64,000 nucleotides of DNA, from NCBI GenBank assembly GCA_902797885.1, contig CADBUP010000020.1, positions 1 through 64,000 on the forward strand, given 5' to 3'. Of the stretch, positions 1-64,000 are shown in pieces. Both the position numbers and the translations under genes were made by a program. The notes beneath the pieces are model-generated. The model had not been told where the DNA came from. It was given only the letters and a program-made list of their open reading frames with translations, and made no database searches. Numbering within the stretch: the stretch's first letter is position 1; the number at the start of each line of letters is the position of its first letter. The stretch comes from an uncultured Ruminococcus sp. (lineage in GTDB: Bacteria > Bacillota > Clostridia > Monoglobales > Monoglobaceae).

Positions 1-878
1 CCGATATGGACGGACTCGATATGCTCACTCATATTCATTGCGATAGTAAGGTTATTGTTATAACCGGCTTTCGTCGGTTTGAGTATGCCTATAGAGCTAT
101 CGCTCAGGATGTATATGCGCTTATTTTAAAACCTATACATCGTGATGAGCTAATCAATGTCATAAAGAGTGCTGCGGAATCAATACAAAACAAGAAAATG
201 TTGGAAGTATCAGAAAAATCCGGCGAAACGCATTATGAACTGCTTGCCCTTAAGAACATCCTTTTCAACGCAATCGATGATAGTGACGTCTCATCCGTTC
301 AATACTGTGTCAATAAAATTATTGAAATTATAAATACTTTCGAAAATGATATGTCGTTTATTAAAAGCTACTATAAAAAACTTATGATGGGGTTGTATCA
401 ATTCCGTTCCAAGGATTATGTCAACGGCTCAGAAGCCAACTATGACGCCAATCTCCAACAGATGATTGATGATTGTGAAAGCATAAGCGAACTGAATGAA
501 ATAGTTCATATGTCAATAAACAGTCGTATCTCCCCAACTGCGGCCTTAAATTTTGCAAACACATCCCGTCATGTGCGTAAAGCAATTAAATATATATACG
601 ATAACTATAAAAACAATATTTCACTCGAGGACGTTGCGAAACACGTTTATCTCAGCACCGTGCATATGAGCAGGCTGTTCAAACAGGAGACAGGAAAAAA
701 TCTTATGGACTATCTCAACATGGTGCGTGTAGAAAAAGCAAAAGAACTCCTGAACACGCATAGGTACAAAATATTTGAGGTCTCCAATATGGTAGGCTTT
801 AACGACCATCATTACTTTTCGACTATGTTTAAAAAGTATACCAATATGACTCCGAGCGAATATATGTCAGCCAACTAA
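1..878 (+). CDS. Response regulator with AraC-type DNA-binding domain (5' truncated)
   Basis: The gene enters from the left edge; the frame is open from base 3. The first residues (DMDG) match the stretch just after the phosphoacceptor Asp of receiver domains. The receiver Thr (VITGF) and Lys (LKPI) follow, so the phosphorylatable Asp itself lies just outside the window. A middle linker of about 100 residues leads to a C-terminal double helix-turn-helix of the AraC/XylS family (SLEDVAKHVYLS and the FxDxxYFxxxFKK-like signature with TPSEY at the end). This is the YesN-type architecture, usually paired with a membrane histidine kinase that senses sugars or peptides and activates neighbouring transporter genes. 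The kinase and targets are outside the window. A strong hairpin terminator follows at about 970. Confidence 0.9.
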   Translation, partial: DMDGLDMLTHIHCDSKVIVITGFRRFEYAYRAIAQDVYALILKPIHRDELINVIKSAAESIQNKKMLEVSEKSGETHYELLALKNILFNAIDDSDVSSVQYCVNKIIEIINTFENDMSFIKSYYKKLMMGLYQFRSKDYVNGSEANYDANLQQMIDDCESISELNEIVHMSINSRISPTAALNFANTSRHVRKAIKYIYDNYKNNISLEDVAKHVYLSTVHMSRLFKQETGKNLMDYLNMVRVEKAKELLNTHRYKIFEVSNMVGFNDHHYFSTMFKKYTNMTPSEYMSAN

Positions 879-970
879 ACTTGGAGTTACGAAAACCCGC
901 CAAATGCCGATAGAATAAATATTTGAAAGAAACGCAAAAAAGCCCATCGGGGTTTATCGGCTCACACCAA

Positions 971-1003
971 AAGCCGCCTCCGAACATTCGGAGGCGGCTT
1001 TTT
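971..1003 (+). terminator. Rho-independent terminator after the response regulator
   Basis: A 14-bp perfect stem, AAGCCGCCTCCGAA with its complement around a 2-nt loop, is followed by a short T run. It lies 90 bp after the response-regulator stop and 110 bp before the end of the convergent DUF4234 gene, so it may serve both directions. Confidence 0.85.
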
Positions 1004-1112
1004 AACAAACGGCTCTATTCCGCGTCAGGCTTTTTAACATCCCCGCCCTTGCCGGGGTCGGGATAAGCTTCGCAGTTCTCATACCGAATATAAATACAGC
1101 TATGTATTATAA

Positions 1113-1562
1113 TCAGCCGTTAATGTTATAATTTGCATTTATCATATTAACCGCTTTGAACATTTTATAATAATAAACAAACGGTCCTACGACTATAAAT
1201 GCGCCGAGAATGTTCCATAGCCAGTAATCCGATGCACTGAAGCTATACGGAAGGCCCCTTCTCGCAAGCTCGCCTCCGATTCTGTTTGAAATCCTGTGAT
1301 ACCAAACAAAATACGCTATTCCAAACGTAACAGGCCCCACCAGGAATAACAAAAGGCAATAATGCATTGTCTTTTTGCCGTCATATCTGCTCGCAACAAC
1401 GTTAATATCGTTGCTCACCGAGGACATAACAACAATTCCGTAAATACCGAAGGTTATTAAAGATAATAAGACATACTTTAATAAGCTCTTGTTGGTTTTC
1501 AACTGTCCAACCGGCGCAGTCGAAGAAACGTAACCATTGTTCATCTGCATTTGCTCATTCAT
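1113..1562 (-). CDS. DUF4234 family integral membrane protein
   Basis: 149 residues. A polar N-terminus of about 25 residues precedes a hydrophobic segment (about 29-47, LLKYVLLSLITFGIYGIV), a second membrane segment near 68-88 and a third near 112-132. The TFGIYG stretch, a short charged loop with DIN and the final FVYYYKMFKAVN-type helix fit the DUF4234 family, small membrane proteins of unknown function common in Clostridia. A GGAGG ribosome binding site sits 7 nt before the ATG. It is monocistronic, with its own consensus promoter and a structured leader carrying a terminator-like hairpin, which suggests regulation by premature termination. Confidence 0.75.
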   Translation of the reverse strand: MNEQMQMNNGYVSSTAPVGQLKTNKSLLKYVLLSLITFGIYGIVVMSSVSNDINVVASRYDGKKTMHYCLLLFLVGPVTFGIAYFVWYHRISNRIGGELARRGLPYSFSASDYWLWNILGAFIVVGPFVYYYKMFKAVNMINANYNING

Positions 1563-1738
1563 AAGCTATCCTCCCTGCCGCTCTGCATACGGCAAAACAC
1601 TAAGACTTTTCAGCAGAATTTTTTTTAAAAAGCCCGCATCTATGCGAGATACTTATATCCCGTACAGACGACTTTGTCTGCTCAGAACCCCTTATGTCCC
1701 GCCCAATGACGCCATGTTCTTTTACAATTTTAACTATC
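1563..1738 (-). promoter_or_regulatory. Structured 5' leader of the DUF4234 gene, unassigned RNA element
   Basis: About 175 nt separate the predicted transcription start from the ATG. On the minus strand there are, in order, a possible GGGAC/GUUCU hairpin, a CAGAC-AAAGUC-GUCUG hairpin (plus-strand 1665-1680), a GGGAUA-UAAG-UAUCUC hairpin (1648-1663 region), and a CUCGC-AUAGAU-GCGGG hairpin (1633-1648) followed at once by CUUUUU, which looks like an intrinsic terminator. The last two hairpins share a CUC segment and cannot both form. It matches no riboswitch class I know well. Confidence 0.5.
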
Positions 1739-1744
1739 ATATTT

Positions 1745-1773
1745 ATTATATAATATTTTTGTGAAACTGTCAA
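1745..1773 (-). promoter_or_regulatory. Sigma-A promoter of the DUF4234 gene
   Basis: On the minus strand TTGACA (1768-1773) and TATAAT (1745-1750) are separated by exactly 17 bp. Both boxes are perfect consensus. Confidence 0.85.
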
Positions 1774-1901
1774 TAATATTCCCGAATTTTTGGCTGTTTA
1801 TTTGTTAAAAATTTTTACTTTCTTATTCTTTCACTTTAAGGACGAGTAGTGCATATTATAACAAGGGGAGAAATTTTATTTACTTTTGGTCGATTAAACA
1901 G

Positions 1902-1930
1902 TTGAAAAAACAACTCGAATATGTTACAAT
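1902..1930 (+). promoter_or_regulatory. Sigma-A promoter of the cysteine desulfurase-thiI operon
   Basis: TTGAAA (1902-1907), 17 bp, TACAAT (1925-1930). A small inverted repeat AGTTG/CAACT overlaps the -35 box. Confidence 0.75.
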
Positions 1931-1993
1931 AATAAATTAGTGAATTATGTGCAAAACTCTAAATTTCCGATATATGAAAGGAATTGATGATAT

Positions 1994-3139
1994 ATGGAAA
2001 TATACCTTGATAACAGTTCTACTACGCGTCCTTACAGATGCGTGTGCGAGAAGGTTGCGGACGTGATGAGAAATACCTATGGCAATCCTTCGTCGCTTCA
2101 CCGTCTGGGGATTGCCGCTGAGAAAGAGGTTAAGGCGGCAACAGCGGCAATAGCCGAAACCCTGGGTGCGCGAACCGACGAGATATTTTATACGTCGGGC
2201 GGAACAGAGTCAAATAACCTTGCGATAAAAGGCATATGCTCTGCGGCGAGGGGCAAGCATATCATCTCTACACCGATTGAACACCCGGCAACGCTCAACA
2301 CGCTCTATTCCTTAGAGGACGAGGGCTATGTCGTGGACTTTGTACCCGTTGACAGCGACGGAAGGGTTATACTCTCGGATTTCGAAGAGCTGATTCGTCC
2401 CGACACGATTCTTGTTACGGCTATGCTCGTCAACAACGAAATCGGAACGGTTCAGCCAATAGCAAAGATGTCGTCAATACTCAAAGAAAAGTGTCCTAAT
2501 GCTTATATGCACGTTGACGCGGTTCAGGGGTATTGTAAGGTTCCCTGTACCGCCAAAGGTCTCGGCGCAGACCTGATAAGCATAAGCGGACACAAGATAC
2601 ACGGCCCGAAGGGAACGGGTGTTCTTTATGTCCGAAAGGGAACGAAGCTCGCGCCGATACTCTTTGGCGGAGGTCAGCAGAACGGAATCCGCCCCGGAAC
2701 CGAAAATGTTCCCGGGATTGCCGGTCTCGGTCTTGCGGCACAGCGCTGTAATCATAGACTTCCCGAGTCGGCCAAAAATATGGCTGCTCTGCGCAAGCGG
2801 CTTGAAAGCGGCATATGTTCAAGACTTGATAACGTCAAGGTCAACACCCCCGAATGCTGTGCGCCGCACATCCTGAACATTTCGTTCGGAGGGGTACGCT
2901 CTGAGGTGCTTCTCCATTCGCTCGAAAGCGAGGGAATCTATGTATCGAGCGGCTCAGCTTGTTCCAGCCATAAAAAGGAACCAAGCTATGTCCTAACCTC
3001 CATCGGCGTTGACCGAAAGATGATTGACGGAAGCATAAGATTCAGCCTGTCAGAGCATAATACCGCCGATGAAATAGACCGGACGATTTCGGCCGTATGC
3101 GGCATAGTTACACGGCTGAGAAAGCTGAATATGAATTAA
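1994..3139 (+). CDS. Cysteine desulfurase (NifS/IscS family), sulfur donor for ThiI
   Basis: 381 residues, usual length for a class V aminotransferase-fold desulfurase. It removes sulfur from cysteine with PLP and holds it as an enzyme persulfide. The PLP lysine is K201 in the SGHKIHG motif; the cofactor-binding segment TSGGTESNN is at 68-75 and the conserved IEHPA around 95-99. The catalytic cysteine is C323 in SSGSACSS, in the mobile loop. The next gene, 19 nt downstream, is thiI. A dedicated desulfurase beside thiI is the Bacillus NifZ-ThiI arrangement, so tRNA thiolation and possibly thiazole synthesis are the likely sulfur sinks. AAAGGA lies 11 nt before the ATG. A general Fe-S role cannot be excluded. 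Confidence 0.92.
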   Translation: MEIYLDNSSTTRPYRCVCEKVADVMRNTYGNPSSLHRLGIAAEKEVKAATAAIAETLGARTDEIFYTSGGTESNNLAIKGICSAARGKHIISTPIEHPATLNTLYSLEDEGYVVDFVPVDSDGRVILSDFEELIRPDTILVTAMLVNNEIGTVQPIAKMSSILKEKCPNAYMHVDAVQGYCKVPCTAKGLGADLISISGHKIHGPKGTGVLYVRKGTKLAPILFGGGQQNGIRPGTENVPGIAGLGLAAQRCNHRLPESAKNMAALRKRLESGICSRLDNVKVNTPECCAPHILNISFGGVRSEVLLHSLESEGIYVSSGSACSSHKKEPSYVLTSIGVDRKMIDGSIRFSLSEHNTADEIDRTISAVCGIVTRLRKLNMN

Positions 3140-3158
3140 ATTACAAGGAGATAAACCT

Positions 3159-4331
3159 ATGAAAGCAGATATAATTCTTTTAAAATACGGTGAAATTTCG
3201 TTAAAGGGTCTCAACCGCCCCATGTTTGAGAGACAGCTGATAAGCAATGTCGCAAAGGCTCTTGCGCCGCTCGGCAAGTTCTCGGTCAGAAAGTCGCAGT
3301 CCACAATCTATGTAGAACCCCTTGAGGACAGCGCCGACACAGAGCTTGCCGTTGAGCGGCTCTCAAAGGTGTTTGGCATAGTCAACATCTGCCCGGCGGT
3401 AAAGTGTGAAAAAACGATTGAAAGCATCGAGAAGACGACTCTTGAATGTCTTTCACAAATGGATATTAAAGGCAAGACCTTTAAGGTTGAATCAAAGCGT
3501 GAGGACAAGCAGTTCCCGATGAACTCGCCTCAAATTTGCCGTCATATGGGCGGCGTCATACTTAAAAACACAGACGGTCTGAGCGTGGATGTACACAACC
3601 CCGACATTCTTGTTCAAATCGAGATTAGAAAAGAGGCATATATCTTCACTCAGAAGGTCAGCGGTGCCGGCGGAATGCCCATAGGTACGGCAGGCAGAGC
3701 AACGCTTCTTTTAAGCGGCGGAATAGACAGCCCCGTTGCCGGCTGGATGATCGCAAAGCGCGGCGTAAGGCTTGAAGCCGTTCACTTTCACAGTCATCCG
3801 TACACCTCTGACCGGGCGAAAGAAAAGGTCATAGACCTTGCAAGAATAATGTCGGCATACACCGGTGAAATCAGACTTCATGTTGTTCCCTTCACCGAGA
3901 TTCAGCTTGATATAATCGAAAAATGCCCCAAGAATTATCTGACTATAATTATGCGGAGACTTATGATGAGGATTGCCGAAAAAATTTCGGTTCAAAACGG
4001 TTCAAGCGCCCTCATTACCGGCGAGAGCATAGGACAGGTTGCCAGTCAGACGATGGAGAGCCTTGTCGTAACCGACAACGCGGTAAATATGCCCGTATTC
4101 CGTCCGTGTATAGGAATGGACAAAGAGGAGATAGTAACTATATCAAAAAAGATTGACACCTATGAAACCTCTATCCTGCCTTTTGAGGATTGCTGTACGA
4201 TATTCGTACCTAAACATCCTAAGACAAAGCCTTCTGTCGCGGAAATCGAAGAGGCCGAGAAACTTCTGACCGACCCCGAGGGCATGATGGCAAAGGCGAT
4301 AGAGGACGAGGAGCTTGTCATCATCAAATAA
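3159..4331 (+). CDS. thiI: tRNA 4-thiouridine synthase ThiI
   Basis: 390 residues. An N-terminal ferredoxin-like part and THUMP domain (about 1-165, beginning MKADIILLKYGEISLKG) bind tRNA. A PP-loop pyrophosphatase domain carries SGGIDS at 186-191, which adenylates U8 of tRNA. The protein ends after the conserved CCTIFVPKHPKTKP segment and lacks the C-terminal rhodanese domain of the E. coli enzyme, as is usual in Firmicutes, where the desulfurase passes sulfur on directly. The upstream desulfurase is only 19 nt away and AAGGAG precedes the ATG. cinA follows after 23 nt, so the operon continues toward recA. Confidence 0.95.
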   Translation: MKADIILLKYGEISLKGLNRPMFERQLISNVAKALAPLGKFSVRKSQSTIYVEPLEDSADTELAVERLSKVFGIVNICPAVKCEKTIESIEKTTLECLSQMDIKGKTFKVESKREDKQFPMNSPQICRHMGGVILKNTDGLSVDVHNPDILVQIEIRKEAYIFTQKVSGAGGMPIGTAGRATLLLSGGIDSPVAGWMIAKRGVRLEAVHFHSHPYTSDRAKEKVIDLARIMSAYTGEIRLHVVPFTEIQLDIIEKCPKNYLTIIMRRLMMRIAEKISVQNGSSALITGESIGQVASQTMESLVVTDNAVNMPVFRPCIGMDKEEIVTISKKIDTYETSILPFEDCCTIFVPKHPKTKPSVAEIEEAEKLLTDPEGMMAKAIEDEELVIIK

Positions 4332-4354
4332 ATCCAAAAAGGGAGCGTAAAACC

Positions 4355-5602
4355 GTGAATTTTGAAATAATCTCTATAGGAACAGAGCTTCTGCTCGGTC
4401 AGATTGTCAACACAAATGCAAGGGATATAAGTCAGCTTTTAAGCGAGCTGGGTATGAACGTATACTATACGACGGTCGTGGGCGACAACCCCGAAAGACT
4501 CAGTGAGGCTCTTGAAATTGCCGCCGGCCGCGCCGACGGAATTATCACCACAGGCGGACTCGGCCCGACAAAGGACGATTTGAGCAAGGAGACCATCGCC
4601 CGATTCTGCGGTCTTAAATGTGTGACGCACGAGGAGAGCAAACGGAAGCTGATTGAAATTTTTGAGAAGCAGGGCAGGTATATGCCGAAAAACAACCTGA
4701 AACAGGCGGATATGCCGGAAGGCTGTATAGTTCTTAAAAATGAGTTCAGAACCGCTCCCGGTGCAATAATCGAAAGCGATAAAGCGACAATAATTATGCT
4801 TCCGGGCCCGCCGTCCGAGATGAAGCCGATGCTTTTAAACGAGGTTCGGCCATATCTCGAAAAGCTCGCCGACAGCGTTATACGCTCAAAGGTTCTTCGG
4901 GTCTTCGGTGTGGGCGAATCCGCCGCGGAGGAAAAGGTGAATTCCCTGATAGAGAATCAGACCAACCCAACCATCGCTCCGTATGCCAAAACCGGCGAAA
5001 TGGAATTTCGGCTGACCGCGAAGGCCGAAACCGAATCAGAAGCCGACAGGCTTCTTAAACCTCTCGAAGAAAAGGTTCGCGAAATTCTGGGCGACTGTGT
5101 ATACGCCGAGGGCGAGGACGCATCTATGCAGGAGACGGTCGTTAAGCTCCTGCGTGAGCAGGGAAAGACGGTTACCTTCGCCGAAAGCTGTACCGGCGGT
5201 CTGCTGGCGAAAAAGATAACCGAAATTCCCGGGTCGTCGGAATGTTTTAATTGCAGCTATGTGACATACTCAAACGAACAAAAGGAAAAAATTCTCGGCG
5301 TAAGCCATGAAACCCTTGAAAGTTACGGAGCTGTTTCATCTCAGACGGCACTTGAAATGTGCCGCGGGGCAAGGGAAGCGGCGGACGCTGACATCGCCGT
5401 GTCCGTTACCGGGATTGCCGGTCCGGGCGGCGGAACTCCCGAAAAGCCAGTAGGACTTGTATATATCGGAATCTGTGCCGACGGTCTGTGGGAGAGCAAA
5501 AAGCTTCTCTTAAACGGAAGCCGCGATGCCATTCGGGAACGCACAAGCCTATACGCTCTTGACGCGGTAAGGCGTGAACTGATAAAAAATAATTCTAAAT
5601 AA
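4355..5602 (+). CDS. cinA: CinA family protein: MoCF-like domain plus nicotinamide-nucleotide amidase
   Basis: 415 residues with a GTG start and GGGAG 9 nt before it. The N-terminal half (about 1-170) is the molybdopterin-binding-like domain with the opening IISIGTELLLGQIVNTNA and TTGGLGPTKDD. The C-terminal half (about 255-410) is the PncC-type nicotinamide mononucleotide deamidase, with FAESCTGGLLA and the SVTGIAGPGGGTPEKPVG segment. PncC recycles NMN, a by-product of bacterial NAD-dependent ligase. cinA directly upstream of recA is a classical Firmicutes order. Here, however, recA has its own consensus promoter that begins 25 bp after this stop. Confidence 0.95.
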   Translation: MNFEIISIGTELLLGQIVNTNARDISQLLSELGMNVYYTTVVGDNPERLSEALEIAAGRADGIITTGGLGPTKDDLSKETIARFCGLKCVTHEESKRKLIEIFEKQGRYMPKNNLKQADMPEGCIVLKNEFRTAPGAIIESDKATIIMLPGPPSEMKPMLLNEVRPYLEKLADSVIRSKVLRVFGVGESAAEEKVNSLIENQTNPTIAPYAKTGEMEFRLTAKAETESEADRLLKPLEEKVREILGDCVYAEGEDASMQETVVKLLREQGKTVTFAESCTGGLLAKKITEIPGSSECFNCSYVTYSNEQKEKILGVSHETLESYGAVSSQTALEMCRGAREAADADIAVSVTGIAGPGGGTPEKPVGLVYIGICADGLWESKKLLLNGSRDAIRERTSLYALDAVRRELIKNNSK

Positions 5603-5606
5603 TATT

Positions 5607-5654
5607 TATAAATTACTCAAATTATTCTTGACAGCGTAATTTGAGTAATTTATA
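5607..5654. repeat. 18-bp perfect inverted repeat enclosing the recA promoter
   Basis: The left arm TATAAATTACTCAAATTA (5607-5624) and its exact reverse complement (5637-5654) flank a 12-nt spacer that contains the -35 box. The right arm overlaps most of the -10 box. Its position suits a repressor operator. A role as cinA terminator is less likely because no T run follows. Confidence 0.8.
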
Positions 5655-5656
5655 AT
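5628..5656 (+). promoter_or_regulatory. Sigma-A promoter of recA
   Basis: TTGACA (5628-5633), 17 bp, TATAAT (5651-5656): full consensus. No standard Gram-positive LexA box (GAACN4GTTC) is visible nearby, so DNA-damage control, if present, must use another site, possibly the inverted repeat. Confidence 0.9.
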
Positions 5657-5757
5657 ATATAAGTAAAAAGGTATTTAATCATCATATCTTGTTATGCCCA
5701 CCGAACAGGATAATACGATTTTTATATAAATGTGGGCGGAAAGGCTGTTGAAAATAA

Positions 5758-6819
5758 ATGAATGAAGAAAAAAGGAAAGCGCTTGACAGTGTGTTCGGCC
5801 AGATAGAAAAGCAGTTCGGTAAAGGCTCGGTTATGCGCCTCGGCGAAAAGGCGGATGTACAGATTGACGCTGTTCCCACCGGTTCTCTCGCCCTCGACAT
5901 CGCTCTCGGAATCGGTGGTGTTCCGAGAGGAAGAATTATCGAAATATACGGTCCGGAATCCTCAGGTAAGACGACCGTTGCGCTTCATATAGTGGCTGAG
6001 GCACAGAAGCTCGGCGGCGTTGCCGCATTTATCGATGCAGAGCACGCTCTTGACCCGATATACGCTCAGGCTCTCGGCGTAAATATAGATGACCTCATCG
6101 TATCACAGCCCGATACGGGCGAGCAGGCTCTTGAAATAACGGAACAGCTTACCCGAAGCGGCGCACTCGACGTGGTTGTTGTCGATTCCGTTGCCGCTCT
6201 CGTTCCGAAGCAGGAGATTGAGGGGCTTATGGGTGACGCACACGTCGGCCTTCAGGCAAGGCTTATGTCACAGGCTCTCAGAAAGCTGGCGAGTGTACTC
6301 AACCGTTCAAACACTATCGCGATATTTATTAACCAGCTTCGTGAAAAGGTTGGCGTTTCCTACGGCAACCCCGAAACTACCACGGGCGGCCGCGCCTTGA
6401 AGTTCTATGCTTCGGTTCGTCTTGATGTCCGCCGCGCCGAAACAATCAAGGGTGATGACGGTCTTACCGGCAACAGGACAAGAGTTAAGGTTGTTAAAAA
6501 CAAGGTTGCTCCGCCGTTTAAAGAAGCGGAATTTGATATTATGTACGGAAAGGGAATTTCGGTTGTCGGAAACCTCATCGACGTCGGCGTTGACTTTGAT
6601 ATAATCAAAAAAAGCGGTTCGTGGTATTCATATGGCGATACACGTCTGGGTCAGGGCAGAGAGAGCGCAAAGAAAGTCTTGGAGGACAATCCCGAAATGC
6701 GCGAGGAAATTGACGCTAAGATTCGTGAAGCGGCTGGGCTTCCGCCGATACGTTCAAGCGCCGAAATAGAGCCTACTCCGATTACTCCGTTTGCCAAACC
6801 GCCAAAAACCAAAAAGTAA
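5758..6819 (+). CDS. recA: Recombinase RecA
   Basis: 353 residues, normal length. RecA forms filaments on single-stranded DNA, drives strand exchange and triggers LexA self-cleavage. Walker A is GPESSGKT at 65-72; the conserved NQLREKVGV and [16 protein letters not shown] segments follow, and the tail is short and proline-rich. GGAAAGG lies 12 nt before the ATG. The roughly 100-nt leader contains a possible GCCCAC/GTGGGC stem. recX follows after 15 nt, so the activator and its modulator are made from one transcript. Confidence 0.98.
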
Positions 6820-6834
6820 AGCGGGGATACAAGT

Positions 6835-7329
6835 ATGTGTGAAGAATCACAAAATACATATTTATATGATAAAGCAAAGCGCGTCGCCGCAAACCTTATC
6901 GGTTCGCGGATGTATACCTGTCACGAAATCGAGGACAGGCTTTTAAGAAAAAAAATAGACCGTGAAACAGCCGAACGGGTAGTGTGTGAATTTGCCGCCG
7001 CGGGCATCCTTGATGATACGGCGTATGCAAAAGCGTATGTTGAAGAATCCGTCAGGCTCGGCTGTAAGGGAATGTATCGCATAAAGCAAGAGCTTTTCAG
7101 AAAGGGCGTGGCAAAAAGTATAGTCGAAAGGGTCTGTGCTGAAGCCGACGAATGCGACACATATTCCGCCCTGTGCGAATATGTTGAAAGCCGCCGCTTG
7201 AACGAGGGAATAACCTCGCGCCGTGAACTCGAAAAGCTTAAGGCGAGGCTTGCGCGGCGCGGATATTCGTATTCCGAAATACGAAGATGTCTCGATAAAT
7301 ATGACTTTGATTTTGAAAACGAATTTTAA
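6835..7329 (+). CDS. recX: Regulatory protein RecX
   Basis: 164 residues, three repeated three-helix modules typical of RecX: AANLIGSRMYTCHEIEDRL near the start, then GMYRIKQELFRKGV around 80-95 and a final ARRGYSYSEIRRCL. RecX binds RecA filaments and limits or adjusts their extension. It begins 15 nt after recA and shares its promoter. The sequence is weakly conserved as usual for the family, so the call rests on helix pattern plus context. Confidence 0.88.
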   Translation: MCEESQNTYLYDKAKRVAANLIGSRMYTCHEIEDRLLRKKIDRETAERVVCEFAAAGILDDTAYAKAYVEESVRLGCKGMYRIKQELFRKGVAKSIVERVCAEADECDTYSALCEYVESRRLNEGITSRRELEKLKARLARRGYSYSEIRRCLDKYDFDFENEF

Positions 7330-7391
7330 CAGCGGGGCATATTCCCTGCCTTGCCTTAATAAACTGATTTAAATAGAATGGAAGATGTAAA

Positions 7392-8732
7392 TTGTTAAAA
7401 AAGGTTTCATTGGCATCCCTGGGATGTTCAAAAAATTTGGTGGACGCCGAGCATATGCTCGGAATTTTGGCGGAGCACGGCTTTGAAATAGTTGAAAACG
7501 AAGAGGATGCAGATGTTATAATCGTAAACACCTGTACATTTATAGACTCTGCCAAGAACGAGTCTATCGAGTGTATATTAGAGCTGTCGCAATACAAAAA
7601 CGGCGGGAACTGCAAGGCATTAATCGTCACCGGCTGTATGGCTCAGAGATACAAAGAACAGATACTTTCCGAGATGCCCGAGGTCGATGCTGTTATCGGC
7701 ACAAACGAATACGATAAAATCGCGGATGTCATCAAGGAGCTTGACAATGACAAAACCGACCTCTTATGGTGCGGAGCGGGCAATCCGGATGAACAGAACC
7801 TTCCGAGGATACGTACCACGCCGTCGTATACCGCTTATCTTAAAATTGCGGAAGGCTGTGACAACCACTGCACCTATTGTGTCATCCCGTCAATTCGCGG
7901 AATGTATAAAAGCCGTATGATTGAAGATATTGTATCCGAAGCCGAAAGGCTCGCCGAAGACGGAGTTCGCGAGCTTGTTGTCATCGCCCAGGACACCACC
8001 GCTTACGGAAAGGACATCTATGGCGAGTACCACCTTCCCGAACTGTTAAAAAAGCTTTGTGCCGTTAACGGTGTGGATTGGATAAGGGTTCACTATTGTT
8101 ATCCCGAGCTTGTATCGGATGAACTGATAGAGGTGTTTAAAACCGAACCTAAGCTATGCAACTATTTTGACATCCCGATTCAGCACTCAAGCGATACAAT
8201 CCTTAAAAAAATGGGAAGACATACAAATAAGGCTCAGATTGTCGGACTTATCGAAAGGATTCGCCGCGAGATTCCCGATGCGGTTATCAGAACCTCGCTG
8301 ATTGTCGGCTTTCCCGGCGAAACCGAGGAGGATTTTGAAAACCTCTGTGACTTCGTGCGAAAGATTCGCTTTGAAAGGCTCGGCGTCTTCGCTTATTCGC
8401 GCGAGGAAGATACGCCCGCGTACAGCTTTGACAACCAAATCGATGATGAAGAAAAGGAACGCCGCCGCGACTTGATTATGATGATTCAGTCAGAGATAGC
8501 CGAGGAACAGAACACCGAAAAAATCGGTTCTGTTGTACGCGTCCTTGTTGAGGATAAAGACGAGATTATAAAAAGCTATTACGGAAGAACCTACGCCGAT
8601 TCGGAGGAAATAGACGGAAAGGTTTTCTTTAAATCCGACCGCAGGCTCACTCCCGGCGAATTTGTAAACGTCAGAGTTGAACAGGCGATGGAGTATGATC
8701 TCTTCGGCGCCGAATGTGACGCGTGTGAATAA
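7392..8732 (+). CDS. rimO: Ribosomal protein S12 methylthiotransferase RimO
   Basis: 446 residues, TTG start with GGAAG upstream. This radical-SAM methylthiotransferase modifies Asp of ribosomal protein S12. The N-terminal UPF0004 domain carries three cysteines (C12, C48, C82) for one cluster, and SLGCSKNLVDAE marks RimO rather than the tRNA enzyme MiaB. The radical-SAM cysteines are C156, C160 and C163 in GCDNHCTYC. A C-terminal TRAM domain (about 375-440) binds substrate. It lies between recX and pgsA, the common clostridial order rimO-pgsA. Confidence 0.95.
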   Translation: MLKKVSLASLGCSKNLVDAEHMLGILAEHGFEIVENEEDADVIIVNTCTFIDSAKNESIECILELSQYKNGGNCKALIVTGCMAQRYKEQILSEMPEVDAVIGTNEYDKIADVIKELDNDKTDLLWCGAGNPDEQNLPRIRTTPSYTAYLKIAEGCDNHCTYCVIPSIRGMYKSRMIEDIVSEAERLAEDGVRELVVIAQDTTAYGKDIYGEYHLPELLKKLCAVNGVDWIRVHYCYPELVSDELIEVFKTEPKLCNYFDIPIQHSSDTILKKMGRHTNKAQIVGLIERIRREIPDAVIRTSLIVGFPGETEEDFENLCDFVRKIRFERLGVFAYSREEDTPAYSFDNQIDDEEKERRRDLIMMIQSEIAEEQNTEKIGSVVRVLVEDKDEIIKSYYGRTYADSEEIDGKVFFKSDRRLTPGEFVNVRVEQAMEYDLFGAECDACE

Positions 8733-8771
8733 AAATCAAAGAATAATAACCCGAAAGGCTGTGATTAAGCT

Positions 8772-9335
8772 ATGAATACACCGAACAAGCTGACTGTTCT
8801 GCGCGTTATTCTTATACCTGTATTTATGATATTTTATTTGATTGACAAGGAATGGTCGCTGTATGCGGCGCTGATTGTCTTTGCGTCAGCAACGATAACC
8901 GACCGCCTTGACGGAAAGCTGGCGCGCAAATACAATCAGATAACTACATTCGGGAAGCTGATGGACCCGCTTGCCGACAAGATTTTGATTATGTCGGCTC
9001 TCATATGCTTTATTCAGAAGGATATACATTATATTAACGCAGGAGTGGTAATGGTAATACTCGCGCGCGAGCTTCTCGTCACCGGAATCCGTACCCTTGC
9101 AATGGGCGAGAACAAGGTTATTGCCGCAAGCCCTTGGGGCAAGGCAAAGACCGTATCTCAGTTCATTTTAGTTATCTCGGTCATGGTCTTTTCAGCGGCA
9201 GAAATACACCTTCCTCAGCTCAGCGGGACTCTTGACATTATAACACTTATTATGGTAATAGCGGCGGTTCTGCTGACAATTTATTCCGGCTGGGATTATA
9301 TGTGGAAAAACAGAAGCCTTTTAACCTTTAAATAA
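8772..9335 (+). CDS. pgsA: CDP-diacylglycerol-glycerol-3-phosphate 3-phosphatidyltransferase
   Basis: 187 residues. A membrane CDP-alcohol phosphotransferase making phosphatidylglycerol phosphate, the first committed step to phosphatidylglycerol and cardiolipin. The family signature D-x2-DG-x2-AR-x8-G-x3-D-x3-D is complete: D44, D47-G48, A51-R52, G61, D65, D69. Several hydrophobic helices surround it. It opens with MNTPNKLTVLR, as most bacterial PgsA proteins do. plsX follows at 22 nt, so phospholipid genes are grouped. Confidence 0.95.
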   Translation: MNTPNKLTVLRVILIPVFMIFYLIDKEWSLYAALIVFASATITDRLDGKLARKYNQITTFGKLMDPLADKILIMSALICFIQKDIHYINAGVVMVILARELLVTGIRTLAMGENKVIAASPWGKAKTVSQFILVISVMVFSAAEIHLPQLSGTLDIITLIMVIAAVLLTIYSGWDYMWKNRSLLTFK

Positions 9336-9356
9336 ACGGAAAGGACTTGATGATAA

Positions 9357-10370
9357 ATGAAAATAATAGTAGATGCGATGGGCGGCGACAACGCCCCCTC
9401 CGAAATCGTCCGCGGTTGTATCGAGGGTGTAGAAAAGCTTGATATAGAGCTTGTCCTGGTCGGCAAGCAAGAGCTTATCGAAGCCGAGCTTAAAAAGAAC
9501 GGCTATAACGGAGACAAAATATCAATAGTGAACGCCGATGAAGTAATCAGCGGCGAAGACGACCCTATCACCGCTATCAGACACAAGAAAAAATCGTCTA
9601 TGCACATTGGCCTTAACCTCGCCGCAAAGGGCGAGGGCGATGCGTTTGTCAGTGCAGGAAACACGGGTGCGCTTATCTCGGGCGCAACGCTCATAGTTAA
9701 ACGAATTCCCGGAATCCGCCGCGCGGCTCTCGCCCCGGTACTTCCGAGCAGCGATGGATTCTATCTTCTGATTGACTCGGGTGCAAACGCAGAATGCACC
9801 CCCGAATTTTTAAAACAATTCGCCCTTATGGGTTCTGTTTATATGCAGAGGTTTATGGATATGCCCAACCCCCGCGTGGGGCTTGTCAACATCGGAACGG
9901 AGGAGGACAAGGGAACCGACACAATTCGCGCGGCGCATAAGCTTCTTAAAGACGCACCTATTAACTATACCGGCTATGTTGAAGCACGTGAAATCCCCCT
10001 CGGCGGTGCGGATGTTGTTGTATGCGACGGCTTCACCGGAAATGTCCTTCTTAAATTTATGGAGGGTATGGCATCAGCATTCGGCAAGATGCTTAAAAAT
10101 ATTTTTTATAAAAACACAAGGTCGAAGCTTGCCGCTCTTGCCGTCAGGGACGGCATAGCCGATATGAAGAAGAGTATGGATTATAAAGAACACGGCGGCG
10201 CTCCCGTTCTCGGCGTTAGAAAACCGGTTATAAAAGCTCACGGAAGCTCTGACGCAAAGGCCTTTTTTAGTGCGCTCAGACAGACAAAGAAGCTCGTTGA
10301 ATGTAACCTCGTCGAGAATATCTCAAGCGGAATTGCACAATTTAATACCGATAACGCGGCTGATAATTAA
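9357..10370 (+). CDS. plsX: Phosphate acyltransferase PlsX
   Basis: 337 residues. PlsX converts acyl-ACP to acyl phosphate, the donor for PlsY in phospholipid synthesis. The start MKIIVDAMGGDNAPSEIV is diagnostic, and FVSAGNTGALISGA and VCDGFTGNVLLK also match the family. GGAAAGG precedes the ATG. acpP, the carrier whose acyl groups it uses, lies downstream with its own promoter. The Bacillus regulator gene fapR is not present upstream. Confidence 0.96.
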   Translation: MKIIVDAMGGDNAPSEIVRGCIEGVEKLDIELVLVGKQELIEAELKKNGYNGDKISIVNADEVISGEDDPITAIRHKKKSSMHIGLNLAAKGEGDAFVSAGNTGALISGATLIVKRIPGIRRAALAPVLPSSDGFYLLIDSGANAECTPEFLKQFALMGSVYMQRFMDMPNPRVGLVNIGTEEDKGTDTIRAAHKLLKDAPINYTGYVEAREIPLGGADVVVCDGFTGNVLLKFMEGMASAFGKMLKNIFYKNTRSKLAALAVRDGIADMKKSMDYKEHGGAPVLGVRKPVIKAHGSSDAKAFFSALRQTKKLVECNLVENISSGIAQFNTDNAADN

Positions 10371-10429
10371 TTTTTGTGATTTTTGTCAATTTTTTTGATA
10401 AAAAACTTGAAATATTACCTATATAGATA

Positions 10430-10458
10430 TTGACTAAAGGAAATATCTGTGCTATAGT
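10430..10458 (+). promoter_or_regulatory. Sigma-A promoter of acpP
   Basis: TTGACT (10430-10435), 17 bp, TATAGT (10453-10458). The leader of about 105 nt contains a CGCCCG/CGGGCG stem around 10502-10535. No FapR-type palindrome is visible. Confidence 0.75.
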
Positions 10459-10569
10459 GTGGGTACGGCATATAATTTTGACTTTTGTATATGCAAAGGT
10501 ATCGCCCGCTTGGCTTTCCGCCGTTCCGTCGGGCGACTTGAATCAGACACAAATACTTAACTTTAGGAG

Positions 10570-10815
10570 GTGGATACTATGGATGATATTTTTGAAAGAG
10601 TTAAGGAACTTACCGTAGAAGAACTTGGTGTATCGGCGGATATGGTTACCCCCGATGCCTCTTTTGTTGATGACTTAGAAGCGGATTCGCTGGATCTTAT
10701 GCAGCTTATGATGGCTATTGAGGAAGAGTTTGACCTTGACGAAATTTCCGATGAGGATGCAGAGAACATTGTTACCGTCAATGACGCTGTTGCATATATA
10801 AACGACAGAATTTAA
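10570..10815 (+). CDS. acpP: Acyl carrier protein
   Basis: 81 residues, very acidic. The phosphopantetheine attachment serine is S37 in the [10 protein letters not shown] motif. The helix that follows ([13 protein letters not shown]) is the usual partner-recognition helix. AGGAGG lies 8 nt before the ATG, consistent with high expression. The gene has its own promoter and ends before a strong hairpin, so it can be made independently of plsX and rnc. The plsX-acpP-rnc order is standard in Firmicutes. Confidence 0.97.
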
Positions 10816-10850
10816 TTTTATCGGCGGCGGCACGGTTCGCCGCTTATAAG

Positions 10851-10900
10851 ATCACCCGGAAAGCTGCATCGCTCAAGGTGCATTTTTCCGGGTGATTTTA
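10851..10900 (+). terminator. Terminator between acpP and rnc
   Basis: The stem ATCACCCGGAAA pairs with its exact complement at 10885-10896 across a loop of about 22 nt and is followed by a moderate T-rich stretch. It would let acpP be expressed above rnc. Confidence 0.75.
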
Positions 10901-10924
10901 CTTTATATTATAAGGAGAATCACT

Positions 10925-11581
10925 ATGAATATCGGTTATGAATTTAAAAACAAGAAATTGCTTGATGTTGCTCTTACTCATATATCGCTCGCAAACGAAA
11001 AGAATATCGAAAGCAACCAACGGCTTGAATTTTTAGGCGACAGTATCTTATCGTTTGTAGTCGCCGAGTATATCTATAACAAGTTCACCGACCTCGCGGA
11101 GGGCAGACTGACCGAGGTTCGCGCGGAGGCGGTATGCGAAAGGTCGCTCGCCGAAGCCGCCAAAAAAATGGACTTGGGAAGCGCAGTTAAATTCGGGCGT
11201 TCGGAAAGCGGCGTAGGTGCGGCAAAGCCCTCTATCCTTTGTGACACATACGAAGCGGTTTTGGGCGCAATATATCTTGACGGTGGAATTGAGCCGGCAA
11301 GAGAATGGATAATGAACAATCTGAAAAGCACCATTGAGGACGCGAGAATCACCCATCGGTATAACTATAAGTCCGAGATACAAAACTTCTTTCAGAAACG
11401 TGACAAGGGCACCGATGTTGTAAATTATTCCTTAGTCGAGAGAAAGGGTCCCGACCATATGCCCGTTTTTAAGGTAAACGCGCTATACCGCGGAAAGGTG
11501 ATAGGCACGGGTACGGGCAAAAACCTTAAATCCGCCGAACAGGCGGCGGCAAGGATGGCGGCGGAAAGGTATATAAAATGA
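10925..11581 (+). CDS. rnc: Ribonuclease III
   Basis: 218 residues. Double-strand-specific endonuclease for rRNA and mRNA processing. The RNase III signature NQRLEFLGDS is at 31-40; the second catalytic acidic cluster (LCDTYEAVLGAIYLDGG) follows, and the double-stranded RNA-binding domain fills about 145-217. I chose the ATG at 10925 because AAGGAG is 7 nt upstream; an in-frame ATG 33 nt earlier would overlap the terminator. It overlaps the next gene by four bases (ATGA). Confidence 0.96.
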   Translation: MNIGYEFKNKKLLDVALTHISLANEKNIESNQRLEFLGDSILSFVVAEYIYNKFTDLAEGRLTEVRAEAVCERSLAEAAKKMDLGSAVKFGRSESGVGAAKPSILCDTYEAVLGAIYLDGGIEPAREWIMNNLKSTIEDARITHRYNYKSEIQNFFQKRDKGTDVVNYSLVERKGPDHMPVFKVNALYRGKVIGTGTGKNLKSAEQAAARMAAERYIK

Positions 11582-12549
11582 AGAAGTACAACATTCCCGT
11601 TTTTATTCCCCATAACGGCTGTCCGAATGACTGTGTATTTTGTAATCAAAAAAAGATTACCGGAGTTCAGACCGAGGTTACGCCCTCGGATGCGGCACAT
11701 ATCATAGACAAATATTTGAATTTTCTTCCGAAAGACAACCGCTATATCGAAATTGCATTTTTCGGCGGAAGCTTTACCGGACTTTCGCTTGAGCTTCAAG
11801 AGGAATTTTTAAAAACAGCCTATAAATACCGAGATCAGACCGACGGCATAAGAATGTCAACCAGACCCGACTATATAAATGACGATGTTCTGAGCTTAGC
11901 CAGTAAGTACAATGTACGCACGATTGAGCTGGGCTTGCAATCATCAAACGACAACGTTCTTATTAAAAACAACCGGGGTCACCGCTTTGCCGACACCGTT
12001 GCCGCGGCCAAACTGATAAAGGCATATGATATAGATTTAGGGCTTCAGATGATGATAGGGATGTACGGTTCAAGTCCCGAAATCGACTTAAAAACCGCAT
12101 ATGATACCGCCGCACTTTCGCCCAAATGCGTCAGAATCTACCCTACGCTTACGCTTTCGGGAACAAAGCTTGAAGAATATTATAAAAGCGACAAATATGT
12201 TCCTTATGACCTAAACACCGCAATATCGGTAACAGACAAGGTTATGCGTGTGTTTGAGGAACAAAACATAGAGATAATCCGAGTCGGTCTGCACTCTGAC
12301 GAAAGTCTCACCTCGGGCAGTATTGTTGCCGGTCCTTATCACCCGGCATTCCGCGAACTCGTTCTTTGCAGACGTCAGAGAGATAAAATCGAGCGTGATA
12401 TAATAGAACGCAATATGCATGATTGTGTCTATACGCTGAACGTTCCGCGTCAGAAAGAGTCAGAGGTAATCGGCCACAAACGCTGTAACGCGAGATACTT
12501 TAAAGAAAAATACAATATAGACCTTAAAACAACGCCCGATTTCTTTTAA
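11578..12549 (+). CDS. Radical SAM protein, Elp3-like core
   Basis: 323 residues. The radical-SAM cluster cysteines are C15, C19 and C22 in NGCPNDCVFC. FFGGSFTG and STRPDYIND resemble the catalytic core of Elp3/YhcC-type radical-SAM proteins, but there is no acetyltransferase domain as in true Elp3. A gene of this kind after rnc is a recurrent clostridial arrangement (rnc, radical SAM, often smc). Its substrate is unknown; nucleic acid modification is a guess from the family. The start overlaps the rnc stop, so translation is coupled. Its last codons form half of a terminator shared with hemZ. Confidence 0.8.
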   Translation: MKKYNIPVFIPHNGCPNDCVFCNQKKITGVQTEVTPSDAAHIIDKYLNFLPKDNRYIEIAFFGGSFTGLSLELQEEFLKTAYKYRDQTDGIRMSTRPDYINDDVLSLASKYNVRTIELGLQSSNDNVLIKNNRGHRFADTVAAAKLIKAYDIDLGLQMMIGMYGSSPEIDLKTAYDTAALSPKCVRIYPTLTLSGTKLEEYYKSDKYVPYDLNTAISVTDKVMRVFEEQNIEIIRVGLHSDESLTSGSIVAGPYHPAFRELVLCRRQRDKIERDIIERNMHDCVYTLNVPRQKESEVIGHKRCNARYFKEKYNIDLKTTPDFF

Positions 12550-12563
12550 ATCAGGCGTTGTTT
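12527..12563. terminator. Bidirectional terminator made of the 3' coding ends of two convergent genes
   Basis: The arms AAACAACGCCCGATTT and AAATCAGGCGTTGTTT pair with a single mismatch around a short T-rich loop. Both stop codons (12547-12549 plus, 12551-12553 minus) lie inside the hairpin, with T runs on each exit side. Confidence 0.75.
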
Positions 12564-13729
12564 CTTAGCGCGTCCTTTCGGCTCAGCATCTCATCAAGCC
12601 TCTCGATATAGTCTTTCGGCTCTTTGACGTTAAAAATTCTTTCTATTCTGTCACAGGTTCGGTCAACCGTCTTTGTCACTCCGCCGCAGCCAAGCGAGAT
12701 TATAGTCTGTATCTCTTCCATGATATAAATATTATACAGACTTTCAAACCCCGGCTTTGTATATGCGACATTTTCAAGGTTACCGAGCTGATTTTTCTGT
12801 CTATACATATAATACGGATGTTTTCCGCGGCCGCGGAGAAAGTCGTAGGCAAAGTCAACCATTTCCGCCACCGTATCTCCGTCGGTCAGCTGATAATCCT
12901 TTAGGTATTCGTGAAGTCTTGACGAGCGTTTTATGCTCATAACGTGAACCGTTGTATCCTCGGGCGACATTTTTTCTACCCTTTCAAGCGTATATTTAAA
13001 CATATCAAGGTCTTCCCCAGGAAGCCCGGCGATAACATCCATATTTATATTGTCAAAACCACAGTCGCGGGCAAGGTAAAACGCCTGTTCTATTTCTTCG
13101 GGCGTATGTGCCCTTCCTATCAAATGAAGCGTGTCAAGATTCATACTCTGTGGATTTATGCTGATTCGGTCAACACCGCGGCGCTTAAGCGTCATCAGCT
13201 TTTCGCGGTCAATCGTATCCGGTCTGCCGGCCTCAACCGTAAATTCCTTGCAGCAGCTTAAATCAAAGCTGTCTCTTAAATGCGACAGCATATTGTCAAG
13301 CAAGGGCGCCGAAAGCGTTGTCGGCGTTCCTCCGCCGATATAAACCGTTTCAACCGTGTTTCCGTTTTCCGAAACTATGTCTGAAACATAAGAAATTTCG
13401 CGCTTTAACGCCTCAACATACTTATCGGTGAACCGCGCCGCCTGTTTCGTTCCGCAGGTGACAAACGAACAATACAGGCACCGCGTCGGGCAGAACGGGA
13501 TTCCTATATATATGCTTACGCCGCTATCTGACATACTTTTCCGGATAGGGAGCTCCGCCTGTGCGACTTCGGTCGCAAGCCTTGCCTTCTTCTCGTCGGC
13601 ACCGTATTCACGCATAAAATATCGAATGGTATCATCGGCGCTCATTCCGCCAAGCAAAAGCTTAGTTGCTATTTTTGAAGGGCGGATACCCGTCAGAACG
13701 CCCCATGGCGATTTGGTATTCTCAGTCAT
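12551..13729 (-). CDS. hemZ: HemZ-type radical SAM coproporphyrinogen dehydrogenase homologue, short N-terminus
   Basis: 392 residues. The radical-SAM cysteines are C80, C84 and C87 in IPFCPTRCLYCSF; the phenylalanine after the last cysteine and the IGGGTPT segment are typical of the HemN/HemZ group. PWGVLTGIRPSKI at 8-20 marks HemZ. In family members I know (about 480-500 residues) this segment lies roughly 100 residues in, so the N-terminal region is missing here. The start ATG overlaps the stop of the MBL gene by 4 nt, which makes a longer form unlikely. True coproporphyrinogen oxidation is uncertain because many HemN-like proteins have other roles. recJ-relA-MBL-hemZ is a conserved clostridial order. 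Confidence 0.82.
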   Translation of the reverse strand: MTENTKSPWGVLTGIRPSKIATKLLLGGMSADDTIRYFMREYGADEKKARLATEVAQAELPIRKSMSDSGVSIYIGIPFCPTRCLYCSFVTCGTKQAARFTDKYVEALKREISYVSDIVSENGNTVETVYIGGGTPTTLSAPLLDNMLSHLRDSFDLSCCKEFTVEAGRPDTIDREKLMTLKRRGVDRISINPQSMNLDTLHLIGRAHTPEEIEQAFYLARDCGFDNINMDVIAGLPGEDLDMFKYTLERVEKMSPEDTTVHVMSIKRSSRLHEYLKDYQLTDGDTVAEMVDFAYDFLRGRGKHPYYMYRQKNQLGNLENVAYTKPGFESLYNIYIMEEIQTIISLGCGGVTKTVDRTCDRIERIFNVKEPKDYIERLDEMLSRKDALRNNA

Positions 13730-14349
13730 TTTATATACGGGTTCCCCTTTCGTTCTTCTCCGATTGTGGTCGAAGGGCCGTGTCCCGGGTAAACCTCTGT
13801 ATCATCGGGAAGCGGCATAAGCTTATCATTAATCGAGTTTATCTCTTCTATCATATTTCCGGTAGGGTGATCCCATCGCCCCACACTTAAACGAAACAGC
13901 GTATCACCGCTAAGCAATGTCTTTCCGCTTAACAGGCATATACTGTCTTCGGTATGTCCGGGCGTGTGCAGAACCTTAATTTTGTTTCCTCGGAAATCGA
14001 TTTCATCTCCGTCCTTCAAAAGCTTATCCGGCTTTGTCGGCGGAATTTCTATATTCATATACTGTGCAAGATTACGCACCGGGTCGCGCATAAAATCAGC
14101 GGTCTTTTCAAATACAGAAAGTGTCGCCCCGGTTTTTTCTTTAAGTTCCTTAAGCGCAAGGATGTGGTCAAAATGACCATGTGTTAAAACTATATCCGTT
14201 ATTTTAAGCCCCTTGTCTCCGGCGAAAGCAATAATCTCATCCGCCTTATCGGGTGCGTCAACTACCATTGCGTCCTTTGTTTTCTCGTCCGCCCAAATGT
14301 AACAATTATTAGAAAGCTGTCCGAGCACAAGCGTATATAATGTCATCAT
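13726..14349 (-). CDS. MBL-fold metallohydrolase (hydroxyacylglutathione hydrolase-like, YqgX type)
   Basis: 207 residues. The metal-binding motif THGHFDH (HxHxDH), a later H in LHTPGHTEDS, and the terminal GHGPSTTIGEE follow the glyoxalase II-like subgroup. The compact length without a glyoxalase II C-terminal domain suits the Firmicutes YqgX/YcbL-like group, thioester hydrolases whose physiological substrate is unsettled. It lies 13 nt after relA and overlaps hemZ by 4 nt. Confidence 0.88.
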   Translation of the reverse strand: MMTLYTLVLGQLSNNCYIWADEKTKDAMVVDAPDKADEIIAFAGDKGLKITDIVLTHGHFDHILALKELKEKTGATLSVFEKTADFMRDPVRNLAQYMNIEIPPTKPDKLLKDGDEIDFRGNKIKVLHTPGHTEDSICLLSGKTLLSGDTLFRLSVGRWDHPTGNMIEEINSINDKLMPLPDDTEVYPGHGPSTTIGEERKGNPYIK

Positions 14350-14362
14350 ATGCTATCCCCCT

Positions 14363-16555
14363 TTACTGTCTGCGGCGTACTATTGAAAGCACGTCATCTA
14401 TCTTTTTAAGTCTTTTTATAACCTTATCAAGCTGTTGCGTATCAGAAATTTCAACCGTAACTTCTATTATAGCAAGGTTATTCTTCCCCGTTCTGGCGTT
14501 TACGTTAGTGGCAACAAGCTTAAACTCAGAAAGCGCCGCCATAATGTCGAGCAAGAGGTTCGCTCTGTTGCCCGCCGTAACGGTAAGCGTCGACAGGAAG
14601 CTCGCACCCGTATCGTTTGCCCAATGCACGGGAATAAAACGAGTGCTTTCTTCCTCGTTATGCAGGGCGTGAATCATATTAATACAGTCGGCGCGATGGA
14701 TTGCCACACCTCTTCCGCGGGTGACATAGCCAACGATATTATCGCCGGGAACAGGATTACAGCAATGCGAAAAACGAATAAGACAGTTGTCGATTCCTTC
14801 AACCACAACGCCGCTGTTATTTGTCTTATCAGACGTTCTGGCAACAATCGGAATAAGCTCTGCCGGGGTCAGGTTTTCGTCCTTTGCAATCTTCTTCTTG
14901 CACTCGGTTTTAAACCTTGTCACGAAACGTGATGCGTTTGTACTTCCGTAGCCTATCGCCGACATAAGGTCATCATAGTTATTAAAGCCGTACTTACGCG
15001 CAAGGCTCTGAATCATCTCTTTATCATCGATAAACGAAGCGGGTATAGAACTTTTCTTAAGCTCGTGTTCAAGTATCTCGTGACCCTTTGCTATATTTTC
15101 TTCGCGGTTTACCCTCTTAAACCACTGGTTTATCTTGTTCTTCGCCTGAGAGGTCTTGCATATTTTTATCCAGTCAAGGTTCGGCCCCGATGACGTCTTT
15201 GACGTGATAATATCCACTATATCACCGTTTTTCAGGGTATAATCAAGGGTAACAATCTTTCCGTTCACCTTTGCTCCGACCATACGGTTTCCGACCGCAC
15301 TGTGTATCGCGTATGCAAAGTCAATCGGCGTTGCGTTAATCGGAAGGCTTATTACATCGCCCTTCGGCGTGAAAACGAACACCTCGTCGCTGAACATATC
15401 TATTTTCAGCGCCTGCATAAAGTCCTCGCCGTTGGTCTCCTTCTGGATTTCAAGAAGCTGTTTTATCCATTCAAGCTTCTCGTCCATATCGGTTGTTCCG
15501 CTTATGCCCTCTTTATACTTCCAGTGAGCGGCAATACCGTTTTCCGCCGTGTGGTGCATCTCCCACGTCCTGATCTGAATTTCAAACGGTGTTCCGCCCG
15601 GCCCCATAAGCGTCGAATGAAGCGACTGATACATATTTGGCTTAGGCATAGCTATATAATCCTTAAATCTTCCCGGAATCGGCTTAAAAAGCTCGTGAAC
15701 CGTTCCTAAAACGGCATAACATTCAGCAACCGTATCTACTATTACTCTGACCGCAAACAGGTCATATAATTCATCTATGGTCTTATTCTGCATATACATT
15801 TTTCTGTATATGCTGTAAAAATGCTTCGCCCTGCCCTCTATGTGCGGTTCAATCCCCAATGTTTCGGAAAGCCGTTTTTTAAGTATATCGATTATCTTCT
15901 TTATAAACTCCTCGCGTTCGCTTCGCTTCTGAGCGATTTTATCCACTATTTCGTAATACGCAACAGGGTCGATATATCTGAGCGCCGTATCCTCAAGCTC
16001 CCACTTAATCTTTGACATACCGAGGCGGTGGGCGAGAGGTGCGTAGACCTCAAGGGTTTCTCTGGCTATAGTTCTCTGTTTTTCTTCCGGCATATATTTA
16101 AGTGTCTGCATATTATGAAGCCTGTCGGCAAGCTTTATAACAATAACCCTAATATCCTTTGCCATCGCAAAGAACATCTTACGCAGGTTCTCAATCTGCT
16201 GTTCTTCTTTTGAATGGGTCGGAATCTTTCCGAGCTTGGTAACACCGTCAACCAGCATAGCGATTGTCTCGCCGAATTCCCTTACTATATCTTCATACGT
16301 CGCGTCGGTATCCTCGACCACGTCATGCAAGAGTGCGGCACAGACAGACTGTGGGTCAAGCTCTAAATCCGCAATAATATGAGCTACGTGAATCGGATGC
16401 GTAAAGTACGGCTCACCCGACTTTCGCACTTGATTTTTGTGCTTTTCCGCGGCATAGTTATACGCCTTTTCAACAATCTGAAGGTCATCAGCCTTGTGAT
16501 ACTTGCGGATTTTAGCAAGCAGGGTGTCGAGATTGTATTCCTGTTTTGCCTCCAT
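14363..16555 (-). CDS. relA: Bifunctional (p)ppGpp synthetase/hydrolase, RelA/SpoT family
   Basis: 730 residues. Domains in order: HD hydrolase (about 30-180, with HPIHVAHI and LLHDVVEDTD), synthetase (about 240-350, with FAVRVIVD and PKPNMYQSLHST), TGS (about 390-450, VFTPKGDVISLP), helical and zinc-finger-like region (FSHCCNPVPGDNIVGYV), and C-terminal ACT domain (about 650-725). HD residues are intact, so both making and removing the alarmone are expected. I chose the ATG at 16555 because AAGGGGGG lies 7 nt upstream; an upstream in-frame start would sit in a hairpin. In relatives apt commonly lies between recJ and relA; here only about 95 nt separate them. Confidence 0.96.
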   Translation of the reverse strand: MEAKQEYNLDTLLAKIRKYHKADDLQIVEKAYNYAAEKHKNQVRKSGEPYFTHPIHVAHIIADLELDPQSVCAALLHDVVEDTDATYEDIVREFGETIAMLVDGVTKLGKIPTHSKEEQQIENLRKMFFAMAKDIRVIVIKLADRLHNMQTLKYMPEEKQRTIARETLEVYAPLAHRLGMSKIKWELEDTALRYIDPVAYYEIVDKIAQKRSEREEFIKKIIDILKKRLSETLGIEPHIEGRAKHFYSIYRKMYMQNKTIDELYDLFAVRVIVDTVAECYAVLGTVHELFKPIPGRFKDYIAMPKPNMYQSLHSTLMGPGGTPFEIQIRTWEMHHTAENGIAAHWKYKEGISGTTDMDEKLEWIKQLLEIQKETNGEDFMQALKIDMFSDEVFVFTPKGDVISLPINATPIDFAYAIHSAVGNRMVGAKVNGKIVTLDYTLKNGDIVDIITSKTSSGPNLDWIKICKTSQAKNKINQWFKRVNREENIAKGHEILEHELKKSSIPASFIDDKEMIQSLARKYGFNNYDDLMSAIGYGSTNASRFVTRFKTECKKKIAKDENLTPAELIPIVARTSDKTNNSGVVVEGIDNCLIRFSHCCNPVPGDNIVGYVTRGRGVAIHRADCINMIHALHNEEESTRFIPVHWANDTGASFLSTLTVTAGNRANLLLDIMAALSEFKLVATNVNARTGKNNLAIIEVTVEISDTQQLDKVIKRLKKIDDVLSIVRRRQ

Positions 16556-16582
16556 AGTGCAACCCCCCTTAAAAATTGTCAA

Positions 16583-16610
16583 TTAAAGCCGGCTTGATTG
16601 CCGGCTTTAA
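16583..16610 (-). terminator. Hairpin between recJ and relA
   Basis: An 11-bp perfect stem, TTAAAGCCGGC with its complement around a 6-nt loop. On the minus strand it is followed only by an interrupted T stretch, so it may attenuate rather than stop transcription into relA. Confidence 0.6.
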
Positions 16611-16651
16611 AAGGTTTTCTTGTTATAGGAAAGCCGGTAACCTCGCCGGAC

Positions 16652-18355
16652 TTATTCTTCTTCAACTTTCTTGATGTCCTTGAGTATGAGCTGAACATTC
16701 TGAAAGCCCTTATAGTCATTGATGTCGAGAGCGAACGCAACATCAATAAAGTCGCCCTCTTCGAGATGGTGATAGTATTCACCCATGCCGAAGCCCACCG
16801 CGTCAAGGTACTTTCCTTCCTTGAGGAGCGTCATTCTGAGATGCTTTCCCTCGCTCATAACACTAATTTTGTGTATCTTGATATTACGCACAGCGAACGC
16901 AGGCGTAGGATTATCCACGCCGAACGGCTGAAGTCGATTAATATCGTGAACGGTATCAATGGTTATGTAGGGAACCTTTATCGCCGCGTCAAGCATAACC
17001 GTGGGGACAAGCATAGATTCGCTTATTTTGTCCTTTGAATACTCGTTAATTTTCTTTCTGAATTCCTCTATATTTGACGACTTAATCGTAAGACCCGCCG
17101 CAAGCTCATGCCCGCCGAATTTTTCAAGCAGGTCTGAACATCTTTCGAGTGCACCGAAAAGATTAAATCCCGAGACACTTCTGCCCGAGCCTTTAGCTTC
17201 ATCTCCGTCTATCGCAAAGAGTATCGACGGCTTATAAAACTTCTCGGTTATCTTAGACGAAACTATTCCCACGATTCCGTGATGCCAATTCTCGTGAGGA
17301 ATAACGATAATTTTGTCCTCCTTGACCTCAGGATGCTCTTCTATATATTCAAGCGCCTCTTTAAACATCTTCTGTTCGGTCTGCTGACGCAGGGAATTTT
17401 CCTCGCAAAGCGAATTAGCAAGCTTCATCGCGTTTTCTTCGTCGTCGGTCAGAAAGAGCTCGACACTTCTCGAAGCACAGCCGAGTCTTCCGCTTGCATT
17501 GATTCGGGGCGCAATTATATATCCGATCGTCGAGGTGGTTATTGCCTTTCCGTTTGTAGAAACGTCAATAAGCGCCTTTAAGCCAACATTTTTTGTGCGT
17601 TTAAAGCGCTTTAACCCCTCTGTCACAATAACGCGGTTTTCGTCAACAAGCGGCGAAATATCCGCAACGGTACCGAGGCACATAAGGTCGGCATAATCCT
17701 CCATCAGTTCAAAAAGCGAGCTGTTTTTATCCAAAGCCTGAATCAGCTTGAATACAACTCCGACCCCGGCAAGGCTCTTAAACGGATACTTACAATCCTT
17801 ACGCTTGGGGTCAATCGCCGCATACACATCGGGGATTCTTTCCTTACACTCATGATGGTCTGTAACAATGACATCCAATCCGATTTCCGTTGCATATTCA
17901 CATTCTTCAACAGCGGTGATGCCCGTATCAACCGTTATGATGAGCGAACTTCCGCGCGTCTTTATCTTGTCAAGGGCATCTCGGTTCACCCCATAACCCT
18001 CTTGCATCCTGTCAGGAACATAATAGTCAACGTCTATACCGAGGCCGCTTAAATATTTATATAGTATAGCGATTGCGGTTATACCGTCAACGTCATAATC
18101 TCCGTATATTGTAATTCTTTCGCCTGCTTCCTTTGCGGCATTTATGCGTTTAACCGCCTTGTCCATATCGCGCATAAGGAACGGGTCATACATAGTCCCC
18201 AAATCCTTAGAGAGAAATTTCTTAATCTGTTCGTCCTCTCTGACGCCGCGGTTATAAAGAACTATAGAAGTCAGCGGCGAAATTCCAAACGTCCTTGAAA
18301 TTTCAAGAACACGCGACTTATCAAATTCTTTCAGAAGCCATTTTTTCTTTAACAT
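16652..18355 (-). CDS. recJ: Single-stranded-DNA-specific exonuclease RecJ
   Basis: 567 residues. 5'-3' exonuclease of the DHH superfamily acting in recombination and mismatch repair. Motifs: ITIYGDYDVDGITA (about 77-90), VTDHHE (the DHH residues), GVGVVFKLIQ, and the DHHA1 GGHELAAGLTI segment near 390. A C-terminal OB-like part completes it. It is transcribed from its own promoter 78 bp upstream and leads into relA. Confidence 0.96.
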   Translation of the reverse strand: MLKKKWLLKEFDKSRVLEISRTFGISPLTSIVLYNRGVREDEQIKKFLSKDLGTMYDPFLMRDMDKAVKRINAAKEAGERITIYGDYDVDGITAIAILYKYLSGLGIDVDYYVPDRMQEGYGVNRDALDKIKTRGSSLIITVDTGITAVEECEYATEIGLDVIVTDHHECKERIPDVYAAIDPKRKDCKYPFKSLAGVGVVFKLIQALDKNSSLFELMEDYADLMCLGTVADISPLVDENRVIVTEGLKRFKRTKNVGLKALIDVSTNGKAITTSTIGYIIAPRINASGRLGCASRSVELFLTDDEENAMKLANSLCEENSLRQQTEQKMFKEALEYIEEHPEVKEDKIIVIPHENWHHGIVGIVSSKITEKFYKPSILFAIDGDEAKGSGRSVSGFNLFGALERCSDLLEKFGGHELAAGLTIKSSNIEEFRKKINEYSKDKISESMLVPTVMLDAAIKVPYITIDTVHDINRLQPFGVDNPTPAFAVRNIKIHKISVMSEGKHLRMTLLKEGKYLDAVGFGMGEYYHHLEEGDFIDVAFALDINDYKGFQNVQLILKDIKKVEEE

Positions 18356-18398
18356 AACGTATAATCTCCCGGTTAGTTTATTTCCACAAATTTGTACT

Positions 18399-18420
18399 TA
18401 TGCCGCACCTACGGCATAAT
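18399..18420. repeat. Small palindromic hairpin in the recJ leader
   Basis: TTATGCCG with its complement around a 6-nt loop, lying between the recJ promoter and start codon. It has no T run and so is more likely a leader structure than a terminator. Confidence 0.6.
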
Positions 18421-18440
18421 AATATTATACCATAACTATT

Positions 18441-18469
18441 ATTGTACCATTTTTCAAGCAAAATTACAA
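18441..18469 (-). promoter_or_regulatory. Sigma-A promoter of recJ
   Basis: On the minus strand TTGTAA (18464-18469), 17 bp, TACAAT (18441-18446). The exoA promoter at 32739-32767 has the same two hexamers and spacing. Confidence 0.75.
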
Positions 18470-18564
18470 TAGTTTTTTCGGTAATAACCCTAATTTTTAA
18501 AATTTTGATTGAATATAGACAAAATTTTTGTCGGTTTTTTGTGAGTAATAAAGGCTCATAATAT

Positions 18565-19218
18565 TTAAACTCCCACTTTGGGACACAGCTGTTCAATAGG
18601 ACATATATCACACTTCGGCGCCCGCGCCGTACAAAATGCCCTCCCGTGGTAAACAAGGCAATGGCAGAACTGTGCCCAATCCTCGGGCGGAAGCAATTTC
18701 TGAAGGTCAAGCTCTATCTTGTACGGGTCGCTTTCTTTGGTAAAACCCATCCTGTTTGAAAGCCTTGTCGCATGGGTATCGACAACCACGCCGGGTATCC
18801 CGAAAAAATCACCGAGGACAAGATTCGCCGTTTTTCTTCCCACCCCGGGAAGCTTCAAAAGCTCCTCCATCGAGTTCGGAACCTCGCCGCCGAAATCATC
18901 AATCAGCAGGCGGCAGCAGGCGATTATGTTCCTCGCCTTATTCCTGAAAAATCCGGTCGAACGTATATCCTCGCGAAGCTCAAGCTCATCAGCGTTCGCG
19001 AAAGCATAAACATCCGGATACTTAGCAAAAAGCGCAGGCGTAACCATATTGACCCTCGCGTCGGTGCACTGAGCCGCCAGCTGTGTCGCGATAAGAAGCT
19101 GAAGCGCACTTTTATATTCAAGCGTACAGTCCGCGTCTTTATAAACCTCGCCAAAAATTTTGTATATCTCGGCGGCACGGCACCGCCTTGCTTTAAGGCT
19201 CTCTCTCATATCTAACAC
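18565..19218 (-). CDS. nth: Endonuclease III
   Basis: 217 residues. DNA glycosylase/AP lyase removing oxidised pyrimidines. The helix-hairpin-helix LPGVGRKTANLVL contains the catalytic K129, and the catalytic Asp is D147 in VDTHATRLSNRMG. The [4Fe-4S] motif C-x6-C-x2-C-x5-C is complete at C196, C203, C206, C212. AGGTG precedes the ATG; an internal ATG three codons on is a possible alternative. It is divergent from glyA-rarA-ruvX, and the shared upstream region holds a motif also found at recA. Confidence 0.95.
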   Translation of the reverse strand: MLDMRESLKARRCRAAEIYKIFGEVYKDADCTLEYKSALQLLIATQLAAQCTDARVNMVTPALFAKYPDVYAFANADELELREDIRSTGFFRNKARNIIACCRLLIDDFGGEVPNSMEELLKLPGVGRKTANLVLGDFFGIPGVVVDTHATRLSNRMGFTKESDPYKIELDLQKLLPPEDWAQFCHCLVYHGRAFCTARAPKCDICPIEQLCPKVGV

Positions 19219-19250
19219 CTCGCATTTTATTTCAAAAGATTGTATTTTTC

Positions 19251-19304
19251 TCTTGCAAAATCTTCTTTATAATATTATAATATAAATTAGAGTAATTTGC
19301 AAGA
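19251..19304. repeat. Inverted repeat flanking the glyA promoter
   Basis: TCTTGCAAA (19251-19259) and TTTGCAAGA (19296-19304) are exact complements. The left copy covers the -35 box and the right one falls just after the expected transcription start. Between them lies AATTAGAGTAATTT (19285-19298), 13 of 14 identical to the right arm of the recA palindrome. Confidence 0.6.
19253..19281 (+). promoter_or_regulatory. Sigma-A promoter of glyA
   Basis: TTGCAA (19253-19258), 17 bp, TATAAT (19276-19281). Confidence 0.75.
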
Positions 19305-19362
19305 TTATTCTATATGATAAATTTGTAAGATGCGCTCCGTGCGCCCGAAAGGATTGAATACA

Positions 19363-20601
19363 ATGTTTGAATTTGAGAACGTAAAAAAGACTGACCCTGA
19401 AGTTGCTGACGCAATATTTAAAGAACTCGGCAGGCAGCGCGAAAAGATAGAGCTTATCGCGTCCGAAAACTTCGTAAGCCCCGCCGTTATGGAGGCAATG
19501 GGTTCGCCGCTGACCAACAAGTACGCCGAGGGCTATCCCGGAAAGCGTTATTACGGCGGCTGTGAATACGTTGATATAGTAGAGGATTTGGCAAGAGAAC
19601 GTGCAAAGAAGCTCTTCGGCGCAGAGTTTGCAAACGTTCAGCCGCACTCAGGCGCACAGGCGAACCTCGCCGTATTCTTTGCGGCTATGAAGCCCGGCGA
19701 TACCTACCTTGGTATGAACCTTGCGCACGGCGGCCACCTCAGCCACGGTTCGCCCGTTAATATTTCCGGTAAGTATTTTAATGTTGTCCCCTACGGTGTC
19801 GACAGCGTTACGCAGAGAATAGATTATGACGCTCTATATAAGCTGGCAGTTGAGAACAAGCCTAAGATGATTCTTGCCGGCGCAAGCGCGTACGCAAGGG
19901 AAATTGACTTCGCTAAATTCCGGGAAATTGCCGATGAAGTGGGCGCTTATCTTATGGTTGATATGGCGCACATCGCGGGTCTTGTTGCAGCAGGGCTTCA
20001 CCAAAGTCCCGTTCCTTATGCCGATTTTGTTACAACCACAACTCACAAGACCTTAAGAGGCCCGAGAGGCGGTCTTATCCTCTGCAAGGAAAAGTACGCA
20101 AAGGATATTAATAAGGCTGTCTTCCCCGGCTGTCAGGGCGGCCCGCTTATGCACGTTATCGCTGCAAAGGCCGTATGCCTCAAAGAAGCTCTGTCGCCCG
20201 AGTTTAAGACGTATCAGGCACAGATTAAAAAGAATGCGGCTACTCTTGCAAGCGAACTTATGTCAAGGGGAATAGACATAGTATCGGGCGGCACCGACAA
20301 TCACCTTATGCTTGTCGACCTGATTAAACAGGGAAAGACCGGTAAGGAAGTTGAACACAACCTTGACGAAGTGGGCATCACCTGTAACAAGAATACCATC
20401 CCCAACGACCCGCAAAGTCCGTTTGTGACAAGCGGAATCAGGCTCGGTACGCCGGCTGTTACAACGCGCGGCTTTATCGAAGAGGATATGAAAGAGGTAG
20501 CCGAGCTTATCTCTATGGTAATAAAAGACTTTGAGGGCACCCGCGACGAGGTTACCTCAAGGGTTCATGCTCTTTGTAAAAAACACCCGCTTTATGAATA
20601 A
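19363..20601 (+). CDS. glyA: Serine hydroxymethyltransferase
   Basis: 412 residues. PLP enzyme interconverting serine and glycine and feeding one-carbon units to folate. The PLP lysine is K229 in [27 protein letters not shown] and the [11 protein letters not shown] segment are diagnostic. AAAGGA lies 10 nt before the chosen ATG; a longer frame upstream lacks a ribosome binding site. Its last 8 nt overlap rarA, so the two are translationally coupled. Confidence 0.97.
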
Positions 20602-21865
20602 GCCTCTTGCGGACAGAATCCGTCCTACCTGTCTTGATGATGTAGCGGGTCAAAAGCACATACTCGGCAAGGGACGGATTCTCAGAAACATAATCGAAAG
20701 CGGAAACATTCCGAGTATGATTTTCTATGGCCCGTCGGGAACGGGAAAGACGACCGTTGCTAACATTGCGGCTAAGATTTCAAACCGGCCGCTATATAAA
20801 CTTAACGCAACGAATGCGTCAGTATCGGATATAAAGGCTATCGTCAAGGAAAGCGAAGGTCTTCTCGGTCAGGACGGAGTTCTCCTCTATCTTGACGAGA
20901 TTCAGAATTTTAACAAAAAACAACAGCAGTCGCTTCTGGAATACACCGAAAACGGAAAAATCACGCTTATCGCAAGCACAACCGAAAACCCGTATTTTTA
21001 TGTATATAACGCAATTTTAAGCCGAAGTACGGTCTTTGAATTCCGTCCTCTTAAGCCCGAGGATATAGAACAGGTTCTGAGCCGCGCTCTTAAAATTCTA
21101 AAAAGCGAAATGGGTGAGGATTCGATTGATTCCGACAGCGATTTTCTGAATCTGCTTGCCGAGAGGTCGGGCGGAGATGTAAGACGCGCCCTGAACTCGC
21201 TTGAACTTGCCGTTAGCTATACCCCTCCGGACAGCGACGGAAAACTTCATCTTACGTCTGAAACCGTTGAACAATGCACCCAGAAGAAGATTATAAAATA
21301 TGATAAGATGGGCGACAGCCACTATGATATTTTAAGTGCCTTCCAAAAATCCATCCGCGGAAGCGATCCCGACGCGGCGGTTCACTATCTCGCGAGGCTT
21401 GTTGCCGCAGACGATATTCAGTCCATCTGCCGAAGGCTTTTGGTGATTGCCTGCGAGGATATTGGGCTTGCCTATCCGTCAGCTATAACCATAGTAAAAT
21501 CGTGCGTTGACAGCGCGCTGATGCTTGGCTTTCCCGAAGCGCGGATTCCTCTCGCCGAGGCAACCGTTCTTCTCGCCACCGCGCCGAAATCAAATTCGGC
21601 TTACCTTGCGCTGGATTCGGCTTTGTATGACCTCGAGCATATAGACACGGGAAACATTCCGCGTCAGCTTCAAAACGTCCACTATGACGGAGAGGGCGAG
21701 CTTCCTAAAGGCCAAAATTATCTGTATCCGCACGACTTTCCCAATCATTATGTGGTTCAGCAGTACCTTCCCGACAAAATTAAGGACAAGAGGTATTATG
21801 AGTACGGCCGCAACAAGGCGGAGCAAAGCGCAAAGGAATACTGGGACAAAATTAAAAATAAATAA
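20594..21865 (+). CDS. rarA: Replication-associated recombination protein RarA (MgsA), AAA+ ATPase
   Basis: 423 residues. Clamp-loader-like ATPase acting at stalled forks. Walker A is GPSGTGKT at 46-53, Walker [11 protein letters not shown] near 95, with a C-terminal MgsA domain containing [23 protein letters not shown] and the ending [14 protein letters not shown]...[19 protein letters not shown] pattern (in pieces). The start at 20594 lies inside the glyA stop region. ruvX follows after 14 nt, so two fork/junction repair functions are co-transcribed. Confidence 0.93.
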
Positions 21866-21879
21866 TGTGAGGATAAAAT

Positions 21880-22290
21880 ATGAAGATACTCGGCGTTGAT
21901 TTCGGAGACAGCCGAACAGGCTATGCAATATCAGACGCGCTTGGCTTCGGCGCAAGCGTCATTCCCGCATTCAAAAGCGGAAACATCAAAAATGTCGCAG
22001 AGCACACCGCGGCTCTTGCCGGAGAGCTCGGCGCGGAAAAAATTGTTCTTGGCTACCCTAAAAATATGAACGGAACCATCGGTCCCCGTGCCGAAAAGAC
22101 TCGGCGTTTGGTTGAAGCCATAAAGAAATTCACCGATATTCCGATTATTTTGTGGGACGAACGGCTCACTACTGTTTCGGCGCATAATCTGATGAACGAG
22201 ACTAATGTCCGCGGAAAAAAACGAAAAGAAAGCGTCGACAGTATCTCGGCGGCTTATATCCTTCAGGGATATTTAGACAGCCTTAAATAA
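21880..22290 (+). CDS. ruvX: Putative Holliday junction resolvase / pre-16S rRNA nuclease RuvX (YqgF)
   Basis: 136 residues, RNase H-like fold. The start MKILGVDFGDSRTGYAISD contains the first catalytic Asp; LGYPKNMNGTIGPRAEKT and LWDERLTTVSA follow, with a late Asp in ESVDSISAAYIL. The family has been linked both to junction resolution and to 16S rRNA 5' maturation. GAGGAT precedes the ATG. In Firmicutes ruvX is normally followed by a DUF1292 gene; here a deacetylase gene lies between them. Confidence 0.93.
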   Translation: MKILGVDFGDSRTGYAISDALGFGASVIPAFKSGNIKNVAEHTAALAGELGAEKIVLGYPKNMNGTIGPRAEKTRRLVEAIKKFTDIPIILWDERLTTVSAHNLMNETNVRGKKRKESVDSISAAYILQGYLDSLK

Positions 22291-22308
22291 AGAATGGAGA
22301 TTTTCACT

Positions 22309-23181
22309 ATGAATTATAGATTTCTGCGTTTTCCCGAGGGAAAAACAAAAGCCGTTACCTTTAGCTATGATGACGGTCCGAGGTTTGACCTAAAGCTTGT
22401 TCAGACCTTCGATAAGTATAACATAAAGGCAACATTTAACCTAAACAGCCAATGTATTCACGAAGAGAGCGATGGTTATCATCTGACAAAAGATGATGTC
22501 AACAAATATATTTTGGGCGGCGGACACGAGGTTGCCGTTCACGGCGCATATCACAAGGCGCCGGGTAAGCTCCGTCCGATTGATGGAATCCGCGAATTTT
22601 TACAGTGCAGACTTGAACTTGAAGAAATGTTCGGTCGAATCATAAGGGGTATGGCATATCCCGACAGCGGAATAACCGTAATGTATAACGGTATGAAATA
22701 CGAAACGATAAGGCAGTACCTGACCGATTTGGATATAGTCTATTCAAGGACATTGGGCGGAGATAATGACGCTTTTATGCTTCCGAACGACTGGCTGGCA
22801 TGGATGCCGACCACGCATCACGACAACCCTGAAATTTTTGATTATATAGAAAAATTTTTAAAGCTTGATGTCAACTCAGCATATTGTGCAGACCATTATC
22901 CGAGGCTGTTTTATGTATGGGGACACAGCTTTGAATTTGGCTGGAACAATAGCTGGGACAGACTTGACGAAATCTGTTCAAAGCTCGGCGGACATAATGA
23001 TATATGGTATGCAACAAATATAGAGATATACGATTATGTAACGGCGTATAATTCCCTGATATTCAGCGCCGATGGCACAAGAGTGTATAATCCGACATTA
23101 AAAACCGTTTGGTTCGAAATAGATAAAAAAACATTTTCAATCAAGTCGGGCGAAACATTAAAGCTTGAAAACATAGACTAA
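22309..23181 (+). CDS. Polysaccharide deacetylase family protein (CE4, NodB-like)
   Basis: 290 residues. The NodB signature begins with VTFSYDDGPRFD (D21, D22), and EVAVHGAYHKAPG supplies the metal histidines. No signal peptide is visible, unlike exported peptidoglycan deacetylases, so it may act in the cytoplasm or on a soluble amide. I chose the inner ATG at 22309 because GGAG sits 8 nt upstream. It is placed between ruvX and the DUF1292 gene and appears to be part of that operon. The substrate is unknown. Confidence 0.8.
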   Translation: MNYRFLRFPEGKTKAVTFSYDDGPRFDLKLVQTFDKYNIKATFNLNSQCIHEESDGYHLTKDDVNKYILGGGHEVAVHGAYHKAPGKLRPIDGIREFLQCRLELEEMFGRIIRGMAYPDSGITVMYNGMKYETIRQYLTDLDIVYSRTLGGDNDAFMLPNDWLAWMPTTHHDNPEIFDYIEKFLKLDVNSAYCADHYPRLFYVWGHSFEFGWNNSWDRLDEICSKLGGHNDIWYATNIEIYDYVTAYNSLIFSADGTRVYNPTLKTVWFEIDKKTFSIKSGETLKLENID

Positions 23182-23217
23182 TAAAATAACGTAATAATAT
23201 GAAACGAGGAGATTTTT

Positions 23218-23505
23218 ATGGCTGAATTACCTGAAAACGAATATTTAATAGACCTCTATGATGAGGACGGAAACAAAACCGTTTTTGAACATCTTGATAC
23301 GGTTTTGTATAAGGACAACGAATATGTTATCTGTATTCCCTACGATGACAGCGAAGAGGAAGTAACCGAAATCGTCATATTCAGAACAGAAGATGACGGA
23401 AACGGCGAATCCGTTCTGTCTCAGATTTTCGACAATGATATTTTATCTGCGGTTTATGAAATATTCAGAGACCGAAACGCAGATAAGTTCGACTTTGAAG
23501 CGTAA
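23218..23505 (+). CDS. DUF1292 family protein (YrzB-like)
   Basis: 95 residues, strongly acidic, with a predicted all-beta core (YLIDLYDEDGNKTVFEHLDTV, EVTEIVIFRTED). These small proteins of unknown function accompany ruvX in many Firmicutes, and that context is kept here apart from the intervening deacetylase. ACGAGGAG precedes the ATG. A hairpin with a long T run follows. Confidence 0.85.
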   Translation: MAELPENEYLIDLYDEDGNKTVFEHLDTVLYKDNEYVICIPYDDSEEEVTEIVIFRTEDDGNGESVLSQIFDNDILSAVYEIFRDRNADKFDFEA

Positions 23506-23554
23506 GCTTTATATTATTTTAAAGCATAAGCTTTGCGCCGCGGGTGTTGCTTTT

Positions 23555-24277
23555 TTAAGCCTTGCCCGAGGCGCTTTTTTTAATTTTATCCGCACGCCGC
23601 GGAAACCTTTTCGGTGTTTCGGATACCTTTCTTATCACTATAAGCTCTCTCGTTATATCGCTCATAGGAAGAGGTGCCGACAGCTTATCCTCAACCTCTC
23701 CGCCTAAGGTTTTTATCATTGCCCTTGATGAGTCCAGCTCATCGGCTGAATTTTCCGCCTTTAACGCAACAAACATTCCGCCGACAGCAACAAAAGGCAT
23801 ACAATATTCACACAGAACCGTCATATTTGCGACCGCCCTCGACACAACGGCGTCAAATCTCCCGCGATAGTCGGTGTCCCTGCCGAGTTCCTCGGCTCGG
23901 GCGTGAATACAGGTCACATTTTTGAGTTCGAGCGCATCTTTCACTTCGTTTAAAAAGTTTATGCGCTTGTTCAGCGAATCGACAAGGGTCAGCTCAAATT
24001 CCGGATGCATTATCTTCATCGGAAGTCCGGGAAACCCCGCTCCCGTTCCTATATCCGCGAGGGTCTTACATTTCGAAAAGTCAATAGCATAAAGCGGCAG
24101 GACGCTGTCTAAGAAATGCTTGACCGCTATTCCGTCGGGGTCGGTTACCGCTGTCAGATTCATTTTTTCATTCCACTCGACAAGCAGTTTAGAGTATTTC
24201 ATAAACTGTTCCGTCTGGCGCTCGCTGATTTCAGCTTTAAGCCGTTTCATTCCTTCCTTAAACAACTCTGTGTTCAT
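23555..24277 (-). CDS. rsmG: 16S rRNA (guanine527-N7)-methyltransferase RsmG
   Basis: 240 residues. SAM methyltransferase with KYSKLLVEWNEKMNLTAVTD near the start, the SAM-binding LADIGTGAGFPGLPMKI loop (about 72-88), and the RAVANM segment. It methylates G527 of 16S rRNA. In B. subtilis rsmG lies near the origin with gidA; here it sits near the dnaN-gyrB cluster but without mnmG in view. The C-terminal residues overlap the terminator of the convergent operon. Confidence 0.95.
   Translation of the reverse strand: MNTELFKEGMKRLKAEISERQTEQFMKYSKLLVEWNEKMNLTAVTDPDGIAVKHFLDSVLPLYAIDFSKCKTLADIGTGAGFPGLPMKIMHPEFELTLVDSLNKRINFLNEVKDALELKNVTCIHARAEELGRDTDYRGRFDAVVSRAVANMTVLCEYCMPFVAVGGMFVALKAENSADELDSSRAMIKTLGGEVEDKLSAPLPMSDITRELIVIRKVSETPKRFPRRADKIKKSASGKA
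23556..23590 (+). terminator. Probable terminator after the DUF1292 gene
   Basis: An imperfect AAGCCT/AGGCGCTT hairpin is followed by eight Ts. It overlaps the 3' end of the convergent rsmG gene. Confidence 0.55.
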
Positions 24278-24372
24278 TTATATCAAATCCTTTTTATAGC
24301 CGAAGAAACGCATTCCGAACCACATTAAAAGGTATAATTTCGGCATATTTCGGCTAATGTCTTATTCACAAT

Positions 24373-24410
24373 AAAAGGCTGTACCACAGGAAAATGTGAC
24401 ACAGCCTTTT
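24373..24410 (-). terminator. Terminator of the ferredoxin gene
   Basis: AAAAGGCTGT pairs with ACAGCCTTTT (24401-24410), extended by an inner CCACA/TGTG pairing with one mismatch. T-rich flanks exist on both sides. Confidence 0.8.
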
Positions 24411-24424
24411 AAATACTCTTATTC

Positions 24425-24592
24425 TTACGCCTGAGGAGCGTCAACAGGACAAGTGCTTGCACAAGTACCGCAATCAATACATTCGTCAGCGTTGATAACG
24501 TACTTACCATCACCCTCAGAGATGCAAGATACGGGACAGGCGTCTGCACATGCGCCGCAGCTGATGCAATCATCGTTAATTGTATATGCCAT
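24425..24592 (-). CDS. 2[4Fe-4S] ferredoxin
   Basis: 55 residues, too short for most gene callers' ORF cut-offs. Two cluster motifs are complete: C9-x2-C12-x2-C15-x3-C19-P and C38-x2-C41-x2-C44-x3-C48-P, with an extra C23. This is the classical low-potential clostridial ferredoxin that carries electrons for hydrogenase, pyruvate:ferredoxin oxidoreductase or nitrogenase-type enzymes. AGGTGA precedes the ATG. It is monocistronic with its own consensus promoter and terminator, consistent with high expression. Confidence 0.97.
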   Translation of the reverse strand: MAYTINDDCISCGACADACPVSCISEGDGKYVINADECIDCGTCASTCPVDAPQA

Positions 24593-24625
24593 TCTTCTTC
24601 ACCTCACTTAAGCTTTTACACCTTT

Positions 24626-24654
24626 ATAATAATATATTTTTTTAACTTTGTCAA
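24626..24654 (-). promoter_or_regulatory. Sigma-A promoter of the ferredoxin gene
   Basis: On the minus strand TTGACA (24649-24654), 17 bp, TATTAT (24626-24631). The -35 box starts 7 bp from the end of the ThyX-like gene. Confidence 0.85.
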
Positions 24655-24660
24655 TAGTAA

Positions 24661-25275
24661 TTACTGCAAAAACAGTTCTTTTGTATACGGAAGCGTCAGA
24701 ATCCAGTCACAATATGTATGCCACTCCGCAAGCTTATGATTTCTTCTTGCGAAATACATATTGAGCAGGTTCTCATAATTCATCGTGACGGTTCTGGTTT
24801 GGTTATAGCTCTCGGGAAGAAGCTGTATAATATCATACCAGTATGATTTATCCTTTGTTTCAATAAATTTTATGCGGCAGTCTTCAAGATATTCAAGAAG
24901 AACCTTAAGAGCCTTTAGCCCGCCCTCGGTCAAATGATCACAGCTGAAATCTTCAAATTCAAACGGCTTGCTGTGCACCTTGTGCATTGTGCTCGTTGAA
25001 TTTGCAACCGTCGCCACCTTATAGGTGTCAAACTCCTTCCACCAATAGAGCGGTGCGGTTATATCCACCGACACCAATATCTGTCTGATGAATTTTCTGT
25101 GGTCGCTTCCCGCCTTGCACAGCTTTTTGGCAAGACCCAAATCGTTCTCGCCCAGAACATAGCTACCGCCCTTATCATAATAGCTGTCGATTCTGTCCCA
25201 GCTGTTAAGCGGATTCCTCGCACCGCGAATCGCACCTTCAAAATTCATAACAGCGGCCTTTTCTATCCTTATCAT
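24661..25275 (-). CDS. ThyX-like (flavin-dependent thymidylate synthase fold) protein of unknown function
   Basis: 204 residues. It has no motif that makes it a standard enzyme, but its layout follows ThyX: an opening GARNPLNSWDR segment, a GSDHRKFIRQI helix (57-66), then DITAPLYWWKEFDTYKVA, and a C-terminal LLPESYNQT...NYENLLNMYFARRN pattern that parallels the LP-x-T-x-N-R-hFxxLR end of ThyX. The hallmark RHRxxSxNExSxRY motif is replaced by a DTYK-x-ATVANSTSTMHK stretch. I recall similar unannotated proteins in clostridial genomes and phages. GGAGG lies 9 nt before the ATG. It starts 33 nt after gyrB with no terminator between, so it is probably the last gene of the dnaN-recF-remB-gyrB operon, where gyrA usually stands. 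Function is inference only. Confidence 0.5.
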   Translation of the reverse strand: MIRIEKAAVMNFEGAIRGARNPLNSWDRIDSYYDKGGSYVLGENDLGLAKKLCKAGSDHRKFIRQILVSVDITAPLYWWKEFDTYKVATVANSTSTMHKVHSKPFEFEDFSCDHLTEGGLKALKVLLEYLEDCRIKFIETKDKSYWYDIIQLLPESYNQTRTVTMNYENLLNMYFARRNHKLAEWHTYCDWILTLPYTKELFLQ

Positions 25276-25308
25276 CCTCGAAAACCTCCGTTAAATTCAT
25301 TAAATCTC

Positions 25309-27255
<1,947 letters not shown>

Positions 27256-27275
27256 TTATCTCAACTCCTGTTTCT

Positions 27276-27530
27276 TTATCTGTACTTCTCGGCTCTGCCG
27301 GCAAGCGCCTTTGACGAAATATTCGTAACATACACCACCGACTGACCGTCTATCTCACATATTATATACGTTTTCGGAAGCTCCTCAGAAACATTTCTGA
27401 CAAAGCCTTCCTCTTCAACTATTTTGAGAAACTCACGCGTACTCGGCGAGTGCGATGAACTCTCTAAATCCATAATAGCTATTATGTCCGCGGTGTTGAC
27501 CACCGTTCCCTTTCCGAGATGTAAATACAT
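27276..27530 (-). CDS. remB: RemB/YaaB family (DUF370) regulator
   Basis: 84 residues from the ATG at 27530; MYLHLGKGTVV matches the start of B. subtilis RemB (MYIHLG), so I do not use the GTG six bases upstream. GGTGG lies about 7 nt before this ATG. RemA/RemB-family proteins are small ring-forming DNA-binding regulators; RemB in Bacillus is linked to matrix genes but is less studied than RemA. Its location between recF and gyrB is the conserved one. Confidence 0.88.
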   Translation of the reverse strand: MYLHLGKGTVVNTADIIAIMDLESSSHSPSTREFLKIVEEEGFVRNVSEELPKTYIICEIDGQSVVYVTNISSKALAGRAEKYR

Positions 27531-27546
27531 TCGCACACCACCTTAA

Positions 27547-28644
27547 TCAGACCGCCCTCGCGTGTCCGTTTTCTACCTCAATTCTGTACGCGCCCTCAGG
27601 GACTTTCATCCCCTCGGTATCCGTACAGGTAATCAATATCTGCATATTATTTATACGACCGAGAATATAATCGCGGCGCGTTCTGTCAAGCTCACTCATT
27701 ATATCGTCAAGCAGAAGCACCGGCATCTCATTTGTCTCAGCATGAATAAGCTCAACCTCGGCCAGCTTATTCGCCATAACAATCGTCTTTTGCTGTCCCT
27801 GTGATGAATAAAGCCGCGCCTCCATACCATTTATAAAAAAGCCTATATCTTCACGGTGCGGCCCTATAGTCGATTCACAAACCCTCATCTCACGCGGGCG
27901 CGCCTCTTCAAGCTTCGCGCGGACTGCCGAGCGTATCCCCTCGGAATCAAGGCCGCTGACATCGCCGATACAGCACTTATATTTCATTTCAAGCTCTTCC
28001 GTTCCGTTTGAAATATCGAACTGAAGCTCCCTTGCGAAGCTCTCAATCCTGCTTATATAAAGCGCACGGTGAAGGATAATGTTAGCCGCCGTAACAGAAA
28101 GCTTGTCATCCATTATATCGAGCATAGTCTTATTCGGATGTTCCATCCGAAGCAAGGCGTTCTTACTCTCAACTATCTTTTTAAGCTCTCCCAGAGCCGC
28201 CATATACCCCGGCTTTATCTGGCTTATCAGTATATCAAGATTTTTCCGTCTGACCCCGGGTCCGTCTTTTACAAGACTTAAATATTCGGGTCCGAAGTAC
28301 ACAACGTTAAACCTGCGTACAAGCTCGCTGCTGCGTTTTATCGGTATCTCGTTTATCTGAATCTTCTTGCGTTTATCACGGTAGATTTCCGCATCAATAA
28401 CATTCGTCCTGCTTCGGTCGGAAAACTCAAGGCATATCCGCGCCTTATCCTCGCCGTAACGAATAAGCTCGGCGTCCGTGCGGGCACGGTTTGACTTTCC
28501 CATTGCGAAAAAGTAAACCGCCTCAAGTATATTTGTCTTACCCTGAGCATTATCACCGTATATTACGTTTACACCCTCACCGAAGTCAAGCTCCTGCCGA
28601 GTGTAATTCCGATAATTCTCAAGTTCTAAACGCAAAGCTATCAT
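27547..28644 (-). CDS. recF: DNA replication and repair protein RecF
   Basis: 365 residues. SMC-like ATPase that helps load RecA at gaps. Walker A is GDNAQGKTNILEAV (about 30-43), the ABC signature-like LYSSQGQQKTIVMA is near 280, and Walker B LLLDDIMSELD near 320. It begins 24 nt after dnaN; the usual small S4-domain gene yaaA between dnaN and recF is absent. GGGGAAG precedes the ATG. Confidence 0.97.
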   Translation of the reverse strand: MIALRLELENYRNYTRQELDFGEGVNVIYGDNAQGKTNILEAVYFFAMGKSNRARTDAELIRYGEDKARICLEFSDRSRTNVIDAEIYRDKRKKIQINEIPIKRSSELVRRFNVVYFGPEYLSLVKDGPGVRRKNLDILISQIKPGYMAALGELKKIVESKNALLRMEHPNKTMLDIMDDKLSVTAANIILHRALYISRIESFARELQFDISNGTEELEMKYKCCIGDVSGLDSEGIRSAVRAKLEEARPREMRVCESTIGPHREDIGFFINGMEARLYSSQGQQKTIVMANKLAEVELIHAETNEMPVLLLDDIMSELDRTRRDYILGRINNMQILITCTDTEGMKVPEGAYRIEVENGHARAV

Positions 28645-28668
28645 CCAAAAACTTCCCCTTACAAGACA

Positions 28669-29781
28669 TTATTCCGCATGCAGTCTCAGCGGCAATATCA
28701 GATACAAAAAGTCATCTCCGTCTGTGGGAGTAATAACCATAGGTCCTGTTGCCGCGTTCAGCTTGATATGTACGATTTCAGAATCAATGACTCTGAACGC
28801 CTCAAGCAGGTACCTGTTATAGAAACCGATTTCTAAAGCCGCATCGGTTAAGTCTATCGGAATGTTATCGTCAACGCTTCCCGCTGATGTTGTGCACGAA
28901 ATATTAATATTTCCGTCCTCGATATTAAATCTCACAGGGCTTTTAACAACATCGTTCAATATAATCAGCGACACTCTCTGTATCGATTCGAGAAGCTGAG
29001 CGGTCGAACAATCAAATTCAATCGCGTTGTCCTTCGGAATTACGCTCTCATAATTAATATAATTTCCCTCGATAAGGCGCGTAACCATCTTAACATTATC
29101 GAACATAAATATCGCATTCCGCGATGTAGCGGTAATCTTGACCTCCTCGTCCGTATCTCCGAGAACTCTTCCGAGTTCATTAAGAGATTTTTCGGGAATA
29201 ATCATAGAATGTTCTTCAAAATCGTTTTCCATATCTGTCTTGCACATTGCCAGTCTGAAGCCGTCGAGAGCAACCATAGTAAGACCGGTGTTCCTGATTT
29301 CAAGAAGACATCCGGTCAGTATGGGATTGTTCTCGCTGACAGCAACGGCAAACCCCGTCTTGGTAATCATCTCTTTCAATATACTTGCCGGAATACTGAT
29401 TGAATATTCCGGGTCAACAATCGGCAAATCGGGGAATTCATCGGAAGCAATCCCCGCTATCTCAAACTTCGCGCCGCCGCTTTTTATTAAGGTCTGATTT
29501 TTGTCATTTGTTTCAACGCTAACCTTTCCCGGCGCAAGAGAACGGATTATTCCGCTGAGCATTTTTGCATTTATAACAATCTCGCCCGGCTGCATAACCT
29601 CGGCGTCGATAACCGCCTCAATGCCGATTTCCATATCGTTTCCGGTCAATCTGACCTTACCGTCATCACTCGCCTTTATATATACGCCCTCAAGGACGGG
29701 AAGACTGCTTCGGCTCGAAACCGCACGCGATACCACCGAAACCGCTTCGTTTAACACTTCCTGTTCACATAAAATTCTCAC
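28669..29781 (-). CDS. dnaN: DNA polymerase III beta subunit (sliding clamp)
   Basis: 370 residues, three clamp domains. The start resembles other clamps (RILCEQEVLNEAVSVVSRAVSS), and the end (PMVITPTDGDDFLYLILPLRL) is the conserved partner-binding C-terminus, usually MPMRL. I prefer the GTG at 29781 because GAGGAG lies 8 nt before it; the GTG three codons upstream would abut the ribosome binding site. dnaA, normally just upstream, is absent: the next gene is a divergent GDSL hydrolase, and dnaN has its own promoter. Confidence 0.95.
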   Translation of the reverse strand: MRILCEQEVLNEAVSVVSRAVSSRSSLPVLEGVYIKASDDGKVRLTGNDMEIGIEAVIDAEVMQPGEIVINAKMLSGIIRSLAPGKVSVETNDKNQTLIKSGGAKFEIAGIASDEFPDLPIVDPEYSISIPASILKEMITKTGFAVAVSENNPILTGCLLEIRNTGLTMVALDGFRLAMCKTDMENDFEEHSMIIPEKSLNELGRVLGDTDEEVKITATSRNAIFMFDNVKMVTRLIEGNYINYESVIPKDNAIEFDCSTAQLLESIQRVSLIILNDVVKSPVRFNIEDGNINISCTTSAGSVDDNIPIDLTDAALEIGFYNRYLLEAFRVIDSEIVHIKLNAATGPMVITPTDGDDFLYLILPLRLHAE

Positions 29782-29843
29782 GTAAAACACTCCTCAACAT
29801 TACGCCGGCATAATTGCTTTAAGGCATAACTCTATACCTTATT

Positions 29844-29872
29844 ATTATACCACAACACATTACTTTTCACAA
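29844..29872 (-). promoter_or_regulatory. Sigma-A promoter of the dnaN-recF-remB-gyrB operon
   Basis: On the minus strand TTGTGA (29867-29872), 17 bp, TATAAT (29844-29849). The leader carries two direct TTATGCC repeats. I looked for DnaA boxes (TTATCCACA) in 29782-30057 and saw none. Confidence 0.75.
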
Positions 29873-29976
29873 GACTTTTTTGAAAATAAAACCAACATTT
29901 TTATTAAATTCTTACGCCTATCCGGCACAAACTCGGCCGCTTAAACGAAAATCTAACAATTTATTCATTTAAGCCC

Positions 29977-30005
29977 TTGACGTTTGGTAAAAACTGTGAT
30001 ATACT
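29977..30005 (+). promoter_or_regulatory. Sigma-A promoter of the GDSL hydrolase gene
   Basis: TTGACG (29977-29982), 17 bp, TATACT (30000-30005). Confidence 0.8.
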
Positions 30006-30057
30006 GCCACCGTAATTTTAAATTTTTACGTTTATTAACAAAATCGGAGGACTAAAA

Positions 30058-30708
30058 ATGGAATTAAAAGGCAAGAAAATAAATTTTTTAGGCGACAGCA
30101 TCACCGAAGGCGCTGGTGCGTCCTGCCCCGAAAATAACTACGTCTCAGTTTTCGGACGGCTTAGCGGCGCAGAGGTTCGCAACTATGGAATAGGCGGCAC
30201 AAGAATCGCACCTCAGACAAAGCCGACGAACGAGCAATGGGATCAAGACTTTGTTATGCGCGCCGATCAGATGGACGATGACGCTGATATCGTTGTGGTG
30301 TTCGGGGGAACAAACGATTACGGTCACGGCGACGCGGCTCTCGGAACATTCGAGAACACCGATGTACATACGTTCTATGGCGCACTTCACACGCTTTGTC
30401 AAAAGCTGATTAACAAGTATCCATATGCAACCATCATCTTTATGACGCCGCTTCACCGCCTTGACGAAAATCGTGTAATAAACGAGATAGGCATAAGAAA
30501 TCAGGCTCCCCTTTCAGGATATGTTGATATAATCAAAGAGGTCACGAGATACTATGCTATTCCCACTTTGGACTTATATGCCGTAAGCGGCCTTCAGCCG
30601 GAAGTTGAAATATTAAAAGAGCTATATATGCCCGACGGACTTCATCCGAATGATGCAGGGGCCGAAAAAGTAGCTAAGCGACTTTTAAGCTTTTTAAAAG
30701 CTCTGTAA
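30058..30708 (+). CDS. SGNH/GDSL-type hydrolase
   Basis: 216 residues. Block I GDSITEGAG contains the nucleophilic Ser, the GGTND block III is present, and the catalytic Asp-His pair is in MPDGLHPN near the end. No signal peptide, so it is likely a cytoplasmic esterase or acylhydrolase, possibly acting on acetylated sugars. CGGAGG precedes the ATG. It is monocistronic, between its own promoter and a strong terminator, and has no functional link to the neighbouring dnaN operon that I can see. Confidence 0.9.
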   Translation: MELKGKKINFLGDSITEGAGASCPENNYVSVFGRLSGAEVRNYGIGGTRIAPQTKPTNEQWDQDFVMRADQMDDDADIVVVFGGTNDYGHGDAALGTFENTDVHTFYGALHTLCQKLINKYPYATIIFMTPLHRLDENRVINEIGIRNQAPLSGYVDIIKEVTRYYAIPTLDLYAVSGLQPEVEILKELYMPDGLHPNDAGAEKVAKRLLSFLKAL

Positions 30709-30714
30709 AATCCA

Positions 30715-30751
30715 AAAGACCGCCGCGTATAAAAATACGCGGCGGTCTTTG
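30715..30751. terminator. Bidirectional terminator between the GDSL hydrolase and mreB-like genes
   Basis: A 16-bp perfect stem, AAAGACCGCCGCGTAT, with an AAAA loop. Confidence 0.9.
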
Positions 30752-30762
30752 TATGTAAATCA

Positions 30763-31779
30763 TCAGCCCCTACAGCCGTTATAATTCTTGATAAGGCTCA
30801 TATTTTCAAGGGCCTTGCCCGTTCCGAGAGCGACACATTCATTCGGCATCTCGGCGACAACGGTTTTTATTCCTGTTTCCGCCTGAATCCTGCGTCCCAT
30901 TCCGTAAAGCCGCGCTCCGCCTCCGGTCAATATTATACCTCTTGCACTTATATCGCCCACCAATTCGGGAGGGGTATCCTCAAGCACATTTTTTATTGAA
31001 TCAACGATTGTTCCCGCAGGCTCGGAGAGAGCCTCATAAACCTCATCCGAGGTAATCTGAAGCGTTTTAGGCAAACCCGAAATAAGGCTTCTGCCCCTGA
31101 CATCCATCGCCAAAAGCTTGTCCCGTTTTGACGCACATCCGATTTTAACCTTTAACTCTTCGGCGGTACGCTCGCCGACCAAAATATTATACTTACGGCG
31201 AATATATTTAATTATCGCCTCATCGAATGTGCTTCCGGCAAGCTTTATCGACTCGCTGTGAACAATTCCGCCAAGCGAAATAACCGCTATATCAGTCGTT
31301 CCACCGCCCATGTCAACAACCATACTTCCGCACGGCTGTGATATATCGATTCCCACGCCTATAGCAGCGGCAAGAGGTTCTTCAATAAGATGAACGCGGC
31401 CCGCACCCGCCTGCATAGCGGCGTCGATTACCGCGCGCTCTTCGACCTCGGTAACTCCGCTCGGGACGCATATAACCACGTGCGGCTTAAACAAACTTGA
31501 TAAAAGGCTTCCCTTGGTTATGCGCTGAATAAAATATTTAAGCATTCTCTCTGTCACGCTGTAATCCGAAATCACTCCCTCTTTAAGAGGGCGCACCGCA
31601 ACAATGCTCCCCGGCGTTCTGCCGAGCATTTGCTGTGCCTCTCTTCCTACGGCCAAAAGCTGACCCGATTCTTTGTCAATGGCAACAACCGACGGCTCAT
31701 TCGCAATGATTCCTCTGTCCTTGACATATATCAGAATCGAAGAGGTTCCTAAATCTATGCCTATATCCTGTCCTAACAT
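30763..31779 (-). CDS. MreB/Mbl family actin-like cell-shape protein
   Basis: 338 residues. Actin-fold phosphate loops: DIGIDLGTSSILIYV at the N-terminus, VVDMGGGTTDIAVISLGG near 155-172, and ILTGGGARLYGM near 285-296. MreB-type filaments guide peptidoglycan synthesis. It stands alone without mreC and mreD, as Mbl and MreBH do in Bacillus, so I do not assign a specific symbol. AAGGAGA precedes the ATG. The promoter region carries three 11-bp direct repeats. Confidence 0.93.
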   Translation of the reverse strand: MLGQDIGIDLGTSSILIYVKDRGIIANEPSVVAIDKESGQLLAVGREAQQMLGRTPGSIVAVRPLKEGVISDYSVTERMLKYFIQRITKGSLLSSLFKPHVVICVPSGVTEVEERAVIDAAMQAGAGRVHLIEEPLAAAIGVGIDISQPCGSMVVDMGGGTTDIAVISLGGIVHSESIKLAGSTFDEAIIKYIRRKYNILVGERTAEELKVKIGCASKRDKLLAMDVRGRSLISGLPKTLQITSDEVYEALSEPAGTIVDSIKNVLEDTPPELVGDISARGIILTGGGARLYGMGRRIQAETGIKTVVAEMPNECVALGTGKALENMSLIKNYNGCRG

Positions 31780-31854
31780 ACTTTTCTCCTTATCTATATC
31801 CCCGTAAGCCGATTATGCTTACCGACGGCTTTATCTTATCATTCCAGGGTGTTA

Positions 31855-31887
31855 TGTTACAATTCTGTTACAATTCTGTTACAAACT
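31855..31887 (-). repeat. Three 11-bp direct repeats just downstream of the mreB-like promoter
   Basis: TGTTACAATTC occurs at 31855-31865 and 31866-31876, and TGTTACAAACT at 31877-31887 (plus-strand reading). The period is one DNA helical turn, and the block spans about +2 to +35 of the predicted transcript, a position suited to a repressor. Confidence 0.75.
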
Positions 31888-31890
31888 ATA

Positions 31891-31919
31891 TAATACAACA
31901 TATTCGGAAATATGTCAAT
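31891..31919 (-). promoter_or_regulatory. Sigma-A promoter of the mreB-like gene
   Basis: On the minus strand TTGACA (31914-31919), 17 bp, TATTAT (31891-31896). The spacer contains the small palindrome CATATT-N4-AATATG. Confidence 0.85.
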
Positions 31920-31950
31920 ATCTATCTATAAATTTTATGCGCGTAACGCA

Positions 31951-32706
31951 TCAATCTATGTCAAGCTCAACCGGACAATGATCCGAACCGAATATTTCCT
32001 GATGAATATCGGCCGACTTGAGCCTGTCCTTAATCGCCTCGGATACTATGAAATAATCTATGCGCCAGCCCGCATTCTTTTCCCTTGCGTGGAAGCGATA
32101 TGACCACCACGAATATTCGCCCTCTGCGTCAGGATTAAAATACCTGTATGTGTCAATAAACCCGGCATCGAGCAAAGCGGTCATTTTAGCGCGTTCTTCA
32201 TCGGTAAACCCCGCGTTTTTCCGATTTGTTTTCGGATTTTTCAAATCTATTTCCTTGTGTGCCACATTCAAATCGCCGCAGAGAATAACCGGCTTTGTTT
32301 TCTCAAGCTCCTTTAAATATCCTCTGAAGTCATCCTCCCATTCCATACGATAGTCAAGGCGTTTCAATTCATTCTGAGAATTCGGCGTATAACAGGTCAC
32401 AACATAGTATTCTTCAAATTCAGCGGTTATAACCCTGCCCTCAAGGTCATGCTTTTCGCTGCTAATTCCGTACGCTATCGAAATCGGCTCAGTTTTCGTG
32501 AACATCGCCGTGCCGGAATACCCCGCTTTTTCGGCATAATTCCAATAGCAGAAATACCCCTCGGGCGAGAAGTCAATCTGACCCTCTTTCAGCTTTATCT
32601 CCTGAAGACAGAACACATCTGCGTCAAAATTATCAAAAACCTGTTTAAACCCTTTTTGCATACACGCTCTAAGTCCGTTCACATTCCACGAAATTAATTT
32701 TTTCAT
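31951..32706 (-). CDS. exoA: Exodeoxyribonuclease III / AP endonuclease
   Basis: 251 residues. Base-excision repair nuclease of the ExoIII family: [13 protein letters not shown] start, [10 protein letters not shown] with the metal Glu, [13 protein letters not shown], and the terminal [13 protein letters not shown] with the catalytic Asp-His. Length fits the small Xth/ExoA group. Promoter with TTGTAA/TACAAT lies 30 bp upstream. Confidence 0.96.
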
Positions 32707-32738
32707 ATGTTTACCTCACTTGCTTTTATCTTATCTCT

Positions 32739-32767
32739 ATTGTAACACAAAATTTTAAATTTTACAA
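32739..32767 (-). promoter_or_regulatory. Sigma-A promoter of exoA
   Basis: On the minus strand TTGTAA (32762-32767), 17 bp, TACAAT (32739-32744); with the preceding T the boxes form an inverted repeat TTGTAA-N16-TTACAA. Confidence 0.75.
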
Positions 32768-32847
32768 TAATTTCCGCCAAACAAAATGTGACACCTTTTA
32801 GTTTTTACGCCCATAACAGGACGTAAAGCGGCAAGGTATTCATCAAA

Positions 32848-33864
32848 TCAGCGAATTCTGTCGATAACAATCCATAAAATCCATATCATTCCTATGTATC
32901 CAAACAACGAATAGAGCCTTGCCACAAGGCTTGAAAACCCATACATCGCCGGCGGAAGCGCCGCAAGACAAATGACCGCGGCAAACAACACCCTCTGTCG
33001 CCTTGTTTTTATTCTTCCCGAGAAATGCGACAGCAAGCCAAACCCATACGACACAGCCGTTGTGCATATCGCCATAAAGAGCACGGCGGTATACACCCTC
33101 TTACAAGTCTTTCCGCAGAGAGCGGCAAGTTCAAGCATCGGTAATTCACTATTCCATAATGCATCAAAGTTCAATCCCTGCGCAAGCCAAACGAGAAGTA
33201 TAAGCAGTCCGATTATAAAGCCGCCGATTATCGATGCCCTTCCGAGGGTTCTCTTATCGCTTCCGTTTGACAGCGGAACAAGAACCGCCCCGGCCGTAAC
33301 CGTGTTATATGCGGCATAGCATACCGCCGACAGCAGAATTTCGCCGCTTGCAAACTCATATGTCGAGAAAGCCGCGGCATCGCGGAATATAATGGTACAA
33401 ACCGCCACATACACAATACCGAGCACCATAAGCGGTACGAGGATAACGTTGACCGCCACAATTCCACGCATATCAAAGCTGAGAACAAAAAAACATACCA
33501 AGGCCATAAGAACCGCTCCTGTCGTCTTAGGCAAGACAGACAGGCTGTAGACAAGCGCCGAGCTCCCCGAGAACATTGTGAAAAGTCCGCAGAACATATA
33601 AATCATCATAAAATTCTTAACCCACACCGCCGCTCTGCCTGCGACCGAATCAACGTAAGTATCAAAATCCGATATTCCGTTTTCCGCCGCCTTTGACATA
33701 ATTATATATGCGGCGGCCGCAAACATCACCGCTGCCGTCAGCACTCCGCAAAGGCTTGTGTTTGAACGGAGATTAAAATACTCCATAACTTCACGCCCCG
33801 AAGCAAATCCCGCACCTATTATCAAGCCGATATATACAAGAGATATCTTAATTGATTTTTTCAT
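32848..33864 (-). CDS. YkvI-type membrane transporter-like protein
   Basis: 338 residues with about ten predicted membrane helices. IGLIIGAGFASGREVMEYF at the N-terminus is characteristic of the YkvI group in the APC/LeuT-like superfamily, where an unwound first helix (GAGFASG) forms the substrate site. The substrate is not known. GGTGAG precedes the ATG. It is separated from caxA upstream by a terminator and is probably a single-gene unit. Confidence 0.8.
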   Translation of the reverse strand: MKKSIKISLVYIGLIIGAGFASGREVMEYFNLRSNTSLCGVLTAAVMFAAAAYIIMSKAAENGISDFDTYVDSVAGRAAVWVKNFMMIYMFCGLFTMFSGSSALVYSLSVLPKTTGAVLMALVCFFVLSFDMRGIVAVNVILVPLMVLGIVYVAVCTIIFRDAAAFSTYEFASGEILLSAVCYAAYNTVTAGAVLVPLSNGSDKRTLGRASIIGGFIIGLLILLVWLAQGLNFDALWNSELPMLELAALCGKTCKRVYTAVLFMAICTTAVSYGFGLLSHFSGRIKTRRQRVLFAAVICLAALPPAMYGFSSLVARLYSLFGYIGMIWILWIVIDRIR

Positions 33865-33941
33865 ATTCTCACCGCTTATTTATAGTCTTATTATAAATAT
33901 ATTCGGACTTTGAGAATTAAGACCCCTCGTTTTCCCTGCCT

Positions 33942-33980
33942 AAAAAATATTGCCGGCCTGCCTAAAAGCAAGCCGGCAAT
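33942..33980 (-). terminator. Terminator after caxA
   Basis: ATTGCCGGC (33949-33957) pairs with GCCGGCAAT (33972-33980), with further inner pairing; on the minus strand ATTTTTT follows. Confidence 0.88.
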
Positions 33981-33993
33981 ACTCGGTTCATCG

Positions 33994-34953
33994 TCAAATT
34001 GAAAACTGTATCGCGCAAAACGCGGCATAAACGACGAGCAGCACTATCCCCTGTGTGCGGCTCAGCTTTCTGCGCACAAGTGCGGGAATTGTCATAAAGG
34101 CCATTACGAACAGCATAACCGGAATGTCCAAGACAAGCGAAGTGTTGTGGCCTCCGATTGTGCTGTTCAGCGGTATCGTAAACGGCGAGCATACAACCGA
34201 CAAGCCGCTGACCAATACGAGATTAAACAGATTTGCGCCGACAATGTTTCCGAGCGACAATGCCCCGTGTCCCTTGATAAGCGCCGAAACGGCTGTTACC
34301 AGTTCCGGAAGGGAAGTGCCGAGCGCGACAAACGTAAGAGCTATTACCGATTCGGGTACACCCATAGCACGGGCTATGATTGTTCCGTTGTTCACAAGGA
34401 GGTTTGCGCCTATGGCTATAATCACCGCACCGACAATGAGCAGGACTATCTCCCGGGTCAAAGGCTTGTCCGCATCTTGGGCATTTTCGTCAACCCGAGC
34501 CTCTTTTAATGCGCTGCGTACCGTGACAACCATATAAATCATAAAAATTGCAAGAAGAACAAATCCCGTCATTCTTCCGAACCGTCCCCGGAAATAGGCG
34601 GAAAACGCATATACGGCGGCCGATACAAAAAAGAAAATAACCGGAATTTTAAACGAGCCTTTATCAACCGGCGACGGAATAACCGTGATTACCAGCGCAG
34701 CGATAAGAGCAGTGTTACAGATAACCGAGCCTATGGCGTTTCCGTATGCAATCTCACCGTGACCACCTATGGCCGAGGTAACCGAAACCATAACCTCGGG
34801 CAGGGTAGTTCCTATCGAAACAACCGTCGCGCCTATCAGAAGCTCGGGCATATTAAAATGATGAGCGATTCCGACCGCACCGTCAACAAACCAATCTCCG
34901 CCCTTTATAAGACAGACCAAACCAACCACAAATAAAATTACCGCTAAAAACAT
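33994..34953 (-). CDS. Calcium/sodium antiporter family (CaCA, YrbG-like)
   Basis: 319 residues, ten predicted helices in two inverted halves. Each half carries the alpha-repeat: GTTLPEVMVSV...GNAIGS and GTSLPELVTAV...GNIVGANLFN, with the ion-binding Glu residues. CaCA proteins exchange Ca2+ or other cations for Na+ or H+. It starts 19 nt after mntP on the same strand with no terminator between, so it should be controlled by the same yybP-ykoY riboswitch, which suggests Mn2+ or mixed divalent export. Confidence 0.9.
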   Translation of the reverse strand: MFLAVILFVVGLVCLIKGGDWFVDGAVGIAHHFNMPELLIGATVVSIGTTLPEVMVSVTSAIGGHGEIAYGNAIGSVICNTALIAALVITVIPSPVDKGSFKIPVIFFFVSAAVYAFSAYFRGRFGRMTGFVLLAIFMIYMVVTVRSALKEARVDENAQDADKPLTREIVLLIVGAVIIAIGANLLVNNGTIIARAMGVPESVIALTFVALGTSLPELVTAVSALIKGHGALSLGNIVGANLFNLVLVSGLSVVCSPFTIPLNSTIGGHNTSLVLDIPVMLFVMAFMTIPALVRRKLSRTQGIVLLVVYAAFCAIQFSI

Positions 34954-34972
34954 ATTCTTCCTCCTTAAATTT

Positions 34973-35551
34973 TTATCCGATCATTCCGCCGACAAAGATT
35001 TCAATGCCGATGGCAATGAGAATAACGCCGCCCAAAATTGCAGCCTTGTTCGCAAGCTTTGTACCAAATTGCTTACCCAATATTATTCCGCCGAGCGAAA
35101 TAAAAAATGTAACCGTCGCCACTATAAGTGAACAGACTAATGCCCGAGCTGCGCCGTATTCGGCAATGGTAAAGCCGACCGACAGAGCATCTATAGAGGT
35201 TGCAACCCCCTGAATCATCAATGCGCCGAATGTCACAGCGGGTTTCTCGTCCTCCCCTTTTGACAAAATTCCCTCTATTAGCATCTTTCCGCCAATATAC
35301 AAAAGCAATACCAACGCTATCCACGGTATCAATTTTTGAAATGCATTAAAGTATGACACAATGGTGTGAACACAGACCCATCCAAGCATAGGCATTAACG
35401 CCTGAAACACGGCGAATACCGACGATACCGCACACATTCTTTTAACCTTCATTTTCGGCTCGTTCAACCCGTTTGCCAGACAGACCGAAAACGCGTCCAT
35501 CGCAAGCCCCACACCCAGTAATATACTGTTAAGAAAAAAACCCCATTCCAT
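34973..35551 (-). CDS. mntP: Manganese efflux pump MntP
   Basis: 192 residues, six predicted helices in two DUF204 repeats. The first repeat has GLAMDAFSVCLANGL and the second GVATSIDALSVGFTI, with the conserved Asp residues within the helices. MntP exports Mn2+. GGGAGA lies 8 nt before the ATG. Upstream is a yybP-ykoY element, the Mn2+-sensing riboswitch most often attached to this family, which supports the assignment independently. Confidence 0.95.
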   Translation of the reverse strand: MEWGFFLNSILLGVGLAMDAFSVCLANGLNEPKMKVKRMCAVSSVFAVFQALMPMLGWVCVHTIVSYFNAFQKLIPWIALVLLLYIGGKMLIEGILSKGEDEKPAVTFGALMIQGVATSIDALSVGFTIAEYGAARALVCSLIVATVTFFISLGGIILGKQFGTKLANKAAILGGVILIAIGIEIFVGGMIG

Positions 35552-35588
35552 CTTAATTCTCTCCCATATAAAAATTTCATATTCCCAT

Positions 35589-35765
35589 TAAAAAACGGGT
35601 ACAGCACCCAAGCCATACCCGATATAATCCGAAACACAGACGCAAGTATAGCTAAGCGGTTATACTCGTGTCTTGCAATTTAATACAAGCCAGACTTATT
35701 TAAAGTCAGTATGTTGACTTGTCACACACGAAACCGTGCGCCTGCTACTCCCACATTACCGAGAG
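35589..35765 (-). promoter_or_regulatory. yybP-ykoY (Mn2+) riboswitch with intrinsic terminator
   Basis: On the minus strand the conserved GGGAGUAGC (35744-35752) opens the aptamer, a GACUUUAAAUAAGUCUGGC arm follows, and the 3' part ends in a hairpin CGGGTA...TACCCG (35596-35621) followed by six Ts. The class senses Mn2+ and allows read-through when it binds. Gene context (mntP directly downstream) agrees. Aptamer limits are approximate. Confidence 0.88.
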
Positions 35766-35767
35766 AT

Positions 35768-35796
35768 ATTTTACCACGTTTCGGCGTTTTTGTCAA
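35768..35796 (-). promoter_or_regulatory. Sigma-A promoter of the mntP-caxA operon
   Basis: On the minus strand TTGACA (35791-35796), 17 bp, TAAAAT (35768-35773). Confidence 0.8.
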
Positions 35797-35808
35797 GTAC
35801 CGATTTCG

Positions 35809-35832
35809 TTCAATCATCGATTCAATCATCGG
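35809..35832. repeat. Tandem 12-bp repeat upstream of the mntP promoter
   Basis: TTCAATCATCGA and TTCAATCATCGG lie head to tail, identical at 11 of 12 bases, 13-36 bp before the -35 box. Confidence 0.7.
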
Positions 35833-35865
35833 TAATTAAATTCTGTTTATTGTATCCCGCTTCGT

Positions 35866-36276
35866 TTACCGCCGGCGTCTGCTCTTTGTGTTTACACCTA
35901 TGATTCCACCGACCGCACCGCATAAAATACAGATAACCGCTGTTAAAAGCTCTGCCACTCCGAAATGAATTTCGGCATATGCACAGCACCCGATTGCAAA
36001 CAGCAGCAGAACATAAACAAACCCCGCTATCGCCCCCGAAGCAAGCCCGTTTGCGCCGGAATGTCTCGCCGACCTAAATCCGCATACGCCTACGCATATA
36101 TATGTAATGATTCCGGTAACAAGCCTTACCGCCTCCTCGGGCATTGCCGCCAGAGCCGCCGCCCACGACGCGGCAAAGAGCAGCGCAATCGTCAAAATAA
36201 AACCGACAGCCGTATTCTTCGCCATAAAAACAGGATCAAAGAAACGGCCGTCGGATACAGCTTTATCGCTTGCCAT
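35866..36276 (-). CDS. TIGR04086 family membrane protein (YrzE-like)
   Basis: 136 residues with four predicted helices: about 22-43, 50-67, 78-99 and 106-125. Small glycine- and alanine-rich proteins of this type are usually found beside yajC in Clostridia, as here (91 nt downstream of yajC). Function unknown. GGAGGGG precedes the ATG. The ranthipeptide scfA/scfB pair that often follows this gene in Clostridia is not present. Confidence 0.8.
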   Translation of the reverse strand: MASDKAVSDGRFFDPVFMAKNTAVGFILTIALLFAASWAAALAAMPEEAVRLVTGIITYICVGVCGFRSARHSGANGLASGAIAGFVYVLLLFAIGCCAYAEIHFGVAELLTAVICILCGAVGGIIGVNTKSRRRR

Positions 36277-36367
36277 ACTAAACCCCTCCGTATCTTGAAG
36301 TAAGCGTTTGACGCTTCTTGTTATATTATACTGAAGAAGTTATACACATATGACAAAACCGATTAAA

Positions 36368-36724
36368 TTATTCAGCTTTTGTCTCGCTTTCTGTCTCATC
36401 ATCGGGGATAGGAGCCACTTCACTTGCTTTAGCCGAGCCTTCCTTGATAAGACGAGCGATTGCGCTTCTGTCGAGTGTGATATAAGACTTTGTCACACCG
36501 ATTCCGGATTCAAGGACAAAAACATCATCCTTGATTCTGACAATCTTGCCGTGGATTCCGCCGATTGACGCAACCACGTCACCGACTTTTAGATTTGCTA
36601 TCATATTCTGAAGCTTCTTTTCCTTCTTGCGCTGGGGACGAATAAGGAAGAAGTAGAATACAACAAACATTAATACGAGCATCATAATCATTGAAACCAA
36701 TGAGCCCTGTTGTGCCTGTTCCAT
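36368..36724 (-). CDS. yajC: Preprotein translocase accessory subunit YajC
   Basis: 118 residues. A single N-terminal membrane helix (about 9-29) is followed by FLIRPQRKKEKKLQNMIANLKVGD in pieces, the diagnostic YajC segment, and a beta-rich cytosolic part with VASIGGIHGKIV. The tail is acidic. YajC associates with SecDF in protein export. CAGGAGG lies upstream of the ATG. SecD and SecF are not in view. Confidence 0.95.
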   Translation of the reverse strand: MEQAQQGSLVSMIMMLVLMFVVFYFFLIRPQRKKEKKLQNMIANLKVGDVVASIGGIHGKIVRIKDDVFVLESGIGVTKSYITLDRSAIARLIKEGSAKASEVAPIPDDETESETKAE

Positions 36725-36814
36725 AATGAACCTCCTGTAAATAATATGTTATAAGGGGTATTATAACTCTTTTTTTATAAATTTGCAATACCTTATGTGA
36801 AAAAAATTAAATAA

Positions 36815-36857
36815 GTCTGTATCAAAATGACTTTTCTGAAACCATTTTGATACAGAC
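36815..36857 (-). terminator. Terminator after the NlpC/P60 gene
   Basis: A 15-bp perfect stem GTCTGTATCAAAATG around a 13-nt loop, with a T-rich exit on the minus strand. Its TGTATCAAAATG core recurs in the terminator at 39905-39943. Confidence 0.85.
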
Positions 36858-36870
36858 CTTTAAAATTCAA

Positions 36871-37584
36871 TTAATAAATTATTCTTCTGCCGCCTGCAAA
36901 GCGTGAACTATAATAGCTTCCGTCAATGCTTGTATACTTAACGACATCACCCGTATGCGGAGCATGAATCATAATTCCGTTTCCGACATACATACCTATA
37001 TGGCTGATATAGCCGCTTCCGGGACTGCTGTAGAAACCAACCAAATCACCGGGTGCCAAATTCTCGCGCGATACCGCGATACCGTTCTTCATCTGGTCTT
37101 CGGCAACACGGTTAATTTTATAACCGAGCTGATTATAAACATACTGCATAAGACCGCTGCAATCAAATCCCGAAGGAGTTGTACCGCCCCATACATAAGG
37201 AACACCGAGGAACTGAGCCGCCAAATCAACCGCCGCCTGACCGGCGCTTGAGCTTGCAACAGGTATCTCGCCTTCAAATATGTTTATGTAATCCGATGAA
37301 ACATAGCCCATAAGACCATCATTATTATACGCCACGCATACCCATTCAGGCTCAACCCAATTTATTCTGACGTATGAATATTTGGGAAGCTCAGCAATGA
37401 CAGGAGCATCAGTCGATGCATACTCTCTGACATTTAAGCTTGTTGTATCAACTATACCATAAAACTGACCATAATCAATCGGCTCTTCAGTCGCGTATGA
37501 TGTAACTATAGCAAAGCAAGACATTGTCATCAATACGCAGAGTAGAGCAACAATTCTTCTTAAACCTTTCGTAAAACAATTCAA
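36871..37584 (-). CDS. Secreted SH3b-NlpC/P60 peptidoglycan endopeptidase
   Basis: 237 residues from a TTG start; GGAGG lies 7 nt before it, and a TTG five codons upstream would overlap that site. A signal peptide (RRIVALLCVLMTMSCFAIVTSYA) is followed by a bacterial SH3 domain (about 38-100, TTSLNVREYASTDAPVI) and an NlpC/P60 domain (about 112-237). Catalytic residues are Cys in SGFDCSGLMQY, His in ISHIGMYVGNG and the later His in IHAPHTGD. Such enzymes cut D-Glu-diamino acid bonds in wall peptides. It is monocistronic with its own promoter. No ydaO (c-di-AMP) riboswitch is recognisable in the 100-nt leader. Confidence 0.94.
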   Translation of the reverse strand: MNCFTKGLRRIVALLCVLMTMSCFAIVTSYATEEPIDYGQFYGIVDTTSLNVREYASTDAPVIAELPKYSYVRINWVEPEWVCVAYNNDGLMGYVSSDYINIFEGEIPVASSSAGQAAVDLAAQFLGVPYVWGGTTPSGFDCSGLMQYVYNQLGYKINRVAEDQMKNGIAVSRENLAPGDLVGFYSSPGSGYISHIGMYVGNGIMIHAPHTGDVVKYTSIDGSYYSSRFAGGRRIIY

Positions 37585-37682
37585 AATAAAAACCTCCAAG
37601 TTTATAAAAGCTTACATTCTTTCCGGGTCACCACTTCTTTCGATGTCTTAAATTTTTGCCGTTCAATTTAAACGACAGAGCT

Positions 37683-37711
37683 ATTATACAACATTTTCAC
37701 GAAAAAGTCAA
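37683..37711 (-). promoter_or_regulatory. Sigma-A promoter of the NlpC/P60 gene
   Basis: On the minus strand TTGACT (37706-37711), 17 bp, TATAAT (37683-37688). Confidence 0.8.
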
Positions 37712-37804
37712 CCTTTTTGACCCGTCCGGCCCCCGTTTCAGCCCCGATTTGGTAAAATTATAACTTTCTCAACTTGCGTAAAACAAGCGTTTGCGCAAAA
37801 TATG

Positions 37805-37874
37805 AACAATTTGTAAACAAATTTTATTTTTGCCCAAATTCGGTTTAAAATGCAAACAATTTGTTCTCAAATTT
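37805..37874. repeat. Duplicated partly palindromic motif in the nlpC-nhaC intergenic region
   Basis: AACAATTTGT-N3-CAAATTT occurs at 37805-37824 and again at 37855-37874, exactly 50 bp apart. The rest of the 470-bp gap is AT-rich and shows no gene. Confidence 0.65.
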
Positions 37875-37987
37875 AGTTCCTAAACGGCACATATCCGCTC
37901 ATACACTCGACATCTTGCGCGGAATTTCGTCATTGTGCAGAATATAACAAAATTCTTCAAAATTTTGTCTAATGTGCTACTTGCTCA

Positions 37988-38015
37988 TTGCGCTTCTTGT
38001 GTGATAATATATAAT
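37988..38015 (+). promoter_or_regulatory. Probable promoter of the NhaC-type antiporter
   Basis: TTGCGC (37988-37993), 16 bp, TATAAT (38010-38015). An alternative register, TTGCTC with GATAAT, is also possible. Confidence 0.5.
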
Positions 38016-38053
38016 AGTATTTTTATTGATTGTTATCGGAGGGAATAACTTAA

Positions 38054-39883
38054 ATGATTAATTTCAAAAAACTAAAGACATTTGCTGTATTTATGCTTAC
38101 GTTTATCGTTATGTGTGTGTCTGCACCCTTGTGCATCGCCGCATCAGACGACGAACTCGATAACGATACAGCGGTACAGGTTTTAAGTGCTTCAGAGTTT
38201 AGCGCCGACGCTATGTCAGAAGACGAGGCTGAAGAATATTCGGCGGCGGCTTTGACCTACATTGAGAACTACTCGACCAATGTCGGCGAGGACCCCGACT
38301 TCACTCAGAATCTTGACAGGGCGCTTGACTGTACAAGAGAAGAAATCCCGTCATATGCGACGCTTCTCGCTCTGCTTCCGCCGCTTATCGCCATTGTGCT
38401 TGCGCTCATCACGAAAGAGGTATATTCTTCTTTATTTATAGGAATCCTTGCCGGAGCCCTGCTTTATTCAAACTTCAGCTTTTCGGGGATGCTTGACAGG
38501 CTTTTTGCCGATGGATTTATCGCCTCGGTTGCTGACTCTTATAATATAGGAATCCTTTTCTTCTTAATTATACTGGGTGCTATTGTGGCGCTTATGAATA
38601 AGTCGGGCGGCTCCGCTGCCTTCGGCAGATGGGCTTCGACCCACATTAAATCAAGAGCCGGCGCTCAGGTTGCTACAATCTGTCTCGGAATTCTGATTTT
38701 TGTCGATGATTACTTTAACTGTCTTACGGTTGGTTCTGTTATGCGCCCCGTTACCGACAAATTTAAGGTTTCACGTTCAAAGCTCGCATACCTTATCGAC
38801 GCGACAGCCGCTCCCGTTTGTATTATCGCACCGATTTCCTCATGGGCGGCCGCCGTCGCCGGTTTTGTCTCTGAGGATCAGATAGGCGGTCTTGAACTGT
38901 TTATTCGCGCTATTCCTTATAACTTCTATGCTCTGCTCACAATTACAATGATGTTTACGCTTGTTGCTATGAAGTTTGAATACGGTCCTATGAAAAAGCA
39001 TGAAGAAAACGCCGAAAACGGCGACATATTCTCTGATGCGGCACAGAAAATGATGAATAAGGCCGAAGAAATATCCGATAACCCCAACGGAATCGTATGG
39101 GATTTGGTGGCTCCGGTTCTGGTACTTATTATCGCTTGTATGCTGGGTCTTATTTATTCGGGCGGCTTCTTCACCGCCGACGCCGACGCTTATCACAACT
39201 TTGTCGATGCATTTTCAAGCGCTGACGCGTCTGTCGGATTGGTTATCGGTTCGTTTGCGGGACTCATCTTCTCCGTTGTTTACTTTATGCTGAGAAAAAC
39301 TCTTAGCTTTAAAGAGTGTATGGACTCAATCCCCGAAGGCTTTAAGGCAATGGTTCCGGCGATTATGATTCTCTGCTGTGCTTGGACGCTTAAAACTATG
39401 ACCGACGGACTCGGCGCAAAAATACTTATCGCCGAATTTGTACGTCTTAAAGCAAGCGCTTTCCTTCCGCTTCTGCCCGCTGTTGTCTTTCTTATCGGCG
39501 TAGGGCTTTCGTTTGCCACCGGAACATCGTGGGGAACTTTCGGAATCCTCATCCCGATTGTTCTGGCAATCTTCAGCGGTTCAATCAGCGACGAAATTTC
39601 GATTATTTCGATTTCGGCTTGTATGGCGGGCGCGGTCTGCGGCGACCATTGTTCGCCTATATCCGATACAACGATTATGTCGTCTGCCGGAGCGCAATGC
39701 AACCATATAAACCACGTTACCACTCAGCTTCCCTATGCTATGACTGCTGCGGCGGTTTCGTTTGTATCATATGTGATAGCCGGCTTCGTTAAGAATGTAT
39801 GGATTTGCTTGCCCGTCGGAATTGTTCTTATGATTTTAACATTGTTTATAATAAAGCTCGTAACCTCAAAAAAGACTGCGTAA
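38054..39883 (+). CDS. NhaC family Na+/H+ antiporter with extra N-terminal segment
   Basis: 609 residues. The transporter core begins near residue 100 (SYATLLALLPPLIAIVLALITKEVYSSLFIGI) and carries NhaC features such as FVDDYFNCLTVGSVMRPVTD and ATGTSWGTFGILIPI; a dozen or so helices follow. Before it lies a signal-like helix (about 8-29) with alanines at the likely cleavage site, then about 65 acidic residues rich in Asp and Glu. Substrates of the family include Na+/H+ and malate-lactate exchange, so substrate is open. CGGAGGG lies 11 nt before the ATG. A 19-bp hairpin terminator follows. Confidence 0.88.
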   Translation: MINFKKLKTFAVFMLTFIVMCVSAPLCIAASDDELDNDTAVQVLSASEFSADAMSEDEAEEYSAAALTYIENYSTNVGEDPDFTQNLDRALDCTREEIPSYATLLALLPPLIAIVLALITKEVYSSLFIGILAGALLYSNFSFSGMLDRLFADGFIASVADSYNIGILFFLIILGAIVALMNKSGGSAAFGRWASTHIKSRAGAQVATICLGILIFVDDYFNCLTVGSVMRPVTDKFKVSRSKLAYLIDATAAPVCIIAPISSWAAAVAGFVSEDQIGGLELFIRAIPYNFYALLTITMMFTLVAMKFEYGPMKKHEENAENGDIFSDAAQKMMNKAEEISDNPNGIVWDLVAPVLVLIIACMLGLIYSGGFFTADADAYHNFVDAFSSADASVGLVIGSFAGLIFSVVYFMLRKTLSFKECMDSIPEGFKAMVPAIMILCCAWTLKTMTDGLGAKILIAEFVRLKASAFLPLLPAVVFLIGVGLSFATGTSWGTFGILIPIVLAIFSGSISDEISIISISACMAGAVCGDHCSPISDTTIMSSAGAQCNHINHVTTQLPYAMTAAAVSFVSYVIAGFVKNVWICLPVGIVLMILTLFIIKLVTSKKTA

Positions 39884-39904
39884 TGCGTAAGCCGAAAACT
39901 ACAT

Positions 39905-39949
39905 GGAGTTGTATCAAAATGAAATTCATTTTGATACAACTCCTTTTTT
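39905..39949 (+). terminator. Terminator after the NhaC-type gene
   Basis: A 19-bp perfect stem starting GGAGTTGTATCAAAATGAA, followed by TTTTTT. It isolates the antiporter from spoIIAA. Confidence 0.93.
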
Positions 39950-40048
39950 ATGCATAAAATTATGTCGGAATTTAACGCACGAAATATTGTGGGAAATATC
40001 GGAAATATGTTACAATATAAAATGAATTTCAAAATAGGAGTGAATAAT

Positions 40049-40354
40049 ATGGAAATGAGGCTTGAATATCTCGGCTCAACACTGGTTGCAAAGCTTGACG
40101 GTGAGCTTGACCAGAGCTGTGCAGCCGAGATTCGTGAAAGAATAGACAACGAGATAAACCTGCACGGAATAACCAACCTTGTTATGGACTTTAACAACGT
40201 TTCATTTATGGACAGCTCGGGAATAGGCGTTCTTATAGGCAGGTATAAACAGATAAAGGCGCGCGGCGGGAAAATGCTCGTCATACGCACTCAGCCACAG
40301 GTTGACAAGGTAATTGAGCTTGCCGGTTTAAAGCGAATAATGGACTTTGACTGA
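40049..40354 (+). CDS. spoIIAA: Anti-sigma-F factor antagonist SpoIIAA
   Basis: 101 residues, one STAS domain. The phosphorylatable serine is S57 in FMDSSGIGVLIGRYK. Unphosphorylated SpoIIAA frees sigma-F from SpoIIAB in the forespore. AGGAG lies 8 nt before this ATG; the frame is open further upstream but without a binding site. A sigma-H-like promoter was sought; only a poorly spaced candidate is visible. spoIIAB follows, starting 22 nt after the stop. Confidence 0.97.
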   Translation: MEMRLEYLGSTLVAKLDGELDQSCAAEIRERIDNEINLHGITNLVMDFNNVSFMDSSGIGVLIGRYKQIKARGGKMLVIRTQPQVDKVIELAGLKRIMDFD

Positions 40355-40376
40355 TTTTCTGAAAGGAATGATTAAA

Positions 40377-40808
40377 ATGGAAAACTATATAAAAATTGAA
40401 TTTCCCAGCAAGAGCTGTAACGAAGCTTTTGCAAGGGCGGCGGCCGGCGCGTTCGCTTCTCAGCTCGATATAACGGTAGAAGAGCTTGCCGACATAAAGA
40501 CAGCGGTATCAGAGGCGATAACGAACGCCATCGTTCACGGCTATGCCGGCATCCGCGGTGTGGTCGAAATGCAATGCCGGATTTCGGGCAGAACTATTGA
40601 AATAACTGTTATAGATAAAGGCCGCGGCATCGCAGACATTGCCCTCGCAATGCAGCCGCTCTATTCGGGTTCTGATGACGAAGAGAGAAGCGGGATGGGG
40701 TTCACTGTTATGCAAAGCTTTATGGACACGCTTCACGTTGAATCTCAGGTTGGTGTCGGCACAACCGTCACAATGACAAAAAAGGTAGGAGCAATCTTTG
40801 ATGATTAA
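40377..40808 (+). CDS. spoIIAB: Anti-sigma-F factor SpoIIAB (serine kinase)
   Basis: 143 residues, GHKL ATPase. The N box is SEAITNAIVHGY, G1 is DKGRGI and the G2-like stretch ERSGMGFTVMQSFMD. It binds sigma-F in an ATP-dependent way and phosphorylates SpoIIAA. AAAGGA lies 9 nt before the ATG. The stop overlaps sigF by 8 nt, which couples the synthesis of inhibitor and target. Confidence 0.97.
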   Translation: MENYIKIEFPSKSCNEAFARAAAGAFASQLDITVEELADIKTAVSEAITNAIVHGYAGIRGVVEMQCRISGRTIEITVIDKGRGIADIALAMQPLYSGSDDEERSGMGFTVMQSFMDTLHVESQVGVGTTVTMTKKVGAIFDD

Positions 40809-41538
40809 ACATCATAACGCCAAAAACGCCGTTCTTCTTAACCGTGCGGCGGGCGGTGACCGCAATGCGCGCGACGAACTCATCCTAAACAATATGGGAC
40901 TTGTCTATAGCGTTGTCAAACGATTTTGCGGCCGCGGCTATGAAAAAGAGGATTTGATTCAAATAGGAAGCATAGGTCTTATTCGCGCGGCAGAGCGTTT
41001 CGATATGAGCTTTGGCGTACAGTTTTCTACATATGCCATACCGATGATTATAGGCGAGATAAAACGTTTTATCCGCGATGACGGAATAATAAAGGTCAGC
41101 CGAAGTCTCAAAGAGACTGCCGTCGCGGCGGCAAAAATCAGAAAAAAAATCGAAGATTCCGCCGGCCGCGAAGCTACAGTAACCGAAATTGCCGACTGCC
41201 TCGGCATATCTCCCGAAGAGCTTGCAACCGCAATCGATTCTCAACAGCCGCCTCAATCAATCTATGTATCCGTTGACAACGGAACATCGGAGGGGAAAAC
41301 CCTCGCCGATAAAATAGAAAGTAACGGAAACGAAATAGAACATATGCTCAGCAAGGTCCTGGTCGAGCAACTCACAAATTCGCTCTCAGAGCGTGACAAA
41401 ACGATTGTACATATGCGTTACTTTGAGCACAAAACCCAGACAGAGACGGCAAACGCCTTAGGAATTTCACAGGTCCAGGTCTCGCGGCTCGAAAAGAAAA
41501 TTCTATTGAACCTACGCAAGGGTATAAAAGAGGAATAA
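40801..41538 (+). CDS. sigF: RNA polymerase sporulation sigma factor SigF
   Basis: 245 residues. Sigma-70 family without region 1: region 2 has LGLVYSVVKRF-like helices and the core-binding EDLIQIGSIGLIRAAERFD, region 3 SLKETAVAAAK, region 4 TETANALGISQVQVSRLEKKI for the -35 element. It directs the first forespore-specific transcription. The ATG at 40801 has GGTAGGAG 10 nt upstream. spoVA genes follow immediately, as in Bacillus. Confidence 0.97.
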   Translation: MIKHHNAKNAVLLNRAAGGDRNARDELILNNMGLVYSVVKRFCGRGYEKEDLIQIGSIGLIRAAERFDMSFGVQFSTYAIPMIIGEIKRFIRDDGIIKVSRSLKETAVAAAKIRKKIEDSAGREATVTEIADCLGISPEELATAIDSQQPPQSIYVSVDNGTSEGKTLADKIESNGNEIEHMLSKVLVEQLTNSLSERDKTIVHMRYFEHKTQTETANALGISQVQVSRLEKKILLNLRKGIKEE

Positions 41539-41561
41539 AATTTAAAAAAGTGAAAACACTA

Positions 41562-41584
41562 CCGATAGACAAACTATCGGGAGG
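41562..41584 (+). promoter_or_regulatory. Hairpin abutting the spoVAC ribosome binding site
   Basis: CCGATAG-ACAAA-CTATCGG is a 7-bp perfect stem whose last GG runs into the GGGAGG ribosome binding site, so folding would partly hide it. Confidence 0.6.
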
Positions 41585-41589
41585 TTAAG

Positions 41590-42051
41590 ATGAAACTCAC
41601 AAATCAGGAATACCAAGAGTATCTAAACAAAAAATCGCCCGACAGCACTCTGCTTAAAGATTTGCTTTGGGCGTTTGTTGTCGGCGGGCTGATATGCGTT
41701 ATCGGTCAGGCAATATTTGATATTTACAAAAATGCAGTAGGACTTTCAGACGACATGGCGAGAACTGCTGTAAGCGTCACCATGGTCTTTATCGGTGCAT
41801 TTCTAACAGGTATCAATGTATACGGAAAGCTCGCGAAGCACGCCGGCGGCGGAACGCTTGTTCCTATCACCGGCTTTGCAAACGCAATCGTCTCACCCGC
41901 TATGGAATTCAAGAAGGAGGGACTCGTTCTCGGTCTTGCTTCAAAGATGTTTGTTATTGCCGGGCCTGTTCTGGTTTACGGAATAACGGCCTCGGTGGTG
42001 GTCGGCGTTATTTATTTCATTATGTCATTCTTCGGCGGAGGCGGAATATGA
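41590..42051 (+). CDS. spoVAC: Stage V sporulation protein AC
   Basis: 153 residues, four predicted helices (about 25-47, 60-82, 97-125, 125-148). GGGTLVPITGFANAI is typical. SpoVAC is a mechanosensitive channel component that moves Ca2+-dipicolinate into the spore core and out on germination. It overlaps spoVAD by 4 nt. Confidence 0.95.
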   Translation: MKLTNQEYQEYLNKKSPDSTLLKDLLWAFVVGGLICVIGQAIFDIYKNAVGLSDDMARTAVSVTMVFIGAFLTGINVYGKLAKHAGGGTLVPITGFANAIVSPAMEFKKEGLVLGLASKMFVIAGPVLVYGITASVVVGVIYFIMSFFGGGGI

Positions 42052-43079
42052 ACAAAAAATGCGGCAGGCAAACTGTCAGAATAGACAATGTAAAAATTAA
42101 AACCGCGGCCGCAATCGTCGGCGAAAAGGAGGGGCAAGGCCCTCTCGCACAATACTTTGACATTGTCCTTCCGAACAACGAATGGAATGAGAAAACGTGG
42201 GAAAAAACAGAGAGCAAGATGCAGCGCGAAGCAATACGGCTGGCGGTTCAGAAGGCAAGGCTTTCGCTCGCCGATATGGACAGAATTTTCTCGGGCGACT
42301 TGCTCAATCAGTGTATAGGTGCAGGCTTTGGCCTGCGTGACCTCGAAATCCCGTTCTACGGAATTTACGGCGCGTGCTCTACGATGATTGAGGGAATCTC
42401 TCTTGCTTCGATGCTGATTGACGGGGGCTTTGCGCAGCGCGCGGCGGCGGCAACATCAAGCCACTTCTGTACAGCCGAACGACAGTACAGAACTCCGCTT
42501 GAATACGGCGGTCAGCGAACTCCGAATTCACAGTGGACGGTGACAGGCGCGGCGGCCGCCGTGCTTGAAACCGACGCAGAGCCCGGAGATATAGCGGTAA
42601 CCCACCTCACCGCGGGAAAGATTGTGGATATGGGCATAAAGGACGCGAATAATATGGGCGGTGCGATGGCTCCCGCCGCATATGATACGATAAAAGCCCA
42701 TTTTTCAGAGCTGAATATGAAGCCCTCCGACTATGATATGATTATCACGGGCGACCTCGGAAAGGTAGGCTCAGAAATTCTGACCGAGCTTCTCGCACAG
42801 GACGGTATTGATATTTCACCGAACTATAAAGATTGCGGCTGTCTGATTTATGACCCGGAAGAACAGGATGTTCACGCAGGGGCAAGCGGTTGTGGCTGTA
42901 TCGGCACGGTTTTGTGCGGATACTTTCTCGATAAAATGAGAAAGGGAGAGATAAAAAAACTTCTCGCGGTCGGAACGGGCGCTCTTCTCAGTCCGACATC
43001 CTCTCTCCAGGGCGAATCCGTACCCGGAATCGCTCACGCAGTCTCACTTGAAGTAAAAACCGGAGGTGAAAAACAATGA
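42048..43079 (+). CDS. spoVAD: Stage V sporulation protein AD
   Basis: 343 residues, thiolase-like fold. The segment YGACSTMIEGISLASMLIDGG holds the family cysteine, and CGCIGTVLCGYFLDKM is near the C-terminus. SpoVAD binds dipicolinic acid for its uptake into the forespore. Overlaps at both ends (4 nt each) tie it to spoVAC and spoVAE. Confidence 0.96.
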   Translation: MNKKCGRQTVRIDNVKIKTAAAIVGEKEGQGPLAQYFDIVLPNNEWNEKTWEKTESKMQREAIRLAVQKARLSLADMDRIFSGDLLNQCIGAGFGLRDLEIPFYGIYGACSTMIEGISLASMLIDGGFAQRAAAATSSHFCTAERQYRTPLEYGGQRTPNSQWTVTGAAAAVLETDAEPGDIAVTHLTAGKIVDMGIKDANNMGGAMAPAAYDTIKAHFSELNMKPSDYDMIITGDLGKVGSEILTELLAQDGIDISPNYKDCGCLIYDPEEQDVHAGASGCGCIGTVLCGYFLDKMRKGEIKKLLAVGTGALLSPTSSLQGESVPGIAHAVSLEVKTGGEKQ

Positions 43080-43432
43080 TGAGTTATATAAACGCCTTTT
43101 GGGTCGGCGGCCTGATATGCGCCGCCGCCCAGGTTCTGATTGATAAGACAAAACTGACACCGGGCAGGATTCTTGTTGCCTTTGTGGTAATCGGTGTTAT
43201 CCTAGGCGGTCTCGGAATCTATGATAAGCTTGTTGACTATGCCGGCGCAGGGGCGACCGTCCCCATTGTCGGCTTCGGAAACGTTCTCGCCAAGGGCGCA
43301 ATCAAAGGTGTAAACGAACACGGTATTCTGGGTGCGCTGATGGGCGGCGCGGAAGCCGCGGCAGGAGGTATCTCCGCCTCAATCGTTTTCGGCTTCCTTA
43401 TCGCCCTAATCTTCAATCCGAAAAGCAAGTAA
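43076..43432 (+). CDS. spoVAE: Stage V sporulation protein AE (SpoVAEb type)
   Basis: 118 residues, hydrophobic, with helices near 5-20, 29-46, 60-75 and 92-114. It resembles SpoVAC in its AGATVPIVGFGNVLAKGA segment. The C-D-E trio is the minimal spoVA set of Clostridia; spoVAA, AB and AF of Bacillus are absent. Confidence 0.94.
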   Translation: MMSYINAFWVGGLICAAAQVLIDKTKLTPGRILVAFVVIGVILGGLGIYDKLVDYAGAGATVPIVGFGNVLAKGAIKGVNEHGILGALMGGAEAAAGGISASIVFGFLIALIFNPKSK

Positions 43433-43440
43433 GAATTCCC

Positions 43441-43460
43441 CGTCACATCTCGGTGACGGC
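43441..43460. terminator. Weak hairpin between spoVAE and the ABC transporter
   Basis: CCGTCAC pairs with GTGACGG around a 6-nt loop; the following T run is poor. Confidence 0.4.
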
Positions 43461-45272
43461 TTTATCGGTCATATCGTTCAATGTTTTCAGTTCAAAGAAC
43501 TTTCCGCGCTTTTCCATAAGCTCGTCAAAGGTTCCCGTTTCAACACAGCGGCCGTTATCCATAACAACGATACGGTCCGCATTTCTTATTGTAGACAAGC
43601 GATGCGCAACAATAAATGTTGTTCTTCCCTTTGTCAGGTGATTAATCGCCTTTTGAACATGATACTCCGATATATTGTCGAGCGCCGATGTTGCCTCGTC
43701 AAGAATTAAGATTTTAGGGTCACGTATCAATGCGCGGGCAATGGAAATCCGCTGTTTCTGACCGCCCGAGAGATTAGACCCGTTTTCGCCTATCTCGGTA
43801 TCGAGACCGTTGGGGAGCTCATCGGTAAACTCGTTTATGTTCGCAAGCCGAACAACCTCATTGAGGTGATCTTCCGAGACATCAGATAGGCCATATGTTA
43901 TATTTTCTCGGATTGTACCCGTGAACAGAATACTGTTCTGCGGCACAACCGAAATAAAGTGTCGATAATCGCTCAGATTGAGCGCCTCTATCGGCTTTCC
44001 GTCGATACGGAGGGTTCCCCTTGTCGGCGTCATAAATCCGATAATCATATTCATAATAGTAGACTTGCCCGAGCCGGAAGCGCCGACAAACGCGATACAT
44101 TCGCCCGGCTCGACCGCAAGCGTAAAATCTTTTATTATATCTTCATCCGTATGCGGATAACGATAGTATACATTGTCAAAATTGACCGTTCCGTGAACAT
44201 AGCGCAGGCGAATCTTTCCGGCGTTGTTCTCAACCTCGGGCGACAGCACAATCTCCGCAACGGAATCTATTGATTCCATACCCTTTGTCAGTTCGGGATA
44301 CACGTTTAAAAGACCCTGAAGCATAGAGCTTATGCCATTAAAATAAGACTGGTACAGTACAACATCCCCGACCGGAATCTTTCCCTTATATGCAAGATAC
44401 GCGGTAAAGAACAGGCATATCGCAGACATAATCTGACTTATTACCCACGAAACCGAGCCGAAATATGCATTTACGCGGTCAAGGTTTAAGCCCTTCTCAC
44501 GCAGAATTCTGATTTTTTCTTCAAGCGCCGATATTTCTTCGTTTTCAAGGCCGTGTGCCTTTGTTACCGGAATCATATCAAGCATATTTGAAACCTTCGC
44601 CGAAATATTCTCGGTTTCCTTTCGGAAACGCCTGTTTGTGGTAGATATTCCGTTTCTGAAAAGATACACAACAAATACGTTTATCGGTATTATCACAGCG
44701 AAGAAGAGCGTTACCGTTCCGCTTTTTGAAGCCGCAACAAAAATATAAATTAACACGTTAATTATACTCGGTATAACGGTTTTGGCTATATGAGTGTCAA
44801 GAATCTCAATTGTTTCTATATCGCGCAGGAATTTTGATTGTATCTTTCCGCTTTCGATTTCTTTATGATACGTCAGCGAAAGATGCTGAAGCTTTCTGAT
44901 TAAGGTGTTTCTCATACCCGCGCTGACCGTTCTGAGCATTCTGTCGGTCACCTTTGAATAAAGTATATGCGTAGGGATATTCTGTATCAATAAAACAAAA
45001 AGGATTGCGCCATAGATGAACAGGCGGCGCACAACATCATCGCCCCCCGATGATACAATATTGATAATTTCTGCGGTGACAATCGGAATCGCCCATGTCG
45101 GCGACGCCTTTACAACAAAAAGTAATGACGAAAGAATAAGACTTCCCTTATTTTGTTTAAGCAAAAGCTTAGGAATAGCGGACGCCTTATTCTTCTTTTT
45201 CTGTTCCGCTCCGTCTTGAAACAAATGCTCATAATCCGGAATAACGTTTTGCTTTTTCTGCTCTGTGTTCAT
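43443..45272 (-). CDS. ABC exporter, fused membrane and ATPase domains
   Basis: 609 residues. An ABC type I exporter membrane domain with six helices (about 45-330) precedes an ATPase domain: Walker A GASGSGKST near 400, Q-loop VVPQNSILFTG, signature LSGGQKQRISIARAL, Walker B ILILDEATSALD and H-loop VAHRLST. A half-transporter that must dimerise; substrate (lipid, peptide or drug) cannot be told. A long charged N-terminus of about 35 residues is unusual but not unique. It is a single-gene unit convergent with spoVAE. Confidence 0.92.
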   Translation of the reverse strand: MNTEQKKQNVIPDYEHLFQDGAEQKKKNKASAIPKLLLKQNKGSLILSSLLFVVKASPTWAIPIVTAEIINIVSSGGDDVVRRLFIYGAILFVLLIQNIPTHILYSKVTDRMLRTVSAGMRNTLIRKLQHLSLTYHKEIESGKIQSKFLRDIETIEILDTHIAKTVIPSIINVLIYIFVAASKSGTVTLFFAVIIPINVFVVYLFRNGISTTNRRFRKETENISAKVSNMLDMIPVTKAHGLENEEISALEEKIRILREKGLNLDRVNAYFGSVSWVISQIMSAICLFFTAYLAYKGKIPVGDVVLYQSYFNGISSMLQGLLNVYPELTKGMESIDSVAEIVLSPEVENNAGKIRLRYVHGTVNFDNVYYRYPHTDEDIIKDFTLAVEPGECIAFVGASGSGKSTIMNMIIGFMTPTRGTLRIDGKPIEALNLSDYRHFISVVPQNSILFTGTIRENITYGLSDVSEDHLNEVVRLANINEFTDELPNGLDTEIGENGSNLSGGQKQRISIARALIRDPKILILDEATSALDNISEYHVQKAINHLTKGRTTFIVAHRLSTIRNADRIVVMDNGRCVETGTFDELMEKRGKFFELKTLNDMTDKAVTEM

Positions 45273-45337
45273 AGCAGTGCACCTCCGTCGGGTAATAACA
45301 TTATCGTGAAAAACACGAGTTTATTAAGTTCACTAAC

Positions 45338-45365
45338 ATTATATTAAATATATTCGTTTTGTCAA
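45338..45365 (-). promoter_or_regulatory. Sigma-A promoter of the ABC exporter
   Basis: On the minus strand TTGACA (45360-45365), 16 bp, TATAAT (45338-45343). Confidence 0.7.
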
Positions 45366-45479
45366 TAGAAGTTACATAATTTTAACAAACTTAACCTCAA
45401 TGTAAAATAAGTTTACGGCGTTTTTCGGCTGTATAAACACATATATATAAATCTATTATAAAATTTATGAGTTTAGTGC

Positions 45480-45508
45480 TTGAAAAAGTTTGAGTTTTAT
45501 TATATAAT
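45480..45508 (+). promoter_or_regulatory. Sigma-A promoter of the AraC-type regulator
   Basis: TTGAAA (45480-45485), 17 bp, TATAAT (45503-45508). Confidence 0.75.
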
Positions 45509-45565
45509 GAGAGTAACATATAAAAATTTTAACCTCGGTTTTTATAAGGGAGTGAAATTTTACAT

Positions 45566-46393
45566 ATGATTTTACCTATACTTTTAAGCAAGACAAAGCT
45601 TCTTCCCATTTATGTTGTGGGAATAGGTCTTAAAGAAGAGCAGGATGATATAATACGAAATGACGGCTTCCCCGCTTATCAGATTTTATATTGCAGCGAA
45701 GGAAGCGGAATATTTTCCGCCGGCGGTCACGAATATAAAATCGAAAAAGGTGACGCGTTTTTCTTTCGCCCGAATGTTCCGCACGAATATCACCCGCTGA
45801 CCCGTCCGTGGAAAACAAAGTGGATAGCCTATGACGGAAGTTCCGCGGACAAAATCGCCGACTATCTCGGCCTTGGCGAAACGGCGGTGTTTTCGCTTCA
45901 CGATGTTCAGGATTTTGACGTTCTGACCGACTCACTTTCGGATATGTTTTGGTGTGACGACCCCGACAAAGAAATCAAGACCTCTTGTATGATGTACAAG
46001 ATTATGATTAAGGTGGGCGAATGTTTCAACAATGCCCCTCAGGTCGGAGGAATGACTCAAAACGAAAAATATGAAAAAGTCAGTCCCGTTATTGAGCTTA
46101 TGAAGACTAAATACAGCGAGGATTTAAGCCTTGACTATATGGCCGAATCGATAGGTGTCACCTCAAATCACCTCTGTCGGCTTTTTAATCAGGTCTATGA
46201 TACCACCCCGCTTAAATATCTGACGCATCTGCGTCTTAATATGGCTAAATATTATCTTTGCACACATAAAAATATCAAGGTTAAAGAAATAGCCTCAAAG
46301 GTCGGCTTTCATGACGCAAGCTATTTCTGTGCGGTATTTAAAAAAGCTGAGGGTATGACCCCCGACGAATTCAGAAAAATTAACGCATTTTAA
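45566..46393 (+). CDS. AraC family transcriptional regulator with cupin sensor domain
   Basis: 275 residues. The N-terminal cupin (about 35-85) has QILYCSEGSGIF and the FFFRPNVPHEYHP motif, where a sugar-type ligand usually binds. The C-terminal double helix-turn-helix (about 185-272) has LDYMAESIGVTSNHLCRLF and GFHDASYFCAVFKKAEGMTPDEFR in pieces. Such proteins activate glycoside-use genes, but none is adjacent, so the target is unknown; the divergent ABC exporter gene is one candidate. The stop codon lies in a strong terminator. Confidence 0.92.
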   Translation: MILPILLSKTKLLPIYVVGIGLKEEQDDIIRNDGFPAYQILYCSEGSGIFSAGGHEYKIEKGDAFFFRPNVPHEYHPLTRPWKTKWIAYDGSSADKIADYLGLGETAVFSLHDVQDFDVLTDSLSDMFWCDDPDKEIKTSCMMYKIMIKVGECFNNAPQVGGMTQNEKYEKVSPVIELMKTKYSEDLSLDYMAESIGVTSNHLCRLFNQVYDTTPLKYLTHLRLNMAKYYLCTHKNIKVKEIASKVGFHDASYFCAVFKKAEGMTPDEFRKINAF

Positions 46394-46433
46394 AGAGTGC
46401 GGTTCGGACATTAAGGTCCGAACCGCACTCTTT
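46392..46433. terminator. Bidirectional terminator between the AraC-type gene and the PBP gene
   Basis: An 18-bp perfect stem, AAAGAGTGCGGTTCGGAC, with a 6-nt loop; it begins inside the regulator's stop codon and ends next to the PBP stop. Confidence 0.92.
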
Positions 46434-47813
46434 CTACTTCTTTAAATATTTGGTCATTACCTTTTTGGCTATCGGCGCTGCGCTTGCGCCGCCCGAACGT
46501 CCGTCATTTTCAAGCAGAACCGCCACGGCTATCGTCGGCTTTTCCGCGGGGGCATATCCCACAAACCATGCGTGATCTTTCTCGTTTTCATTCTCTGCCG
46601 TTCCGGTCTTACCGGCAACGGTTATGCCTGAAATCGCCGCACTTTTACCCGTTCCTTCCTTCACAACATCAATCATAAGTCCATTCATATAGGACGCACA
46701 TTCGGCGCTCATCGGCTGACAGAACACCGTCGGTTTCGTCGTGCTGAGTGTAAGCCCCGATGAAGTCGTTATTGTGTTTACCAGATACGGCTTCATCATC
46801 TTTCCGTTATTGGCAACCGCCGCACCGAGCATTGCCACGTGAAGCGGCGTCATGAGAAGCTGTCCCTGACCGATTGAGACAAGCGCCGCATCCTCATTTG
46901 TCATCTTCTTGTAATCTATACGGCTTTTTGACACGGGAATATCCATATCGATGTCCTTATTTACACCGAAGGCTTCTGCCGCGTCCTTTACATTCTGCGC
47001 ACCGAGTTCATATCCAAGTGTACAAAATGCAAAGTTACTTGAAACTTCAAACGCTTTTCTCATATTTATTTTGCCAAAGCTTTCACCGCCATAGTTGCTG
47101 ACTTTAAGTCCCCCCTGTTTAAACACTCCGTTATCCTCAAACGTTTTATCTGAATATCCCGCATTATACGCGGTCGCTGCGGTAACAATCTTATAAGTCG
47201 AACCCGGCGGATACAGTCCGCCCGTCGCTCTTGCGAGAAGCGGCGAATCTTCTCTTTCGACTATATCCTTCCAATTCTTTTCTACCGCATCCGTTGACGG
47301 GTCAAAATCCGGATAACTCACCATCGCCAGAATCTTCCCGGTTTCCGGTTCTATAGCAACAACTGCGCCGCGCCTTCCGCCAAGCTGTTTATATGCGTAT
47401 TCCTGAAGGTCATTGTCTATAGTTAAATTCAAATCATACCCGGAGCGCAGCTCATTAAACGTGATATTTATATCGCCGTGACCCAAAAGCTGTTTATCAT
47501 ATTTCATTTCAAGCTGGCTCTTTCCGTACACTCTTGAATAATAGCCTATTATGTGGCTGTAAAGATGCCCCTTAGGATAAGAGCGCGTGCGGCTGTCACC
47601 GTCAATAATTGTCTCGGCAAGAACCTCACCGTCTCTGTCATAGATTCTTCCGCGTTTGACAAAACGCTCGTCCTCCCACTGACGCTTATTATATGGGTTC
47701 GACGCAACCTTCTCGGCGCTGAACATATTAAAATACAAGAGGTACGAAACCAGCGCGAGAAACATTATCGAGACAACAACCAAAACGCGAATTATTTTTT
47801 TGTTATTCTGCAT
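46434..47813 (-). CDS. Class B penicillin-binding protein (PbpA-like transpeptidase)
   Basis: 459 residues. One N-terminal membrane helix (about 9-29), a short dimerisation domain with GRIYDRDGEVLAET, then the transpeptidase domain. Active-site motifs are complete: SxxK at S205-K208 (PPGSTYK), SxN at S258-N260, KTG at 402-404. Length is shorter than FtsI and close to actinobacterial PbpA. Its start overlaps the RodA/FtsW gene by 11 nt, so a polymerase-transpeptidase pair is made together; an FHA protein gene lies just upstream. Confidence 0.93.
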   Translation of the reverse strand: MQNNKKIIRVLVVVSIMFLALVSYLLYFNMFSAEKVASNPYNKRQWEDERFVKRGRIYDRDGEVLAETIIDGDSRTRSYPKGHLYSHIIGYYSRVYGKSQLEMKYDKQLLGHGDINITFNELRSGYDLNLTIDNDLQEYAYKQLGGRRGAVVAIEPETGKILAMVSYPDFDPSTDAVEKNWKDIVEREDSPLLARATGGLYPPGSTYKIVTAATAYNAGYSDKTFEDNGVFKQGGLKVSNYGGESFGKINMRKAFEVSSNFAFCTLGYELGAQNVKDAAEAFGVNKDIDMDIPVSKSRIDYKKMTNEDAALVSIGQGQLLMTPLHVAMLGAAVANNGKMMKPYLVNTITTSSGLTLSTTKPTVFCQPMSAECASYMNGLMIDVVKEGTGKSAAISGITVAGKTGTAENENEKDHAWFVGYAPAEKPTIAVAVLLENDGRSGGASAAPIAKKVMTKYLKK

Positions 47814-49089
47814 CGTCGCTCACCCCTTGCATATGCTTAGCTTCACTATCCTCTTCCCGGATTCTGCCACGCTCGTCCTTTGCCGAAACCGCCTGAATTA
47901 TTCCAAGCGAGCCAAGACTGACAACTATCGATGTACCGCCGTAGCTGACAAACGGCAGGGTGATTCCCGTCAGCGGAATCATCTTTGTAACGCCGCCCAC
48001 AATAATAAACGTCTGCACGGCAAACATTATAGTAAGGCCAAAAGTCAGCGCCTTGTCAAACGGGTCTCTTGTACTTATCGCTATTTTAAAGCATCGGTAC
48101 GAAATCAAAAAGAATAGGATAATTATTGCCGCACCGCCGAATACGCCCATTTCCTCGCATACCGCCGCGAATATAAAGTCGGTCTGAACCTCGGGAATAT
48201 AGGTGGGAGAGCCGTTTCCTATTCCCCTTCCGAAGTATCCGCCCGACGCAATCGCAAAAAGCGACTGTGTTATCTGATAGCCCGTGTTTGAAATATCCGC
48301 CCATGGATTCAGCCATGTATTGACCCTGACCTGAATATGGTGAAGGAATTTATAGCCGAGTACCGCCGTGATTGACGCCGAAGCGATATTAAAAAGCAGG
48401 AACCTATAATCCTCGTCATACACATAAATCATAAATATATAAATAGAGAAGAGAACCAAAATTGTTCCCCAGTCACGCTGAAGCACCAAAAAGCCGATAA
48501 ACATATAGGTCACAAAAAGCGTAATAAGCTTAGGCTTTATTTTACCTATCGGCTTTGTCCACGCCTTTGAAAAACAGCACGACAAAAACATAACATACAG
48601 GATTTTGGTAACCTCAGACGGCTGAAAGGCAAAGCTCCCTATGTTCAGCCAGTTTTTCGAGCCATTTATGCGCGTGCCGAATACAAGAGTTGTCACGAAT
48701 AAAAGCGTTCCGACAGCGGCATACACATACCAAAGTCTATCCCATTTGGGAAAGTTATAATAAACCGCGTATGCAATAAAGAAGGCCGCTATCCCGACCG
48801 CAACCCAGACAATTTGTTTTACCCCATACTTGGCTATGTCGATTCTGCAAAGGAGAATAACCCCCATAGTAATCAGCATACACGCCATAGGAACAATAAA
48901 TTTATCGCCCATCCTGCATAATATGATTATGGAGTACATCAGGATAAACAGCCCCAGCAATCCGCCGCCGATGTAGATAATATTTATGTTATAGCCTCCC
49001 CCGACATACAAAAGTCCGAAGCCGAGCAGATTCATTAATATAAGAAGGAAGGCGGGACGCTTATAATTCTGTCCTTTGATTTTTGACAT
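47803..49089 (-). CDS. SEDS family peptidoglycan polymerase (RodA/FtsW/SpoVE)
   Basis: 428 residues with about ten to twelve helices. Family marks: GSKNWLNIGSFAFQPSEVTKI around 170-190, the QRDWGTILVLFSIY segment with the catalytic Asp, and PLTGITLPFVSYGGTSIV near the end. SEDS proteins polymerise glycan strands with a class B PBP, here the next gene. Which role (elongation, division or sporulation) is not decided by sequence alone. The last residues are charged and overlap the PBP start. Confidence 0.93.
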   Translation of the reverse strand: MSKIKGQNYKRPAFLLILMNLLGFGLLYVGGGYNINIIYIGGGLLGLFILMYSIIILCRMGDKFIVPMACMLITMGVILLCRIDIAKYGVKQIVWVAVGIAAFFIAYAVYYNFPKWDRLWYVYAAVGTLLFVTTLVFGTRINGSKNWLNIGSFAFQPSEVTKILYVMFLSCCFSKAWTKPIGKIKPKLITLFVTYMFIGFLVLQRDWGTILVLFSIYIFMIYVYDEDYRFLLFNIASASITAVLGYKFLHHIQVRVNTWLNPWADISNTGYQITQSLFAIASGGYFGRGIGNGSPTYIPEVQTDFIFAAVCEEMGVFGGAAIIILFFLISYRCFKIAISTRDPFDKALTFGLTIMFAVQTFIIVGGVTKMIPLTGITLPFVSYGGTSIVVSLGSLGIIQAVSAKDERGRIREEDSEAKHMQGVSDDAE

Positions 49090-49155
49090 AAGCCCAAATC
49101 CTTTCTGTAAGAAGCCGTGTTTTCTCTTGTGTTATACAGAGTAAAAGCCACGATA

Positions 49156-49602
49156 CTAAAGTTCAAAAACAAAGTTCAAGCCGCCGAAGGATATGACATC
49201 CTCAGGGTCAAGTATAACGACATCGCGGATACGCTGACCGTTGACAGCTGTTCCGTTTCGGCTTCCTAAATCTTCAAGGTACCATTCGCCGTTTTCAAAC
49301 CATATTCTCGCATGCTTTGCCGAAATATACTCTTCACCTATTACGATATCACAGCTTCGGCTTCTTCCGATAACTGCGTCCCCGTATATAGTGTAACGAT
49401 TTTTAATCGGCGCGGTTATCGGAACCTTAGACTTAACCGGCTTTAAGCTGGCGCACGCCGCATCTTCTACATTGTTTGTTTCAAACCTGCTCATTTTCTT
49501 AACGTCAAGATAGATAAGACGTATTACCGAAAATATAAAAAGGTATATTATAAAGGTAAAAACATAACTCAGTATCGATGACAGAAAATTATAAAAAGTC
49601 AT
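49156..49602 (-). CDS. Membrane-anchored FHA domain protein
   Basis: 148 residues. An N-terminal membrane helix (about 8-30) is followed by a linker and an FHA domain (about 68-148): IGRSRSCDIVI, YISAKHARIWF and LEDLGSRNGTAVNGQRI hold the phosphothreonine-binding Arg, Ser, His and Asn. FHA domains bind phosphothreonine. Together with the adjacent RodA/FtsW and PBP genes it forms the fhaB-rodA-pbpA order known from Actinobacteria, which suggests control of wall growth by a Ser/Thr kinase. No kinase gene is in the window. Confidence 0.9.
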   Translation of the reverse strand: MTFYNFLSSILSYVFTFIIYLFIFSVIRLIYLDVKKMSRFETNNVEDAACASLKPVKSKVPITAPIKNRYTIYGDAVIGRSRSCDIVIGEEYISAKHARIWFENGEWYLEDLGSRNGTAVNGQRIRDVVILDPEDVISFGGLNFVFEL

Positions 49603-49686
49603 GTCCGAGGCTCACTTCCCATCCTTAATAATCAGCTTAAATAACAATTTCTCTTATGGATATTATACCCATATTTTTTATTTTAG

Positions 49687-49941
49687 TCAATCCTCATTTT
49701 TTGCCTGTTTTAGTGCCCTTGCGAGCTGGTCGGGACATGAAGTTCCTCTGCCGTTACAGTTCACCCCGCTTAAAAGCGAAATGACCTTATCGACATCCAT
49801 TCCCTCAACAAGCCTTGATACGCCTTGAGTGTTACCGTTACATCCTCCGCCGAACACAACATTGTGCACCTTATTGTCATCAATGTCGAAGTTAATGGTT
49901 CTTGCACAGGTTCCCTGTGTCTTATATGAATAACTCTTCAT
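49687..49941 (-). CDS. TIGR03905 family TSCPD domain protein
   Basis: 84 residues. The GTCARTINFDIDDNKVHNV start and the C-terminal TSCPDQLARAL segment define TSCPD domains, also found at the ends of some ribonucleotide reductases. Conserved cysteines (in GTC, GGC, NC and TSC) suggest metal binding, but the role is unknown. It starts 2 nt after the phosphofructokinase stop and is surely co-transcribed with it. Confidence 0.87.
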   Translation of the reverse strand: MKSYSYKTQGTCARTINFDIDDNKVHNVVFGGGCNGNTQGVSRLVEGMDVDKVISLLSGVNCNGRGTSCPDQLARALKQAKNED

Positions 49942-49943
49942 AA

Positions 49944-51179
49944 TTAAATTCCTTTCCGTTTATTAAATTTCATATGAACAGGAAGTCCGTCCTTTATAAT
50001 CGGCATAACCTCTCCCATTATCAACGGCCTGCAATATTTTATAAAATCCTCGCCGACCCCTGTTCCATCATTTATAATCCATTCCCGGGGGATGGTCTTT
50101 TCCACGTTGGCAATCATATTTATATCCGCCGTTTCAATCTTATACTCATACGGAGTATCCGACGCGCGCTTTATTACCGCCATTTCTGCCGTCTTGCCGT
50201 CAAACGCCGCGCGTACAGCCGCCGCACCCGCGGCGAACGATTCATCTAAATCCTGCTTTGATGCAAAATGTGCCGCGCTTCTTTGAAGCGTGTTTATCTC
50301 GATTCCCCTTGCTTTAACGCCGAGAGTTTTTCCCAGATACTGAGCAAGAAACTGACCCGTTCCGCTCATTATCTTATGTCCGAATGCGTCAAGTCCGGCG
50401 TGAACCGAACCTGTTGTGACTATATAGTCGCCGTTTTTATCGCGAAGCGCCTCAGACACCGCGATAACCACGGTATTTTTCTTATCAAGAAGCTTTCTTA
50501 CCGTTTCCGCACACTTCTCTAATTCAAACGCACATTCTGGAAGATATATCAAGTCTACGCCGACACAGTCATCCCCCTTAGCAAGCGCCGCCGAAGCCGT
50601 CAGCCATCCGGCATTTCTTCCCATAATCTCAATAACGGTAATCGACTTTATATCATATACCGAGCTGTCACAGATAATCTCTTTAACCGTTGCGGCAATA
50701 TATTTAGCCGCGCTTCCGAAGCCCGGAGTATGATCGGTCACCGCCAAATCATTGTCCACCGTTTTCGGCGCGCCCATAAATCGAATCGGACTCTTTATAC
50801 TCTCGGCATATGCCGAAAGCTTGGCTATCGTATCCATCGAATCATTGCCGCCGATATAGATAAAGCAAGAAATTTCAAGCTTTTTAAAAATGTCGAAAAG
50901 CTTTTCATATGTTTCGGGCTCGTCGGAATATTCGGGAAGCTTATAACGACAGCTCCCGAGAGCCGCCGACGGCGTCTGAACAAGAATTGATATGTCGCTA
51001 TCATCGTTTATATAATCGTCCATATCAATATAATTTCCGTCAATCAAGCCTTTTACACCGCCCAACATTCCGTATACTCTATCCGCCGACTGTTTCTTTG
51101 CCTCGGCATACGCCCCCGCAAGGGTCGCGTTAATCGCCGCAGTCGGTCCTCCCGACTGTCCGATAATTACGTTATTCAT
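49944..51179 (-). CDS. 6-phosphofructokinase, pyrophosphate-dependent type
   Basis: 411 residues. The start VIIGQSGGPTAAINATLAG binds the phosphoryl donor. GGNDSMDT (110-117) has Asp at the position that is Gly in ATP-dependent enzymes, and PKTVDND (138-144) has Lys in place of Gly; both point to pyrophosphate as donor. EIMGRNAGWLTASAAL and the ARGIEINTLQRSA segment also fit. PPi-dependent glycolysis saves ATP in anaerobes. AAAGAGGT precedes the ATG. No clear promoter lies between it and rpoC's terminator, so partial read-through is possible. Confidence 0.9.
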   Translation of the reverse strand: MNNVIIGQSGGPTAAINATLAGAYAEAKKQSADRVYGMLGGVKGLIDGNYIDMDDYINDDSDISILVQTPSAALGSCRYKLPEYSDEPETYEKLFDIFKKLEISCFIYIGGNDSMDTIAKLSAYAESIKSPIRFMGAPKTVDNDLAVTDHTPGFGSAAKYIAATVKEIICDSSVYDIKSITVIEIMGRNAGWLTASAALAKGDDCVGVDLIYLPECAFELEKCAETVRKLLDKKNTVVIAVSEALRDKNGDYIVTTGSVHAGLDAFGHKIMSGTGQFLAQYLGKTLGVKARGIEINTLQRSAAHFASKQDLDESFAAGAAAVRAAFDGKTAEMAVIKRASDTPYEYKIETADINMIANVEKTIPREWIINDGTGVGEDFIKYCRPLIMGEVMPIIKDGLPVHMKFNKRKGI

Positions 51180-51221
51180 TTATTTGTGTACCTCTTTCGT
51201 ATAATATTCAGTAAAAGACAA

Positions 51222-51264
51222 AATGCTGCTGCAGGGCGCATATTCTGCACCCCGCGGCAGCATT
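51222..51264 (-). terminator. Terminator after rpoC
   Basis: AATGCTGC pairs with GCAGCATT (51257-51264) with further GC-rich inner pairing; a T-rich stretch follows on the minus strand. Confidence 0.8.
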
Positions 51265-51275
51265 AAAGCAGTTCT

Positions 51276-54200
51276 TTAGCCGATACTGCCTACACTTTCT
51301 TCATCAAAGCTGATTTCATCGTCGCTTCCGCCATAGGTCGGATAAACCTCAATATTTTTATATTGGCTGACACCTGTACCCGCAGGAATCAACTTACCTA
51401 TAATAACATTCTCTTTAAGACCGATCAGCGGATCTTTCTTGCCCTTGATAGCCGCATCAGTCAGGACACGAGTTGTCTCCTGGAAGGACGCTGCCGACAG
51501 GAATGACTCGGTGGCAAGAGCCGCCTTGGTAATACCCATAAGCTGAATCGAGAACTCAGCCGGCTCTTTTCCCTCTTCAATCATCTTGTTGTTAATATCC
51601 TCAAGTTCATAGATGCTGATAAGCGAACCGGTAAGCAAGCCTGTATCGCCCGCGCTCTCTACCTTAACCTTATGCATCATCTGGCGAACGATAACCTCAA
51701 TATGCTTATCGTTAATATCAACACCCTGTAATCTGTAAACACGCTGTACTTCCTGAATAAAGTAGTTCTGTACAGCCGTTGCGCCCAGAATGGCAAGGAT
51801 ATCGTGGGGGTTGAGCGAACCCTCTGTAAGCGGATCGCCGGCTTTGATTTCCTGTTCATCACGAACTTTGATTCTTGCGCCGAACGGAATCATATATGTC
51901 GCCGACTCACCTGTTTCTTCATTCATAACAATGATTTCGCGCTTATTCGCAACCTCAGTAATACGAACCTTACCGGTAATCTCAGAGATAATAGCAACAC
52001 CCTTAGGCCGTCTTGCTTCAAACAGCTCTTCGACACGGGGAAGACCCTGTGTAATATCATCACCCGCAACACCGCCGGCATGGAATGTACGCATCGTAAG
52101 CTGAGTACCCGGCTCACCGATGGACTGCGCGGCGATAATACCGACTGCCTCACCGACATTAACCGGAGTTCCGTTAGAAAGGTTGTGGCCATAGCACTTA
52201 GCACAAACGCCGACCTTGCTGCGGCACTTAACAACCGAACGAATTTTAACCTCTTTAATGCCTGCGTCAACAATAGCCTTTGCTGTTGCCGCGTTAATCA
52301 TCTCGTTTTCTGCTATAATAAGCTCGCCTGTCTGTGGATTAACAATATCCTCAGTTGTGGTTCTGCCTTCAAGGCGGTCGATAAGCGGCTCGATAATTTC
52401 GTTTCCGTCACGAATATCCGAAACAACAATACCGTCTCTTGTTCCGCAATCTTCCTCACGGACGATGACATCCTGAGATACGTCAACCAAACGACGGGTA
52501 AGATAACCCGAGTCGGCTGTACGGAGTGCGGTATCGGTAAGACCCTTACGCGCACCGTGAGTCGAGATAAAGTACTCAAGTACGGTAAGACCTTCACGGA
52601 AGTTTGATCGAATAGGAATCTCGATTGTACGTCCGGATGTATCAGCCATAAGTCCGCGCATTGCGGCAAGCTGACGCATCTGGTTTACACTGCCTCGAGC
52701 ACCCGAGTTAGCCATCATATAAATAGGATTGAGCTGTCTCAGGTTATCCATCATCGCATCCGTTACCTGATTTGAGGTCTCACTCCATATTGCGATAATA
52801 TGGCGGTGACGCTCTTCATCGGTAAGAAGACCTCTTCGATAGTTTCTCATTACCTTATCTACACGTTCTTCGGCCGCCGCAAGAAGCTTCTGCTTTGATT
52901 CAGGAATCTGCATATCATCTACGCAGACCGTGATAGCGCCCAAAGTTGAATATTTATAACCCATCGCCTTGATGTTATCAAGGAGGGTTGCTGTTTCTGT
53001 GATTCCGTGCTTTTTAATTGACGCATTGATAATCTTTCCGAGTAATTTTTTATCAACACCCGGCTCAACGTTATCATTGATTGCTTCTTTAACCGGAGGC
53101 TTTTTCAGCACATTGTCACCGATTTCAAGATCAAGCAGATGTTCTGATCCGCTTCTGTCAACAAAGCCTAAATCCTGTGGTATCTTCTCGTTAAATATAA
53201 GTCTGCCGACTGTTGCATCAATCATGCCGGTAACCTCTCTGTCACCGATTTTACGGGTTACACGAACCTTTATCGGTGCATGGAGTCCAACGGCGCCGTT
53301 ATTATATGCCAAAACAGCCTCGTTCTGACCCGAGAAAACCTTGCCCGTACCGATTTCGGTATCGTCTTTAAGCGTCAGATAATAACTTCCCAGTACCATA
53401 TCCTGTGTAGGAACGGTAACAGGTTTACCATCCTGAGGCTTAATAAGGTTATTCGCGGAAAGCATAAGGAATCTCGCCTCTGCCTGAGCCTCGGTTGAAA
53501 GCGGAAGGTGAACCGCCATCTGGTCACCATCAAAGTCCGCGTTAAACGCAGTACATACAAGCGGATGAAGCTTAAGAGCCTTACCCTCTACCAAAACGGG
53601 TTCAAACGCCTGAATACCCAGTCTGTGCAGGGTAGGAGCACGGTTCAGCAGAACCGGATGCTCTGATATTACATCTTCGAGAACATCCCATACCTCGGGG
53701 CGAACACGCTCTACCATACGCTTTGCCGACTTAATGTTATGCGCAAGACCTCCCGATACAAGCTTTTTCATAACAAAAGGCTTGAAAAGCTCAAGCGCCA
53801 TCTTCTTAGGAAGTCCGCACTGATATATTTTAAGCTCAGGTCCTACAACGATAACCGAACGTCCCGAGTAGTCAACACGTTTACCCAAAAGGTTCTGACG
53901 GAAACGTCCCTGCTTACCTTTAAGCATATCCGAAAGGGATTTTAAAGGTCTGTTTCCGGGGCCTGTTACAGGCCTTCCGCGGCGGCCATTATCGATAAGT
54001 GCATCAACCGCTTCCTGAAGCATACGCTTCTCATTTCTTACTATAATTTCAGGAGCGTCTAAATCCAAGAGACGCTTCAATCTGTTGTTTCTGTTAATAA
54101 CTCTTCGATACAGATCGTTTAAGTCGGATGTCGCAAACCGACCGCCATCAAGCTGTACCATAGGTCTGATTTCGGGTGGAATAACCGGGATTACGGTTAA

Positions 54201-54881
54201 AATCATCCACTCCGGCTTATTTCCCGAATGGCGGAACGCCTCAACAACTTCAAGACGGCGCACGGCACGAATCTTCTTCTGACCCTTTGCGCCCTCCAGC
54301 TCAGCTCTCAGTTCTTCATAAAGCTGGTCGAGGTCAATCATCTGAAGCATTTCGAGAATCGCTTCGGCACCCATACCGGCACGGAACATATCCCCATACT
54401 TTTCATAATATTCTCTGTATTCTTTTTCAGATAAAATCTGATTTTTCTCAAGCGAGGTCTTGCCCGGGTCGATAACGACGTATGCCGCAAAGTACAAAAC
54501 CTTTTCAAGCGCCCTCGGCGACATATCGAGTATGAGACCAAGACGGCTTGGGATTCCCTTAAAATACCAGATGTGCGATACCGGTACCGCAAGTTCTATG
54601 TGACCCATGCGTTCACGACGAACCTTAGATCTGGTAACCTCAACGCCACAGCGGTCACAGACTACGCCCTTATAGCGAACTCTCTTGTACTTACCACAGT
54701 GACATTCCCAGTCCTTCTGCGGGCCAAATATACGCTCGCAGAAAAGACCGTCCTTTTCAGGCTTTAATGTTCTGTAATTTATGGTTTCAGGTTTTTTAAC
54801 CTCGCCTCGTGACCACTCGCGGATTTTCTCCGGCGAAGCAAGTCCGATTTGAATGGCATCAAAATTCTGATACTCGCTCAT
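51276..54881 (-). CDS. rpoC: RNA polymerase beta' subunit
   Basis: 1201 residues, full length for Firmicutes. The zinc-binding [20 protein letters not shown] is at about 60-79, the catalytic Mg2+ motif [12 protein letters not shown] near 450, and the trigger-loop region [18 protein letters not shown] near 920. Together with beta it forms the catalytic core. AAAGGT precedes the ATG (CCGGAAAGGTAGATCAAT). It starts 75 nt after rpoB. Confidence 0.98.
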
Positions 54882-54956
54882 ATTGATCTACCTTTCCGGC
54901 TCACAAATTCACACCGCCGTCTGCCGTGAGCTTGACAAACAGCATCCATATTTTTA

Positions 54957-57900
54957 TCAGTATAAATCCTCATCATCGCCGCTATAACTTTCATCCTCGG
55001 CAATCTGGTCGAGTGATTCTAAGCCGTCGGCGTCAAGATAGTCAACGTCACCTTCAGAATCCGGGTATGCATCGTCATCATCACCCAAAATATCATCCAG
55101 CTCATCATCTTCATCGTCGTCATCATCGGCAAGGATATCATCAATTTCGGAGTCATCCGAGAAGTCGTGTTCATTCACAGGCTCGTCGTCATTATCTTCT
55201 ATTCCCGAAATACTTACCGGCAAATCAGTATCGTCATCATCAAGCGATTCTCTCAATATAATCTCATTGTTATCTTTATCGAGAACCTTCATATCAAGCG
55301 CAAGGCTCTGTAATTCCTTAATAAGAACCTTGAACGATTCCGGAACGCCCGGCTCCGGAACATTCTCGCCCTTTACGATGGATTCATAGGTTTTAACACG
55401 ACCCACAACGTCATCGGACTTAACCGTCAGGATTTCCTGAAGAGTATATGCCGCGCCGTATGCCTCAAGCGCCCAAACCTCCATCTCACCGAAACGCTGT
55501 CCGCCGAACTGAGCCTTACCACCGAGCGGCTGCTGTGTAACAAGCGAGTAAGGACCTGTCGAACGCGCGTGAATTTTATCGTCTACCAGATGGGCGAGCT
55601 TGAGGTAATGCATATATCCGACGGTTACAGGATTGTCAAAAGGCTCACCCGTACGTCCGTCATAGAGGATTGTCTTACCTGTTTTATCATAGCCCGCTTT
55701 CTCTAAAGCTTCTACTATATCTTCCTCGGTTGCACCGTCAAACACCGGCGTTGCAATCTTCCAGCCGAGAGCCTTCGCCGCATAGCCGAGATGAACCTCA
55801 AGTACCTGACCGATATTCATACGCGAAGGTACGCCGAGCGGGTTAAGTACTATCTGAAGAGGTGTTCCGTCCGGCAGGAACGGCATATCTTCCTCGGGCA
55901 ATATACGGGAAACAACACCCTTGTTACCGTGACGACCCGCCATCTTATCGCCGACAGAGATTTTTCTCTTCTGAGCGATATAACAGCGAACAACCTGGGT
56001 TACACCCGGGGGAAGCTCGTCGCCGTTTGCCCTTGTAAACACTTTAACATCTACTATTATACCATATTCGCCGTGAGGAACACGAAGTGATGTATCTCGC
56101 ACCTCACGCGCCTTTTCACCGAAGATTGCTCTGAGGAGTCTCTCCTCTGCGGTAAGTTCGGTCTCACCCTTGGGCGTAACCTTACCTACCAGAATATCGC
56201 CGCTTTCAACCTCTGCACCGACGCGGATTATACCTCTTTCATCAAGGTCACGAAGCGCGTCCTCACCGACATTCGGTATATCTCTCGTTATCTCTTCGGG
56301 CCCAAGCTTTGTTTCTCTTGCTTCAAGCTCATATTCTTCTATATGAATTGATGTAAATACATCTTCCTTAACAAGCTTCTCGTTTATAAGAACAGCATCC
56401 TCGTAATTGTAACCTTCCCACGTCATAAATCCGATAAGAATGTTACGGCCGAGGCCTATTTCACCGTTCTTTGTAGAGGGGCCGTCAGCGATTATATCGC
56501 CCTTTTCAACCCTCTCACCCGCTTCAACAATCGGGCGCTGGTTTACGCAGGTTCCCTGGTTTGAACGTGTGAACTTAACAAGCTTGTACTTATCTGTTTC
56601 ATGGTTATCATTTTTGATAACTATTTCGGTCGCCGAAACCTTTTCAACCACGCCCGGTTCCTTAGCAAGAATACAAACTCCCGAATCGCGCGCCGCTTTA
56701 TATTCCATACCTGTTCCTACAATTGGTGACTCAGGCATAAGAAGCGGAACCGCCTGACGCTGCATGTTAGAACCCATCAGGGCACGGTTAGCGTCATCGT
56801 TTTCAAGGAATGGAATCATCGCCGTTGCTATCGAGATAACCTGTCTCGGCGATACATCCATATAATCCACCCTGTTCGGCGGAACTTCGATAAATTCATC
56901 TTTATATCGTGTAACAACCTTTTTGTTTACAAACTTGTCATTTTCATCGAGAGGCTCCGTTGCCTGTGCAACATAAAAGCCTTCCTCAACATCGGCGGTC
57001 ATATATATTACATCCTTTGTAACAATGCCGCTTTCTTTATCTACCTTGCGGTACGGAGTTTCGATAAAGCCGTATTCGTTTACCTTAGCAAATCCGCTGA
57101 GCGAGTTGATAAGACCGATGTTAGGTCCTTCAGGCGTCTCAATCGGGCACATACGTCCGTAATGAGAATGGTGAACGTCACGAACCTCAAATCCGGCACG
57201 TTCACGCGAAAGACCGCCGGGGCCCAGCGCGGAGAGCCTTCTCTTGTGAGTAAGCTCACCAAGCGGATTAATCTGATCCATAAACTGCGACAGCTGTGAC
57301 GAACCGAAGAACTCCTTAATCGATGACGTAACCGGACGGATATTTATGAGATTCTGCGGCGTAACCGCGTCTAAGTCCTGAGTTGTCATACGCTCACGCA
57401 CGGCACGCTCCATACGCGAAAGACCAATACGGAATTGGTTCTGTAAGAGTTCGCCCACGCTGCGGATACGGCGGTTACCCAAATGGTCAATATCATCAAC
57501 ATCGCCGACACCCGCCGCGAGATTTCCCACATATGAGATAGATGCGATTATGTCATCTATCAATATATGTCTGGGGATAAGCTCGTCACGTCTGTCATAG
57601 AGAGCCTGTTTAAATTCTTCGGAATTCATATCCGGATACTGTTCGAGAATTTCTTTAAGAACAATACCGCGAACTCTCTCATAAATTCCATACTTGCGGA
57701 GGTCATAATCCACATAATCGTGAAGGTCGACCATTCCGTTTGAGATTACCTTTGTTTTCTGACCGTCAATATCAAGCACAATGTCGTTTATCTGAGCCTT
57801 TTCAAGCGCGTGTGCAATCTCTTTTGTGATTACATCGCCCTCAGCCACAATAATCTCACCGGTCTCGGGATCCGCAACCGTCTGCCCCGACGTAAATCCG

Positions 57901-58754
57901 CAAATCCGATTAGCCAATCTGAGCTTTTTGTTAAACTTATATCTGCCGACTCTTGCGAGGTCATAGCGCCTTGGGTCAAAGAAAAGGTTTGTAATAAGCG
58001 ACTGAGCGCTCTCTACCGTCGGCGGCTCGCCCGGACGGAGCTTTCTGTATATCTCAAGCAGACCTTCTTCGGTATTGGTGGTTGTATCCTTCTCCATTGT
58101 CGCAAGAAGCCGTACATCTTCGCCGAACAATTCATTAATCTGTGCGTCTGTTCCAAAGCCCAATGCCCTTATAAGAACAGTCACCGGCATTTTTCTGTTT
58201 CTATCGATACGAACGTAGAATATATCGTTACTGTCCGTCTCATATTCAAGCCATGCGCCCCTGCTCGGAATAACCTGTGATGAGAACAGCTTCTTACCAA
58301 GCTTATCAAACTCCTGTGAATAATAAGCGCTTGGCGCACGAACAAGCTGAGACACGATGACACGCTCAGCTCCGTTTATAATAAATGTACCGGACGGCGT
58401 CATCAGCGGGAAGTCGCCCATAAAGATTTCCTGCTCCTTGATTTCACCCGATTCCTTGTTGATAAGACGAACCTTTACACGAAGGGGAGCCGCATAAGTC
58501 GCATCTCTCTCCTTACACTCTTCAATATCGTACTTCGGCTCTTTATCAAGCCGATAGTCAATAAAATCCAAAACAAGATTCCCGTTATAGTCCGTAATAG
58601 GCGATACGTCATGAAAAACCTCTTTAAGGCCCTCGTCCAAGAACCATTTGTACGAGTTTATCTGAATTTCAATCAGATTGGGCATCTCCAGAACCTCGTT
58701 GATTTTTCCGTAACTCATACGAGTATTCTTGCCCAGTTTCACAGGATGTACCAT
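54957..58754 (-). CDS. rpoB: RNA polymerase beta subunit with long acidic C-terminal tail
   Basis: 1265 residues from the ATG at 58754, which has GAGGTG upstream. Core motifs include the rifampicin-pocket region [33 protein letters not shown] in pieces, [16 protein letters not shown], and [13 protein letters not shown]. The normal end ([24 protein letters not shown], then [26 protein letters not shown] in pieces) is followed by about 94 residues with 47 Asp/Glu and no Lys or Arg, including two DDIL-x-DDDD units. No ribosomal protein genes lie upstream; a consensus promoter gives a leader of about 215 nt. Confidence 0.98.
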
Positions 58755-58855
58755 AAAACCGCTCACCTCATTAAAAAAATTTCTGAAAGATGTGAAAAAT
58801 TATCGTATTATTTTCGCCGAAACACAGAATTTTCGCTTATGCCCCACAAAATTTC

Positions 58856-58902
58856 ACCGGACACTTGATAATTATCAATTAATATGCTATAATAACTCCG
58901 GT
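58856..58902 (-). promoter_or_regulatory. Two-tier stem in the rpoB leader
   Basis: ACCGGA (58856-58861) and TCCGGT (58897-58902) pair and enclose the 14-bp palindrome TTGATAATTATCAA (58865-58878). It could be a leader structure or a protein site; no T run follows. Confidence 0.5.
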
Positions 58903-58978
58903 TACAAGCCGAAAATATGTTGCCTTAAACCATTCAAAAAAGCAAATACGCAAACTTTCGCACTATAAACAGATAAGT

Positions 58979-59007
58979 ATTATAACATTAAATTTTTAAA
59001 TTGTCAA
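58979..59007 (-). promoter_or_regulatory. Sigma-A promoter of rpoBC
   Basis: On the minus strand TTGACA (59002-59007), 17 bp, TATAAT (58979-58984): full consensus. Confidence 0.88.
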
Positions 59008-59026
59008 GAGGTTTTAAGGGAAAATA

Positions 59027-59056
59027 TACATAAATTCCTACATAAATTAATATAAT
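59027..59056 (+). promoter_or_regulatory. Promoter of the SLH-phosphodiester glycosidase gene, with direct repeats in place of a -35 box
   Basis: TATAAT at 59051-59056 has no recognisable -35 hexamer 16-18 bp upstream. Instead TACATAAATT occurs twice, at 59027-59036 and 59039-59048 (12-bp period), which suggests an activator-dependent promoter. Confidence 0.5.
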
Positions 59057-59083
59057 TATTCGTCTTTGGAGGACTGACATATT

Positions 59084-61711
59084 ATGACTAACTTAAATTC
59101 TATCTTAAATCGCATTAAAAAACCGACATTTCGCGGGTTAAAAACCGTCTTTCCGATTATTGTTGCGGCGGCGCTTCTCCCTCAGGCTGTCTTTGCCGAT
59201 GTTCTCGGCACACACATATCCTCAGAGAGTTCAAAGATTGCGCCCGAAACCGTATATACAAAAAACGTGTTCGATGATTCTTCGGTCGGCAAGCAGACCG
59301 AAAATTACGTCGAGTACAAGCCTAACGCCGTTGTTCATCCCGCGGTTACAAACGGCTGGTCGGCATACGGAAAGCGTACCGTCAGCCAGGCGGCCGAGAT
59401 TCTAAAGCAGAAGGGTCATAACCCCGCGATGGGTATGAATGCTGACTTTTTCTCATTTCAGACCGGCGTCCCTATGAGCAACACTCTGATAGACGGAAGA
59501 ATATACACCGCTGATTCGTCCTGGATGCCCGGGATCGGTTTCCGCAGTAACGGCACCGCGTTCACCGCGACGTTTCCTATAAATACTACGGTCGCCCTTG
59601 ACGACGGCTCGTCATTTAAGGTTGAATGTATAAATAAATACCGTCAGCCGTATGCTCTGTATCTCTTTAACAGCGATTTCGGAAACAGCACTCACTCCCC
59701 CGGTATGGGAACGGATATTGTTCTCGGAAGCGTGTCGGATTCCTTCAGAATCGGCGGCGAGGTAACCGCGGTGGTTGAGAGCATCACTCAGAACGACGGC
59801 TCTGTTCCGATTCCTGAAGGAAAGCTGATTTTAAGCGTTGCGGACAGCGCCTCTGACGAACTCAAAAGCAGGCTTTCAAATTTATCGGTCGGCAAGACCG
59901 TAACCATATCAACCTCCGCGTCAGCGGAGGAGGAGCTTTGGAAAAGCGCAGATTATGCAATAGGCACCCTCGGCGGTAAGCTCATCACCAACGGTCAGCT
60001 CGATTATGAAGACGAGGCCGCCGCTCCGCGAAGCGCAGTCGGCATTAAAGCGAACGGAAATATCATCTTTTATACATTAGACGGAAGACAATCCGGCTAT
60101 AGCTACGGCGCAAGAAAGTCCACCGTTGCAAAGCGCCTTCTTGAGCTTGGCTGCGTCGAAGCGATAAGCCTTGACGGCGGCGGCTCTACCTCAATGGGAA
60201 TTGCCCCGGTGGACAGCTATAACTTTAACATAGTAAACTCGCCGTCTGACGGAAACTTAAGAAGCTGTGCAAACTTCCTGTTTCTTCTCAAGCCGTTCTC
60301 TAACGGAATTCCATATGAATTAATGCTCAGTAACGACGGAATTTATATGCTGTCGGGTTCGTCCGTTTCGATGGCGGTATCACAGGCTCTTGATTCATCA
60401 TATGCATATACTGATATTCCGTCTGGAATTAAATATACCGTTTCATACGATGCCGAAACCCCGGACGGCTCGGGGAAAGGCTCGTATATAGACGAGAACG
60501 GATACCTTACCGTGCACGGAAACGGAACGGTATATGTTTCGGCGTCATCAGACGAAGCATCCGGAGAAGCCTCGGCGGTTTCGGTTACTACTCCGAACTC
60601 AATTCAAATCTACAGCACCGACAACGGCTATGACATAAACACTCTTGACCTCGAACCGAATTCAACAATAAATCTCAGCGCAAAAAGCTATTGGGGCGGA
60701 AAGGAACTTGTTTCCGAAAACGACTGTTATAAATGGACGGTTATAAGCGACAACGCCCCTGTCGGAAGCGTTGATTCAAACGGCGTTTTTCGCGCCTCTG
60801 ACATAGACGGCGCAACGGGAAAGCTCGCTGTAAGCGCGGGCATCTGTTCGGTTGAAATCCCCATAGCAATAAAAGGCGGAGCATCTTCATCCGAGAATGT
60901 AATCTATCCGACGATAGAAGGCGGCGTTTCCGGCGAAACATTGACAGCGACCATCAAGTATGACGGCCTTAAAAAGGAAAATATCCGTGTCACGGCGGAT
61001 AACGCAGATGTTGACTTTGACTTTAATCAGACCTCTCAAAAGCTTGCGTGCAGTCTTCCCGACGGCTATCATCGTGTGGCGATATTTGTCACAACCGACA
61101 ACGGAATCTCATCAATGAAATTCTTTGATTTGGGCGATATTAAGACAATAGATAACGCCTTTTCCGACACCGCATCGCACTGGGCAAGGGACTATATATC
61201 CTACCTGGCGCAGCGGGGCGTTGTTAAAGGAAACCTCGAAGATAATGAAACAATCCGTTTTAATCCCGACAATAATATGACAAGGGTTGAATTCGCAATC
61301 ATGATGTGTAACTATCTCGGAGCAAACCCGGAAGACTACGCCGATGTCGAACTTCCGTTTATCGACAAGGACGAAATTCCATGGTGGGCCGAAAGTCAGG
61401 TTAAAGCGGTGTATAAGCTCGGAATAATGCAGGGTCAGCTCGGTCAATATGGGGTGTCATTCAACCCTCTTGCAAACATCAACCGTATGGAGTTTGCCAT
61501 CTCTCTGAATCGTATGCTCCCGAGCGGTCTGGCTTCAAAGCCCGTAACCTCGGCGGACGCAGAGGATATTCCGTTTTGGGCAGAGAAGAGTATGCGCACC
61601 GTCTGCACACAGGGGATAATGAACGGTTATCCCGACGGAACGCTCAGGCCGCTCAGAAGCGTAACCCGTGCCGAGGCCGTAAAAATGTTGTTTAACGTCT
61701 TCGGAATATAG
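59084..61711 (+). CDS. S-layer-anchored phosphodiester glycosidase (NAGPA domain) protein
   Basis: 875 residues. A signal peptide (about 15-39, ending PQAVFA) leads to a phosphodiester glycosidase domain (about 90-410) with GMNADFFSFQTGVPMSNTLIDGR, APRSAVGIKANGNIIFYTLDGRQ in pieces, and SLDGGGSTSMG. A long beta-rich, Ig-like middle follows (about 410-690). Three SLH domains end the protein (about 695-875), each with a DxxxHWA-like start and a GxxxxxFxPxxxxTRxE pattern, anchoring it to wall polymer. The NAGPA family removes GlcNAc from phosphodiesters; here a wall or capsule polymer is a likely target. GGAGG lies 10 nt before the ATG. Confidence 0.9.
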   Translation: MTNLNSILNRIKKPTFRGLKTVFPIIVAAALLPQAVFADVLGTHISSESSKIAPETVYTKNVFDDSSVGKQTENYVEYKPNAVVHPAVTNGWSAYGKRTVSQAAEILKQKGHNPAMGMNADFFSFQTGVPMSNTLIDGRIYTADSSWMPGIGFRSNGTAFTATFPINTTVALDDGSSFKVECINKYRQPYALYLFNSDFGNSTHSPGMGTDIVLGSVSDSFRIGGEVTAVVESITQNDGSVPIPEGKLILSVADSASDELKSRLSNLSVGKTVTISTSASAEEELWKSADYAIGTLGGKLITNGQLDYEDEAAAPRSAVGIKANGNIIFYTLDGRQSGYSYGARKSTVAKRLLELGCVEAISLDGGGSTSMGIAPVDSYNFNIVNSPSDGNLRSCANFLFLLKPFSNGIPYELMLSNDGIYMLSGSSVSMAVSQALDSSYAYTDIPSGIKYTVSYDAETPDGSGKGSYIDENGYLTVHGNGTVYVSASSDEASGEASAVSVTTPNSIQIYSTDNGYDINTLDLEPNSTINLSAKSYWGGKELVSENDCYKWTVISDNAPVGSVDSNGVFRASDIDGATGKLAVSAGICSVEIPIAIKGGASSSENVIYPTIEGGVSGETLTATIKYDGLKKENIRVTADNADVDFDFNQTSQKLACSLPDGYHRVAIFVTTDNGISSMKFFDLGDIKTIDNAFSDTASHWARDYISYLAQRGVVKGNLEDNETIRFNPDNNMTRVEFAIMMCNYLGANPEDYADVELPFIDKDEIPWWAESQVKAVYKLGIMQGQLGQYGVSFNPLANINRMEFAISLNRMLPSGLASKPVTSADAEDIPFWAEKSMRTVCTQGIMNGYPDGTLRPLRSVTRAEAVKMLFNVFGI

Positions 61712-61718
61712 CCTCGGC

Positions 61719-61747
61719 TTGACAAAACCACCGATTTGGTATATACT
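61719..61747 (+). promoter_or_regulatory. Sigma-A promoter of the SLH-only gene
   Basis: TTGACA (61719-61724), 17 bp, TATACT (61742-61747), beginning 8 bp after the previous stop codon. Confidence 0.85.
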
Positions 61748-61790
61748 ATGGAATCGAAAAATGTTTACGCGAAAACAGGAGGTTTTCATT

Positions 61791-62444
61791 ATGAAAAGAT
61801 TATTGGCATTAACTGTGGCAATATTCCTTACCTGCGGTGCGCTTAGTGTTTCAGCAAGAGAATTATTTGACGATGTATCCGACTCGGATTGGGCGGCGCA
61901 ATATATTTATAATCTGACCGACAGGGGAATAATAGGCGGTTACGGTGACGGCACATTCAGACAGTTTGACAACGTTCAGCGCTGTGAATACGCAAAGATG
62001 CTTGTCAACATTGCGAAAATTCCGATAGTGGCAAGCGCCGTTTCTCCTTACACCGATGTTCCGGCATCAGAATGGTTCTTTCGCTATATAAATTCAGTAT
62101 CGCCGTATATGACGGGATTCCAGGATTCAGACGGCACGCTGTTTTTCGCCCCCGAGGAGGCGGCGACACGCGAGGCCGTTGCGGTAGCAATGGTTAAGGC
62201 AAAGGGTCTTGACACAGTCCAATACGACGATCCCGACGGTTATCTCGCAGAAAGATTTTCGGATTGGGAGGATATTTCGGCCTTCAATCGCGCCTACATC
62301 TGTGCGGCGGTTGACAACGGAATCTTTACCGGCGATGAAAACGGAACGTTCCGCCCCGGTGCTCCTATAATCAGAGCGGAAATTGTAGCCGTACTCTATA
62401 AGGCATTTCCTGACGAAAACAACGTTCAGCCGAATGTCAGGTAG
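61791..62444 (+). CDS. Secreted protein consisting of three SLH domains
   Basis: 217 residues. A signal peptide (MKRLLALTVAIFLTCGALSVSA) is followed directly by three SLH domains: about 24-75 (FDDVSDSDWAAQYIYNL, GYGDGTFRQF), about 82-140 (YTDVPASEWFFRYI) and about 150-210 (FSDWEDISAFNRAYICAAV, GTFRPG). There is no other domain, so it may be a small S-layer or wall-coating protein. AGGAGG lies 8 nt before the ATG; the frame is open upstream only into the promoter. Confidence 0.92.
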   Translation: MKRLLALTVAIFLTCGALSVSARELFDDVSDSDWAAQYIYNLTDRGIIGGYGDGTFRQFDNVQRCEYAKMLVNIAKIPIVASAVSPYTDVPASEWFFRYINSVSPYMTGFQDSDGTLFFAPEEAATREAVAVAMVKAKGLDTVQYDDPDGYLAERFSDWEDISAFNRAYICAAVDNGIFTGDENGTFRPGAPIIRAEIVAVLYKAFPDENNVQPNVR

Positions 62445-62762
62445 CTCTTTTCGCTGAAATCGGGTCTTGATAAACATCTAAAAGGATAGCTATATGACAG
62501 CAGGGTGCTGAGAGTAAGCTACTCACAGCGCCTGTCTTAAATTATATAAGACGCTGCATATCATATATTATATATTTTATGTAATATATTTAAGATAAGG
62601 TTAAACGCAAGCTAACATTCTTTCGTTAAACCCCAGACAGAATCAACTGTCCGCGCAAGCCCCTAAGGGTATCGCGGCCGCAAAATCTCTTTTTATTTAC
62701 CCCCTGCCGAAAAGAGATTTAATAAACCCTTTGCCGGCGCAGGGCGGCGGAATGGAGATTTT
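62445..62762 (+). promoter_or_regulatory. Structured leader of glnN, candidate regulatory RNA
   Basis: 318 bp without a gene. Hairpins in order: GACAG...CTGTC with inner GCTG-x-GAGTA/TACTC-x-CAGC (62496-62536); GGTTAAACG/CGTTAAACC with one mismatch (62599-62632); GACAG-AATCAA-CTGTC (62636-62651); CCGCG/CGCGG enclosing CCC-CTAA-GGG (62651-62677); AAATCTCTTTT/AAAAGAGATTT (62683-62720). The loop of the last holds CCCTGCCG (62702-62709), which can pair with CGGC-g-CAGGG (62735-62744) just before the GGAG ribosome binding site, giving a pseudoknot. A weak promoter TTGATA-18-TATATG precedes it at 62468-62496. It is not a glnA/Downstream-peptide glutamine riboswitch as I know them. Confidence 0.55.
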
Positions 62763-64000
62763 ATGCCTAATTTAAAAGAAGTATTCGCAAGTTCGGTGTT
62801 TGACAACGCCACAATGCAAGAAAGACTCCCCAAGGATATTTATAAGCAGGTCAGAAAGACCAAGGAGGAGGGCGTACCGCTCACCCGCGAGGTTGCCGAT
62901 GTTGTTGCTAACGCAATGAAAGACTGGGCAATCGAAAAAGGCGTCACTCACTTCACACACTGGTTTCAGCCGATGACCGGAATCACCGCCGAAAAGCATG
63001 ACTGTTTTATGTCGGTCACAAATGACGGTCAGATTATAATGGAGCTTTCGGGAAAGGAACTTATCAAGGGTGAGACGGATGCGTCAAGCTTCCCGTCGGG
63101 CGGATTGCGCTCCACGTTTGAAGCAAGGGGTTATACAGCATGGGACCCTACCTCCGACGCATTTATAAAAGACGGAATTCTCTGTATCCCGACGGTATTT
63201 TGTTCATACACCGGCGAGGCTCTTGATAAAAAAACACCGCTTCTCCGTTCGATGGAGGCGCTTAATACCCAGTCGCTCAGAATACTCAGGCTGTTTGGCA
63301 TGAATGATGTAAAGCGCGTCAGCATTACCGTCGGTCCCGAACAGGAATACTTCCTGATAGACAGAAAAATCGCGCTCAAACGCCGCGATATTACATATAC
63401 GGGAAGAACTCTCTTCGGCGCAATGCCGCCGAAAGGTCAGGAGCTTGATGACCATTACTTCGGTGTAATCAAGACGCGCGTATCTGAATATATGCGTGAC
63501 CTTGACGTTGAACTCTGGAAGCTCGGCGTGCGCGCAAAGACAAAGCACAACGAGGTCGCCCCCGCTCAGCACGAGCTTGCCCCGTTATACGCATCGGGCA
63601 ACATCGCCGCTGACCATAATCAGCTTATGATGGAGCTGATGAAAAAAGTTGCTGAAAAGCACGGAATGAAGTGTCTGCTTCACGAAAAGCCTTTTGCCGG
63701 CGTAAACGGAAGCGGCAAGCATGACAACTGGTCTCTCGGCACGGACACAGGCATAAATCTTTTAAAACCGGGAAAGAATCCGCGCGACAACACATTATTC
63801 CTGATATTCTTCTGCGCCGTTGTCAAGGCGGTTGACGAGTACCAGGATATGCTTCGCATCTCTGTCGCAAGCGCAGGTAACGACCACCGTCTCGGCGGAA
63901 GCGAAGCCCCGCCCGCAATCATCTCTATGTTCGTGGGCGACGATCTGGCAGAGGTTTTAAAATCTGTCGCCGACGGAAGCGATTATATTGCCAAAGCAAG
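62763..64000 (+). CDS. glnN: Glutamine synthetase type III (3' truncated by the window)
   Basis: 412 codons are present and the frame is open at the right edge; the family is about 700 residues. GS III makes glutamine from glutamate and ammonia and is common in Clostridia and Bacteroidetes. Recognisable segments: [19 protein letters not shown] near 62-80, [21 protein letters not shown] in pieces, [13 protein letters not shown] near 195, [12 protein letters not shown] near 260, [16 protein letters not shown] near 318 and [17 protein letters not shown] near 375. GGAG lies 8 nt before the ATG. The long structured leader suggests nitrogen-dependent control. Confidence 0.96.

Follow-up and report, generated by a model that had tools for sequence, protein, structure and literature searches.

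Upstream of glnN, the gene for a type III glutamine synthetase (positions 62,763-63,998, forward strand; PF12437, 8e-81, and PF00120), the 64,000-nucleotide stretch of DNA analyzed here (the window) contains a 318-bp gap rich in complementary segments. The gene itself extends past the window, with a 730-codon open frame in the genome. An earlier note described the gap as a single leader with an H-type pseudoknot beside the ribosome-binding site, possibly an undescribed nitrogen-responsive RNA. The question raised by this locus is whether the pseudoknot belongs to glnN or is one example of a more widespread structure. The sequence comparisons described below favor the latter, with a probability of about two in three for the following reading: the structure is a mobile ribosome-binding site that includes a bistable translational switch, i.e., a small non-autonomous element that enters some 3 nt ahead of start codons. 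The mobility and the RNA structure of this element are well supported.

The gap is not one leader, while the complementary stem that was noted in it is real. A promoter-proximal hairpin (62,496-62,536, forward strand, as are all features below) is separate from the element, which spans about 62,597-62,762. AAGG (62,597-62,600, within AAGATAAGG), at the element's left edge, is the probable remnant of the original glnN Shine-Dalgarno sequence (SD), judging, for this diverged copy, from the position of the host SD in copies with an intact left hairpin (H1). RNAfold yields a diverged H1-like hairpin (62,599-62,632; canonical H1 is TAACGTGAAAGTTCCTTTCACGTTA), followed by H2-like middle hairpins (62,636-62,676, i.e., 62,636-62,651 and 62,652-62,676), which are found at the same place as the canonical H2, GCCCGTGCG...CGCACATGGGC, with a sequence that is not conserved. 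The core is kept. Here, hairpin P1 (62,683-62,720) is formed by 11 perfect pairs, AAATCTCTTTT/AAAAGAGATTT, between 62,683-62,693 and 62,710-62,720, and its loop contains the 5' strand of helix P2 (CCCTGC, 62,702-62,707). The P2 3' strand (GCAGGG, 62,739-62,744) lies 9 nt upstream of the SD GGAG (62,754-62,757), so that both the stem and the loop-downstream pairing claimed previously are present in the sequence. A further helix, P3 (62,733-62,748; GCCG 62,733-62,736 with CGGC 62,745-62,748), would surround the P2 3' strand. The element-borne SD and spacer, GGAGATTTT (62,754-62,762), abut the glnN ATG and include the 3' strand of a competing helix, P4 (62,755-62,762); the P4 5' strand, the anti-SD AAAATCTC (62,682-62,689), overlaps with the P1 5' strand and is paired with 62,755-62,762 in the minimum-free-energy (MFE) fold of this copy.

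The 356-nt leader is more stable than dinucleotide shuffles (z = -3.6, 0/100), but folding energy by itself is little proof of a structure. The stronger evidence is covariation among copies of the element, which shows that P1 and P2 exist. In an alignment of 103 copies (A3; 99 distinct), in which P2 was left unpaired in the fitted structure, the P2 strands are paired in 97.4% of the cases even though this helix is not part of the fitted model. The cells in which both sides have changed number 62, compared to 9.6 ± 2.7 in shuffles and at most 14 in slid registers; these counts do not represent independent events because the copies are related, and the statistics ignore phylogeny. The covariation score of P2 is 0.387 (0.176 in shuffles, at most 0.117 in slid registers), and RNAalifold, unprompted, chooses exactly this helix. 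The P2 types include CCCTGC/GCAGGG, CCATAC/GTATGG, CTCTGC/GCAGAG, CCTTGC/GCAAGG, CTGTGC/GCACAG, TCCTGC/GCAGGA and CTTCGC/GCGGAG, several of which coexist within single genomes. For P1, compensatory changes are seen at 8 of 9 aligned pairs. The covarying pairs in both pseudoknot stems that had been proposed as a check were thus found across the 99 distinct copies, and the pseudoknot next to the ribosome-binding site, placed to act on translation, is borne out. P3 was rejected as a proven helix: it is paired in 97.2%, but weakly supported because it is mostly invariant or changed to G-U, with one compensatory change. In a copy from Subdoligranulum, which precedes a gene judged by eye to be aspartyl-tRNA synthetase-like, P1 is wholly different (GCCCCGCCA/TGGCGGGGC) and P2 is GCTTCGC/GCGAAGC, and diverged old copies, i.e., those before glnN, an Rrf2-family gene and a GH2 gene, still keep P1 and P2.

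A BLAST search of the own genome with the leader as query yielded matches at about 20 places, mostly to the last 80 nt only. The aligned copies share a hairpin with a loop complementary to a segment that precedes GGCGGAATGGAG, after which the start codon follows; a generic ribosome-binding site of the species was rejected as the explanation, since GGCGGAATGGAG has one exact match in the window. A covariance model built from 11 copies (R1) identified 17 copies in the own genome. Four congeneric species contain 20, 26, 39 and 34, and others 30, 18 and 14 (copy-rich genomes, with 14-39 copies: G018, G019, G032 and G034-G037); most of genus g4 has none. In alignment A2, and hence in R1, the seed row L019 carries one G too many; the pair counts given above are unaffected because A3 was drawn from the genome sequences themselves. 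The element is found order-wide, in two families. When one genome from each GTDB species was scanned with a pattern, 114 stretches were obtained; among the 80 listed, all belong to Clostridia or unnamed Bacillota and most are in gut metagenome-assembled genomes (MAGs), and the carriers include the cultured Ructibacterium gallinarum, Candidatus Roslinia caecavium and Marasmitruncus. These genomes are mostly incomplete MAGs with contigs that break at repeats. A phage origin was considered and not retained: viral contigs gave no match in a first scan, while a looser pattern matched three. One IMG/VR viral contig (L417, 9600-9690) harbors a full core with a further P2 pair, GCCAAT/ATTGGC, before an open reading frame. 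The same 3' module, TTTCATTACTATTTGTGCCG...GGCGGAATGGAGATTATTATG or a close variant, precedes open reading frames in a Roseburia plasmid (L413) and phage contigs (L414, L416, L418); in these Lachnospiraceae and phage records it follows a different 5' module ending in GTTGGAACAC or close to it, and the Roseburia copy adjoins an IS110 transposase gene.

Besides glnN, about 16 other, unrelated genes are preceded by the element in the own genome, among them trkH, frr, metF, metN, ftsY and the genes for a tetM-like GTPase, an Rrf2 regulator, a GH2 enzyme and a nucleosidase. Housekeeping targets include eno, groEL, purA, murC, dapF, atpC, rpe, rimM and the genes for HPr and an era-like GTPase. Two own-genome copies are found before a phage portal gene (L013; PF16510) and a NikA-like mobilization gene (L007; PF21983), which are possible transfer vehicles. 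All copies examined are oriented in the sense direction before start codons. Among 131 unique copies, 124 are located directly before a start codon, where the open reading frame begins 3-16 nt past the element SD (exactly 6 nt in 104 of the 124), and in the remaining seven the next tandem copy begins between the SD and the ATG of the one before it, i.e., in the translation start of that earlier copy. In the own genome (e.g., L358, L366, L367, L368, L383), a variable short stem-loop abutting (G/A)GAATGGAGATT and ATG, with neither P1 nor P2, is also seen; these are perhaps remnants of the element or an independent translation-start hairpin.

Filled and empty alleles of eight genes were identified in three near-identical sister genomes. 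For HPr, the empty allele reads AAAGGAGCAAAACATT-ATG and the filled one AAAGGAGCAAAA-TAACGTG...GGCGGAATGGAGATTATTT-ATG (also ...GGAGATTATTT-ATG); for gene 6 the alleles are GAGGAGTTGGTATT-ATG and GAGGAGTTGGT-AACGTG...GGAGATTATT-ATG, and for RidA GGGAGATTAAT-ATG and GGGAGAAATAACACG...GGAGATTAAT-ATG. By these comparisons the insertion point is some 3 nt ahead of the ATG, such that the host SD remains on the left and the element brings a new SD on the right; the three bases on the right are in some cases those of the empty allele and in others the element's own. The ends defined in this way are (T)AACGTGAAAG on the left and GGAGATTATT on the right. In the sister genomes, several insertion sites have another repeated stretch, AATTAATTGTTTTTGGCAGGTTCGGATTTGTACTTTCACCC, nearby (L039, L078, L261, L349). 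Among 60 orthologous loci searched for glnN and frr, the element is present in the own genome only, and three other weak matches are found away from the start codon. The sets of copies differ between sister species. At the level of genome comparison, copy number, empty sites and nested insertions show that the element is mobile.

The size of the element is about 90-180 nt. Canonical copies (about 175-180 bp) are composed of, from the host SD, TAACGTGAAAGTTCCTTTCACGTTA (H1), TGCCTCCGGCGGATTTAATT, GCCCGTGCG...CGCACATGGGC (H2) and GTAA, followed by TAATCTCTTATCATTCCTTGCCCTGCGGATAAGAGA (P1 with the P2 5' strand), a linker, TGTGCCGACGCAGGGCGGCGGAATGGAGATTATT and the ATG; in shorter copies, e.g., that of frr, the core is found alone, and in the glnN copy the core is kept with diverged H1- and H2-like hairpins. 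Some copies (L392, L393, L334) are deletion derivatives joined at internal GGCGGA/GGGC repeats, all of which still end before an ATG, L392 and L393 in GGCGGAATGGAGATTATT and L334 in GGGCGGAATGGAG. A host SD is found just to the left of 52 of the 55 copies with an intact H1, as compared to 12% of random windows, and it lies as far from the H1 GTG as an SD normally does from its start codon. Leader-peptide control starting from this GTG (peptide VKVPFTLCLRRI) was rejected: many copies no longer have the start codon, while changes in the H1 stem are compensated (GTG/CAC to GCG/CGC), so that it is the stem rather than a peptide that is conserved. The 3' arm of H1, which ends in TGCCTCC, is complementary to the SD on the left, and the arm fits its own flank better than swapped flanks (13.02 vs 12.29, sd 0.17; 0/500). 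For an IS200/IS605 or REP/RAYT element, insertion at a set distance from a short motif read by an internal guide would be expected; the SD and the complementary arm could be such a pair, but the distance from the element to this SD varies, while that to the ATG is nearly fixed. The complementarity of the arm either guides insertion or was selected to occlude the old SD.

The structure reading in the earlier note captured the pseudoknot but missed a competing fold. P4 (TAATAATCTC paired with GAGATTATTA) and P1 share one 5' strand, and P4 is extended by P5 (CATTCC with GGAATG). In unconstrained nested folds, 15 of the 16 copies folded contain P4 and lack P1 pairs altogether; P4 is complete (7-8 pairs) in 14 of them, and in 14 of the 16 the MFE structure is a long P4-P5-P2 hairpin that hides the SD and the start codon. 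The ftsY copy has a partial P4 and the Rrf2 copy retains P1. RNAfold scores only nested folds and no pseudoknots, so the MFE gives no balance between the two folds. Covariation shows also in this case that the helix exists: at columns 1 and 113, T-A is found 51 times, A-T 30 times and T-T never, and there are 26 double-change cells, compared to 7 ± 2.3 when shuffled (110 copies). The variants include AACAATCTC/GAGATTGTT (L113), ATGATCTC/GAGATCAT (L103), TTTTAATCTC/GAGATTAAAA (L142) and TATTAATCTC/GAGATTAATA (L080), and in L354 the same change is seen in all three strands (ATGCTC, P1 partner GAGCAT, SD GGAGCAT). P5 displays little covariation and is largely missing from the glnN copy. The ribosome-binding site is thus spanned by two mutually exclusive folds, an arrangement that characterizes ON and OFF states of translational riboswitches, with covariation in P1/P2 as well as in P4.

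The main argument for a switch is that P1 and P4 exclude each other yet both are kept by compensation. We infer that the core is a bistable translational switch. In the OFF fold, P4, P5 and P2 would form one long hairpin covering the SD and the start codon. The apical strand GATAAGAG would, in the ON fold, recapture CTCTTATC to form P1, while P2, which from geometry appears compatible with both folds, would persist, yielding the H-type pseudoknot with the SD exposed. The left hairpin H1 is predicted to occlude the old SD of the host, so that translation would rely on the new one, and glnN translation would in this manner have been made switch-dependent by its copy of the element. The switch may not be general because the Subdoligranulum relative, which keeps P1 and P2, has no obvious P4.

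The complementarity of P4 could serve mobility, as guide or end pairing, instead of translation. In a wider form of this idea, the structures serve transposition only: H1, H2 and P4-P5-P2 would be single-strand hairpins with target-pairing guide arms, the SD at the end would merely keep the host gene alive and any effect on translation would be incidental. The hairpins extend to either end of the element, the H1 arm fits its own host SD better than swapped ones (see above), the P4 arm likewise fits its own right end better than swapped ends (19.5 vs 18.2, sd 0.18), the arm of L080 matches the spacer of the empty allele and insertions are tolerated before essential genes. However, P1 is incompatible with P4/P5 and yet compensated, and a single DNA hairpin has no need for it; moreover, no Y1 transposase was found in G000, G018 or G037. 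We consider this alternative rather unlikely, albeit the strongest competitor of the mobile switch.

No mobilizer was found among the three enzyme families searched. A Y1 transposase (PF01797), which would mobilize an IS200/IS605 or REP/RAYT element, was not seen in the three genomes just named and is present in 15 of 38 genomes, which are incomplete, with no relation to copy number; copies may be inactive. A reverse transcriptase (PF00078), searched for as a mark of group II introns or retroelements, is absent from G018, G034, G035 and G037 despite 20-34 copies, and the IS110 transposase (PF01548) does not track copy number. The eight filled/empty comparisons revealed no consistent target-site duplication of the kind expected for MITEs derived from DDE transposases. 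Nor are there terminal inverted repeats of the whole element, as the ends read from the empty sites are not mutually inverted; the inverted repeat formed by the P4 arms is confined to the core. A longer autonomous version was rejected: the few left-end matches without a right end that were read are contig ends, deletion derivatives or fragments.

An alternative to a mobile switch is a ligand-sensing riboswitch with a large, diverse regulon, spread via ordinary duplication and transfer. The preQ1 classes are translational riboswitches with a pseudoknot by the SD and an alternative anti-SD fold. The layout of the present element is the same, and the retention of P1 and P2 in the old copies after divergence is also in line with such a role. 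However, the target genes share no common pathway, and the housekeeping targets argue against a single metabolic ligand; in addition, the insertion into existing ribosome-binding sites with known empty sites and the differing copy sets of sister species make this alternative improbable. The earlier note's nitrogen-responsive leader RNA specific to glnN is, in spite of its position and the genuine pseudoknot, hardly credible, since the element is missing from all tested glnN leaders of relatives and precedes unrelated genes.

As a conserved control element of glnN, the promoter-proximal hairpin at 62,496-62,536 is a better candidate than the mobile element. Upstream of glnN, relatives have in common TTGACA-TATAAT and, after it, a strong hairpin (GGCGCTGTGAG...CTCGCAGCGCC) and then a T-run. 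This conserved structure, terminator-like in relatives, where it is a GC-rich stem and then a T-run, is seen in the window (62,467-62,536) and at 11 other loci (L264, L267, L270-L272, L280-L282, L285, L287, L291); the own-genome copy lacks the T-run. ANTAR targets are composed of two short hairpins, the hexaloops of which have A1 and G4, beside an intrinsic terminator (PMC3369931). Some of the glnN hairpins display CAGC-AAAGGC-GCTG, the hexaloop of which has the A1 and G4 of ANTAR targets, while a second hairpin of the ANTAR type at this upstream position was not established. ANTAR binding within the element itself was rejected: the hexaloop at 62,641-62,646 is AATCAA, lacking G4 as noted earlier, and the element contains no terminator.

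We consider the element an undescribed small mobile element without an Rfam family. As the earlier note had surmised, the structure matches no known RNA family: a scan with all 4227 Rfam families, including the glnA and Downstream-peptide glutamine RNAs, gave no match at the gathering threshold in the window or at five loci with canonical copies, the best weak matches being to unrelated families far below threshold. No description of start-codon-targeting repeats was found in the freely accessible literature that was searched. A more far-reaching proposal is that the element is categorically new, i.e., that it would find translation starts by pairing of H1 and P4 with the host SD, spacer and start codon, insert there, silence the host SD and impose its own bistable switch; we regard this as possible but on balance doubtful. 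If it is true, dozens of unrelated genes in a genome could come under a common translational control.

Small repeats are usually presumed to settle in harmless intergenic DNA. This element is found only between the SD and the start codon, the most sensitive point of a gene, including the genes for enolase, GroEL, FtsY, MurC and ribosome-recycling factor. Two questions become directly testable, namely how a mobile element can target translation starts and whether the translation of many genes is rewired simultaneously by such insertions, and the empty and filled alleles of sister species offer natural before-and-after experiments. The locus also illustrates a pitfall in RNA discovery: a convincing riboswitch candidate ahead of a single metabolic gene can turn out to be one copy of a mobile element.

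Among known systems, ANTAR-target leaders (PMC3369931) resemble this locus in that nitrogen genes of the glnN type are typical ANTAR targets and the separate hairpin at 62,496-62,536 sits at an attenuator-like place; in contrast, the element lacks the dual hexaloop A1/G4 hairpins and is located at the SD rather than at a terminator. With pseudoknot riboswitches of the preQ1 type (PMC11625349) it shares the H-type pseudoknot beside the SD and the alternative anti-SD pairing, but it is mobile and has no known aptamer, Rfam match or metabolic theme. REP/REPIN sequences with RAYT or TnpA-REP (PMC3733652, PMC3116915, PMC8266576) are likewise hairpin-based dispersed repeats, and the use of foldable ends in IS200/IS605-like elements is a possible analogy; REPs, however, reside mainly downstream of genes and have GTAG/CGTC tags, whereas this element precedes start codons and no Y1 transposase was found in several of the genomes rich in it. 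Prokaryotic MITEs (PMC10969869) are also short, non-coding, multicopy and presumably mobilized in trans. The present element differs in having no terminal inverted repeats at its ends and no observed target-site duplication, and in its fixed functional target, the translation start, which that review of MITEs does not mention. BOX elements of Streptococcus pneumoniae (PMC3049150), the sequence relation to which was compared through Rfam only, are similarly small, structured, modular multicopy repeats that are co-transcribed with their neighbors and can affect expression. They are found between genes, many of them convergent, while the element described here is found at start codons in every copy examined, where it replaces the SD.
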